Of a DNA stretch of 40,453 bases, positions 1 through 40,453 are shown in pieces; within the stretch, counting starts at the first letter, position 1; each line of letters begins with the position of its first letter. This DNA is from a virus: positions 1-40,453 of the IMG/VR virus record IMGVR_UViG_3300023099_000005; one strand, 5' to 3'. Made by a program: the position numbers and the translations under genes. The notes under the pieces were generated by a model. The model saw only the letters and a program-made list of their open reading frames with translations. It did no database searches and was not told where the DNA came from.

Positions 1-127
1 CGGTGCGACGGCGGCTTTCAGCGGCTTCACCTTAAAGGGCTTCGGATTTCCCTTGGACGCCGTCAGGGAGAACACCATGTCCCGTTCGATGTGGGACATA
101 TTGCTGATTCGGATTCCACCAACAGCC
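1..127. repeat. Terminal direct repeat, left copy (circularisation overlap)
   Basis: The first 127 bases are identical to the last 127 bases of the window (40327-40453). The minus-strand gene crossing this point stays in frame when the two ends are joined. An odd-length exact repeat of 127 bases is the size of a common assembler k-mer, so I read it as an overlap made by assembling a circular or circularly permuted genome. A true packaged terminal repeat is less likely. Confidence 0.93.
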
Positions 128-405
128 ATCCCGGCCCACTTCACGTCAGGGTCGCGATACAGCGTCATAGACTTACCTACGTAGCCGGAAGAGTCCGCAC
201 CCCATGCGTTGACGAGAACACGGGCCATGGATTTGCACGGCTTGAAAGGCTTCCCGTTGTCGCCTTCGTAGTGAACCGAACAGGGTTGCTCGGTTCCAGG
301 CGAAAGCACGACCTTCGTAACCTTGATCGTGATTGGTCCCGCCAGCAAGGAATCCGCGTTGAGTTGGTCGCTCTTCGGCTGGATAACGGCGCTCATATCG
401 CCCAT
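1..405 (-). CDS. Conserved phage protein between exonuclease and SSB, N-terminal part
   Basis: This is the 5' portion (135 codons) of a gene that continues at 40326-40108; joined, it encodes about 207 residues. The start is ATG at 405, overlapping the exonuclease stop (TGATG) with AGGAGA just upstream. It contains a beta-rich stretch with motifs such as HYEGDNGKPFKPCKSM and GGIRISNMSHI, which I recall from alphaproteobacterial phages and prophages, where it is usually unnamed. Its place between a YqaJ-type exonuclease and an SSB suggests a role in single-strand DNA binding or annealing, but that is inference from context. No RecT, Erf or Rad52 motif was recognised. Confidence 0.85.
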   Translation of the reverse strand, partial: MGDMSAVIQPKSDQLNADSLLAGPITIKVTKVVLSPGTEQPCSVHYEGDNGKPFKPCKSMARVLVNAWGADSSGYVGKSMTLYRDPDVKWAGMAVGGIRISNMSHIERDMVFSLTASKGNPKPFKVKPLKAAVAP

Positions 406-1091
406 CAAATCATCTCCTGTTCAATCTTTCGCTCGGTCAACACCATGTCCACCGTAGCTTTTTCGTAGTCCGACACCGCCAGCGCGACCTTTTCCTCAAA
501 GGCCGTCGAAGCGATGACAATCGCCTCATGCGTCTTCAGGTCAGGATAAACCCGCATGATCGGCATGTGCAGGCCACCGGAATAACTGACGAGGTCCAGC
601 CAGTCCCACTCCGCGACCAGCAAACCTGTCTGGCACTGGATAAAGAAGTCAGTCGGGACAACCTTCTCGCGGTGCCATTCGACAATCGTCTGCACCTGAT
701 ATTTCTGGCGGCGAGACTTGCACTCGATTCCGCCTTTCGTGCCGACAACGCAGCCGTCCGGCGAATAACCGATCGTGAACCCCCACTTGTCGTTGGTGAT
801 GAAACCGACCTCGCGCACCTCTTGACCGGTCTTTTCCTCATATTTCGCACGGGCCAGGATTTCGTCTTCCCAGCCGCGCAGCATGTCATCCCCGATATAG
901 GACGGTTCGACGTACTTAGAGACCCGCTGCGCCGAGAGTTCCCAGACATGGGTGCGGGTCTTCTCGTTGTCAGCAATCTTGAGCGTCGGCGTAATGACGT
1001 GCTTCATCTCTGAAGCGGTCAGGATTCCGAGGCGGAGAGCGTGCCACTCGTCGGAACCTTGGATGATGTCTTCGTGGTAGGTGATGGTCAT
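405..1091 (-). CDS. YqaJ-like / lambda-type phage exonuclease
   Basis: This 228-residue protein matches the YqaJ viral recombinase family, a PD-(D/E)XK fold that degrades one strand of dsDNA ends to make substrate for annealing. The N-terminus has the typical pattern SDEWHALRLGILTASE. Further on come GWEDEILARAKYEEKTG, the acidic GYSPDGCV and the catalytic-type IECKSR, then a QCQTGLL helix. I chose ATG 1091 because GAGGTA lies 6-7 bases upstream and the family motif starts soon after; the reading frame remains open upstream to 1193 but has nothing recognisable there. The start overlaps the stop of the GIY-YIG gene (ATGA), so the two are probably cotranslated. Confidence 0.9.
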   Translation of the reverse strand: MTITYHEDIIQGSDEWHALRLGILTASEMKHVITPTLKIADNEKTRTHVWELSAQRVSKYVEPSYIGDDMLRGWEDEILARAKYEEKTGQEVREVGFITNDKWGFTIGYSPDGCVVGTKGGIECKSRRQKYQVQTIVEWHREKVVPTDFFIQCQTGLLVAEWDWLDLVSYSGGLHMPIMRVYPDLKTHEAIVIASTAFEEKVALAVSDYEKATVDMVLTERKIEQEMI

Positions 1092-1627
1092 ATAGTTACC
1101 TCGTAATATTTTTCCGGCTGCTCCAAAAACCGTTTCAGGTTTCCGCCCATGTGTGCTCGTGAACACCAAAATGACGCACCAAATTTCCCGCAAGAAAAAG
1201 GCGACCGGTGCAGGTAAATTTCTTTTACCGTTTCTTCCTTTCGCTTAAGGCGAATGCGATCTCCTCGCCTAATCCATCCCTTAGCTGTTTTTATTCCGGT
1301 TATCTGAAGGGGAGTTATATAAACTCGATCTCCGGGGACGCCGCTGTTGTAGTGTTTTTGCCCCTCAAATCTTTCGATCCAGAACCGCTCCCTTGCAGAT
1401 AATTCGGAAAGATCGCTGACTTGCTCCCAGTGAATGAATTGGAAGGCTTTTGCCCCCAAGCGATCCCAGTCCGCTTGCAACCTTTTGGAGTGGTGTTTTC
1501 CCCTCATCAAAGATGAGCGATGCCCGCTAAGTCTGATTTCCATTCTGACCGACGAGCCGACATAGCATTTGCGCTCAACCCAATTGGCGATGAGGTAAAT
1601 GCCTTGCGTAAACTTTGGCCGCTTCAT
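1088..1627 (-). CDS. GIY-YIG family endonuclease (likely free-standing homing nuclease)
   Basis: This 179-residue protein has the GIY-YIG nuclease core at its N-terminus: GIYLIANW around residue 9, then KCYVGSS, an arginine-containing helix (RLSGHRSSL), an HWE segment and a helix with ERFWIERF. The C-terminal part looks like a DNA-binding region (SPFSCGKFGASFWCSRAHMGGN resembles NUMOD-type repeats seen in homing endonucleases). It is the first gene of the left-pointing operon and overlaps the exonuclease start by 4 bases. It probably behaves as a mobile intronless gene; whether it nicks near the exonuclease locus cannot be told from sequence. Confidence 0.88.
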   Translation of the reverse strand: MKRPKFTQGIYLIANWVERKCYVGSSVRMEIRLSGHRSSLMRGKHHSKRLQADWDRLGAKAFQFIHWEQVSDLSELSARERFWIERFEGQKHYNSGVPGDRVYITPLQITGIKTAKGWIRRGDRIRLKRKEETVKEIYLHRSPFSCGKFGASFWCSRAHMGGNLKRFLEQPEKYYEVTI

Positions 1628-1649
1628 CGATACCTCCTTGCGTTCTGCG

Positions 1650-1662
1650 TCACAGTAGGTGA
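1650..1662. promoter_or_regulatory. Divergent promoter region with small inverted repeat (candidate operator)
   Basis: The 65-bp gap 1628-1692 separates the left-pointing nuclease operon from the right-pointing HTH and primase genes, so it should hold two promoters. Within it lies an inverted repeat TCAC-5-GTGA at 1650-1662. It is a plausible operator for the HTH protein encoded next door, but no convincing -35/-10 pair was found. An AGGAGA ribosome site precedes ATG 1693. Confidence 0.35.
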
Positions 1663-1692
1663 TACCAGCGGTCCGCGCAACAGGAGATTTCT

Positions 1693-1890
1693 ATGACGTT
1701 CGCCGAGTGGATCGACCGCACAACCCCGTCAACACTACATAATGTGTGCGGGTACCGTGACGGTACCATCCGTATGTGGAAAACGCGCAATATCATACCG
1801 CGTGGCGTTTGGCCGGACCTGATGACTGCTGGTCTCGTCGGCCTCACTGACCTGATCGAAATGGAAAAGGTCTCCGGGGCGGCAAAATGA
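1693..1890 (+). CDS. Small HTH DNA-binding protein, Cro-like/carph-isopro type
   Basis: This 65-residue protein carries a helix-turn-helix pattern in its centre (GYRDGTIRMWKTRNIIP followed by WPDL). The layout, a recognition helix ending in W-K-x-R-N-x-I-P and then WP, is like the small Cro/carph-isopro repressors next to phage early promoters. It starts at ATG 1693 after AGGAGA and its stop overlaps the primase start by 4 bases. It probably controls the divergent promoter upstream. The sequence between the conserved helices is shorter than usual, so the exact family is uncertain. Confidence 0.72.
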   Translation: MTFAEWIDRTTPSTLHNVCGYRDGTIRMWKTRNIIPRGVWPDLMTAGLVGLTDLIEMEKVSGAAK

Positions 1891-3947
1891 CCGGCGGCCT
1901 GATCGAGGAATCCATCCTCACGGAGATCAAACAAAAAATCAGGCTGTCCGAATTTATCGGACGCACGGTTAAGCTTCAGCGGAGCGGGAAAGAGTACGTC
2001 GGCCTTTCTCCTTTCACAAAGGAAAAAACGCCGTCGTTCACCGTCAGCGACGAGAAGGGCTTTTATCACTGCTTCAGTAGCGGAAAGCATGGTGACGCTA
2101 TCGACTTCCTCACCGAAACCGAAAACCTCACATTTACAGAGGCGGTTGACAGGCTGGCATCAGAGGCGGGCGTTTCCCTCGCGCCTAAACCAAAGGTCAA
2201 GCCGACCGTTGTGTGCCACTACGAATATCAGGACCGTGACGGGGAGCCTTACCTTCGCGTCACTCGCTATTCCGACAAGAGTTTCAAACAGTATCATTGG
2301 AACGGCCTAGACAGCTTTGAGCCGGGGAAGCCTTCCGGTTCGGTTGTTCCTTACCGCCTGCCTGAAATCCTGGCCAATGCGGACCAGACTATCCATCTGG
2401 TTGAGGGGGAAAAATCAGCCGACTACCTCCGATCCAAGGGTCTTCTGGCGACGACCGCTCCAGGCGGCGGAACAAACTTTCCCGTCTCAGGGGACTTTGG
2501 CGTCTGGTTCGACGGGCAGAAAGTTCGCGCCTACCCGGACAATGACCCGACAGGCCGTAAATGGGCCGAACGCGTTGCCAGGACGATTCCTCACGCAGAA
2601 ATAATCTGGCTCCCGGATCAACCCGAAAAAGCCGGTGCCGACGACTGGCTAGCGCGTGACGGCAGGACGATTGACGACCTGATCAACGCCGCGTCGCATA
2701 ACTCCGACGAAACCGGAGTTATGGAGCCCGTCTCTACCGCCGTTCACGCCACGCCTTTTCAGTGGGTCGATCCACTTAACATCGCCCCCCGCGCGTGGCT
2801 GTACGGTGACCACCTAATCCGCCGTTTCGTGTCAGTCACCGTTTCGCCTGGCGGCATCGGTAAGTCATCTCTGGTGATGATGGAGGCGCTGTGCATGGCG
2901 TCTGGTCAATCCCTCCTCAAGGATGACAAAGTCCGCGTCCCTGAGCCTCTCCGTGTTTGGTACTGGAACGGGGAGGACCCACAGGATGAAACCCAACGTC
3001 GCGTCATCGCAGCCGCCATGCACCACGGACTGACGCCGGATCACGTCGGCGGACGGCTCTTCACCGACACCGGACGCGAACAAACCATCACCCTAGGTCA
3101 GATCGTGCGTGGCGAAATCACCTTGGATGAAACCCTCTTCGATGATTTGGAAGCGGAAATCATCGCCCGCAGGATCGACGTTTTCATTCTCGACCCATTC
3201 GTGTCTGCACACCGTATGGGCGAAAACGATAACAACGCCATTGACGCGGTCATCAAGCGTCTCGGGAAGCTGGCTGAGCGAGCCAACTGCGCCGTGGAGA
3301 TCGTCCACCACGTCAGAAAGCCGTCTGGAGGAAACAAGGACCAGACAGACGTTAACGACGCCCGTGGCGCATCTGCTCTTATCGGGGGCGTTAGATCGGC
3401 CCGCGTGCTTAATGTAATGCCAGAGGACATCGCCAAGGAAATCGACGGCATGGCCCTTGAGGACCGCTTCTCATACTTCTCAGTCACCAGCGGCAAGGCA
3501 AACATGACCCGCCGGTCAGGCGAAGGGAAATGGCGTCAGCTTGTGGACGTGGACCTCAAGAACGGCCCGCCAGGAGAGTCCGACCGTGTCGGGGTCGTCG
3601 CTCACTACAAGCTTCCCGAGAAAGCCGCTGTCCTCGACGCACTGCCCCACAACGCGGTGATGATCGCTCAGCGGGCTGCATACGATAATCCTGCCCTCAC
3701 CAGATACGACACGCAGTCTCCGGATTGGTTCGGGCATCTGGTTGGGCGTCTGATGGGCATAGATTCTGTGGATGAAAAGGGAAAAAATACGCTCAAGATT
3801 GCTATCAATACGTGGGTCAAGAGTGGCGCACTCGTTATCGAGATCAGGCCCGATCACCAAAGAAAACAGCGCCAACATGTCGCCTGCCCTCTCTCTGAAA
3901 CCCCGCTGTCATCTACTCCTGACGACGATGACAACACGCCGTTCTGA
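1887..3947 (+). CDS. Primase-helicase fusion (DnaG-type N-terminus, Toprim, RepA/AAA_25 ATPase)
   Basis: This 686-residue replication protein starts with a DnaG-like zinc-binding module (residues about 11-95; EKTPSFTV, KGFYHCF, HGDAIDFL). Three of the four zinc ligands are replaced: CPFH becomes SPFT at 41-44 and the last Cys becomes Ser65; only Cys62 remains. A Toprim-like part follows, with VEGEKSAD near 172-179 and PDND near 217-220. The C-terminal half is a RecA-like helicase: Walker A PGGIGKSS at about 321-328 and Walker B DVFILDPF at 431-438, with a later HHVRKP segment. It would prime and unwind phage DNA while the host supplies polymerase, since none is encoded here. Confidence 0.93.
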   Translation: MTGGLIEESILTEIKQKIRLSEFIGRTVKLQRSGKEYVGLSPFTKEKTPSFTVSDEKGFYHCFSSGKHGDAIDFLTETENLTFTEAVDRLASEAGVSLAPKPKVKPTVVCHYEYQDRDGEPYLRVTRYSDKSFKQYHWNGLDSFEPGKPSGSVVPYRLPEILANADQTIHLVEGEKSADYLRSKGLLATTAPGGGTNFPVSGDFGVWFDGQKVRAYPDNDPTGRKWAERVARTIPHAEIIWLPDQPEKAGADDWLARDGRTIDDLINAASHNSDETGVMEPVSTAVHATPFQWVDPLNIAPRAWLYGDHLIRRFVSVTVSPGGIGKSSLVMMEALCMASGQSLLKDDKVRVPEPLRVWYWNGEDPQDETQRRVIAAAMHHGLTPDHVGGRLFTDTGREQTITLGQIVRGEITLDETLFDDLEAEIIARRIDVFILDPFVSAHRMGENDNNAIDAVIKRLGKLAERANCAVEIVHHVRKPSGGNKDQTDVNDARGASALIGGVRSARVLNVMPEDIAKEIDGMALEDRFSYFSVTSGKANMTRRSGEGKWRQLVDVDLKNGPPGESDRVGVVAHYKLPEKAAVLDALPHNAVMIAQRAAYDNPALTRYDTQSPDWFGHLVGRLMGIDSVDEKGKNTLKIAINTWVKSGALVIEIRPDHQRKQRQHVACPLSETPLSSTPDDDDNTPF

Positions 3948-3949
3948 TG

Positions 3950-4133
3950 TGCGCCACCCTGTGTTTTAAGGTGGCGCAAAGGTGGCGCAAAACCACCTCA
4001 GTCAGGACCGGCGGTGGGGGCTTGACTTTTGGTTGCGCCACCTGTACCCCGCTAGGCGGAGCCGTCGTCGGGGTAAATCAGGGTGGCGCAAGCCTAAAGT
4101 CTGGCGCTCCACCTAAGCCGACGAAGTGGCGCA
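3950..4133. repeat. Cluster of GTGGCGCA repeats, candidate replication origin or regulatory array
   Basis: Six copies of the core GTGGCGCA lie in 184 bases directly after the primase-helicase gene: 3950-3958 and 4034-4042 in reverse orientation, and 3970-3978, 3981-3989, 4082-4090 and 4125-4133 forward. Another copy is at 5113-5121. The first two oppose each other and can fold into a 9-bp stem. Two direct copies are 11 bases apart, about one helical turn, as in iterons. The surrounding 3948-4189 holds no convincing gene. Position beside a primase-helicase favours an origin, but a regulatory site or transcription stop after the early gene is possible. Confidence 0.55.
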
Positions 4134-4189
4134 GACTTCTACATTATCGGACTTGCCAACCCCTCCCCTTCCGTGGATAATCCTGCGCT

Positions 4190-4360
4190 ATGAGCATCCT
4201 GATCCTCGCCTTCATCGTCCTGATCGTGGCCGCCCTCGTGTGCTGGCTGATCCAGTCCGCCCCGATGATCTCGCCCAACTTCAAGTGGGTGCTTCAGGCC
4301 ATCGCGATCCTGATCGCCGTGCTGGTGATCCTCAATCGTGCGGGGCTTGCTTCGCTGTGA
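4190..4360 (+). CDS. Small two-helix membrane protein, Thivi_2564-like
   Basis: This 56-residue protein is almost wholly hydrophobic, with one transmembrane helix at about residues 3-21 (start MSILILAFIVLIV) and another at about 33-48, split by a short loop (SAPMISPNFK). The loop and helix pattern resembles the Thivi_2564 family of small membrane proteins, whose function is not known to me. It overlaps the terminase small subunit start by 4 bases (GTGA), so it is cotranslated with packaging genes. A holin-like role is conceivable, but it lies far from the lysis cassette. Confidence 0.75.
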   Translation: MSILILAFIVLIVAALVCWLIQSAPMISPNFKWVLQAIAILIAVLVILNRAGLASL

Positions 4361-4809
4361 CGGAAGCCGAACTGGCGACCGACGTTCCAGAAGCCGACAA
4401 GGTCATGGAAATCCTCGCCCTGATCGAGTCGGGCGAAAGCGAACGCGGATCGTGTGAGAAGGTCGGAATGAACCGGATGACATTCCGGTCACGCGCTCTG
4501 AAGCTCGGCGCGGCTAACCAATACGCGGAAGCCACCAGCGCTCTTGCCCGGTTCCAGGTCGAACAGCTTGAGCAGGTGATTGAAAAGGCAGAGCGCGGTG
4601 AGCTTGATCACCAGACCGCGCGCTTAGTCATGGACGCGCGCAAGTGGATGGCGTCGAAACTGTTCCCGAAACAGTGGGGCGACAAGATCGCCCACGTCGG
4701 TGGCGGCCCTGACGACTCGCCTATCAAGACCGAAACCATCCTGGGCGTCGATCCCTCGCAGTTCAGCGCCGAGTTCCTTCAGGAGCTTGCGGCGAAGAAG
4801 GTCGAGTAG
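4357..4809 (+). CDS. Terminase small subunit (DNA-recognition, packaging)
   Basis: This 150-residue protein has an N-terminal helix-turn-helix (ALIESGESERGSCEKVGM, then NRMTFRSRAL), a long helical oligomerisation segment (residues about 65-105, ARFQVEQLEQVIEKAERG) and the motif ARKWMASKLFPKQWGDK typical of phage small terminases. It would recognise the packaging site and hand DNA to the large subunit. GTG 4357 is preferred because it overlaps the previous stop and keeps an acidic N-terminus of normal length; ATG 4405 is the alternative. Unusually, another small gene, a terminator and an endonuclease gene separate it from the large subunit. Confidence 0.86.
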   Translation: MTEAELATDVPEADKVMEILALIESGESERGSCEKVGMNRMTFRSRALKLGAANQYAEATSALARFQVEQLEQVIEKAERGELDHQTARLVMDARKWMASKLFPKQWGDKIAHVGGGPDDSPIKTETILGVDPSQFSAEFLQELAAKKVE

Positions 4810-4863
4810 GGAACCCGATCCAGCCCAACCCGTTCACGACCTAACGCCATCGGAGCCAACGCC

Positions 4864-5097
4864 ATGACTGATCCCAAAGAACCCACCGTCGAGGAAGCTC
4901 GCGAGATCGTGGAGAAGTCCGATCAAGCCCTGAACCCCAAGGGTCTGCGCGAGGAAACCAACCAGGCTTCGGGGATCGTTATGAAGGCGAACAAGGTCGA
5001 TCCGTCCGTGCTGACCTACGACCCTTCTGACGTCGAGTACGACGAAGAAGCGCGCAAGGCGGCTGAGAAGGCCCGGAAAGAAGAAGCGAAGAAGTAG
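4864..5097 (+). CDS. Small charged hypothetical protein
   Basis: This 77-residue protein is rich in Glu and Lys and ends in a probable charged helix (EEARKAAEKARKEEAKK). No domain was recognised. It lies 54 bases after the terminase small subunit, starts at ATG after CGGAGCC, and is the last gene before the terminator at 5176. Position suggests a packaging or head-related accessory protein, but nothing in the sequence proves it. Confidence 0.65.
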   Translation: MTDPKEPTVEEAREIVEKSDQALNPKGLREETNQASGIVMKANKVDPSVLTYDPSDVEYDEEARKAAEKARKEEAKK

Positions 5098-5175
5098 TTC
5101 GCTAACGGGATGGGTGGCGCAGGATGGTGCGCCTGGACAGGTCAGCGCCTAACTGTTGACCCCTAAGCTACATGA

Positions 5176-5205
5176 GGCCCGTCACTTGAGTGTGGCGGGT
5201 CTTTT
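5176..5205 (+). terminator. Intrinsic terminator after the terminase small subunit genes
   Basis: A 10-bp stem (5176-5185 with 5192-5201; two or three G-T pairs) with a 6-base loop is followed by TTTT at 5202-5205. It would end rightward transcription of 4190-5097. The large terminase and structural genes downstream would then need antitermination or their own promoter, perhaps in the AT-richer 5205-5242. Confidence 0.75.
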
Positions 5206-5242
5206 GCTTGTCATGCGGAGGTCCGTGTGTTAAATCATACAT

Positions 5243-5917
5243 ATGGAAGAACGAAAAGGCGCAGATGGCCGCAAGCTTAGGGCCTTGCTTGATAGGTCTG
5301 GTCAGAGATTCGGAAGGCTTACTGTAGTTCGTCTGGTGGAGAGGGATTTCTCCCCAGCCCACAGACATATGTGGCTTACGAGGTGCGATTGCGGGAATGA
5401 AAAAGTCGCGAGCGCTCCCGTGCTAATGCAGGGGCACACAAGAAGTTGTGGTTGTTTGGCGCGAGATACGCTCGTCGCCAGAAACACAAAGCACGGCATG
5501 TGTAAAGCGCAGCGTAGAACGTACCGCTCATGGAAAGACATGAGGATGCGCTGCAACAATCCCAACGACAGCGATTATAAGGATTACGGCGGTCGGGGTA
5601 TTCAGGTGTGTGATCGCTGGAACGACTTCGCTGCGTTCTTCGAGGATATGGGTGAACGTCTTCCCGGCCTGACAATCGACCGCATCGACACGAACGGGAA
5701 CTACGAGCCGGGTAACTGTCGTTGGACGGACGGCGTCACCCAGGCTAACAACAAGCGCTCAAACCGCATGATTGAATATCGCGGCATGGAGATGACGCTG
5801 GAGCAACTATCCCGCCTCACCGGCGTCGGTAGGGGAACGATTGTGTACCGGCTAAAAATCGGTCAGCCAATTGAGGTCGCGACGAACCCGACGATTGATT
5901 TGCGCCAATGCAAATAA
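5243..5917 (+). CDS. HNH-type homing endonuclease
   Basis: This 224-residue protein has an N-terminal zinc-ribbon-like part (CDCGNEK ... RSCGC at about residues 48-72). The core follows in the pattern typical of phage HNH/AP2 nucleases: YRSWKDMRMRCNNPN, YGGRGIQVCDRW, FFEDMGERLPGLTIDRIDTN, GNYEPGNCRW. The C-terminus (LSRLTGVGRGTIVYRL) is an HTH-like DNA-binding segment. There is no good ribosome site near ATG 5243; a GGAGG lies 21 bases upstream. It sits between small and large terminase genes and overlaps the latter by 10 bases, a classic site for intronless homing nucleases. Confidence 0.88.
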   Translation: MEERKGADGRKLRALLDRSGQRFGRLTVVRLVERDFSPAHRHMWLTRCDCGNEKVASAPVLMQGHTRSCGCLARDTLVARNTKHGMCKAQRRTYRSWKDMRMRCNNPNDSDYKDYGGRGIQVCDRWNDFAAFFEDMGERLPGLTIDRIDTNGNYEPGNCRWTDGVTQANNKRSNRMIEYRGMEMTLEQLSRLTGVGRGTIVYRLKIGQPIEVATNPTIDLRQCK

Positions 5918-7278
5918 CCCTGTCCGAGATCGTTTCTGCAAAGATCGAGCTTTTTAAGCGCGGCCTGTCGCCCCTCGGTCCTACTGAAATTCCACCAAAG
6001 CTTATTCCTGTGTTCGAGGGGCAGGCGGACATCAGATTTGGCGTAGGCGGGAGGGGCGGCGGTAAGAGCTGGGCTTTCACGAAACAGCTTGCGACACGCG
6101 GGGCGATCTACGACAGTCTCGGTATGTCTGGCGTGATGCTGTGCATACGAGAGTTTATGAACAGCCTGGATGATTCCAGTCTTCAGGACTTGAAGAACGC
6201 AATCCTTGGCGATCCTTGGCTTTCGTCCGTCTATGACGTGGGTGAGCGGTACATCAAGACGCGTTCTGGCAGAATCAAATTCATCTTCGCCGGTACGTCT
6301 GTCAATCTGAGCAGCATCAAATCGAAATCCAAAATCCTGATCTGTTTCGCTGAAGAAGCGGAATATATCCAAGGCGACGCCTGGGAAAAATTGATCCCGA
6401 CCATTCGTGAGGAGGGCTCGGAGCTTTGGCTGATTTATAACGCCGAAACGGATCGTGCATGGGTCCACAAGAATGTTAGGCTGATTTGGGAGTCTGGCGC
6501 TGACCCCCTAATCAAAGGTGCGTTCATCAACTGGGACTCTAACCCGTGGTTCACAACGAAGATGAACCGTGACAGGCTCCGCGCTCTCGAAAACGACCCT
6601 GACAACTACGACCACATCTGGGAAGGCGCGTTCAAGACCGTGTTCAAAGGATCGTACTACACCCGCGACCTGACCAAGGCTCGCGTTGATGGACGGATCA
6701 CGGAGGTCCCGCACGATCCGCTGATGACGTACCGGGCTTACTGGGACATCGGCGGCACAGGAGCCAAGGCCGATGCGTGCACGATCTGGATCGCCCAGTT
6801 CGTGGGCCAGAAGATCAACGCGCTGGACTATTACGAGGCTGTGGGTCAACCGCTCGCCACACACGTCAACTGGCTGCGCACGAACGGCTATGAGAACGCA
6901 CTGTGCATTCTGCCGCACGATGGCGTTAAGCACGATGCGGTCTATACCGTCACCTACGAATCAGCCCTGACAGATGCGGGGTTCAAGGTCGAGGTCGTGC
7001 CGAACCAGGGGACGGGCGCGGCGAACATGCGTATTGAGGCGACGCGACGTATCTTCAACAAGGTCTGGTTCAACGACAAGCCGACAGAGCAGGGCCGCAA
7101 GACACTGGCCGCGTATCGTGAAAACTGGAACGAGGATCGCGGCGTTGGTCTGGGGCCTCTGCACGATTGGGCCTCAAACGGGGCAGACAGTTTCGGCCTG
7201 ATGGCTGTGCACTACGAGGAGCCGACGTTGACCACGCAGCGTAAGTCTGCCGGTCGCGCACGGTCATGGATGGGCTAA
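5908..7278 (+). CDS. Terminase large subunit (packaging ATPase and nuclease)
   Basis: This 456-residue protein powers DNA packaging and cuts the concatemer. The ATPase half shows Walker A GGRGGGKS at residues 47-54 and Walker B ILICFAEE at about 143-150. The RNase H-like nuclease half has YWDIGGTG (Asp280), LPHDGVKHD (about 336-343) and WASNGADSFG (Asp427). Length and motifs fit P22/Sf6-type, PBSX-like terminases. ATG 5908 overlaps the HNH gene and has no clear Shine-Dalgarno, so expression may depend on coupling with the endonuclease gene. Confidence 0.94.
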   Translation: MQITLSEIVSAKIELFKRGLSPLGPTEIPPKLIPVFEGQADIRFGVGGRGGGKSWAFTKQLATRGAIYDSLGMSGVMLCIREFMNSLDDSSLQDLKNAILGDPWLSSVYDVGERYIKTRSGRIKFIFAGTSVNLSSIKSKSKILICFAEEAEYIQGDAWEKLIPTIREEGSELWLIYNAETDRAWVHKNVRLIWESGADPLIKGAFINWDSNPWFTTKMNRDRLRALENDPDNYDHIWEGAFKTVFKGSYYTRDLTKARVDGRITEVPHDPLMTYRAYWDIGGTGAKADACTIWIAQFVGQKINALDYYEAVGQPLATHVNWLRTNGYENALCILPHDGVKHDAVYTVTYESALTDAGFKVEVVPNQGTGAANMRIEATRRIFNKVWFNDKPTEQGRKTLAAYRENWNEDRGVGLGPLHDWASNGADSFGLMAVHYEEPTLTTQRKSAGRARSWMG

Positions 7279-7333
7279 CGCACTAGCGCGCAATAATCGT
7301 GCGTGATATAGGCTGACAAACGGAGATTTTCGC

Positions 7334-7816
7334 ATGAGTGTTGTCGGTCGTTCCCTTGCGGACCCTCGCCCCCTTGAAACCGCTCAACCTACGCTGAACG
7401 TGGGGTCAATTAACCCTACGACCGGCGTTATCTCGCCGCCTATCGGCACGTCCACCAACCCCACATCGACCCAGCCGACCGCGTCATCCGCCTCTACTGC
7501 CGCTGTGGGCTCCAGCCAATCCACGGTCGCTGAGGGATCGCGGATCATCAAAGCCAGTGCAGGGAACTTGTACGGGATCAACGCCACCTCCGGCGCTTCG
7601 GCGGGTTATCTGCTGGTGTACGATTCGGCCACCGTTCCTGCCGATGGTGCGACGACCCCGAAGAAAACCTACGTCATGGCGGCGAACTCCACGATTGCCT
7701 TCGACTTTGACATGCCGATTCGCTGTAACTCCGGTATCGTTCTGGTCTTCTCCACCACAGGGCCGTTTCTGAAAACCATCAGCGCTACCGCCTTCCTTGC
7801 TGCGGACTTTGCGTAA
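7334..7816 (+). CDS. Putative virion protein (beta-rich, Ser/Thr-rich N-terminus)
   Basis: This 160-residue protein has a low-complexity N-terminal third rich in Pro, Ser and Thr (to about residue 62), followed by a beta-sandwich-like domain (IIKASAGNLYGINATSGAS, CNSGIVLVFSTTGPF). The latter pattern recurs in small phage head or neck proteins of unclear role. It is preceded by a 55-base gap with CGGAG ten bases before ATG and overlaps the next gene by one base. A decoration or head-associated role is a guess from position between terminase and portal. Confidence 0.68.
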   Translation: MSVVGRSLADPRPLETAQPTLNVGSINPTTGVISPPIGTSTNPTSTQPTASSASTAAVGSSQSTVAEGSRIIKASAGNLYGINATSGASAGYLLVYDSATVPADGATTPKKTYVMAANSTIAFDFDMPIRCNSGIVLVFSTTGPFLKTISATAFLAADFA

Positions 7817-8229
7817 TGGGTGGGTTCTACTCGGGGAACATCCCGGCTCCCGCAACCGCAGCGCCTCCCGCCGTTGCTGATGGCAGTGTCGAGGGCGCGC
7901 TGCCGCGTTACGCCCGTGAGGACCACACGCACGCAGGTAAGGCTCGCAAACAGATCAGGACGCAAGGGTCAGCCGCCGCGACCTATACGTGGGTTTATCC
8001 TACCCCGTTCGATGCGGGCGTCATCCCCATAGTTTCCGCCATCGTCCAGGTGTCCAGTGGGACGACCGACCTTTTCAACGTCCAGATCATGGGCGTTCCA
8101 ACCAATACGCAGTGCACGTTCCAGATCAACCGCGTCTCTGCTGGCCTTCTGGCGCTTCTGCTGGGGGCGCTGTCCCTTAACTCGACGCCGGTTATCAGTA
8201 CGCTTCATATGATCGCGCTGGAGCCTTGA
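7816..8229 (+). CDS. Putative virion-associated protein
   Basis: This 137-residue protein has a Pro/Ala-rich start, then VEGALPRYAREDHTHAGK, a motif typical of the shaft regions of phage structural and fibre proteins. The C-terminal beta-rich half (IVSAIVQVSSGTTDLFNVQIMG) has no recognised family. It shares one base with the gene before (TAATG) and with the portal after (TGATG), so it is part of the structural operon. A fibre- or decoration-like role is inferred. Confidence 0.66.
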   Translation: MGGFYSGNIPAPATAAPPAVADGSVEGALPRYAREDHTHAGKARKQIRTQGSAAATYTWVYPTPFDAGVIPIVSAIVQVSSGTTDLFNVQIMGVPTNTQCTFQINRVSAGLLALLLGALSLNSTPVISTLHMIALEP

Positions 8230-10250
8230 TGGCCGAAGACCGCAAAGAATACGCAGACGGCGACCCGATCCACACGGAGGCGATGGAGCGGTTCGACCTG
8301 TGTGAGGATGTCGATTCCGAAAACCGCATCAACCAGATCGACGACATCAAGTTCGTCAAACTTCTGGAGCAATGGCCGGAGAATGTCCGCCAGCAGCGTG
8401 AGCAGGAAGGCCGACCCTGCCTGACGGTCGATCAGCTTGGCTCCGTCGTTCGTCAGGTTGTCAATGACAGCCGCCTGAACAAGCCCCAGATCAAGGTCAA
8501 GCCGGTTGACAGTAAGGCTGATCCTAAGACGGCTGAAATCCTTGCGGGCCTGATCCGCAACATCGAATACTCGTCAAACTCGGATGTGGCGTACGATACC
8601 GCCATTGACTACGCCGTAACCTCGGGTCGCGGCTATTTCCGTATCAACGCCGAATACGCGACGGACGACACGTTCGACCAGGATTTGGTGATTGAGCCGA
8701 TTGCCGATCCGCTTTCGGTCTATCCCGACCCGTTTTCGACCGACGCCACGTCCGCCGACTGGAACTTTTGCTTCGTGGTCGACTCGATCAGCGAGGACGA
8801 TTACGAGAAGAAGTATCGCGGCAAGGACGTTGTAAGTTGGGACGCGCTGTCCACGCTTGGCAATAGCTGGTTTGGCGATGAGCGCGCCGTTATCGCTGAG
8901 TACTGGAAGCGCGAGGAAATCGAGTCGTGGGCGGTGCTGCTGTCCACGAACGAAACCGTTAAGGTCGAAAAGAAGCCCGCTGACGGCGAAGTCTATGAAG
9001 AGGGGCTTCCGGCCCTCGACCCCGTTACGGGTCAGCCTGTCATCGGCCCTGATGGGCCTGTGTGGATGCAGGAACCAGTTACGGTCGTCGCCACACGCCC
9101 TATCCGTTCGTTCAAGGTCACGCAGTACATTCTCTCGGGCAAGGAAATTCTTGAGACCGTCGAATGGCCGGGGACGCTGATCCCGATCATTCCGGTGTAC
9201 GGGCAGGACTTCGTTGTTGAGGGCCGCCGCCATTTCTCGTCCCTGATCCGCCCTGCCAAGGACGCGCAGCGGATGAAGAACTATTGGCGTTCGACCACGA
9301 CGGAACTGGTTGCGCTCGCGCCGAAAGCCCCGTGGGTGGGGCCTGAGAAGGCGTTTAACGGTGCAGACGCGGACAAGTGGGCGACCGCGAACAGCGAGAA
9401 TCACGCGTTCCTGTCGTATCCCGATAACGTCTCTGCACGACCCGAGCGTCAGGCGTTCTCCGGCGTCCCTGCCGGTGCGCTACAAGAGGCCCTGAACGCC
9501 AGCGACGACATCAAGTCGATCACGGGTATCTACGACGCCTCTCTGGGCGCGCGGTCGAACGAGACCAGCGGCGTCGCCATCAACGCACGCCAGCGCGAAG
9601 GCGATGTCTCGACGTTCCACTACATCGACAACCTGGCTCGCGGGATCAAACACGCGGGGCGCATCCTGATTGACCTGATCCCGCACTACTATTCGTCGGA
9701 GCGGGTAATCCGGGTTCTCGACCCTGAGGGTGAGGCGCAGTCCGTTCAGATTGGCTCGCCCGAACAGGCGCAACAGGCCCAAGCCGCCGAACAGCAGCAG
9801 GAAGCCGAGATCAACCGCATCTACGCTCTTGGCGTCGGAAAGTACGACGTCGCTGTGGATACTGGCCCGTCCTTCACCACGCAGCGCGAGGAGTTCAACG
9901 CCTTCGTCACCGAACTCATCCGCGCCCTGCCGCAATATGCCGACATCTTCGGGCCGTTCGCGCTCAAGAGTTTCGATGCCCCCGGCGTAGACAAGCTGAT
10001 CAAGGAAGTCGAGCGTCGCCAGCAGTTGGCCGAACAGAATGCGGGACAGCCGACGCCTGAGCAGCAGGAGAAGCAGGCCGAGATGCAGCTTAAGGCGCAG
10101 GAAGGCCAGTTGAAAGCTCAGGAGGCGCAGGAGAATGCGGCGCTGGAGCGCGAGAAACTACAGGTCGAGATGTATCGCGCCGAAACGGAGCGCCTGACCG
10201 CCGTACAGAATGCCATGCAGCCAAGGGATGCCCCAAGGACGTATGCATAG
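8229..10250 (+). CDS. Portal protein, P22 gp1-like
   Basis: This 673-residue protein fits the P22-type portal family in size and sequence. Early motifs are WPENVRQQREQEGRPCLTVDQLG and a DYAVTSGRGYFRI segment; DPLSVYPDPFS and TSGVAINARQREGD are also typical. The C-terminal 80 residues are a Gln/Glu/Ala-rich coiled coil, like the portal barrel. As a dodecamer it forms the DNA channel and tail docking site. ATG 8229 overlaps the preceding stop; the in-frame TTG one codon earlier is a less likely start. Confidence 0.93.
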   Translation: MAEDRKEYADGDPIHTEAMERFDLCEDVDSENRINQIDDIKFVKLLEQWPENVRQQREQEGRPCLTVDQLGSVVRQVVNDSRLNKPQIKVKPVDSKADPKTAEILAGLIRNIEYSSNSDVAYDTAIDYAVTSGRGYFRINAEYATDDTFDQDLVIEPIADPLSVYPDPFSTDATSADWNFCFVVDSISEDDYEKKYRGKDVVSWDALSTLGNSWFGDERAVIAEYWKREEIESWAVLLSTNETVKVEKKPADGEVYEEGLPALDPVTGQPVIGPDGPVWMQEPVTVVATRPIRSFKVTQYILSGKEILETVEWPGTLIPIIPVYGQDFVVEGRRHFSSLIRPAKDAQRMKNYWRSTTTELVALAPKAPWVGPEKAFNGADADKWATANSENHAFLSYPDNVSARPERQAFSGVPAGALQEALNASDDIKSITGIYDASLGARSNETSGVAINARQREGDVSTFHYIDNLARGIKHAGRILIDLIPHYYSSERVIRVLDPEGEAQSVQIGSPEQAQQAQAAEQQQEAEINRIYALGVGKYDVAVDTGPSFTTQREEFNAFVTELIRALPQYADIFGPFALKSFDAPGVDKLIKEVERRQQLAEQNAGQPTPEQQEKQAEMQLKAQEGQLKAQEAQENAALEREKLQVEMYRAETERLTAVQNAMQPRDAPRTYA

Positions 10251-10283
10251 CCTTGCGCAGGGGCTTTATCTTGCGTCCTTTTT
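10235..10283 (+). terminator. Weak hairpin with U-run between portal and scaffold (possible attenuator)
   Basis: Seven bases AAGGACG at 10235-10241 are complementary to CGTCCTT at 10274-10280, followed by TTT. The 32-base loop is long, so the stem is weak. It spans the portal stop codon and the 49-base gap before scaffold. It could partly end transcription or mark an RNA processing point, letting scaffold and coat be made in different amounts from portal. Confidence 0.3.
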
Positions 10284-10299
10284 AGGATAATTAGAACAA

Positions 10300-11196
10300 A
10301 TGAGCGATCCCACGACCAACCCGGTGGAATTCGTCGATGACGAGCCCACGGGAGTCGAAACCGATCAGGATCAGAACGGTGTCGATGACCAAGCCGACGA
10401 AGACGGGCTAGACCCGGACGAAGACGGAAGTCCTAGCGACGAAGACGACGCGGAAGAATACGAGGAAGTTGAACGAGGCGACAAGCGGTACAAGGTCCCC
10501 AAGGCCCTGAAGGACGACCTTCTTCGTCAGGAGGACTACACCCGCAAGACCCAGATTCACGCCGAAGAGGTCAAACGCTTTCAAGAGAAAGCCGCCGCCT
10601 TTGAAGCCGCTTCCGAAGAGAGTTTGAAGGCTGCGGTCGAGGCCAAGGCCATCAAGGGGCGACTGGACGACATCCACGCACTGACTGACCAGGATTGGCA
10701 GGAATTGCGCCGGATCGACCCTGTCGCCTATGACAAGCTCTTCCGTGAACTTACGACCCTCCCGCAGAAGCTTTCCGAAGCTGAAGCACTCTCGAAAGCA
10801 AAGCGAGACGAGGTCATCAGTGCGCAGTCTGAAGCCCAGACCAAGCTCATTGAACAAGGCCAGGCGATCCTAGCGCGAGATATTCCCGGATGGGGTCCTG
10901 AACTTGGGGCCAAGCTGGTTGAGTTTGTGAAGACGGACTTCGGAATCGATGAGCTGCGCCACGGCGCAGCGTTCATGGACCCGGCAATCGTCAAGCTCGC
11001 CCACGCAGCCTACAAGGCCAAGGAAGCCAGTCGGAAAAATCAGACCCAGCAACGCGCCGAAGCGATCAAGAAAGCCCCCGTCCCGAACACAGTTCGCGGT
11101 GGTGGCGCTCCGAAGACCGGAGTCCATGACGGGCTCTCGACTGAAGAGTTCGCACGTCGGCGTAATCAACAACTCGCTGCAAAAGGAAAACGCTAG
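10300..11196 (+). CDS. Scaffolding protein
   Basis: This 298-residue protein has a very acidic N-terminal 60 residues (repeated DEDG and DPDED stretches) and then mostly helical, charged sequence with coiled-coil character (about 75-195). It ends in a basic tail (RRRNQQLAAKGKR), the kind of C-terminus that binds coat protein in P22-like scaffolds. It lies directly before the coat gene, whose GTG start overlaps its stop. Assignment rests on composition and gene order. Confidence 0.85.
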   Translation: MSDPTTNPVEFVDDEPTGVETDQDQNGVDDQADEDGLDPDEDGSPSDEDDAEEYEEVERGDKRYKVPKALKDDLLRQEDYTRKTQIHAEEVKRFQEKAAAFEAASEESLKAAVEAKAIKGRLDDIHALTDQDWQELRRIDPVAYDKLFRELTTLPQKLSEAEALSKAKRDEVISAQSEAQTKLIEQGQAILARDIPGWGPELGAKLVEFVKTDFGIDELRHGAAFMDPAIVKLAHAAYKAKEASRKNQTQQRAEAIKKAPVPNTVRGGGAPKTGVHDGLSTEEFARRRNQQLAAKGKR

Positions 11197-12407
11197 TGGC
11201 GAATACCCTACTCACCCCGACGACCATCACGAAGGAAGCCCTGCGCATCCTTCACAACGAATCCACGTTCCTCGGGAACGTCAACAAGTCCTACAACGGT
11301 CGATTCGCCAAGTCGGGCGCGAAGATCGGTGAGACCCTGAACATCCGCAAGCCCAACCAGTTCACGATCCGTCGTGGCCGGGTCGCCCAGGTTCAGGATG
11401 TCAACGAAGAGACCATCCCCCTGACGATCCAGCAGCCTATTGGCGTGGACATGAAGTTCGACTCGCGCGAACTGACCCTCACGCTGGATGACTTCTCGGA
11501 ACGCTACATCCGGCCCGCCGTCTCGCGTCTGACGGCTGCGCTGGAAACCGACATGCTCGCCTATGTTCTGCCGCGCGTTCCTAACGCGGTGGTCAACGCT
11601 GGCGGTCTTGCCCTGTCGGACGCCCTGAACGCCCGCGCGATCCTGTCGAACCACCTTGCTCCCTCGACGGATCGTTTCGCTCTGGTCAACACGCAGCAGA
11701 ACGTGGATGTCGTCAACGGCACCTCGACTCTGTTCAACAACCAGACCGAAATCGGACGTCAGTACAAGGAAGGCTATATGGGCCGTGCGGCTGGCTTCGA
11801 CTGGTTCGAATCCACCACCGCTCCCCGCTTCTTTGCTGGCGCTGGCACTGGCTATCTGGTCAACGGTGCGAACCAGTCGTCTCCGACTCCGCTGGTTCCC
11901 GGCGCGTCGCAAACCCTGATCGTGGACACCGGCACCGGCCAAATCGCGGCCGGTTCCGTCTTCACCATGACCGGCGTTTTCGAGGTCAACCCGGAAACCA
12001 AGGCCTCCAACGGCAAGCTGCGTCAGTTCGTTGTTCTCTCGACCAACGCAACCAACGCTACCCAGATCACGATTGCTCCGGCCATCGTCACCTCTGGTGC
12101 GAAGCAGAACGTCACGGCGGCCCCGGCTGACAACGCGCCGATCAACATCCTCTCGACCGCTTCCAGCAACTACGACCAAGGCCTGTTCTTCCAGAAGGAC
12201 GCCTTCACCCTGGTTACGGTTGATCTGGAAATGCCGAACGGTGTTGACTGGAAGGCCCGTGAGACCATGGACGGTGTTTCGATGCGCCTCGTGCGTGACT
12301 GGGACATCATCAACGATGAATGGGTTACCCGTCTGGATATTCTGCCGGGTTATGCCGTTCTGTACGAAGACTGGGCCGTCAAGGCTCTGTCGCGTCCTCA
12401 AGTCTAA
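11196..12407 (+). CDS. Major capsid (coat) protein, P22-type
   Basis: This 403-residue protein has the P22 coat protein family start (MANTLLTPTTITKEALRIL) and the segments NIRKPNQFTIRRG and FDSRELTLTLDDFSERYI, which belong to the HK97-fold core with the inserted domain later. It forms the icosahedral shell. GTG 11196 shares one base with the scaffold stop and follows AAAAGGAAAA. The C-terminal VDLEMPNGVDWKARETMDGVSMRLVRDWDI region is also characteristic, split here by my reading at about residues 343-370. Confidence 0.94.
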   Translation: MANTLLTPTTITKEALRILHNESTFLGNVNKSYNGRFAKSGAKIGETLNIRKPNQFTIRRGRVAQVQDVNEETIPLTIQQPIGVDMKFDSRELTLTLDDFSERYIRPAVSRLTAALETDMLAYVLPRVPNAVVNAGGLALSDALNARAILSNHLAPSTDRFALVNTQQNVDVVNGTSTLFNNQTEIGRQYKEGYMGRAAGFDWFESTTAPRFFAGAGTGYLVNGANQSSPTPLVPGASQTLIVDTGTGQIAAGSVFTMTGVFEVNPETKASNGKLRQFVVLSTNATNATQITIAPAIVTSGAKQNVTAAPADNAPINILSTASSNYDQGLFFQKDAFTLVTVDLEMPNGVDWKARETMDGVSMRLVRDWDIINDEWVTRLDILPGYAVLYEDWAVKALSRPQV

Positions 12408-12420
12408 GGAGTGATTGAAG

Positions 12421-12600
12421 ATGTCTATCCACCAACTGTCTGACAAAGGTCCTGACGGATCGAGCCTTGGGCAAGCCCCTGACGACAAGATCAGCTTCTA
12501 TGGTGCTGTTCCGGTCGTCCAGAACGTTCTCGCAACCGGCGCGACTACTGCGCAGATTGTCGCTGAATTGGCCCGCCTCGGCCTGACTCGTCTGACCTGA
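12421..12600 (+). CDS. Small phage head-region protein
   Basis: This 59-residue protein follows the coat gene by 13 bases. The pattern SDKGPDGSSLGQAPDDKISFYG is widespread in small proteins next to coat genes, often as a head-fibre or decoration-like segment, and the C-terminus is a short helix (TAQIVAELARLGL). AAGGAG lies nine bases before ATG 12421, which makes this the preferred start over TTG 12415. It may be a head decoration or fibre trimerisation piece; function is unproven. Confidence 0.72.
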   Translation: MSIHQLSDKGPDGSSLGQAPDDKISFYGAVPVVQNVLATGATTAQIVAELARLGLTRLT

Positions 12601-12605
12601 TGAAA

Positions 12606-12633
12606 GGAGGGGCGGCTGTAATGGTCGCCCCTT
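12606..12633 (+). promoter_or_regulatory. Hairpin and possible short leader ORF after the coat gene block
   Basis: AGGGGCG at 12608-12614 pairs with CGCCCCT at 12626-12632 around an 11-base loop. There is no U-run, so it is not a standard terminator; it could stabilise the upstream mRNA. A strong AAAGGAGG at 12603-12610 precedes ATG 12621, which opens a nine-codon ORF (MVAPYLYDE) that ends at 12650, overlapping the start of the next gene. The hairpin hides that ribosome site. Confidence 0.4.
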
Positions 12634-12639
12634 ACCTCT

Positions 12640-12903
12640 ATGATGAATGATTTCGATGCATGGATGTGGAGGGGCGACGAGATGCGCCTATTTCGTGCTG
12701 GAGAAGAGATTCCTAACGACTGGTACGACGCGCCAGACAAGTTTAACGGCGCTGACCCGCTGAAGCTGGACCTTGATGGCGATGGCCGCGCTGGAGGCTC
12801 GTTGCCTCGCGCTGAAGCTGCCGTCATCTTCGAGCCCGTTTCTACCGAAGAAACCACCATCATCAAGCGCGGCCCCGGTCGTCCTCGTAAGGTGCAGCCA
12901 TGA
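12640..12903 (+). CDS. Hypothetical protein with AT-hook-like tail
   Basis: This 87-residue acidic protein has a WRGDEMRLFRAGEEIPNDWYDAP start, a pattern seen in small phage proteins near head genes. It ends with RGPGRPRKVQP, which contains the GRP core of an AT-hook. There is no Shine-Dalgarno directly before ATG 12640/12643; translation may depend on the nine-codon ORF that overlaps its start. It overlaps the tail adaptor gene by 4 bases. A head-completion or DNA-contacting role is speculative. Confidence 0.7.
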   Translation: MMNDFDAWMWRGDEMRLFRAGEEIPNDWYDAPDKFNGADPLKLDLDGDGRAGGSLPRAEAAVIFEPVSTEETTIIKRGPGRPRKVQP

Positions 12904-13649
12904 GCTTCGAAACCTACCAGGCGCTGCAAAACGAAATCCGGTCGTTCCTGTGGGATCGCGAGGACATCGCCGCAAAAATCCCGTCGTTCATCTCCCTCGC
13001 AGAAGCGGAGATGCGCCGCCTGATCCGCACGCGAGAATCTACGGCCATGCGTCCATTCTCGCTGGGCGGCGAGATCGCATCCATCCCGTGCGGGGCCGGT
13101 ACGATCAAGGCCGTTCGCATCAATAGCGGCTCAAGCACAAAAGACCTCGATTATATCCCACCTGAGGAATATTCGTCCCTCTCGCACGATCTTTCGGGGT
13201 CTCCTCGTTTTTACACCATCCAGAACGAGCAACTTTATTTTCATCCCGCCGGTCCTTCCCAAGGCGAGATCGTATTCGTCGAAGCGTTTGAACCTCTCTC
13301 TAATGTCTGTCGTTCGAACTGGCTGCTGAAGAAGCACCCGGATGTTTATCTGTGCGGCGCGCTGAAGTGGGGGAAGGCGTGGCTGATTGATAGCGATTGG
13401 GACTGGTCGGGACCGTTTTACGCAGCCATCGAGGCCGCCAACGCCGATAACCCGCGCGTCCAGACCAATACGTCTCTACGTGCCGACGAAGTGACGCGCA
13501 TGAGCCGAAATGCGGGCGGGTACAACATTCTAACGGATGGCGGTGGCGGTTACGGCTACATTGAGCCTCCGACGCGCAACGTCCCTGTTGAAAATTCTTC
13601 CAACATGGCCGCCGACTTCCTCGACCTGTATGAATCGGTGATCAACTGA
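12900..13649 (+). CDS. Phage adaptor protein, P22 gp4-like position
   Basis: This 249-residue protein fits the phage adaptor family that binds below the portal and extends the DNA channel. The N-terminus is helical (ISLAEAEMRRLIRTRE), followed by a beta-rich middle (IPPEEYSSL, GSPRFYTIQNEQLYFHPAG) and YLCGALKWGKAWL, then a Gly-rich C-terminal tail. It follows head genes and precedes fibre-like genes, as expected for the head-tail connector. Assignment to gp4 proper is by function and position; residue-level similarity was not computed. Confidence 0.84.
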   Translation: MSFETYQALQNEIRSFLWDREDIAAKIPSFISLAEAEMRRLIRTRESTAMRPFSLGGEIASIPCGAGTIKAVRINSGSSTKDLDYIPPEEYSSLSHDLSGSPRFYTIQNEQLYFHPAGPSQGEIVFVEAFEPLSNVCRSNWLLKKHPDVYLCGALKWGKAWLIDSDWDWSGPFYAAIEAANADNPRVQTNTSLRADEVTRMSRNAGGYNILTDGGGGYGYIEPPTRNVPVENSSNMAADFLDLYESVIN

Positions 13650-14566
13650 TGGCGACCAATGACCAGATCGTAGGAAGCTTCAACGAGACCGTCGTAAGGA
13701 TCGCGCAGGACATCAACCTGCGTGCGGCTCCTGGTGGCCTTACGGGCCAATTTCTGACCAAGGCCTCGGGCACAGACTACGATTTTGTTTGGGCGACCGG
13801 AGGGGGTGGCGGGGGAGGCGGCGGCGATGTTTACGGCCCCGCCACGAACACCGCCGATTACCTTCCTCAGTGGAATGGCGCGAACAGCAAAACCCTCAAG
13901 AACGGGCGCGCGATTGGCGTGGCCAGTGCGACCGATATCCCGGATCGCGCGGCTGCGGACACGCGTTATCAGCCAGTGGGTTCGTACGCCCCGCTGGCCT
14001 CTCCCGCGTTCACAGGCACACCGGCGGCTCCTACGGCTACGGCTGGGACCAGCACGACCCAACTGGCGACGACGGCGTTCGTAACGACGGCCTTGGCCCT
14101 GAAGGCCAACCTTGCCTCCCCTACCTTCACGGGGACGGTGGGCGGCATCACGGCGGCCATGGTCGGGCTTGGCAACGTCACGAATACGTCTGACGCCAAC
14201 AAGCCTGTCAGCACAGCGCAACAGACAGCGCTGGACCTCAAGGCCAACATTCTCGACACTTACAATCTCCAGACCGGGACGACCTACACGCTGCAAGCGT
14301 CGGACGCCGGGAAGATCGTTGATCTGGCGAACGCCTCAGCCATCACGGTGACGATCCCGAACAGCCTCGCGGTCGGATTCAACTGCATCATCGCCCAATC
14401 TGGGGCCGGTCAGGTCACCGTCGCTGCGGGTTCTGGCGCAACCCTGACGGCATGGCCTTCGGGGGCGGTGAAGACGGCGGGCCAGTGGGCCAAGGCTGAC
14501 GTGTCGGTGCGCACGAACGCGGGAGGCACCGCTGCCGCTGCTGTCATGGGCGGCGGGGTGGTATGA
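13649..14566 (+). CDS. Putative tail fibre protein
   Basis: This 305-residue protein starts with a helical anchor (FNETVVRIAQDINL), then a Gly run at about residues 51-59. Next come repeats typical of fibre shafts: two copies of LASPxFTGT about 40 residues apart, and AAAMVGLGNVTNTSDANKP, a collar of the phage T4 gp12/gp37-type shaft. The C-terminal part (QTGTTYTLQASDAGKIVDLANASAITVTIPN) is a beta-rich domain common in tail proteins. It probably contributes to receptor binding or virion decoration. Confidence 0.8.
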   Translation: MATNDQIVGSFNETVVRIAQDINLRAAPGGLTGQFLTKASGTDYDFVWATGGGGGGGGGDVYGPATNTADYLPQWNGANSKTLKNGRAIGVASATDIPDRAAADTRYQPVGSYAPLASPAFTGTPAAPTATAGTSTTQLATTAFVTTALALKANLASPTFTGTVGGITAAMVGLGNVTNTSDANKPVSTAQQTALDLKANILDTYNLQTGTTYTLQASDAGKIVDLANASAITVTIPNSLAVGFNCIIAQSGAGQVTVAAGSGATLTAWPSGAVKTAGQWAKADVSVRTNAGGTAAAAVMGGGVV

Positions 14567-15360
14567 GCCGCCTGACGCGTCGTATTGCCATGCTGCCTGT
14601 CGCTACGGGCGGGCCGCCTGCGTACGACGCGGATGCGGCGGCTTACTTTGCCGCCATGACTGTTCAGCCAGACGCGACACGCAAGGGGCTGATTAACGAT
14701 CTGATCGTGGGAGCAAAGGCGGACGGCGTGTGGTCGCCTCTGGACTGGCTGCTGCTAGCAGGGCACGACGCACAGGCCGCTCTCGTCAACGCGAGACAAC
14801 CGGCCAAGATCGCCACGGTTTCCGGGGCACTGACCTGGACTACGGATCGGGGCTATCAGGGCGATGGATCGACGGGCTTTATCGACATAGGCGAAGTCTA
14901 TAACGCCGCCGGTAATACCTATGCGCAGAACAGCGCCACGGTGGGGGTCTGGTGCAATCTGGAAGGAGGCGCAGCGGGCATCATTCCGCACTGTGGTAAC
15001 ACCGGCGCTGATCGGAATGCGATCCGTCCTCGCAATACAACGGGCAACGAGAGCTTCAATATCTGCGACAGCACGGGCAGTGTGTTTATGACAAATGTCG
15101 GCAGCAGGACAGGCCATAGAACGGGCACCAGGCAGGGCGCGACCGATAAGCGCGGGTACTTCAATGGTGGTTTGGTAGCGACTCTCGCCATTTCCTCGAC
15201 GGCGGTTTCCGCCACCAACGGAACGGTCTTCAGGGCCTCTACCCTCTACACCGCCGACCGGTTGCCAGCCTTCTATTCTGGCGAGGGAATGACTGGTACA
15301 CAGGTCGCTGCATGGCACGCGCGCCTGAATACCTTCCTGACTGCAATCGGAGCGAACTGA
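14563..15360 (+). CDS. Tail fibre-like/lectin-like virion protein
   Basis: This 265-residue protein has a short N-terminal linker and then a domain found in many phage tail proteins: KGLINDLIVGAKADGVWSPLD, WLLLAGHDAQAALVN and GYQGDGSTGFIDIG. The rest looks like a concanavalin-A/LamG-type beta-sandwich (VGVWCNLEGG, RGYFNGGLVATL, AGEGMT-like end). Carbohydrate or surface binding is the likely role. It overlaps the fibre gene before it by 4 bases and the small membrane gene after it by one base. Confidence 0.76.
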   Translation: MSRLTRRIAMLPVATGGPPAYDADAAAYFAAMTVQPDATRKGLINDLIVGAKADGVWSPLDWLLLAGHDAQAALVNARQPAKIATVSGALTWTTDRGYQGDGSTGFIDIGEVYNAAGNTYAQNSATVGVWCNLEGGAAGIIPHCGNTGADRNAIRPRNTTGNESFNICDSTGSVFMTNVGSRTGHRTGTRQGATDKRGYFNGGLVATLAISSTAVSATNGTVFRASTLYTADRLPAFYSGEGMTGTQVAAWHARLNTFLTAIGAN

Positions 15361-15503
15361 TGAAATACGCCGCCGTGCTCATCCTGATGTTCCAGTTCGT
15401 GGGTATTTGCTGGCTGAGCGATCTGCTGTTCGGTGCGTATCGTGAAGGGCCGAAAGCGCGTATTGTCGGCCTGTTCCCGCGCCTTCTCAACGGAAGAATC
15501 TAA
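15360..15503 (+). CDS. Small single-pass membrane protein
   Basis: This 47-residue protein has one hydrophobic helix at about residues 3-20 (MKYAAVLILMFQFVGICW) and a basic C-terminal tail (YREGPKARIVGLFPRLLNGRI). ATG 15360 shares a base with the stop before it and its own stop shares a base with the next ATG, so it is embedded in the structural operon. No family is recognised. A membrane protein among fibre genes is unusual; entry or superinfection functions are possible but unsupported. Confidence 0.68.
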   Translation: MKYAAVLILMFQFVGICWLSDLLFGAYREGPKARIVGLFPRLLNGRI

Positions 15504-16054
15504 TGGCCGTTACGCCAACCATCCAGAACGTCAAACCTGTTGTTGGTGCGTCTGCCGACGTTTGGGGCGGGATCATCAATGACCGCATTGGCGAGACCTA
15601 CACCGACATCAACGCGCTCGCTGCCATGACGAACGCGAACGAGACCGCTGTGACCGGCGCAGTTCTCAAGAGCGGATCGACATCGACTGGAGATCAGGTT
15701 CTTGCTGATGTCGCCGCCGGGTCGCAATTCTCTGCGGGGTTCCGTGGCGTTCCTGTCGTGTCCATTGACGCAGATCGCACGTTTCTGAATACCGATTCCG
15801 CCAAGATGATCCGTCTGACGGGCTCCACGGCCCGCACATGGACGATCCCACCGAACGTGTTTCAGGTCGGCACGGCTATTCCTCTGCGTTCGTACAGTAC
15901 TGGCGTGCTTACGATTGCGCGAGGCGTTGGCGTTACTCTAACGACGCCAGGAAGCAATACGAACAGCAACAAGACATTGGCGAATTTTGGTTTCGCTTCC
16001 CTTATCCAGGAAGAAGCCAATGTCTGGATTTTGTCCGGTGTTGGCGTGTCGTGA
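15503..16054 (+). CDS. Putative tail/virion protein
   Basis: This 183-residue protein opens with a helical portion (GGIINDRIGETYTDINALAAM) like the trimeric start of phage fibres. The following beta-rich domain (DADRTFLNTDSAKMIRLTGS, WTIPPNVFQVGTAIPLRSY, IARGVGVTL) is the widespread domain found at C-termini of tail fibres that bind sugars or mark subunit tips. It is translationally linked to both neighbours. Likely a short fibre or accessory receptor-binding protein. Confidence 0.74.
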   Translation: MAVTPTIQNVKPVVGASADVWGGIINDRIGETYTDINALAAMTNANETAVTGAVLKSGSTSTGDQVLADVAAGSQFSAGFRGVPVVSIDADRTFLNTDSAKMIRLTGSTARTWTIPPNVFQVGTAIPLRSYSTGVLTIARGVGVTLTTPGSNTNSNKTLANFGFASLIQEEANVWILSGVGVS

Positions 16055-16359
16055 CCGGCGTAATCGCAGCAATAGCGGCCCAAGGCGCGGTTGTTTTTGC
16101 GACACCAAGTGTTTTGATGGCTACGGGGTCAGTCAGCCAGATAACCTCTGGCACGACTACCGTTACCCCCTCCGGGCAAACCTATTCGTGGTCTTACGTA
16201 TCTGGAGATGCTTCCATTTTCGCGCTTTCTCCGTCTTCTCAATCGACGGCTTTTCGCGCTAATGGCGTGCCTGCCTCAACAACCCTTTCCGCCGTATGGC
16301 AATGCGCCGTTCCGGGTTATGGCGTGGCTTTTGTGGAAATAGAACTGACGCGCACCTGA
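16051..16359 (+). CDS. Small Ig-like virion protein
   Basis: This 102-residue protein starts with a hydrophobic segment (VIAAIAAQGAVVFATPSVLMATGS). Its beta-rich body ends in STTLSAVWQCAVPGYGVAFVEIELTRT. The order W-x-Y-x-S-G-x-A-S-I and later A-x-W-x-C is like bacterial Ig-like domains displayed on phage particles. GTG 16051 overlaps the preceding stop (GTGA) and the stop shares a base with the next ATG. Display on tail or head is inferred. Confidence 0.66.
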   Translation: MTGVIAAIAAQGAVVFATPSVLMATGSVSQITSGTTTVTPSGQTYSWSYVSGDASIFALSPSSQSTAFRANGVPASTTLSAVWQCAVPGYGVAFVEIELTRT

Positions 16360-17846
16360 TGCCTTATATCTCAGTCAAGCTAGCGCCCGGATTTTACTCT
16401 CTCGGAACTGATTACAGTTCCAAGGGCCGATACCGCACGGGCGATCTGGTGCGGTGGTATCAGGGCGTGTCGCAGCCGATCGGAGGTTGGCGCGCAAGGT
16501 CGGCGGACGAGGCGGAAGGCATCCCGCGCGCTGCGCTGACGTGGGGCGATAACGCGGGGCAGGCGTGGATCGGAATCGGCACGCACGATCACCTGTACGC
16601 CATGACGCGTTCTGGGGATTTGCACGATATTACCCCGAGTGGATTTGTTTCAGGGCAAGAAACCGCTCAATCTGGCGGTGGATACGGTACATCAGTCTAT
16701 GGCATGGGGATTTACGGAACGCCCCTGCCAGACGACACGAACGTCATCCCGGCTTCTTCGTGGTCGCTCGATACGTTCGGTGAAAACCTTGTCGCCGTTA
16801 TGGACAGCGATAACAAGCTGTACGAATGGACGCTGGACCCCACGATTATCGCTGCGCCTATCTCTGGCGCTCCTGACGCCTATGCGCTGGTAACGACGCA
16901 GGAAGGCATCCTGATGGCGCTGGGGGCCGATGATGGGGCTGTTCTTAACCCTCGATATATCAAGTGGTCTGGGCTTCAGAACAACACGGACTGGACCCCT
17001 ACGGCAACAAACCTTAGTCGGGACCAACTGCTTCAGACGCAAGGCCGGATCATGCTCGGCAAGCGCGTTTCTGACGGCGTGCTGATCCTGACGGACGAAG
17101 GGGCGTTTAGGGCTTCGTTCGTTGGCCCGCCGTTCGTTTACACGTTCGCCCGTGTCGGGTCGGGCTGCGGGGCCGTGTCGCGTCAGGCCTGCGCCGTCAC
17201 GCAGTCTGCGGCCTATTGGATGGGTCGGAACGGTTTCTTCCAGTACAACGGCTACGTCACGCCTCTGGCCTGTGACGTTCAGGACTTCGTTTTCTCGGAC
17301 ATCAACGACAGCCAGTTGTCCAAGGTTTGCACGGTCCTGAACCCCGATTTCAACGAGGTGTGGTTCCTGTATCCCTCCGGCTCATCGCTGGAAGTGGATA
17401 GCTACGTCGCACTCAACTACATGGAATCGATCTGGTATACCGGCAAACTGGACCGGACGTGCGGAACTGGATCGAACGGCGTCCTCCAATATCCTATCAT
17501 GGTCAGTTCTGACGGCCTCGTTTTTGACCACGAGGTTGCGAACTCCCGTGATGATCGTTCGCCCACGATGCGCACAGGTCCGCTTGAGATTGGTTCGGGC
17601 GATAATGTGATTCTGCTAAAGCGGTTTATCCCGGATGAGCGCACCGCCGGTTCGGTTGCCGTGAGTTTCTACGCGCGTCAATGGCCGAACGGTCCACAGA
17701 CAATGTATGGACCCTACGACGCGACTTCGCCTGCCGATCTGAGAATTACGGCGCGCCAGCTTGAGGTTGAGTACGTGGGCGATCCCAACATTGACTTCCG
17801 CGTGGGAGATTTCAGGTTTGAAGTTCAGCCTGGAGGCAAGCGTTGA
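16359..17846 (+). CDS. Packaged DNA stabilisation protein, P22 gp10-like
   Basis: This 495-residue protein begins with KLAPGFYSLGTDYSSKGRYRTG and RWYQGVSQPIGGW, the pattern of the phage stabilisation family (P22 gp10), which forms the tail hub below the adaptor and holds DNA in the head. Repeated beta-propeller-like blades are suggested by GIGTHDHLYAM, NLVAVMDSDNKLYEW and YWMGRNGFFQYNG. Its length is close to P22 gp10. In P22 this gene directly follows gp4; here five fibre-like or small genes separate them. Confidence 0.85.
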   Translation: MPYISVKLAPGFYSLGTDYSSKGRYRTGDLVRWYQGVSQPIGGWRARSADEAEGIPRAALTWGDNAGQAWIGIGTHDHLYAMTRSGDLHDITPSGFVSGQETAQSGGGYGTSVYGMGIYGTPLPDDTNVIPASSWSLDTFGENLVAVMDSDNKLYEWTLDPTIIAAPISGAPDAYALVTTQEGILMALGADDGAVLNPRYIKWSGLQNNTDWTPTATNLSRDQLLQTQGRIMLGKRVSDGVLILTDEGAFRASFVGPPFVYTFARVGSGCGAVSRQACAVTQSAAYWMGRNGFFQYNGYVTPLACDVQDFVFSDINDSQLSKVCTVLNPDFNEVWFLYPSGSSLEVDSYVALNYMESIWYTGKLDRTCGTGSNGVLQYPIMVSSDGLVFDHEVANSRDDRSPTMRTGPLEIGSGDNVILLKRFIPDERTAGSVAVSFYARQWPNGPQTMYGPYDATSPADLRITARQLEVEYVGDPNIDFRVGDFRFEVQPGGKR

Positions 17847-18043
17847 CCATCGCCCCTATCCAGCCAGCGCCACAGTATGACGCGAACAATGAGGCCCAGT
17901 TCCGCACGCAGGTCCGTCAGACGGACGCAGGCAACATCAAGAAGGATGAGGCCGCGCCTTATATCACCATGCTGAACGACGACGGCGCTCCGTGGCGCGT
18001 GTACCTGATCGGCGGCGTCCTGACGCCACAGGTCATCCCATGA
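17843..18043 (+). CDS. Small hypothetical structural-operon protein
   Basis: This 66-residue protein has no recognised domain. It starts at TTG 17843, overlapping the gp10-like stop, with GGAGG six bases upstream, and its stop overlaps the next ATG. The middle (EAQFRTQVRQTDAGNIKKDEA) resembles short virion proteins that precede the ejection genes in podophages. Role unknown. Confidence 0.65.
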   Translation: MTIAPIQPAPQYDANNEAQFRTQVRQTDAGNIKKDEAAPYITMLNDDGAPWRVYLIGGVLTPQVIP

Positions 18044-18387
18044 AGTGGCAGGACCACATCGCCCGCGCTTTGGCCTATCAGGCGACGCACTCGATTGAGG
18101 ACGTGGAGCGCATGGTTGCTGACGATGATGCGCAACTGTGGCTGGGGCAGAAATCCGCCGCCGTGACGGAGATTGTTCAGTTTCCAAGGGTCAAGGTTCT
18201 GCACCTATGGTTGTGTGGCGGCGACCTGAAAGAGATAACCGAAGTGATGCTGCCGAAGGCTGAAGCCTACGCGCGCTCAATCGGTTGCGGACGGCTAACA
18301 ACGGGTGGTAGGATTGGTTGGGATAGGGTAATGAACAAGCACGGTTTCACCCCGATTGCGTCGGTCTGCGCCAAGGAATTGCACTGA
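18040..18387 (+). CDS. GNAT-like small phage protein
   Basis: This 115-residue protein resembles the shortened acetyltransferase-like proteins found just before internal virion genes in many podophages. It has VKVLHLWLCGGDLKEI, then an alpha helix and AYARSIGCGRLTTGGRIGWDRVMNKHGF, a truncated GNAT core with the usual R-x-G-W motif and a C-terminal beta strand. The acetyl-CoA pyrophosphate loop is not obvious, so it may not be an active enzyme. It is coupled to both neighbours by 1-4 base overlaps. Confidence 0.7.
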   Translation: MKWQDHIARALAYQATHSIEDVERMVADDDAQLWLGQKSAAVTEIVQFPRVKVLHLWLCGGDLKEITEVMLPKAEAYARSIGCGRLTTGGRIGWDRVMNKHGFTPIASVCAKELH

Positions 18388-18932
18388 TGGGTTTGTCATT
18401 CGGGGGTAACAAGCAGAAAACGTCTCAGCAGGAGACGCAGAACACGACTCAGACGTTCACGCCGAACGTTGAATATCTGAGCATGGTGCAAGGCGGCCTC
18501 AACAAGTCGCTGGGGCTGATCGGCGGCTACGACAAGACCAGCGGCGCGGATGTCGCAAACTACCTGAACCCGTATCAGGACACGATCAGCGCAGGCATTC
18601 GCCGCTCTGGTCAAATCGCCGGTAACGCGAACGACGCACAGGCCGCCGCTGCCGGTGCTTTCGGCGGTTCGGGCTGGGGGCTGTTGCGCGGCGAGACGCA
18701 GCGCGGGTTCGCAGATGCAGAGGCGCAATCTCTGGCGCAAGGCTACAATACCGCCCAAGCTGCTGCGATTGGCGAGAACCAGGCCGCTCAGGGATATGAC
18801 TTGAGTGCGCTGCAAACCTACCTTTCCGGTCTGGGGCTGCTGGGTAACTGGGGTACTACGACGGGCAACAGCACGGGAACCAGCAGCGGAAAGTCGAGCG
18901 GTATGCAATTTGGCGTGGCGGCGAAACTCTGA
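18387..18932 (+). CDS. Putative internal virion/DNA ejection protein
   Basis: This 181-residue protein is rich in Ala, Gly, Gln and Ser and looks helical, with NYLNPYQDTISAGIRRSGQIAG and AAAAGAFGGSGWGLLRGETQRG, a pattern found in small ejection proteins of podophages (functional analogues of P22 gp7). It lies first in a row of three such genes after the hub protein. It would leave the head with the DNA and help cross the cell envelope. Assignment is from composition, motif and order. Confidence 0.72.
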   Translation: MGLSFGGNKQKTSQQETQNTTQTFTPNVEYLSMVQGGLNKSLGLIGGYDKTSGADVANYLNPYQDTISAGIRRSGQIAGNANDAQAAAAGAFGGSGWGLLRGETQRGFADAEAQSLAQGYNTAQAAAIGENQAAQGYDLSALQTYLSGLGLLGNWGTTTGNSTGTSSGKSSGMQFGVAAKL

Positions 18933-20197
18933 TGGCGAACGCTCTTATCGCTCCATCTGCGATCATCGGACTTATGGGGGCCGGTCGTCGCCGTCCTTCT
19001 CTGCTGCCATTCTTTGGCGCGCCCGACCAGGCCGACGCTGCGGACGAGGCTATGTTCGCGGCCAATCCGAACGGGACTGCGCGAAATCAGGCGCTCGCGA
19101 TGGCTCTGGCTCAACAGCAATCCCCCGCGTCGGGTCCGCAGGCTCCCGCACAGCGCGAACGCGTAAGTGCGCTGAACGTCCTGTTTCGCGGCTTGGCTCC
19201 GAATCTCTCTGGCGCTTTGGATACAGAGCGCACGCGCCTTCAGACAGAAGCTGATCGTCCGGCTGCGCTTGCCATTGCTCAAGAGAATGAACGTATCGCT
19301 CGCGCCCTTGGTCCGCAAGCCTTGCTGGCGCTGCGAACAAACGGCGAGGCGCTAGGCGAAGGTCTGGCGGCGCAGTACAAGCCGACGACGACCGCAGCGG
19401 GTGGTGTTTCGACCATCTTCGGCACGGGTCAGCAAATCGAAGCCCCTCGCGTTCTGGAGTTTGGGAACGACCTTGTTCAAACCGGCCCCATCAGCGGCAC
19501 ACGCACGCTTGCAACTCGTGGCCCGTCTTATGCTGAAGAAGCACAGATCGCTCGTATCGAAGCTGATCAACGTCAGGCCGACGCGCGTCTGAATCTGGAT
19601 GAACGCCGCCTTGAGCAGGATCAAGGCCAGTTCGACGCACGCCTTGGTTATGACCAAAGCCGTCAGGAAGCCCGCCCTCTTACCCGGTTTCAGGAGAAGC
19701 AGGTTGAGGAGTATTACGGCGATATTGACGCGATTGGATCGACTAATAGCGAGATTGATCGGATCGACAACCTGATTGAGTCGGGAGAACTGAACCTGGG
19801 CCCGGTTACAAACGCCACGTCACAGGCGCTCAATGCACTGGGTATCTCGACGCCCAACAGCGCGAACTTCGCAGAGTTTCAATCGACCGTTCAAAAGCTG
19901 GTCAACGACAGCCTGAGACTGAACAAGGGCGTTCAGACTGAAGGAGACGCGCAACGGGCCGCGACAGAAATCCTGCGCAATCCGCGAGATGAGCGTGTGG
20001 TTCGTGCGCAACTTCGCCGTCTGCGCGAACTTAACGAACGTGCTCTGCGGTTCCGCCAAGGACGACTTTCCGAACTGGAAGGCGGATCACGCGGGGGCGC
20101 GGCTTCGTCTGGTCCTCAAGTCGGCACCGTCGAGGACGGCTACCGCTTCAAAGGTGGTGATCCGGCGTCTCCGTCCTCGTGGGAGCCTGTTCAGTAG
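18932..20197 (+). CDS. Putative internal virion/DNA ejection protein, coiled coil
   Basis: This 421-residue protein has an Ala-rich N-terminus with a short hydrophobic start, an unusual RRRPSLLPFFG motif near residue 20, and long heptad-like Gln/Arg/Glu-rich helices at about 205-260 and 340-390 (RQADARLNLDERRLEQDQ). Gene order between a gp7-like and a large peptidase-bearing protein suggests a P22 gp20-like role. The C-terminus ends in a short beta-rich VEDGYRFKGGDPASPSSWE motif common at the ends of phage internal proteins. Function is inferred. Confidence 0.72.
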   Translation: MANALIAPSAIIGLMGAGRRRPSLLPFFGAPDQADAADEAMFAANPNGTARNQALAMALAQQQSPASGPQAPAQRERVSALNVLFRGLAPNLSGALDTERTRLQTEADRPAALAIAQENERIARALGPQALLALRTNGEALGEGLAAQYKPTTTAAGGVSTIFGTGQQIEAPRVLEFGNDLVQTGPISGTRTLATRGPSYAEEAQIARIEADQRQADARLNLDERRLEQDQGQFDARLGYDQSRQEARPLTRFQEKQVEEYYGDIDAIGSTNSEIDRIDNLIESGELNLGPVTNATSQALNALGISTPNSANFAEFQSTVQKLVNDSLRLNKGVQTEGDAQRAATEILRNPRDERVVRAQLRRLRELNERALRFRQGRLSELEGGSRGGAASSGPQVGTVEDGYRFKGGDPASPSSWEPVQ

Positions 20198-22480
20198 ATG
20201 GGTCCGTGGGAGAAGTACGGCGGTCAGGCAACGGCTTCCATGCCGTCCCGTGCACCTTCGCGTCAGCAGCGCGCGCCAGTTTCTGCGTTCCCCGGCGATC
20301 CGGTTGAGACCATCAACGGCCTTGTTCCTGGCGTTCGCATCACGAGCGGCTATCGTGATCCGGAGCGTAACCGACGCGCTGGCGGGGCTGCAAACAGCAA
20401 CCACACTCGCGGGCAGGCTTTTGACCTTGCGCCCCCTTCGGGCCAGACGATGGCGCAGCTTGAGGCGTCGTTGCGGTCGTCTGGCTTGCCGTTTCGCGAA
20501 CTGATCAACGAGGGCGATCACGTACATGTCGCGTGGGAGGGCTCTCCGCTTTCTCCTGATCAGACGGCGGACTATTTCGCTGGTGGCGGCGCTGCGCCTC
20601 AACCAGCTACGGGTGGCCCATGGGCGAAGTACGGCGGCGGAACCCCGGAAGTTACGCCCGTCTATGCCGACACTGGAGCGCGCGCGACGCCTGAGTCTGG
20701 CGCTATCGAAGTCACATCCTACGACCCCGAACTGGAAGCCCGTCAGCGCGACCCTGAGTATCAGGCGGCAATTGCAGACGCGACCGCCCGTTCGGAGAAC
20801 GTCCCTGATCGTCTTCGCGCCTTGACACAGGGCGGCGCGCTGGGCTTCCTTGACGAGATCGTAGGAGCGTCCGCCTATGCCCGTCAGGGGCTTGAGAACG
20901 CCGGTAATCGTGTCGCGGGTCGTGAGAACACGATGTCGGCTTCTATGGCTGCGCAGGCGGCCCGAGACAGCGAACGCGCGGCGGCTGATCAGTTTGCTCA
21001 GGAAAACCCGATTGAGAACTTTGGCCTGAGTCTGGCGGGTGGGTTGTTGACGCCGGGGCTGGCTGCTGGCGGGAACTACATCGCCGGAGCGCAGGGGGCT
21101 GGTCGTCTGGCTCGCGCGGCGGGCGTTGGCGCAGGCTACGGCGCAGTCTCTGGCGCAGGTTACGACACCGGGAACATTGCGGATCGCGGTGATGGCGCTG
21201 CGATGGGCGCACTCGTTGGGGCGGGTACAGGCGTTATCGGGCAGGCTGGTGCGGATCGTCTGGCGCGGTTGGGTGTGAACGCCGCTGCCCGCCCCGCTAG
21301 CGCGGCCCGCCGCCTGTCGCGTGAGGGTGTTGACCTGACGCCGGGGCAGATGCTGGCTTCAACGCCGGGAGTCGGCGGCATGATTCGCTCGCTGGAGGAA
21401 GGCGCATCCTCTATCCCGTTCGTTGGGTCGCCTATCGCTGGCGCGCGTCAACAGTCTGTGGAGACCTTCAATCGTGCCGCCATTAACCGTGCGCTCGCAC
21501 CTATCGGCTCGCAACTGCCGAAGGGGACAAACGCCGGGTATGAGGCTGTCGAGAACGCGCAGCGTCAACTTGGACAGGCTTACGAAGACGTTCTGCCGCG
21601 TGTGACCGCTCGTATCGATGATGACTTTGACATTGATCTCAGCGCGCTGAACGACCGCGCACAGGCGGAACTTACGGAGCCGCTTGCCCGTCAGTTCGAC
21701 AACATCATTCAGCAGAGGGTGTTCCGAAACATTCCTGATGACGAAGTGATCCAGGGCGCAAACTTCAAGACCATTGAAAGCGAACTTGGCGCGCTGTCTC
21801 GTGAGTACCGAACAGCGCTTGATCCGCAAAACCGCGCCCTGTCCCGCCTTCTGGACGATACGCAGGACGTTGTTCGCGATCTGGTCGCGCGCCAGAACCC
21901 AGCGGAAGCCGGTCGAATCCGAAACATCAATCGCGGGTACGCCAACCTCGTTCGTGTTGAACAGGCCGCAGGTTCCACGGCCTCACAGGCGACAGAAGGC
22001 GTGTTCAGCCCGACGCAGTTGGGGGTTGCCAGCGCACGTGGTGCAGGGCGTTCCGCTAACGCACGCGAAGGCGCGCTGATGCAAGACCTTGCTGTTGCGG
22101 GTCGCAACATCATCCCCTCGCGCGTCGGAGACAGCGGTACGGCAACACGCGGGGCTATTACGGGGCTGGTCGCAGGGGGCGCGGCTGGCGTGCCTCTGGC
22201 GGGAACTCTGGCGATTCCGGTTATCGCGACTTCGGTTCTGTACTCCCGCCCCGCACAAGCCGCCCTGAATGCCGTGTATCGAGCAACTGACTCGCGTGGA
22301 GCCAATTCCAGCCTTCAGCAGCTAGCGCGGCTTGCACAGCGGAATCCCGCTCTTGTTCCGTACTACGAAGCTGCTGTTCAGCACGCTCTAGGTCTCGGGC
22401 GAACAGGTATACCAGCAGCCCAGCCAGCGCCACCATCAACGCAGGCCCCCAGCCCGGCCCTGCAAAGGGTGATGCAATGA
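20198..22480 (+). CDS. Large ejection protein with M15-type peptidase domain
   Basis: This 760-residue protein combines an N-terminal zinc peptidase-like domain with a long helical virion part. The M15 signature is clear: SGYRDPERNRRAGGAANSN, then H69-T-R-G-Q-A-F-D76 and H108-V-H110, giving the H/D/H zinc ligands of D-Ala-D-Ala peptidases. The motif GPWxKYGG occurs at residues 2-9 and again at about 140-147, flanking the domain. Residues about 210-430 are Ala/Gly-rich with possible membrane-active helices (GLSLAGGLLTPGLAAGG). It probably opens peptidoglycan during DNA entry, like gp16-type transglycosylases but by peptide cleavage. Confidence 0.82.
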   Translation: MGPWEKYGGQATASMPSRAPSRQQRAPVSAFPGDPVETINGLVPGVRITSGYRDPERNRRAGGAANSNHTRGQAFDLAPPSGQTMAQLEASLRSSGLPFRELINEGDHVHVAWEGSPLSPDQTADYFAGGGAAPQPATGGPWAKYGGGTPEVTPVYADTGARATPESGAIEVTSYDPELEARQRDPEYQAAIADATARSENVPDRLRALTQGGALGFLDEIVGASAYARQGLENAGNRVAGRENTMSASMAAQAARDSERAAADQFAQENPIENFGLSLAGGLLTPGLAAGGNYIAGAQGAGRLARAAGVGAGYGAVSGAGYDTGNIADRGDGAAMGALVGAGTGVIGQAGADRLARLGVNAAARPASAARRLSREGVDLTPGQMLASTPGVGGMIRSLEEGASSIPFVGSPIAGARQQSVETFNRAAINRALAPIGSQLPKGTNAGYEAVENAQRQLGQAYEDVLPRVTARIDDDFDIDLSALNDRAQAELTEPLARQFDNIIQQRVFRNIPDDEVIQGANFKTIESELGALSREYRTALDPQNRALSRLLDDTQDVVRDLVARQNPAEAGRIRNINRGYANLVRVEQAAGSTASQATEGVFSPTQLGVASARGAGRSANAREGALMQDLAVAGRNIIPSRVGDSGTATRGAITGLVAGGAAGVPLAGTLAIPVIATSVLYSRPAQAALNAVYRATDSRGANSSLQQLARLAQRNPALVPYYEAAVQHALGLGRTGIPAAQPAPPSTQAPSPALQRVMQ

Positions 22481-22520
22481 GGAACAGGAACACAATGATC
22501 TTCATGGGCGGGAGCGTAAC

Positions 22521-22889
22521 ATGAGTTGCTGCGGAACGAAAATCCAGGAACCGCGCAACGCCGATCTGCGCCGCACCTACACCCCCAACTCTGGCTTTAG
22601 CTTTTCGACCTTCACGGCGCGGATGCAAATCCGCCTGTCTGAGGGTGCGTCCGGTGCTGCCCTGCTGAACGTCGAGATGATCGCCACGGCCAACGGTTCG
22701 CGGTTCGACATTGTCGGTTCGTCACTGGTCCTTTTCATTGCGAAAGAAGACCTTGAGGCGCTGCCTGTCGCCAGTCCTGTATCTGACCCGGCGGTTTTCG
22801 CCTACGACATGATCATCACCGACGCGACGGGGTTTTCAACCAACCTCGTGAGCGGCCCGTTCATTCTTTTGGAAGGCGTCACGCGATGA
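22521..22889 (+). CDS. Hypothetical virion protein before the tailspike
   Basis: This 122-residue protein begins MSCCGTKI and has a beta-rich body (FTARMQIRLSEGASGAALL, DIVGSSLVLFIAKEDLEAL). The layout looks like a small tail accessory or adaptor to a fibre, a type often found just before tail fibre genes. GGGAG lies upstream of ATG 22521 and the gene overlaps the tailspike start by 4 bases. Function unknown. Confidence 0.7.
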   Translation: MSCCGTKIQEPRNADLRRTYTPNSGFSFSTFTARMQIRLSEGASGAALLNVEMIATANGSRFDIVGSSLVLFIAKEDLEALPVASPVSDPAVFAYDMIITDATGFSTNLVSGPFILLEGVTR

Positions 22890-24853
22890 GTGAGACCGTA
22901 ACCGTTAACGTCGGGGGCACTTCCGTTAACGTGCTGATTGAAGGTGGAGCGCTCGCTGTGGGGGCGTCAGTCGCTTACGCCGAACTGAACACGGCTGTCG
23001 GTGTGGCAGTTGAGAGCGCTGCTGATGCGCAGGAAGCCGCTGCTATCGCCACAGCAGCCGCAGCGTCCATTCCTGCGCAACTCGCAGGCCGCGCCCTCAT
23101 CGACGGCTCCAACATCATCTCGCCCGCGACGTTTCTTGCCAATATCGGAGGAGCAAATACCAGCGGCTCAAACCTTGGCGCGTCATCACAAACTTTCGTT
23201 CAGGCGCTGGGAAACTACCCCACGCGAGCCTTGGCTGTCGCCTCGTCCATCGTTGCGGTTCTGTCCTCAATCTCACTTTACGGATACGCGACGGCTGGGG
23301 ATTGGGGCGGCCCGGTGTCCTACGTCCGGACTGGAGCAAATCCAGGCAACAACGCGGGGTTTCAGACAGCGGACGGCCAGTGGTGGAAGCCTTCTGTTGC
23401 GCACCTGACGCCTGAAATCTTCGGCGCAAAAGGAGACAACAGCACGGACGACAGTGCTGCGTGGCAGAACTGCGTGAACTACGCTGCGGTGGTCGGTCTG
23501 GATGTTCGTCCGCCTTCCCGATCTTACCCTATCGGGACCGTCGTTGGCGTGCCTGATAGCGTCAGGATCGATTGTGCAGGGCGTAGCGACAAGGGGACCG
23601 TTTTCCGATCCACGACGGCGAGCGGAACTGTTTTCCGGTTCGATGGTGACTTTATCAGCTTGCGCGGGTTTCAGTGCCGCTCCACGGCGTCGAAAACAGG
23701 CGGTGCCTACATCGACATCAATGGCCGGTCCAACTGCGTTGTTGATGATTTCTATCTCTACAACGGCTTTATCGGGATTGACCTGAAAGGCACGAACGCC
23801 AGCTTTAACCGATTTTCAAACGGATACGCCTCCACGTTCCGGGCAGGAACCGGGGTCGTCATCAAGATCGACACAAACGGCGTTGAAACCAGTATCTTTA
23901 ATATCGCCACACAGCACGATCCTGCGAACAAGCCGCTGGCGAATATCCAGGCTATCCAGTGCGGTGACGTCTCTGTCATTAACTGCAACCTGCTTCAGGC
24001 CGTCAATTCGGTTTATCTTGCTCCGACTGCTGGTAAGGCCGTTTCGTCTTTCAAGGTTCTTGGCGGCTACCTGGACAGTTCGTCTTGCGCCCTCCGCGCC
24101 GAAGGACTGGGCGGCGACATCGTCAGGTGTTCTATGACTCAGGTCTGGAACGGCGGCGGCTCTCTGATTTCTGGCGGCGGTAACGGAGTGATTCTCCGTA
24201 ATACGGGTGGCGGAACCTGCTCAGGTTTCGACATGATCCGATGCGAAGTCCCGCTTGTCACGAACGGTGTCGATTGGGATTCGGGCTGGACTGACGTAAA
24301 CATTGCAAACTCCACACTTAGCCAGTGTGGCGGTACGGCTGTTGTCGTCGGGAACAATGCGACTCGCTGGTCCCTGTCCGACAGCACGATTGCACCATCT
24401 AACGGACTCACGCTCAACAACGTCGGGCTGTCTATTGGCACCGGATGTAACGCCTATAAAGTCGTTGGTAACCGTATTTTCGGAAACACCACCAATTACG
24501 TAAACGGATCGACCGGCGCGACGGATCGGGAGATCAGCGGAAATATCGGACTTCCTAATCAACTTCGCATTGGATCGGGCGTATCCGGAGAAAACTATAC
24601 GGTTGCCCGTAAGGCTGCTGATGGTTTTCTGGAGATCACGCCAGAGCAGGCCGGAAGCAACGGCGTACGCGTTTTTGTTCGCAGTGGTGGCGGCAGTACA
24701 TCGGAAGCCTTTGAGATCGACAACGCAGGTCGCGCTACCCTGCCGTTCCTTGTGGGCCTGTCGTATGCTAGTGATGCCGCTGCTGCTGCTGCGGGTGTCA
24801 GGGTTGGCGGTTTGTATCATACGTCGGGAACCGTGAAAGTGAGGACTGTGTGA
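22886..24853 (+). CDS. Tailspike protein with right-handed beta-helix
   Basis: This 655-residue protein has an N-terminal particle-binding region rich in Ala and Val (to about residue 90). The marker FGAKGDNSTDDSAAWQNCV at about 180-198 is the start of the pectate-lyase-like beta-helix found in tailspikes. Many short beta turns follow (IDCAGRS, VINCNLLQ, GGGNGVILRNTGG, IANSTLSQCGGTAVVVGN). The C-terminus ends in a small trimerising domain. Such spikes bind and often cleave surface polysaccharide; the catalytic acids cannot be named from sequence alone. Confidence 0.88.
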   Translation: MSETVTVNVGGTSVNVLIEGGALAVGASVAYAELNTAVGVAVESAADAQEAAAIATAAAASIPAQLAGRALIDGSNIISPATFLANIGGANTSGSNLGASSQTFVQALGNYPTRALAVASSIVAVLSSISLYGYATAGDWGGPVSYVRTGANPGNNAGFQTADGQWWKPSVAHLTPEIFGAKGDNSTDDSAAWQNCVNYAAVVGLDVRPPSRSYPIGTVVGVPDSVRIDCAGRSDKGTVFRSTTASGTVFRFDGDFISLRGFQCRSTASKTGGAYIDINGRSNCVVDDFYLYNGFIGIDLKGTNASFNRFSNGYASTFRAGTGVVIKIDTNGVETSIFNIATQHDPANKPLANIQAIQCGDVSVINCNLLQAVNSVYLAPTAGKAVSSFKVLGGYLDSSSCALRAEGLGGDIVRCSMTQVWNGGGSLISGGGNGVILRNTGGGTCSGFDMIRCEVPLVTNGVDWDSGWTDVNIANSTLSQCGGTAVVVGNNATRWSLSDSTIAPSNGLTLNNVGLSIGTGCNAYKVVGNRIFGNTTNYVNGSTGATDREISGNIGLPNQLRIGSGVSGENYTVARKAADGFLEITPEQAGSNGVRVFVRSGGGSTSEAFEIDNAGRATLPFLVGLSYASDAAAAAAGVRVGGLYHTSGTVKVRTV

Positions 24854-24984
24854 TGAACGTGATTCTCAAATGGGCCAGACGCGAGGTCATGGCGGGACGC
24901 TGTCAAAGAATTTCAGTTCCTTCGGTCGGTCGTGTATGGCGGGCGGAGGACGGCAGACTTATTACAGAGGAATTCAAGAAATGA
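24853..24984 (+). CDS. Tiny basic hypothetical protein
   Basis: This 43-residue protein starts at ATG 24853, sharing one base with the tailspike stop, and its TGA overlaps the next ATG. It is basic (MNVILKWARREVMAGR, then RVWRAEDGRLITEEF). No family is known to me. The tight stop/start linkage on both sides supports it as a real gene. Confidence 0.5.
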   Translation: MNVILKWARREVMAGRCQRISVPSVGRVWRAEDGRLITEEFKK

Positions 24985-25085
24985 AGAAGCCAAAGCCGGT
25001 TACGATGCGTACGGGACCTGTGAATCCTAAGGACCCCCCACCTCCCCCGCCTACCGGCGGTCGGGCTGCGCCCAAGAAGAAATGA
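24981..25085 (+). CDS. Tiny proline-rich basic protein
   Basis: This 34-residue protein is a Lys/Pro-rich peptide containing a run of six prolines (DPPPPPPTGG) and a Lys-rich end (PKKK). It starts at ATG 24981 with GAGGAA eight bases upstream, and overlaps its neighbours by 4 bases each. Short proline/basic peptides like this are common before lysis genes in alphaproteobacterial phages; function unknown. Confidence 0.5.
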   Translation: MKKPKPVTMRTGPVNPKDPPPPPPTGGRAAPKKK

Positions 25086-25654
25086 TCTACGCGGTTTACA
25101 TAGCCGCTGCGGTTCTCGCGCTCGTCGGTCTTCTGGATCGGCGGGCGTGGCCTTTTGTGTTCACAGTGGGCGTCGTCGCGATGCTGACTGTGTGTGCTGA
25201 CGCCATGCCAGATCGATTGCAAGGCCTGGCCTTTCGCGTGCCCATCGACATGGTTGGCGCGGCGATGGGCGTGTTCTTCCTTGTAGTGTTTCATCGTCGC
25301 GAGCGTTGGGCCACAGGCGCTATGTCGGTTTTCTCACTTATGCTGTTGAATCACGGGGCTTATTGGCTAGCGCGCTGGAATGCGGTAGATGTCTGGACAA
25401 TATACGCGCACGGGTTGAACGCGCTTTTGATCTTGCAATTGGGGCTGATTGCCATGCCGGGGAGTAGGAAGTTTGTCGGACTATGCCGCTCTTGGGCTAG
25501 CTCTGTTCGCCGTTGGTGGGGCCGGAGCGCTGGCGTGGGCGCTTGGCAAGCTGGGCGTACCGATTGGTCAAACAGTCAACCCGTCAGAGTCAGCAATAGA
25601 CCTGCTGATGTCAGGGCCGATTGCAGCGTACCGCTTTCCACCGAAAAGGCCTGA
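25082..25654 (+). CDS. Multi-pass membrane protein at start of lysis cassette
   Basis: This 190-residue protein has about four transmembrane helices in its first 125 residues (IYAVYIAAAVLALVGLL, AWPFVFTVGVVAMLTVC, a third around 58-72, and one around 100-122). The last 60 residues (RSWASSVRRWWGRSAGVGAW onward) are basic and low in pattern, and are overlapped by the next gene in another frame. The real function is unknown; it could be a phage holin or a membrane regulator. The true functional end may be near residue 128. Confidence 0.68.
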   Translation: MIYAVYIAAAVLALVGLLDRRAWPFVFTVGVVAMLTVCADAMPDRLQGLAFRVPIDMVGAAMGVFFLVVFHRRERWATGAMSVFSLMLLNHGAYWLARWNAVDVWTIYAHGLNALLILQLGLIAMPGSRKFVGLCRSWASSVRRWWGRSAGVGAWQAGRTDWSNSQPVRVSNRPADVRADCSVPLSTEKA

Positions 25655-25970
25655 AGACGTGTCTGAGGAAAGTAACGTGGTTCCGAACGACATGGACATT
25701 CGAATCAAGCTTGCCGAACAAGGCAAGGAGATTCAGGGCCTGTCGAACACGGTCGAGCGTGAGTTTTCGCGCATGGCTGAAGCCTTGAAATCCCACGCGG
25801 ACGTTGTCAGTCAGGCCTTTACCGCCATGAAATCGGACTTTGTCTCCAAGGGCGACGCCGCCCTGATCCGCGAAGACGTAGCGAACCTCAAAAAGATCGT
25901 TTACGGCGCGTGCGGCGTTACGCTCCTGTCCGTCGTGGGGGCGCTTCTGGCGCTGGTGGTGAAGTCGTGA
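25473..25970 (+). CDS. XhlA/holin-like membrane protein, overlapping the previous gene
   Basis: From TTG 25473 (GGAGTAGGAAG just upstream) this is 165 residues: an N-terminal helix (YAALGLALFAVGGAGALAW), a linker, an amphipathic coiled coil (KLAEQGKEIQGLSNTVEREF) and a C-terminal transmembrane helix (ACGVTLLSVVGALLALVV). The coiled coil plus C-terminal helix resembles XhlA/holin-type proteins. It overlaps the previous gene by 182 bases in another frame. A shorter form from GTG 25659 (103 residues) would begin right after the previous stop and keep the holin-like part, so the start is uncertain. Confidence 0.7.
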   Translation: MSDYAALGLALFAVGGAGALAWALGKLGVPIGQTVNPSESAIDLLMSGPIAAYRFPPKRPEDVSEESNVVPNDMDIRIKLAEQGKEIQGLSNTVEREFSRMAEALKSHADVVSQAFTAMKSDFVSKGDAALIREDVANLKKIVYGACGVTLLSVVGALLALVVKS

Positions 25971-26377
25971 AGTTTCCCCGTTTCGGCATTGGCGAGACCC
26001 TCCTAGGGCTGTCGGTCGTCGGTCTTGTGACCATCGCCTCTATTCTCGCAGGCCGCGCACTAGAAACCGCCCCTCTCCGCTATTCCGCCTTCGAAGTGGT
26101 GGACACCCCTCCAGGCGTGATCGCGACCGCTATCCGTCGCGATACCGAAGGCTGCACCAATGGACCCCAAGCGGACCTGATGGACGCCAAGGGGTCGATT
26201 ACGCGCCTCCCCGTCCCCGCTCGCACCGTTCAGGGCAGCACGTCGATCTACCCGCTGATTATTCCTGAGGGCGTCGCGCGAGGGCGTTATGCCGTACAGG
26301 TGCGCGAAAACTTCCTGTGCGCGGGTCGCGAGCCGCAGATTATCGAATCGCCATGGTTGCCGCTGGAGATTAAGTGA
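25967..26377 (+). CDS. Single-pass membrane protein with exported domain
   Basis: This 136-residue protein has an uncleaved signal-anchor-like helix at about residues 10-29 (LLGLSVVGLVTIASILAG) and then a domain with two cysteines (GCTNGPQADLMD, NFLCAGREPQI), likely periplasmic. GTG 25967 overlaps the previous stop (GTGA). Its place between two holin-like genes makes it a candidate spanin-like or lysis-regulating protein, although no lipobox is present and the fold does not look coiled. Confidence 0.68.
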   Translation: MKFPRFGIGETLLGLSVVGLVTIASILAGRALETAPLRYSAFEVVDTPPGVIATAIRRDTEGCTNGPQADLMDAKGSITRLPVPARTVQGSTSIYPLIIPEGVARGRYAVQVRENFLCAGREPQIIESPWLPLEIK

Positions 26378-26673
26378 TGTCAGATATTCGGACCGCACGT
26401 GAGATTGGCGAGAAGGCCTCATGGCGCGATCCGGAGGTTTTGATCTCCATCGCTGTCGTGATCATCTTTGCTGGCGGCTATGTCCTGACATACTTCGTCA
26501 CGCCGCCCACCGGATCGGAACAAGCCATCGGACAGATGCAGGGCGCGGCCATTGCTGGCCTGTCGTCCGTCATCGCCTACTGGATCGGGTCTTCTCGCGG
26601 GTCGCGTCGTAATGCGGATCGTGCTGATCGCGCACTTGACGTGGCGCAGAGTGCTGCGGAGGAAAAGAAATGA
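26377..26673 (+). CDS. Holin-like small membrane protein
   Basis: This 98-residue protein has a charged N-terminus, two transmembrane helices (LISIAVVIIFAGGYVLTYFV, residues about 22-42; AAIAGLSSVIAYWIGSS, about 57-74) and a highly charged tail (SRGSRRNADRADRALD). This hairpin-plus-charged-tail plan and the YWIGSSRGS motif match many phage holins. It is three genes before the endolysin in an overlapping operon. It would form the lesion that releases or activates the endolysin. Confidence 0.75.
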   Translation: MSDIRTAREIGEKASWRDPEVLISIAVVIIFAGGYVLTYFVTPPTGSEQAIGQMQGAAIAGLSSVIAYWIGSSRGSRRNADRADRALDVAQSAAEEKK

Positions 26674-26843
26674 CTGAAGAAGAAATCCGGCGCATTGTTC
26701 GTGAAGAAGTCCGCAAGGCTCTTTCGCTTCCCGGTATTATCGCCGCCCCCGCACTCCCTAACTATCCCAACCGGCCCCTTTCTATGCCTCGTCCTCCTGA
26801 CTGGACGCCGCCGTCCTCGACGCGCTCAGGATTCATCTCGTGA
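26670..26843 (+). CDS. Small hypothetical protein before the endolysin
   Basis: This 57-residue protein starts with a charged helix (MTEEEIRRIVREEVRKAL) and continues as a proline-rich, likely unstructured tail (NYPNRPLSMPRPPDWTPP). It overlaps the holin-like gene before it (ATGA) and the endolysin start after it (GTGA). No family recognised; a lysis-accessory role is inferred only from location. Confidence 0.65.
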   Translation: MTEEEIRRIVREEVRKALSLPGIIAAPALPNYPNRPLSMPRPPDWTPPSSTRSGFIS

Positions 26844-27526
26844 GCAAGTCCGACGTAGAGGCCGCGCAGGCGCTGTTGGGGACCACGATTGACGGCGTAT
26901 TTGGGCCGAATGATCTGGCGGCGCTGAAGCGGATTCTGAACGTCGATATTAAGGCCGCGCACACGCTGATCAAGCCGTCCGATTTCTTCGCCGCCCTGCG
27001 CCTGAAGTTCGGCCCCATGTCGCAATCGCAGGTCAATGGCTTCAACGAGGTTCTGAAGGCCATGTCGGCTTGGCCTGTGTCATGGGCTGCGTATGGACTG
27101 GCAACAGCATTTCACGAGACAGCGGCGACGATGCAGCCCGTCAAGGAATATGGCGGTGAGGCCTACTTCAAACGCATGTACGACATCAACGGAGAGCGTC
27201 CCGGTGTCGCCCGCAGTCTGGGGAATCTGTCGCCTGGAGACGGTGTGAAGTATGCCGGTCGCGGCTATGTCCAACTAACGGGCAAGACGAACTACGAGAA
27301 GTACGGTCTGGCGGGTCGTCCGGATGACGCCATGTTGCCGCACGAAGCCGCGCGCGTGATGGTCAACGGCATGGAGCGCGGGCGGTTCACGGGGAAGAAG
27401 TTGGCTGATTATCTACCAGGGGATTACGTTGGAGCACGGCGGATTATCAATGGGCAGGACAAAGCCGAACTGATCGCCGGGTATGCACAGACGTTTGAGA
27501 AGGCGTTGGTTGCGGGCGGGTGGTAG
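26840..27526 (+). CDS. GH19-type endolysin
   Basis: This 228-residue enzyme cuts peptidoglycan glycan strands. The N-terminal 40 residues (AAQALLGTTIDGVFGPNDLA) resemble a small peptidoglycan-binding module. The GH19/chitinase-like lysozyme domain follows, with AFHETAATMQP (catalytic Glu93), EYGGEAYFKRMYDI, VKYAGRGYVQLTGKTNYEKY and YVGARRIING. There is no signal peptide, so release depends on a holin. GTG 26840 overlaps the preceding stop, and the gene ends 2 bases before the terminator at 27529. Confidence 0.9.
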   Translation: MSKSDVEAAQALLGTTIDGVFGPNDLAALKRILNVDIKAAHTLIKPSDFFAALRLKFGPMSQSQVNGFNEVLKAMSAWPVSWAAYGLATAFHETAATMQPVKEYGGEAYFKRMYDINGERPGVARSLGNLSPGDGVKYAGRGYVQLTGKTNYEKYGLAGRPDDAMLPHEAARVMVNGMERGRFTGKKLADYLPGDYVGARRIINGQDKAELIAGYAQTFEKALVAGGW

Positions 27527-27528
27527 CA

Positions 27529-27558
27529 AAACGCCCCCGGCGTGAACCGAGGGCGTTT
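27529..27558 (+). terminator. Intrinsic terminator after the endolysin gene
   Basis: AAACGCCC at 27529-27536 pairs with GGGCGTTT at 27551-27558; the inner CGG/CCG can also pair. The stem starts 3 bases after the endolysin stop and is flanked by A and T runs, so it would end late rightward transcription and may also act leftward. Confidence 0.75.
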
Positions 27559-27752
27559 CGATTCCTTCAAAAGAAGGTTGGCCATACGTTGGCGGCTCCT
27601 CAACGGCGAGGCCGGGCGCTACTCCGGCAATCCGGCTCCAACGTCCGGGGTGGAGTCTGGCTGGTTGCGCCAGAACGCTCGTCAGTCCGCGTGTCTGCTT
27701 TCCACGCCGCTCGCAATCGACACCCTACCCAATCCGTGCCACACTCGCAACC
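27559..27752. other. Non-coding gap between late region and accessory block
   Basis: This 194-base stretch after the lysis terminator has no gene I can support. A GTG-initiated reading frame from 27542 to 27808 crosses it but has no ribosome site, starts inside the terminator and lacks recognisable sequence. No tRNA fold and no clear promoter were seen, though a promoter for the small right-pointing gene at 27753 might be here. Confidence 0.4.
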
Positions 27753-27971
27753 ATGAAAACCCCAACCACCTACACCGCCGCAATTCTCAAGTTCGACGCC
27801 ATCGTTGAGCCCGTCATCATCGCGGCGAACAAGCTGCGACAGGCGCGGGATGCACGACCGATCTGGATGTGGACGCTTGTACCGGCTGCGATCCGCGCGC
27901 CGATGGATGCGCTGTTCCAGGCTATCGAGGCTTACGACCGGGAGATCGGGCGGATTAAGGAGGGGCGTTAA
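27753..27971 (+). CDS. Small helical hypothetical protein
   Basis: This 72-residue protein starts at ATG 27753. It reads as mostly helical (AAILKFDAIVEPVIIAANKL, AIEAYDREIGRIKEG) with no recognised family. It is the only right-pointing gene between the lysis terminator and the leftward accessory operon, and its end overlaps the last gene of that operon tail to tail by 17 bases. No Shine-Dalgarno was seen, so confidence is moderate. Confidence 0.5.
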   Translation: MKTPTTYTAAILKFDAIVEPVIIAANKLRQARDARPIWMWTLVPAAIRAPMDALFQAIEAYDREIGRIKEGR

Positions 27972-28143
27972 TCGCCGATTTAATGTCGTGAATCCAGTAA
28001 TCGAACGCATCGATAGCAAATTGCGCCTGTTTAATTTCATCTCCCATGTCCTCGTGACGCGACCACTTCTCGATTTTAGATCGATAAATATCCTGACGAT
28101 CTGAAATCTTTTTCAGAATCAGTTCCAGTTCAGCCGCACTCAT
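27955..28143 (-). CDS. Small helical protein, last gene of the leftward accessory operon
   Basis: This 62-residue protein starts at ATG 28143 with GGGGGAGAG seven bases upstream, overlapping the stop of the HNH gene by 4 bases. It is predicted all-helical and charged (ELELILKKISDRQDIYRSKI, AQFAIDAFDYWIHDI). The frame is open further upstream, but the ribosome site supports this start. Function unknown. Confidence 0.68.
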   Translation of the reverse strand: MSAAELELILKKISDRQDIYRSKIEKWSRHEDMGDEIKQAQFAIDAFDYWIHDIKSAINAPP

Positions 28144-28493
28144 GGTCTCTCCCCCTTGTGTTGGTGGAGGGCTTGGCGGGCCCACGGTGGCCGTATCGGC
28201 GGACGCGTGACGAACCCAAGTCCTCTTCGAAACCGAACCTTCTGTTGGCGGGTCATGTCGCCCATCAGTTCGTTGCACTGTTTATGGGCAAGAAAGATGT
28301 TATCGCTTTCCCATGTACCGCCGTGACTTTTGGGGGTCAGATGCTCCAGCGTTCGGGAAAGCGATCCGAACCGCTCAAACTTCCCGGCGCAAAGCCAGCA
28401 TTGGTTTCCATCCCTTGCGGCGGCAGCCTCCGTTAGCCGTTGTCGCTCTTCGTGGCTCGGACGCGCCTCTACCATTTTGCGGAGGTCAGTCAT
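28140..28493 (-). CDS. HNH endonuclease
   Basis: This 117-residue protein has the compact HNH core: a CWLC knuckle at about residues 32-35, LEHLTPKSHGGTWESDNIFLAH (the H of the first motif and the N), and HKQCNELMG closing the zinc site. The N-terminal helix and basic tail (RPPIRPPWARQALH) would bind DNA. It could be a mobile nuclease or part of packaging, but packaging HNH proteins usually sit beside terminase, and this one does not. It overlaps both neighbours by 4-8 bases. Confidence 0.86.
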   Translation of the reverse strand: MTDLRKMVEARPSHEERQRLTEAAAARDGNQCWLCAGKFERFGSLSRTLEHLTPKSHGGTWESDNIFLAHKQCNELMGDMTRQQKVRFRRGLGFVTRPPIRPPWARQALHQHKGERP

Positions 28494-28659
28494 TTGACAG
28501 CCTCAGGGCAAGGTCGCGTTTTTCACGAACGGCGCGCGGCGTATCGGCCCAGTTGACGGAACGTCCGCAGCGACGGCACTCGAAAGCTGGCTGGTGGATT
28601 TGTTTCGCAAGAATCATCGTTGATCCTGACGGCGCGTGACCGAACAAGAAACACGTCAC
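28486..28659 (-). CDS. Small zinc-ribbon-like phage protein
   Basis: This 57-residue protein begins MTCFLFGHAPSG and has a knuckle CRRCG in the middle, a combination (Cys, GH, then CxxC) common in tiny phage proteins expected to bind zinc. The start is GTG 28659, overlapping the previous stop (GTGA); a start at an internal ATG would drop the first Cys/His pair. It overlaps the HNH start by 8 bases. Function unknown. Confidence 0.62.
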   Translation of the reverse strand: MTCFLFGHAPSGSTMILAKQIHQPAFECRRCGRSVNWADTPRAVREKRDLALRLSND

Positions 28660-29054
28660 GGCTCGCCTCCTACAGAAGGGGCTTCGGGGAGGGGCTGCCA
28701 GTCTTCATATTCAGCGGCCAACTTGCACCCTGAACGGGCAGCCGTCAGGAGGGCGAGGATGGCGTCGGCGTCTTCGAGATAGAAGTGCCAGACTGGCGCT
28801 TCAGACTTGGCCTCGTTCATCCAGATCGAGTGGCCAATATCAATATGGCCGCGCTGCTTCGCCAACACCCTCGCAACCGCCTCCCTCAAAACTCCCTGTG
28901 GAAGGGGGTCGGGGGCGGCTGCTAGCATGGCGCGGTAACAGATCGCGAAATCCTCGCGCTCCAAATCACCCGGTGCGGAAAAATAGGCTTCCGCGCCCGC
29001 CTCAATCATCGCCTCGGTCGGTTCAGTCGGGACTGTGGTCGTGGGGGTGGTCAT
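28656..29054 (-). CDS. Hypothetical phage protein
   Basis: This 132-residue protein starts at ATG 29054 (ATGA overlap with the gene before). The N-terminus TVPTEPTEAMIEAGAEAYF and the helix CYRAMLAAAPDP form a pattern that recurs in alphaproteobacterial phage hypotheticals, and the C-terminal part ends in EDWQPLPEAP. No enzymatic motif. Function unknown. Confidence 0.7.
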   Translation of the reverse strand: MTTPTTTVPTEPTEAMIEAGAEAYFSAPGDLEREDFAICYRAMLAAAPDPLPQGVLREAVARVLAKQRGHIDIGHSIWMNEAKSEAPVWHFYLEDADAILALLTAARSGCKLAAEYEDWQPLPEAPSVGGEP

Positions 29055-29260
29055 GGGTTCACCGTTGCGTAGATCGACCACTGATCCGGCCCGCCGGTCA
29101 GGTAGTCATGAAGGTGGTATCGCCGGGTCATCACGGGCCGGAGCCAGACGAAGCGCCCGTCGAAGGTGCGGACCGGGAGCCACGCGAAGGTCTTGCGCCA
29201 GTCGCTGATCGGAAAGCCGAACTGCATCCGTGCGTATTGGTCAGCCCAGAAACCGCTCAT
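29051..29260 (-). CDS. Small aromatic-rich hypothetical protein
   Basis: This 69-residue protein is rich in Trp, Tyr and Phe (MSGFWADQYARMQFGFPISD, then TFAWLPVRTFDGRFVWLRPV) and looks like a single small beta-rich domain. It overlaps the genes on each side by 4 bases. No family recognised. Confidence 0.68.
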   Translation of the reverse strand: MSGFWADQYARMQFGFPISDWRKTFAWLPVRTFDGRFVWLRPVMTRRYHLHDYLTGGPDQWSIYATVNP

Positions 29261-29562
29261 GACGGCTCCTTGGCGGCAGCGAGGCGGGCTTTGCGGGCTG
29301 CAATCAGAATGACCCGTTTCAGATGGGGCCAGCGAACGGCTTCGCGCTCGGCTTCTGTCTCGATGGCCTCCAACGCCTCCCCCATCCCCGCGACCTGAGC
29401 CTCAAGGGCGAGGATGCGGGAGACAAGTTCGGCGGCGATCACGTAGATGTTCGACGGAGCCACACCGCCGCCGTCCGCTCCCGTTCGGCGACCGAGGCTG
29501 ATCTGTCGTCCCGCCCGTTCGACCAGGCTCTCCACCTTCTCGGGCGGGTTGGGCTGGGTCAC
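29257..29562 (-). CDS. Hypothetical protein with coiled-coil region
   Basis: This 101-residue protein starts at GTG 29562, six bases after GAGG. The region IYVIAAELVSRILALEAQVA followed by ALEAIETEAEREAVRW is a probable coiled coil, and the end is a basic helix (VILIAARKARLAAAK). It overlaps both neighbours by 4 bases. No function assigned. Confidence 0.66.
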   Translation of the reverse strand: MTQPNPPEKVESLVERAGRQISLGRRTGADGGGVAPSNIYVIAAELVSRILALEAQVAGMGEALEAIETEAEREAVRWPHLKRVILIAARKARLAAAKEPS

Positions 29563-29717
29563 AGGTCCCTCCCCTTCGATCCGTCTTGAAAGGGATCGCG
29601 ACCCGCAACGATGTCGGCAGCGACCTTCTTAGCGGCGAGCCTGATGCCTTCTTCGATCACATCCATGGGGACGCCTTTAGCGAGCAGTTCAGCGACGACT
29701 TTTTCAGTTGCGGTCAC
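29559..29717 (-). CDS. Small hypothetical protein
   Basis: This 52-residue protein starts at GTG 29717 with a strong GGAGGAA ribosome site and overlaps the stops and starts of its neighbours (GTGA, TGTGA). It is predicted helical (TEKVVAELLAKGVPMDVIEE, LAAKKVAADIV) with a polar tail. It resembles short phage proteins of unknown function. Confidence 0.66.
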   Translation of the reverse strand: MTATEKVVAELLAKGVPMDVIEEGIRLAAKKVAADIVAGRDPFQDGSKGRDL

Positions 29718-30133
29718 TTCGATTCCTCCGATGCGGTGCTGAGGGCCTTCAGGATGGCGGCGGACAGAGCGAGGGCTGGCGACCCAGATCGACCGTTGCC
29801 AAGGTCAAGCGGCCCCTCTTCGTGCTTGTCTCCGATCCACGCGTACCAGTCCCTACGGTGCACGTTCTTAGCGACGCCGGGACAGCACCCCGGCAGCACG
29901 CGCTGCGCCAAAGCCAGCGCGGCGTCGATGGAGGTGGTGACGGGGGCAATGGCTGGTCGGTGAGGGTCTTCCCCGCAGGCGGTGCAGGTGAACCCGCTGT
30001 CGCCCTGAATGCAGTAATATTCGGTCTCCCGGTGCGCGCAGTCACCGCAAGCCTCAACCACGTCCATGGAGAGCGCCTTAGACCCCTCCCCCGCGCTTTC
30101 CAGCCGAGCGATCAGCGATGTGTGGTCAGTCAT
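29714..30133 (-). CDS. Hypothetical protein with paired cysteines
   Basis: This 139-residue protein begins MTDHTSLIARLESAGEGSK, a start seen on many short phage proteins of unknown role. It has Cys pairs CGDC (about 29-32) and CTAC (about 50-53) which could form a zinc-binding knuckle, and a third Cys pair, GCCPG, around 82-85. A WYAWIGDKHEEGPL segment and helical tail follow. Not a recognised enzyme. Confidence 0.7.
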   Translation of the reverse strand: MTDHTSLIARLESAGEGSKALSMDVVEACGDCAHRETEYYCIQGDSGFTCTACGEDPHRPAIAPVTTSIDAALALAQRVLPGCCPGVAKNVHRRDWYAWIGDKHEEGPLDLGNGRSGSPALALSAAILKALSTASEESK

Positions 30134-30402
30134 AATCCAAGCTCCGCGTCCGACAGGTATTCGGGGGATTTTCCGACCGCGATCTTCGGCTCCTCGAAAC
30201 TGTATCCGAGCTTTATCAGCGCCTCACGGGCCTCTCTCAGCTGTTCTTCGGCCTCGACGTGCGCGAAGTCCAAGGTAGTGAGCCTTTCCACTCGACGGCT
30301 CTCGCGCTCCACCTCAAGCAGCTTTTCATATCGGGCGTCATACTCGGCTTGCACCGCGGCTCTCAGCACGCGCTCAAGGGCCTCTCTCACCGTGTCACCC
30401 AT
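30130..30402 (-). CDS. Helical hypothetical protein
   Basis: This 90-residue protein is charged and helical, with a coiled-coil-like centre (YEKLLEVERESRRVERL, EAEEQLREAREALIKL). ATG 30402 shares one base with the stop before it; GTG 30405 is the alternative start. It ends within a 4-base overlap with the next gene. No known family. Confidence 0.66.
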   Translation of the reverse strand: MGDTVREALERVLRAAVQAEYDARYEKLLEVERESRRVERLTTLDFAHVEAEEQLREAREALIKLGYSFEEPKIAVGKSPEYLSDAELGL

Positions 30403-30704
30403 CACACGCCCTCCCCAGCGGTTGGGGCCAGGGCGGCGAGGCCTTCGTCAGTGATACGATAGGCATGGTAGTCGCCTTTACGGTCGATCCAGCCGCGCTC
30501 AACACCTGCTTTCAATGTGGCCGGTTGAAAATCGCCGTAAGCCCGCTCCCAGCAGTAGATGGGTTCTCGCGGCCACCAATACCCCGTTGCCCATTCTTCC
30601 TGCTTGGACGCCGACGCTAGAAAGCCAGCTGCGCTGATCATACTTTCGCGGTAGGCCTTCAAGAACTCTAGCGCCGCGAACAGGCGCTGTTGGGAGCGGC
30701 TCAT
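30402..30704 (-). CDS. Small winged-helix-like protein
   Basis: This 100-residue protein ends with ATLKAGVERGWIDRKGDYHA and YRITDEGLAALAP, the recognition helix and wing pattern of winged-helix domains in small phage proteins. The N-terminal helices (QQRLFAALEFLKAYRESM) would complete the fold. DNA binding is likely, but the target is unknown. It is coupled to both neighbours. Confidence 0.66.
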   Translation of the reverse strand: MSRSQQRLFAALEFLKAYRESMISAAGFLASASKQEEWATGYWWPREPIYCWERAYGDFQPATLKAGVERGWIDRKGDYHAYRITDEGLAALAPTAGEGV

Positions 30705-31906
30705 TTCGTGACCCCAAGACGGCGCATTTCCGCGTCCAGCAAATCAGCCGGGACCGTGTCACGCAGAATATCCGCGTCTGAAACTTCCGGCTCCAGCGCC
30801 GCCCCGGCCTTGGGGAAGATCGCGCGGACTTCCTCCACGGTCGCGGGCGTGAAGTCGTATTGCGACGTGCTGGCGGTCCAGTGTTCATTGCCGATGCGCG
30901 GAAACTGACCGGGCGCGTAGGGTGAAGGCAGTTCAGCGTTCCAGACGAAGACCTCTTCCCCCTTGGTCGTGGTGTCCTTCCAGCCATCGCCGTCGATCCT
31001 GCCGACGCCCTTCAGGACGACCGCCCCGGCCAGACCGGAGGGGTGGGCGGACGTAGACAGTTCGCCGTGGAACGGAAGCCATCCGATAACCTCGGCATCG
31101 ACGGCCTCCAGCAGGAAGTCTTGCGACCAATCCCACCCGACGACCTGCCAGCGATCCTCGCCAGTGTTGTCGAGGTTGTTGAACCCGATAGTCCAGCTGA
31201 GTTCGGCGTCGTCGAGCGGCGTCCATGACTTATCGCTGGCCGGATCGTAACGAACCCGGAGGCGCAGGAACGTCCCATCGCGGGGCGCGAGATCAATCGG
31301 CAACGCGGCCAGCTCGTTCTGTGTAATCGGAGCCACCGCCCCGGCCTGTGCGGGTGGGGAGGAGGACAGGGCGGCGAACAGCCGACGAAGGACCCGCAGG
31401 GGCAGATCATCATCGCCTTGGACGCGGTATCCGTCATCTTCGGCGCGCAGACTATCCAGCAGCACTCGAAGCTCATTCATTTCGGCCAGCACCGCCCCGC
31501 TCTCCCCGCCCGGTTCCGAAGCGGCGGGGGATAGGCTGGCGAGACGGAAGGCGATGATGTCGGGCCAGTGGGCATTGTCCGGATTGCAGTCCGTAATGAT
31601 GTCGTCGGGGTACCAGCAGGACCGCACATCGACTTGGCAGCCCGTCAACGGAGGTTCTTTCCAGCCGCCTTCCGGAGCAGCGATCCAGCCGTCAGGGTCG
31701 GGACGACCAATGAAGGTGAAGGCGTCTATGCTGTCCCGCGCCAGATCGCCATTGGCCGGCCTCTTGGCCACGATGCGACCGGGCGAGATGGTCAGACGTT
31801 CGAACACCCATGTCGAGTTGTCCCACTCGCCGTGCAAAACGTCCCCCGCCTTCAGCAGCGTCACGTCCTCGGCAGTAAGCGGGGTGTTGGGGGTCGGGGT
31901 GGTCAT
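30701..31906 (-). CDS. Large hypothetical protein with DUF551-like segment
   Basis: This 401-residue protein is the longest in the accessory operon. It begins TPLTAEDVTLLKAGDVLHGE with a small barrel-like domain (VFERLTISPGRIVAKR). Around residue 210 comes PIDLAPRDGTFLRLRV and later EVIGWLPFHGE, which matches the APKDGT ... W-x-P layout of DUF551-like phage proteins. A third part near 320-370 (GEEVFVWNAELPSPYA) is separate. It may be several small phage domains fused together. ATG 31906 overlaps the preceding stop. Confidence 0.68.
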   Translation of the reverse strand: MTTPTPNTPLTAEDVTLLKAGDVLHGEWDNSTWVFERLTISPGRIVAKRPANGDLARDSIDAFTFIGRPDPDGWIAAPEGGWKEPPLTGCQVDVRSCWYPDDIITDCNPDNAHWPDIIAFRLASLSPAASEPGGESGAVLAEMNELRVLLDSLRAEDDGYRVQGDDDLPLRVLRRLFAALSSSPPAQAGAVAPITQNELAALPIDLAPRDGTFLRLRVRYDPASDKSWTPLDDAELSWTIGFNNLDNTGEDRWQVVGWDWSQDFLLEAVDAEVIGWLPFHGELSTSAHPSGLAGAVVLKGVGRIDGDGWKDTTTKGEEVFVWNAELPSPYAPGQFPRIGNEHWTASTSQYDFTPATVEEVRAIFPKAGAALEPEVSDADILRDTVPADLLDAEMRRLGVTK

Positions 31907-32235
31907 GATTGCTCCGTGATGGCGATCCAAACCCAGGCCGCTTTGCACAGCAGGTGGAGGGCTTGATCCTGATTGAATGAGAGGCGCGACCGGCATTTCA
32001 GATCGTCGATCACGAAGTGCGCGGCGAACTCCAGCAGGCCCAGCCACCACACACCGGTGATGAGGCCGACTGCGCCGCCATGGATCGCAGCGTGCGCGCC
32101 TAGAAGCTGCCACCACGGCATTCCGGGGATCGGAGCCGTGCGGTTCTTTCCCTTGGCGAGGAAGTCGCCCTGCAAGGGGTAATCGCAAAGGGCGTGACCG
32201 GCAACGAGACCAGCAAACATAGCGAGAGCGCTCAT
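31903..32235 (-). CDS. DUF3307-like membrane protein
   Basis: This 110-residue protein has about three hydrophobic segments. The first, LAMFAGLVAGHALCDYPLQG, holds the H-x-x-x-D-x-x-x-Q pattern of the DUF3307 family; LLGAHAAIHGGAVGLI carries the second conserved His pair, and the third is near residue 70 (LLEFAAHFVIDDLK). The conserved His/Asp residues suggest metal binding in the membrane, but the family's role is not known to me. Confidence 0.76.
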   Translation of the reverse strand: MSALAMFAGLVAGHALCDYPLQGDFLAKGKNRTAPIPGMPWWQLLGAHAAIHGGAVGLITGVWWLGLLEFAAHFVIDDLKCRSRLSFNQDQALHLLCKAAWVWIAITEQS

Positions 32236-32678
32236 TGGCCGGTCGCCTTCGAGATGGCGGCAAGGATCAGGTCCCGTCGCTCGGTGAAGACCTTCACGAA
32301 CTGATCTGCGTCCGGGTCCTCGCCGTGCTCAATGCAGTCCTGCCGGGCGCTTTCGACATCCGCCTCTGCGATGAGCAGGCCCTCTCGCGCCGCCTCCAGC
32401 AGATCAGGAGCCGACGCGATCAGGTTTCCGACCTCGTTCTGGATGCGCATGGCATCCGCCTCCGCCAGACCAAGCGCGCCGCCGCCGCCTCCGGTGAGGT
32501 ACCCCCAGCCGCGAACCATGGCGGGTGTCGCCTGACCGCCCTTGAGGCTGTCGGACCAGATGTACCCGCGATCGTGCTTCCACTCGCCCGGGTAGGCCGT
32601 CCGCCATGTCAGCGCCCCCTGCCCGCCCGGGGTGGGTTGCGTGGATGGGGTGGCGTGTGTATCCTGCGGTTTCGTCAT
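32232..32678 (-). CDS. Hypothetical phage protein
   Basis: This 148-residue protein begins with a low-complexity Thr/Pro stretch, then WRTAYPGEWKHDRGYIWSD and a long Gly run (GWGYLTGGGGGALGL), and ends with a helical region (APDLLEAAREGLLIAEADVE) common in phage proteins of the same type. ATG 32678 has GGAGAG unusually close; an in-frame ATG seven codons upstream is another option. Function unknown. Confidence 0.66.
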   Translation of the reverse strand: MTKPQDTHATPSTQPTPGGQGALTWRTAYPGEWKHDRGYIWSDSLKGGQATPAMVRGWGYLTGGGGGALGLAEADAMRIQNEVGNLIASAPDLLEAAREGLLIAEADVESARQDCIEHGEDPDADQFVKVFTERRDLILAAISKATGQ

Positions 32679-32709
32679 CTTCTCTCTCCAGAGTTCCAAG
32701 GATGATGGT

Positions 32710-32744
32710 GGCCGGTCTCTTGTGATGAGGGACCGGCCTTTTTT
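32710..32744 (+). terminator. Intrinsic terminator facing against the surrounding genes
   Basis: GGCCGGTC at 32710-32717 pairs with GACCGGCC at 32731-32738 and is followed by TTTTTT at 32739-32744 on the plus strand. All genes around it point left, so it would stop rightward transcription through the accessory operon. In the leftward direction the same hairpin starts 8 bases after the stop of the 32747-33169 gene and lacks a U-run. Confidence 0.7.
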
Positions 32745-32746
32745 GT

Positions 32747-33169
32747 TTAGGTGGTAGCCGCTTCCAGTGCTTTTGTCGCCGCCTCTATTTGGGCTCGGAC
32801 AAGGTCAAGCGTGTAATCAACGGCTGATTGAGGATCGCTGTGCACTACCTCATGAGGCCATATCTGGTAAGGCGCTCGTATCTCGGCAGTATACCCGCTT
32901 ATGATATAAGTTCCCTTGAGCTTTGATCCCTGTGTTTGAGCGTGAACTCTTAAGGAAGCTTTTCGAGCCTCGAAATGCCACCCACAGTTTTCCCATACGT
33001 GAGGCTGCCACCCATCTCCCAGCCGATTGCAAAGAAATTTTGCTTCTGCTTGGGCTCGGTCATGAGCCGTTTTCGTGCACCCAAAGCCGCACCAGGCGCT
33101 ACAATAGATGTCGTCTACGCCAGCCTTTGGCCCTTGTGAGCAAAAATCGGTCTTTTCGGCACTAACCAT
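32747..33169 (-). CDS. Cysteine-rich hypothetical protein
   Basis: This 140-residue protein has a cluster of Cys and Trp residues near the start (FCSQGPKAGVDDIYCSAWCG, then FGCTKTAHD), likely a metal-binding module. A globular part follows (LGDGWQPHVWENCGWHFEAR, IISGYTAEI) and a C-terminal helix. ATG 33169 follows GGAGAGAG closely. The pattern of Cys and the position suggest a small phage-specific protein; no family recognised. Confidence 0.68.
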   Translation of the reverse strand: MVSAEKTDFCSQGPKAGVDDIYCSAWCGFGCTKTAHDRAQAEAKFLCNRLGDGWQPHVWENCGWHFEARKASLRVHAQTQGSKLKGTYIISGYTAEIRAPYQIWPHEVVHSDPQSAVDYTLDLVRAQIEAATKALEAATT

Positions 33170-33205
33170 CGTCTCTCTCCATATCCGGTAACCACACACT
33201 ACGCC

Positions 33206-33409
33206 CTATTCGTCCGCCGTCAACGCCTTTTTCTCGCGATGACGCTTCCACCTGATTTCGTTGCCCTTTGGCTGGATTTCAGCGCGGACCTCGGGCGAGA
33301 CAGCCGCATATCCTTTCCTCCCCTTTACCGCCCCGCCCTTCGCAGCGATCTCCTTGCGGCGCTCGGGGGTCATGAGTTGGAAGCCACGGGGGGCGCGGGG
33401 AGGGGTCAT
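33206..33409 (-). CDS. KGG-repeat (stress-protein-like) small protein
   Basis: This 67-residue basic protein contains GFQLMTPERRKEIAAKGGAV, the KGG motif of con-10/Gsi-type stress proteins, followed by a second, degenerate unit (VSPEVRAEIQPKGNEI). Such proteins occur in bacteria and phages, but the molecular role is unclear. ATG 33409 overlaps the preceding gene's stop; the open frame extends further upstream without a better start. Confidence 0.7.
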   Translation of the reverse strand: MTPPRAPRGFQLMTPERRKEIAAKGGAVKGRKGYAAVSPEVRAEIQPKGNEIRWKRHREKKALTADE

Positions 33410-33588
33410 GCTGGCTCCCATCTTTTTGTGGTGTAGCCACACGCCTTGGCTGCGACATGAAAATCTTTGAACTTGAGCGCCTCTTCGATTGAGCAATAAG
33501 GCCCGGTCGGAAAATGAATTCCCATAACGCTCGGCCAGAGTCGGAAAAGCTTCCCGTCACTAAAGATGCGGATACGTGGTTTTCTCAT
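33406..33588 (-). CDS. Small hypothetical protein
   Basis: This 60-residue protein begins MRKPRIRIFSDGKLFRLWPS and ends in ALKFKDFHVAAKACGYTTKR, a basic beta-then-helix layout like a small double-stranded-DNA or RNA-binding domain. It overlaps its neighbours by 4 bases (ATGA). Function unknown. Confidence 0.66.
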   Translation of the reverse strand: MRKPRIRIFSDGKLFRLWPSVMGIHFPTGPYCSIEEALKFKDFHVAAKACGYTTKRWEPA

Positions 33589-33803
33589 TTGTCGTTCTCT
33601 CCCGGTACGTCCGCAAACCAGCGGACGCCATCCTTGGCCGTTAGATATGGTCTTCCGTCGTCGTCCCACTTCAAGCGCTCAGCGGCGTCGCATATCGAGT
33701 TCCAAGCCTCAAGCGTTGGCATTCCAAGAGCGCAGAGTGTCTGAAAAACCTTACCGTTAGTGGTGGATTTGCGAACCTGCTCGCTGTTGATCTGCTCACT
33801 CAT
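33585..33803 (-). CDS. Small hypothetical protein
   Basis: This 72-residue protein has a helical N-terminal part (NGKVFQTLCALGMPTLEAWN) and a C-terminal WDDDGRPYLTAKDGVRWF segment. No family recognised. It overlaps genes on both sides by 4 bases in the leftward operon. Confidence 0.65.
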   Translation of the reverse strand: MSEQINSEQVRKSTTNGKVFQTLCALGMPTLEAWNSICDAAERLKWDDDGRPYLTAKDGVRWFADVPGENDK

Positions 33804-34018
33804 CCCACACTCCCCGCCAACCGCGCCTCCCGCTCCAGCCGCCGGATCATGGGCTTAAGGGCGCGCTGTGCGTCGATGGAGCGATCAACCGCAAGCCTGG
33901 CCGATGTCAGGGCCGCCAGTGTCGATGTGCCCGTAAGCGCCGTTGCAGCGCGTTTCGCGTCGTTGTGCGCGCGGGTTGCGAGATCGTGGATGTTTGAGGG
34001 GATGGGGAGGCGGTTCAT
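33800..34018 (-). CDS. Small helical protein
   Basis: This 72-residue protein is almost entirely helical and Ala/Arg-rich (LATRAHNDAKRAATALTG, RLAVDRSIDAQRALKPMIRR). ATG 34018 overlaps the stop of the tiny membrane gene before it, which favours it over GTG 34024. Function unknown. Confidence 0.65.
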   Translation of the reverse strand: MNRLPIPSNIHDLATRAHNDAKRAATALTGTSTLAALTSARLAVDRSIDAQRALKPMIRRLEREARLAGSVG

Positions 34019-34131
34019 CCCCACACGCTCCCACAGATCACGCCCAAGGTGAACGCCGCCAGAAGCATCGCGCAGCCGATTACGAACAGCAGGGCGTACC
34101 CGCGCTTCATGTCCGATCCGTCGTAGTTCAT
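34015..34131 (-). CDS. Tiny single-pass membrane protein
   Basis: This 38-residue protein is one transmembrane helix (YALLFVIGCAMLLAAFTLGV, residues about 12-31) with a short polar N-terminus (MNYDGSDMKRG). Start and stop both overlap neighbouring genes by ATGA. Such peptides often act in host membrane modulation or superinfection exclusion in phages; nothing more specific is visible. Confidence 0.6.
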   Translation of the reverse strand: MNYDGSDMKRGYALLFVIGCAMLLAAFTLGVICGSVWG

Positions 34132-34349
34132 TGTCCTGTTCCTTGTTTCAGTTCAACCGCACGCGCGGCCTTTGAAGTGAGGGTGTCCAGACGCGAGGTC
34201 AGGAGCCTCATGCGGTGAATGTCTTCCGACGAACTCGGGCCGAACCGTTCCAGATTGCCAATCGCCAGATTGAGCAGGCTCATCGAATTCTCGAACGACG
34301 CCGGGGCGCGGACGTTGAGGGTTTCGGGGTATTGGACGCAGTCGGTCAT
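34128..34349 (-). CDS. Small helical hypothetical protein
   Basis: This 73-residue protein reads as two helices (ENSMSLLNLAIGNLERF and HRMRLLTSRLDTLTSKAARA) with no recognised family. It overlaps the genes on either side by 4 bases. Confidence 0.64.
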   Translation of the reverse strand: MTDCVQYPETLNVRAPASFENSMSLLNLAIGNLERFGPSSSEDIHRMRLLTSRLDTLTSKAARAVELKQGTGQ

Positions 34350-34618
34350 TGCATGGCCACCTTAAGAAGGTCGAGAGCGCGACGAGCGTCCTCTTGACGT
34401 ACAGCCTCTCGTAGGCTGTCGGCATCCCACGAACCCAAAGAAATCCTTAGTTCCTCACCTCCGTCAGGCCCGTTTGCGCCTTTTGCTGGCTTGTCCTGTC
34501 GGCGCTTCAGTTCCTCGGCAAGGACACTCGTTTCAATGTCGGACAAAATGTCGTCCACATCGATTTCGACTTCTGCATCTACGGTAGCGTAGATTGTTCC
34601 ATTACGAACGCGCGCCAT
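34346..34618 (-). CDS. Acidic hypothetical phage protein
   Basis: This 90-residue protein begins MARVRNGTIYATVDAEVEID, a short strand segment, followed by an acidic helix (VDDILSDIETSVLAEELKRR) and a C-terminal helical pair (DSLREAVRQEDARRALDLLK). The N-terminal pattern is one I recall from other small phage proteins, all unnamed. ATG 34618 shares a base with the stop before it. Confidence 0.66.
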   Translation of the reverse strand: MARVRNGTIYATVDAEVEIDVDDILSDIETSVLAEELKRRQDKPAKGANGPDGGEELRISLGSWDADSLREAVRQEDARRALDLLKVAMQ

Positions 34619-34896
34619 CACACTCCCTCCATCTGCACATCAACCATCCGCCCGACCAGATACGGCTCGGCGTCGATAATCATACAGGCGATCTCCGTCG
34701 CCTGATCGTGTTGCTGTTCCGGCGCGGTGTGTTTGCGCACCAGAGCGACCACATCGGCTACGGTCTTCTCTGCGCGGACGACAAAGTCAGTCGCCTCGTC
34801 GCGGCTGGCCTGTGTGTTGCCGTGGCGGTCTGCGTTTTCGGCGAAGAACTCGTTGACGGCGCTGAACAGGGATTGTTGGGCGGGGGTGTGGGTCAT
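34618..34896 (-). CDS. Small helical hypothetical protein
   Basis: This 92-residue protein is helical, with AQQSLFSAVNEFFAENAD and TVADVVALVRKHTAPEQQ. It is the second gene of the leftward operon and overlaps the first by 4 bases. No known family. It may act early because of its place near the promoter. Confidence 0.66.
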   Translation of the reverse strand: MTHTPAQQSLFSAVNEFFAENADRHGNTQASRDEATDFVVRAEKTVADVVALVRKHTAPEQQHDQATEIACMIIDAEPYLVGRMVDVQMEGV

Positions 34897-35222
34897 TTGT
34901 CTGACTCAAGAGCTTCAACGGACGGTCGTTCAGCAGTCTCAATTAGAAGGCTCAGAACTTGCGCTGGGGTTTGCCAGCCCAAGACGGTGTCGCCGTCGGG
35001 CAGTTCGATCAGCTCGCCTGAAGGCGACAGAATGGCAACTTCGGCTGTCGTAGACGGGTTGCTTTTGACTTCGCGACCGATCCCGTCGTCGTAGTTGTCG
35101 CAGTAGTTTCCGCCGCCAAACTGGACGCTTACGGTCCAGCCGTTTTCAAACGACACGTGAAAGCCCTTGCCGCGAGTGATAGCAAAGCCGCCGCGCCTTT
35201 CGTCTGTGTTCGGGGTTCTCAT
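34893..35222 (-). CDS. First gene of leftward accessory operon, hypothetical
   Basis: This 109-residue protein has a beta-rich middle (KGFHVSFENGWTVSVQFGGG, NYCDNYDDG) followed by AEVAILSPSGELIELPDGDT and a helical end. The F-x-N-G-x-x-x-S-V-Q-F-G-G-G-N-Y pattern is a familiar small phage domain of unknown function. ATG 35222 lies six bases after GGAGA; a TTG two codons upstream is less likely. It is transcribed from the divergent region at 35223-35342. Confidence 0.72.
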   Translation of the reverse strand: MRTPNTDERRGGFAITRGKGFHVSFENGWTVSVQFGGGNYCDNYDDGIGREVKSNPSTTAEVAILSPSGELIELPDGDTVLGWQTPAQVLSLLIETAERPSVEALESDK

Positions 35223-35234
35223 CTTCAATCTCCA

Positions 35235-35292
35235 GTTCCAGTAACCGGAACCATGGACGGGGATTGCGGGGGTGTCAATGACCGATTTGGTC
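35235..35292. promoter_or_regulatory. Divergent control region with two inverted repeats
   Basis: The 120-bp gap between the leftward accessory operon and the rightward early operon holds GTTCC-7-GGAAC (35235-35251) and GACC-5-GGTC (35280-35292), 28 bases apart. Either could be an operator for the Cro-like protein encoded at 35343. A T-run follows at about 35303-35309. No convincing -10/-35 pair was identified on either strand. Confidence 0.4.
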
Positions 35293-35342
35293 TAGACGCA
35301 ATGTTTTTTCAGGGTAAGGTGAGGCCTCAACTGGAGAGCAGC

Positions 35343-35552
35343 ATGAAGACCGAAATCACACGCGACGAGGTTACGACCCTCGTTAAAAACGCCGTCGCAA
35401 AATACGGTGGCGCTATCAAACTGGCGGCGAAACTGGACGTTACGCCAAGCTACATAAGCCACGTCCTCAACGGCAAGAAGCCAGGCCCAAAGGTCTGCAA
35501 ACTCGTCGGCGTCGAGGAAATCCGGGATACGTGGCGGAGGGTGGTGAAGTGA
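35343..35552 (+). CDS. Cro-like HTH transcriptional regulator
   Basis: This 69-residue protein is essentially one helix-turn-helix domain: KYGGAIKLAAKLDVTPSYIS contains helices two and three, followed by HVLNGKKPGP and a C-terminal DTWRRVVK helix. This layout is that of Cro/YdaS-like phage regulators. It starts at ATG 35343 with CTGGAG nearby and is the first gene of the rightward early operon, so it probably binds its own divergent promoter region to set the balance between the two operons. Confidence 0.82.
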   Translation: MKTEITRDEVTTLVKNAVAKYGGAIKLAAKLDVTPSYISHVLNGKKPGPKVCKLVGVEEIRDTWRRVVK

Positions 35553-35821
35553 ATAATCCAGCAGCATGGCTCTACACAGAGAACAGGTGGAAAGATGGAC
35601 CACACCATCGATTGACCCTATTCCGCCAGTCCATTTCTGAAGAAGACAAGGCGGAATACGAGATCACAGAAGACGCGCTCTACACTCATCCTCTCTTCAC
35701 CCCCGCCGAACGCCAATACCTCCTGCGCCTGCTCGGCGGGTCGCTGGAAGGTGGCGAGGGGATGACGGCGCTGGGGGTGCTGGAGTTGCGGGGGAAGTTG
35801 GAGGGGATGGGCGATGAATAA
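35549..35821 (+). CDS. Small hypothetical early protein
   Basis: This 90-residue protein starts at GTG 35549, overlapping the HTH stop (GTGA), with GGAGG upstream. It contains AAWLYTENRWKDGPHHRL and FTPAERQYLLRLLGG, short patterns from small phage proteins. The end overlaps the next start by 8 bases. Function unknown. Confidence 0.68.
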   Translation: MNNPAAWLYTENRWKDGPHHRLTLFRQSISEEDKAEYEITEDALYTHPLFTPAERQYLLRLLGGSLEGGEGMTALGVLELRGKLEGMGDE

Positions 35822-36203
35822 CCCTCTTGATGTTCTAAATTCTGAAGAGCTTTCCGATCCGTTTCAGGCGGCGGCTGACCTCAAGGTCAAACTGGATAAG
35901 GCGGAAAAGCACATCACACACCTTATGGAGCGGCTTGAGGATCAGCAGAAAGCCATGTCGAAAGGCGTTTCTCATCTGCTTACCGCTTATCAGGTTGAGG
36001 GTACTCTCGACGATTTTGGAGATCGTCACATCATTTTTCGACCAACGTGCGGCAGCTTTACTCTTAGAAGAGAAGCGGCGTGGGAAATGAGAAACACAGG
36101 CAACGTCGAACGGTTTCTGGAGGATGAATCACGCATTTGGGCGCGGACAGTTCTTCAGAAAGTTTGGAGGGTTGCTAACCCCGGAGTGAAAACAATCCGA
36201 TGA
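35814..36203 (+). CDS. Hypothetical early protein with coiled coil
   Basis: This 129-residue protein has a coiled-coil N-terminal half (LKVKLDKAEKHITHLMERLE, residues about 23-42) and a mixed C-terminal half (DRHIIFRPTCGSFTLRRE). GGAGG lies just upstream of ATG 35814. It overlaps the GcrA-like gene by 4 bases. No function recognised. Confidence 0.68.
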   Translation: MNNPLDVLNSEELSDPFQAAADLKVKLDKAEKHITHLMERLEDQQKAMSKGVSHLLTAYQVEGTLDDFGDRHIIFRPTCGSFTLRREAAWEMRNTGNVERFLEDESRIWARTVLQKVWRVANPGVKTIR

Positions 36204-36511
36204 TCACCCACGCCAACCAGAACACCACCCCGTGGACACCGGAGAAGACCGCAACCCTGATCCGACTGCACAAGGAAGGCCGCACCTTCAACCAGATCGC
36301 ACACGAGATGAAGATGACGCGCAATCAGGTCTGCGGAAAGCTGGACCGTCTGGGTCTTGTCGGCGCTGAGTCCAAACGCATCCGCACCTATCACCGAAAG
36401 ATCAACATGAACCCGCGCAAGATCGACCGTGGCGATTGGGACATGAAGCTGTTCGAGCCGTGGGCCGTGCGGAAAGAACGGATTCAGAGGGAGCGCGCCA
36501 ATGTGCGATAA
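36200..36511 (+). CDS. GcrA-like DNA-binding protein
   Basis: This 103-residue protein matches the N-terminal DNA-binding domain of GcrA, the alphaproteobacterial cell-cycle regulator. The pattern is PWTPEKTATLIRLHKEGRTF, then NQIAHEMKMTRNQVCGKLDR and LGL, i.e. W-T-x-E ... L-x-x-G-x-x-x-x-Q-I-A ... T-R-N-x-V-x-G-K-x-x-R-L-G-L. GcrA binds methylated GANTC sites and sigma-70. The C-terminal half here (residues 60-103) is basic and does not look like the GcrA sigma-binding end, so it may act as a competitor or have different partners. It overlaps the next regulator by 11 bases. Confidence 0.83.
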   Translation: MITHANQNTTPWTPEKTATLIRLHKEGRTFNQIAHEMKMTRNQVCGKLDRLGLVGAESKRIRTYHRKINMNPRKIDRGDWDMKLFEPWAVRKERIQRERANVR

Positions 36512-36848
36512 TTGCGCCCGCCTTCAGCGACAGGTCCGCGAACTCAAGGAGGAGATTGCGGAGTATGAACGTGGCGGACCACCGACAGACAAGTCAGAAT
36601 CCTCTCCATACCAGATCAAGTACAAGATGACGCCTTCCGAGGCGCGCACGCTGACTGAGCTTATCAAAAGTAGCCCCAAGCCGGTATCAAAAGACAGGCT
36701 GCACTTTGTCGTTTCGGGAGAAACCGAACCGCAAATCGTTCAGGTCTATGTATGCAGGATTCGCAAGAAACTCCCGCCCGCTACGATCATAACGGTTAGC
36801 GGAGCAGGCTACTACATCCCGACCGACAAGTTGGAGGCAGTACGTTGA
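36501..36848 (+). CDS. OmpR/CtrA-type winged-helix protein without receiver domain
   Basis: This 115-residue protein begins MCDNCARLQRQVRELKEEIA, a CxxC knuckle followed by a coiled coil. The rest is an OmpR/PhoB-type winged helix: MTPSEARTLTELIKSSPKPV, a recognition helix in QIVQVYVCRIRKKL, and the wing TIITVSGAGYYIP. This order is the same as in CtrA and other response-regulator DNA-binding domains, but no phospho-receiver is present. It probably dimerises by its coiled coil and binds DNA constitutively. Similarity to CtrA specifically is only a possibility. Confidence 0.82.
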   Translation: MCDNCARLQRQVRELKEEIAEYERGGPPTDKSESSPYQIKYKMTPSEARTLTELIKSSPKPVSKDRLHFVVSGETEPQIVQVYVCRIRKKLPPATIITVSGAGYYIPTDKLEAVR

Positions 36849-37090
36849 AAGAATGGATCATAGAAGACGACGTGCCCCTTCCGCCTCCGCATCAGTCAAG
36901 GCCGCCCAAGGGGCATGCCAGAGCGCTCACCGAGGCGCTTCGTGACCTGAAGGTGGGTCAGTCGCTCTTTACCAAGGAATACAGCGCTGCGACGCTGGGA
37001 GGTCGTCACTCGACCCTGACTCGGGTATGGGGCTATCGTTATGCGACTCGGTCGGTTGACGGCGGCGTCAGGGTTTGGAGAACAGAATGA
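36845..37090 (+). CDS. Small phage protein, DUF7303-like
   Basis: This 81-residue protein begins at TTG 36845, overlapping the previous stop, with GGAGG eight bases upstream. A proline-rich start is followed by LRDLKVGQSLFTKEYS and the ending WGYRYATRSVDGGVRVWRTE, the pattern of a small phage domain often listed as DUF7303, of unknown function and often found with regulators. It may bind nucleic acid. Confidence 0.7.
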   Translation: MKEWIIEDDVPLPPPHQSRPPKGHARALTEALRDLKVGQSLFTKEYSAATLGGRHSTLTRVWGYRYATRSVDGGVRVWRTE

Positions 37091-37392
37091 CCAACATAAT
37101 CCCTTTTCCATCACCGATGCCCGCGCAGGAAGGCGAGATGCAATATCTGACGCTTGAACAGTTTTTTCAGGTGCTCACCAAACAGAAAACCATTGCTGAT
37201 CTGAAGTGGGAAAAACGCCACGAGGAATGCCTGAACGAACTTCGCCCTTATAGCATCGCCGACCTGCGTCGGTTCTGGGATGAGGTGAGCGACGAGACGA
37301 GTTTCTATGAGGGTCCAGAAGGCCTGTTCGACTGCGCCGACATCCACACCGTTTTGAACGAAAAAGGCGATGGATATTATTGTGCGGTGTAG
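37087..37392 (+). CDS. Small acidic hypothetical protein
   Basis: This 101-residue protein has a short Pro-rich start (NIIPFPSPMP), a helical middle (YLTLEQFFQVLTKQKTIADL) and an acidic C-terminal part (WDEVSDETSFYEGPEGLFD). ATG 37087 overlaps the preceding stop and follows GGAGA. No family recognised. Confidence 0.68.
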   Translation: MTNIIPFPSPMPAQEGEMQYLTLEQFFQVLTKQKTIADLKWEKRHEECLNELRPYSIADLRRFWDEVSDETSFYEGPEGLFDCADIHTVLNEKGDGYYCAV

Positions 37393-37579
37393 TCCGTTGA
37401 CCGGCCTGGCGCGCGTCATGACCATTCTGGAATCGTGTCCCGGCACGGTCGCCAAGGAGGTGTTCTATCGCCACGGCATCCCGCAGGCGTCGCTGCTGAC
37501 GTGGATCAGCCATGCGCGGCTTGAGGGGATTCAGGTCGAGTCCGTTAGGTGTCTGGGGTATCGGCTGGTGCGGGGATGA
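37370..37579 (+). CDS. Minimal OmpR-type winged-helix protein
   Basis: This 69-residue protein is only a winged-helix domain of the response-regulator output type: LTGLARVMTILESCPGTVAK matches the first helices (L-T-x-x-x-x-x-x-x-L-x-x-x-P-G), ASLLTWISHARLEGI is the recognition helix, and VESVRCLGYRLVRG is the wing. There is no receiver domain. It overlaps the preceding gene by 23 bases and the helicase start by 4. It is a second bare OmpR-type protein in the same operon. Confidence 0.76.
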   Translation: MDIIVRCSPLTGLARVMTILESCPGTVAKEVFYRHGIPQASLLTWISHARLEGIQVESVRCLGYRLVRG

Positions 37580-39057
37580 TCCAGTTAAGAGAAGACCAAC
37601 AACAGGCCGTTGACGACATGCGCGCCGCGCTGAAAGACCATCAATCGATCCTGTTCCGTGGGCCAACCGGCGTCGGTAAGACCGTGATCGCGGCCTATAT
37701 GGCCCGTGCATCCACAGAGAAACGCCGCCGCGTTATCTTCGGGGTCCACCGCCGCGAACTCGCGGAACAGACCGCGAAGACGTTCGACCAGTTCGGAATC
37801 AAGTATGGGTTCATCGCAGCCGGTCGCCCATCTAACCCGTTCGCCATGGTCCAGATCGCCAGCGCGGACACACTCCGTTCACGTCCCGGTCTGCTGAAGG
37901 GGTGCAAGCTGTTCGTCCCTGACGAATCGCACCTGTGGGCCAGCAAGACCCGCTCAGCCCTGATCCACGCGGCACGGGCTGAAGGCTCGCTGATCGTCGG
38001 CCTCACTGCAACGCCAGAACGTCTGGACGGGAAACCTCTGGACGGCCTGTTTGATCATATGGTGCAGGGGCCGTCCGAGTCCTGGCTGATCGAGAACGGC
38101 CACCTGTCGCGGTATCGCGCCTATGCACCTGTGCGACCAGACTTCACGGGCCTGCACACGCAGATGGGCGAATACGTCACCTCCGAGCTTGAAGAGAAGT
38201 TCGATAAGCCCGCTATCCATGGCGACGCAATCGACGCTTGGAGAAAATACGCGGCGGGAAAACGAACGATGGTGTTCGCGATCTCCAGGAAGCATGGCCA
38301 GCACGTTACCGACGAATACAACGCAGCGGGGATTCCGGCTGTCTATATTGACGGGACAATCTCGAATGACGAGCGCCGGTCGCGAATCCTGAAGTTCGCT
38401 AACGGGCAGGCGATCATCCTCGTTTCCATCAACCTCGCCATTGAGGGATTCGATCTTTCCGCACAGGTTGGCCGCGACGTGCCTGTCCAGTGCGTCCAGC
38501 TTCTCAACCCGACGAAATCCAAGGCTCGTGCGCGCCAGATGATGGGCCGCGCGCTCCGTAAGAAGCCTGACGAAGCGATCATCCTCGACCATGTCAATAT
38601 GATTATGAACAAGGACGGGACTGTCAACCACGGATTTCCTGACGACGAGATAGAATGGTCTCTGGAGGGGCGGGCGAAAAATAAACAGGAGTCTGCGGGG
38701 GAACTGGCGATCAAACAGTGCGAATCCTGTTTCGCGACGTACAAGGCCGGACTTAGGGCCTGTCCGTACTGTTCCAGTGAGCGCGTCGTGAAGGAGCGCA
38801 AGGTTGAGCAGATCGAAGGCGAACTGGCTGAGATTCAGCGGGCCAGAGAGGCTGGCGAGATAAAGAAGGTCGCTCGCATGGAAGTAGGCAGAACCTCAGA
38901 CATTGAGAAACTGGCCGACATCGCTTTTTCGAGAAAATACAAAACTGGCTGGCTGATCAGCCAAGCAAAGATCAAAAAACTCGATCCCATTACTTGGAAC
39001 GCGGCCTGCAAACTTATGTTTGACGCGAAGGCCCGCGCTCAAAAGGTTGCAGCGTGA
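37576..39057 (+). CDS. SF2 DEAD/DEAH-type helicase with C-terminal zinc ribbon
   Basis: This 493-residue protein has the superfamily 2 helicase motifs in order: motif I GPTGVGKT (29-36), motif II DESH (115-118), motif III LTATPER (about 137-143), and the C-terminal domain with IAISRKHGQHV-like motif IV, NLAIEGFDLSA and motif VI QMMGRALRKKP. A zinc-ribbon segment follows (CESC ... CPYC, about 377-395). It is likely to remodel replication forks or recombination intermediates. Its stop overlaps the SLOG gene start, which in turn overlaps the VRR-NUC gene. Confidence 0.93.
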   Translation: MIQLREDQQQAVDDMRAALKDHQSILFRGPTGVGKTVIAAYMARASTEKRRRVIFGVHRRELAEQTAKTFDQFGIKYGFIAAGRPSNPFAMVQIASADTLRSRPGLLKGCKLFVPDESHLWASKTRSALIHAARAEGSLIVGLTATPERLDGKPLDGLFDHMVQGPSESWLIENGHLSRYRAYAPVRPDFTGLHTQMGEYVTSELEEKFDKPAIHGDAIDAWRKYAAGKRTMVFAISRKHGQHVTDEYNAAGIPAVYIDGTISNDERRSRILKFANGQAIILVSINLAIEGFDLSAQVGRDVPVQCVQLLNPTKSKARARQMMGRALRKKPDEAIILDHVNMIMNKDGTVNHGFPDDEIEWSLEGRAKNKQESAGELAIKQCESCFATYKAGLRACPYCSSERVVKERKVEQIEGELAEIQRAREAGEIKKVARMEVGRTSDIEKLADIAFSRKYKTGWLISQAKIKKLDPITWNAACKLMFDAKARAQKVAA

Positions 39058-39323
39058 TCCTGCTGGTTACGGGCGCTAAAGGGTTCTGCGAAGTCCGCCC
39101 TGGCATGGACCACATGCACGAACGTCGCTCGCTGGGCTGGACGTTGGATTTCATCAAACCGGACGCGGTTATATCTGACGGCGAGCCTGGAGCCGGTCGC
39201 TGGGCTCGTATATGGGCCGAGAAACGCGGGATAGACGTTACAGCCGGTCGTCCTGACTATTGCTTATCGTTCGACGGAGGGCCTATCCCTGAGGGCGTGT
39301 CAGCCTATCAGGTGAAAACGTGA
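39054..39323 (+). CDS. SLOG-superfamily protein (YspA/DUF2493-like)
   Basis: This 89-residue protein has a Rossmann-like start (ILLVTGAKGFCEVRPGMDHM), then IKPDAVISDGEPGAGRWARI followed by WAEKRGIDV, the G-x-x-x-G-A-x-x-x-A-x-x-W-A pattern of YspA/DUF2493 proteins. SLOG domains bind nucleotides or their derivatives and are found in sensing systems; here the conserved motif has PGAGRW instead of the usual GADR form. GTG 39054 and GTG of the next gene overlap neighbouring stops, so helicase, SLOG protein and nuclease are cotranslated. Confidence 0.76.
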   Translation: MILLVTGAKGFCEVRPGMDHMHERRSLGWTLDFIKPDAVISDGEPGAGRWARIWAEKRGIDVTAGRPDYCLSFDGGPIPEGVSAYQVKT

Positions 39324-39706
39324 CCCCCGCCGCCATTCTCACGAACCAGATTCGTCTAGCCGTGTCCGACATCGGGGCGCGGCTTTTCGTTGTGACGGTC
39401 GGGAAGTTCTGGTCGGGTCAGGTAGTCGGAAAAACCCCGTCAGGAAATCTGATCCTCAAGAACGCCCGTATCGTCAATGTCGGTTTCGAGGGTCAGTCAG
39501 ACCTCTGCGGGTTTACGCGTACGCTGATCACGCAGGATATGGTCGGGACCACGCTGCCAATCTTCAGTGTAGTGGAGGTGAAGGCTGGGAAAGACCGCAT
39601 CCGACCGGCTCAGCAGAAATATATCGACGCAATCAAAAAAATAGGGGGGCGGGCTGGTGTGGCCCGCTCCCCTGAGGATGCGATTAGGATATTGGGCGGC
39701 GATTAG
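39320..39706 (+). CDS. VRR-NUC domain nuclease
   Basis: This 128-residue protein has the VRR-NUC signature at its end: FSVVEVKAGKDRIRPAQQKY (catalytic E-x-K of the PD-(D/E)XK fold, then R-x-x-Q), followed by a helix and IGGRAGVARSPEDAIRIL. The catalytic Asp is probably in GFEGQSDLCGFT (about 54-65). Such small phage VRR-NUC enzymes cut branched DNA such as Holliday junctions. Its stop overlaps the 3' end of SSB on the other strand by 4 bases. Confidence 0.88.
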   Translation: MTPAAILTNQIRLAVSDIGARLFVVTVGKFWSGQVVGKTPSGNLILKNARIVNVGFEGQSDLCGFTRTLITQDMVGTTLPIFSVVEVKAGKDRIRPAQQKYIDAIKKIGGRAGVARSPEDAIRILGGD

Positions 39707-40104
39707 AACGGGATGTCGTCGTTCGGATCGATTGAATACGACTCGCGCTGGCCGCCGTCCTGTTTCGGCTCATCCCGCTTCGAATCCGACCGCGCTTCGT
39801 TCTCGGCCTTCGACGACATGAACGTCAGTTCGTTCACCGTCAGGCCCAGGTACGCCTTGCCGTCGTGTGCCCTGGCCGACGGGCGACCTTGCACGCACAG
39901 TTTCGAGCCCTTGGCGATATAGGGGGCCAGAGACGCAGCTCGCTTACCCCACAGGGCGCAGTCGTACCACGTCGCTTCGCGCTTCTCTCCGTTCTTGTCC
40001 TTGCCATTGTCCACGGCAATCGAAAAATTCAGAACCTCGTCGCTCCCTACTTTCTTCAGGTCCTTCACGTTGCCGACGTTACCGGCGATGGTCAGGGTTT
40101 GCAT
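39703..40104 (-). CDS. ssb: Single-stranded DNA-binding protein
   Basis: This 133-residue protein is a bacterial-type SSB: an OB-fold N-terminal domain (MQTLTIAGNVGNVKDLKKVG, then ATWYDCALWGKRAASLAPYI and GSKLCVQGRPSARAHDGKAY) with a disordered, charged linker and the acidic tip DPNDDIPF that recruits partner proteins. It protects single-stranded DNA during replication and recombination. It is the last gene of the leftward recombination operon, 3 bases after the join-spanning protein. Confidence 0.92.
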   Translation of the reverse strand: MQTLTIAGNVGNVKDLKKVGSDEVLNFSIAVDNGKDKNGEKREATWYDCALWGKRAASLAPYIAKGSKLCVQGRPSARAHDGKAYLGLTVNELTFMSSKAENEARSDSKRDEPKQDGGQRESYSIDPNDDIPF

Positions 40105-40107
40105 GGT

Positions 40108-40453
40108 CTAGTTCTCCGTCTCGGTTTTAAAGGATTCGATCTTCTCGGTAACCATGGTGGCGATTTCGCCAGCACGGACTTTATCGGTTGCTCGTGCCTG
40201 CTCACGGAACGGGCGCTGTTCGCCCCACCATGCCGCCAGTTCGTCGCCGTCTGCGGCGCTGGAAACGTAAGCCTCTACGTCAGAGGCGAACTTGTCGATG
40301 TCGAACGATGACTGGACCGCCTTGATCGGTGCGACGGCGGCTTTCAGCGGCTTCACCTTAAAGGGCTTCGGATTTCCCTTGGACGCCGTCAGGGAGAACA
40401 CCATGTCCCGTTCGATGTGGGACATATTGCTGATTCGGATTCCACCAACAGCC
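40108..40453 (-). CDS. Conserved phage protein, C-terminal part (gene continues from 405-1)
   Basis: This is the 3' portion of the gene that starts at 405. Bases 40108-40326 encode the last 72 residues, and 40327-40453 repeat the sequence of 1-127. The C-terminal half begins with a Lys-rich segment (LTASKGNPKPFKVKPLKAAV) and continues as helices (DIDKFASDVEAYVSSAADGD, REQARATDKVRAGEIATMVT). Although ATG 40425 is an apparent start here, it is an internal Met of the 207-residue protein. It lies between exonuclease and SSB in a single leftward operon. Confidence 0.85.
   Translation of the reverse strand, partial: AVGGIRISNMSHIERDMVFSLTASKGNPKPFKVKPLKAAVAPIKAVQSSFDIDKFASDVEAYVSSAADGDELAAWWGEQRPFREQARATDKVRAGEIATMVTEKIESFKTETEN
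40327..40453. repeat. Terminal direct repeat, right copy (circularisation overlap)
   Basis: This is identical to bases 1-127. Merging the two copies gives a circle of 40,326 bp and restores one uninterrupted 207-codon gene across the junction, which argues for a circular or circularly permuted molecule and against a linear end at this point. Confidence 0.93.

Follow-up and report, generated by a model that had tools for sequence, protein, structure and literature searches.

GcrA is an unusual cofactor of sigma-70 that depends on methylation. The Caulobacter protein is 173 aa long and is composed of a DNA-binding domain (DBD, residues 1-45), a linker and a sigma-interacting domain (SID, residues 108-173) (PMC7403470). 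Homologues of GcrA in phages have been published since 2012, phiCbK gp222 among them (PMC3556154, PMC6630229, PMC11836647). Phage-encoded GcrA is thus known, and the pair of regulators described here, a GcrA-like protein devoid of SID followed by a winged-helix protein, is a variant of known phage-encoded regulators. The DNA-binding domain is common to the GcrA-like protein and Caulobacter GcrA, and the recognition helix is nearly unchanged, but the phage protein is shorter, lacks the SID and has a different conserved tail. Like the published phage homologues it is a GcrA-family protein encoded by a phage; most of the phage homologues examined here carry a SID, whereas this one does not. In the papers and collections searched, we found no description of such a SID-less GcrA/winged-helix pair, nor of the GcrA-DnaA chimera presented below.

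The window, i.e. the whole stretch of DNA that was analyzed, is the IMG/VR virus record IMGVR_UViG_3300023099_000005 (40,453 bases). Its genome is of podophage type, and the genes for portal, terminase, major head, DNA ejection and endolysin are P22-like. The closest terminases (49-52%) are those of Rhizobium phage RHph_Y1_10, Microcystis phage Mae-JY35, Sulfitobacter phage pCB2047-A/C and Paracoccus phage KLEP18-1, and the nearest relative of the portal is found in a Chlorobiaceae phage (43%). Because the terminases and the portal point to different phage groups we can only infer the host, which is likely an alphaproteobacterium. At the DNA level, positions 28001-40453 of the window have no match among isolated phages. 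A separate observation concerns Paracoccus phage KLEP18-1 (L102), whose whole record holds 3 GANTC sites in 39 kb compared to about 86 expected, a near-complete avoidance of the CcrM site.

The features of the locus are listed in Table 1. The original prediction had described a phage operon encoding three regulators, one GcrA-like and two of OmpR/CtrA type; the operon reading is right, and the three open reading frames lie exactly where they had been placed. The order xre, GcrA, winged helix, helix-turn-helix is kept in five sister contigs (L005, L006, L007, L010 and L012), and the helicase gene comes next in four of them. In four of the five sisters the helix-turn-helix gene lies directly 3' of the winged-helix gene, so the two small genes that separate them in the window look like insertions, the second being common to the window and L005. 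For the first small protein, no Pfam or PHROG match was found; it belongs to a family with 86 relatives in viral contigs versus 1 in genome contigs, and four tandem paralogues are present in L016 (2381-3373). A gene for SSB adjoins the operon in the window. The corresponding slot is filled in two sisters by a second CxxC OmpR-type winged helix, on the minus strand (L006 4621-5007, L010 8275-8661).

Table 1. Features of the early region of the window
Feature	Position	Strand	Evidence
Conserved block of about 60 bp, candidate operator/leader at divergent early promoters	35220..35278	-	Conservation in sisters
Small HTH protein of XRE/Cro-like type, opening the rightward operon	35343..35552	+	HTH_3 5.2e-5; PHROG transcriptional repressor 5.4e-7
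GcrA-type DNA-binding domain protein without SID	36200..36511	+	PF07750; PDB 5yiu; NF050816; tail alignment
Receiver-less protein: CxxC and coiled coil (residues 1-23), then OmpR-type winged helix (approximately 40-108)	36501..36848	+	PF00486; AF2; Foldseek; sister alignment
Small protein of the WIIEDG...DGGxRVWR family, inserted relative to sisters	36845..37090	+	Relatives in viral contigs
Small protein	37087..37392	+	86% identical in L005; dN/dS 0.12
Minimal helix-turn-helix candidate	37370..37579	+	HTH_Tnp_1 0.0023; sister conservation; low-confidence three-helix model
DNA helicase of DEAD/ResIII type, further downstream in this operon	37576..39057	+	PHROG 16 DNA helicase 5.3e-79; ResIII 6.3e-19
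Endonuclease/Holliday-junction-resolvase-like protein	39320..39706	+	PHROG 93 1.6e-10; PHROG 5702 1.2e-7; VRR-NUC reading by eye

The assignment of the 36200-36511 protein to GcrA holds over the DNA-binding domain only. It matches PF07750 at profile positions 3-54 of 155 (E 5.9e-9, 36.9 bits for a cut-off of 26.9) and the GcrA DNA-binding domain of known structure (5yiu, E 6.6e-5), with which it shares the recognition helix TRNxVxGKxxRLGL. The full-length equivalog NF050816 is matched over positions 2-61 of 173, at 33 bits compared to a cut-off of 280. As had been predicted, the sigma-binding C-terminus is missing: with a profile derived from eight SIDs of phage proteins, complemented by a motif, no SID was detected anywhere in the window, and a split GcrA with its SID encoded elsewhere in the window was rejected. 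As a positive control the profile recovered Y1_10, which is itself among the profile's sequences. The same profile found a SID in most of the other phage GcrA homologues examined (BL57, DMCA, Bajun, Ssp-JY42, Y1_10 and most IMG/VR loci). In place of the SID the protein has a conserved tail, W-x4-L-x-E-x-W-x2-RK-x-R-x3-ERA in the gapped alignment, of which the residues W, L, E, W, R, K, R, E, R and A are invariant in the window, two sisters, Caulobacter phage RW gp061 and L021. Tandem GcrA-type DNA-binding domains, at least two per phage protein and with or without SID, were observed in three other contigs (L020 3441-3842, L021 3249-3842 and L040 6048-7034).

The second protein of the pair is indeed a receiver-less OmpR-type winged helix preceded by a CxxC/coiled coil. 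The PF00486 (Trans_reg_C) match is above cut-off (2.6e-10) and is the only match in its 115 aa, leaving no receiver domain. The AlphaFold model (pLDDT 77) has the fold of PhoB: its best Foldseek matches in the PDB are all DNA-binding domains of the OmpR/PhoB family, with probability 1.00 and a best E of 2.7e-3, and the viral matches are OmpR/PhoB-type phage proteins. The N-terminus follows the pattern C-x2-C-x2-L-x3-V-x2-L-x3-I-x2-Y, which reads as a coiled coil behind a short CxxC motif and could hold a constitutive dimer. The label "CtrA-type" has to be dropped. In NCBIfam, TctD comes first (4.6e-8) and, with TorR (2.2e-4), stands far above CtrA, which comes tenth (0.022), and the recognition helix varies among sister phages; kinship with CtrA was therefore rejected.

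The third protein (37370-37579) had also been called OmpR-type, and this part of the prediction was not supported. It has no PF00486 match, a profile comparison with the 36501-36848 winged helix showed no similarity, and its model, made of three helices at low confidence (pLDDT 56), gave no significant fold match. The HTH_Tnp_1 match is weak. Translation may start at the ATG at 37370 or, as in the sisters, at a TTG at 37397, which gives 60 aa. It is 86-95% identical in the five sisters, and the GcrA-like protein is 86-94% identical in three; with dN/dS of 0.12-0.19 where measured, both genes are real and under purifying selection.

The winged-helix gene behaves differently. The DNA identity between the window and L005 is 93% over 36200-36568, falls to about 50% across the winged helix and returns to 87% from 37084 onwards. 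The N-terminal residues 1-23 of the protein are identical at 23/23 positions, whereas the winged-helix domain retains 44% identity and its recognition helix 5 of 13 residues. Since the domain diverges while residues 1-23 and the flanking DNA stay near-identical, the targets of the protein probably differ between phages. Such a sharply confined divergence, together with an XRE protein that is only 44-65% identical among sisters, is what would be expected if the winged helix and XRE proteins were fast-evolving specificity factors by which sister phages are told apart, in the manner of a repressor and its operator. We consider heteroimmunity or exclusion of this kind very unlikely: no tyrosine integrase (PF00589) is present in the window or in the sisters, so lysogeny is not evident, repeated operators were not found, and the divergence could be neutral mosaicism.

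Candidate target sites were looked for in the DNA itself. The conserved block at the divergent promoters is 98% identical in L005 and L010, 88% in L007 and 79% in L012. Read by eye, it would contain a TTGACA-like -35 on the minus strand and the GGAG and ATG of the leftward gene. It also includes a perfect 17-bp palindrome, GTTCCAGTAACCGGAAC, at 35235-35251, which was discarded as a repeated regulon site, the window having one perfect copy only. In the window and four near-complete sisters the full CtrA site TTAA-N7-TTAA is absent, DnaA-box-like sites number 0-2 per record and GANTC occurs at 0.64-0.87 of the Markov expectation. No GANTC is present between 34903 and 36126 of the window, a stretch which includes the divergent promoter region (35229-35342). 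With CtrA sites absent, DnaA-box-like sites few and GANTC under expectation, there is no sign of a CtrA, DnaA or GcrA regulon on the phage DNA. In the sister L006, GANTC is not depleted (1.02). In this same contig the GcrA-like gene is flanked by one N6/N4 DNA methylase (PF01555) and one gene that is methylase-like by eye and has no Pfam match (312-998 and 1296-1817).

A takeover of the host cell cycle, as suggested in the original prediction, is possible. The SID-less protein would then be a dominant-negative competitor of host GcrA at methylated GANTC promoters, with the winged helix acting on host promoters, and the pair would set a replication-friendly state. The near-identity of the recognition helix to that of Caulobacter GcrA and the loss of the SID agree with this, as does the scarcity of GANTC in the phage DNA, by which most targets would lie on host DNA; the phage GcrA of phiCbK has moreover been proposed to alter the host state (PMC3556154). 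We nevertheless hold interference in this form to be unlikely. The winged helix is not CtrA-like and its specificity helix changes from sister to sister, unlike a factor devoted to a fixed host site; the GcrA gene is itself replaced by a chimera in two sisters; and the host of the window phage is only an assumed one.

In these two sisters a single gene joins a GcrA-type DNA-binding domain to DnaA domain IV (L010 5194-5628, L012 5209-5625). The PF08299 (Bac_DnaA_C) match reaches 31.8 bits in L010, above the cut-off of 31.5, and 29.1 bits in L012, below it, and Pfam recognizes the GcrA half weakly (0.002 in L010 and 5.4e-4 in L012). No other fusion of this type was found among the viral contigs, isolated phages and plasmids searched. 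In L012 the first codons of a window-type GcrA remain upstream of the chimera, as if recombination had swapped it in. The chimera speaks for an alternative in which the small DNA-binding proteins act not on transcription but on replication, by recognizing the origin of the phage and loading or guiding the products of the helicase, primase and SSB genes. Also in its favour, the operon continues into genes for a helicase and an endonuclease, with SSB adjoining, and in phage RW the pair comes after the helicase; yet neither a cluster of DnaA-box-like sites nor a repeated site occurs in the window or sisters, and regulators and replication genes are commonly mixed in phage early operons. A direct role in replication appears unlikely. 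A broader proposal is that alphaproteobacterial phages put together interchangeable regulators by keeping only the DNA-binding domains of host cell-cycle regulators (GcrA, DnaA, OmpR-type) and dropping the signalling parts. The chimera would then be bivalent in its DNA binding and could block origin or cell-cycle sites of the host, or bridge them. We regard this generalization as quite unlikely.

Neighbouring genes of similar types were found in other phages. In Caulobacter phage RW, a VRR-NUC-like gene (gp058), the helicase (gp059), a winged helix (gp060) and a short GcrA (gp061) follow each other with overlaps of a few bases. Elsewhere in RW, gp042 has a weak DnaA-domain match (0.0094), and gp049 (L117 6372-6935) is SID-like by a weak Pfam match (0.043) and has no GcrA DNA-binding domain; gp049 and the SID-less gp061 are possibly the two parts of a split GcrA. 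In phage Ssp-JY42 a SID-bearing GcrA overlaps a winged helix with CxxC, and a DnaA-domain gene lies about 3.7 kb downstream. The remaining cases are distributed as follows: consecutive winged-helix, DnaA-IV and GcrA genes in L149/L152; GcrA adjoining a DnaA-IV gene in L138, L151 and L155; GcrA followed by a coiled-coil winged helix in L132/L136; and a similar GcrA/winged-helix pair in L016. The DnaA-IV match of L145 was unconfirmed by Pfam. Compared with one background set of other phage early regions, counts that include several loci found via one of the two domains gave 2/27 versus 0/40 clusters for GcrA/winged-helix adjacency (p 0.16) and 4/27, one of them doubtful, versus 3/40 for GcrA/DnaA-IV adjacency (p 0.29). 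Neither difference is significant. A statistically proven module was therefore rejected, and the adjacencies are suggestive only. Likewise the partnership of the GcrA-like and winged-helix proteins is not proven, the neighbourhood not being significantly enriched over this background.

The explanation that we prefer, and to which we give about an even chance, is that the GcrA-like, OmpR-type and XRE proteins are local regulators of phage early and replication gene expression, free of the phospho-signals of the host. The early operon of this P22-like podophage would encode a pair of stand-alone DNA-binding proteins. Because the recognition helix of host GcrA is kept and the SID is absent, the first is expected to recognize a GANTC-like and possibly methylated sequence but not to recruit sigma-70, and its tail probably contacts a partner. 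The second would be a constitutive dimer through its CxxC/coiled coil, which is proposed to replace the receiver and so to make target binding independent of phosphorylation. With the XRE protein, the pair likely regulates early and replication genes locally, and possibly also occupies host sites. The sequences themselves establish which domains are present, that SID and receiver are absent, the gene order with its conservation, purifying selection, and the turnover of the winged-helix domain from sister to sister; we infer the dimerisation, the DNA targets, the joint action of the pair and the repression or activation that it would exert.

With natural SID-less versions of phage GcrA one can test directly whether the recognition of methylated DNA is uncoupled by phages from polymerase recruitment, and also whether these versions act on host or phage DNA. 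The presence of such a version in the cultured Caulobacter phages RW, GB2A, RLK and KcrB makes the question testable. As regards the second protein, it has in common with OmpR/PhoB response regulators and with OmpR/PhoB-type phage proteins (the "CtrA" of RDJL Phi 2, RcMcLean gp60) a winged-helix DNA-binding domain; it differs from them by the absence of a receiver, by its CxxC/coiled-coil N-terminus and by a recognition helix that is not CtrA-like. A close arrangement is that of RW gp060/gp061, also present in GB2A, RLK and KcrB and annotated as hypothetical. Its gene order is reversed, and RW has the weak SID-like gp049 and the weak DnaA match of gp042 elsewhere; as in the window, a CxxC/coiled-coil OmpR-type winged helix adjoins a SID-less short GcrA with the same tail, alongside a helicase and a VRR-NUC-like gene.
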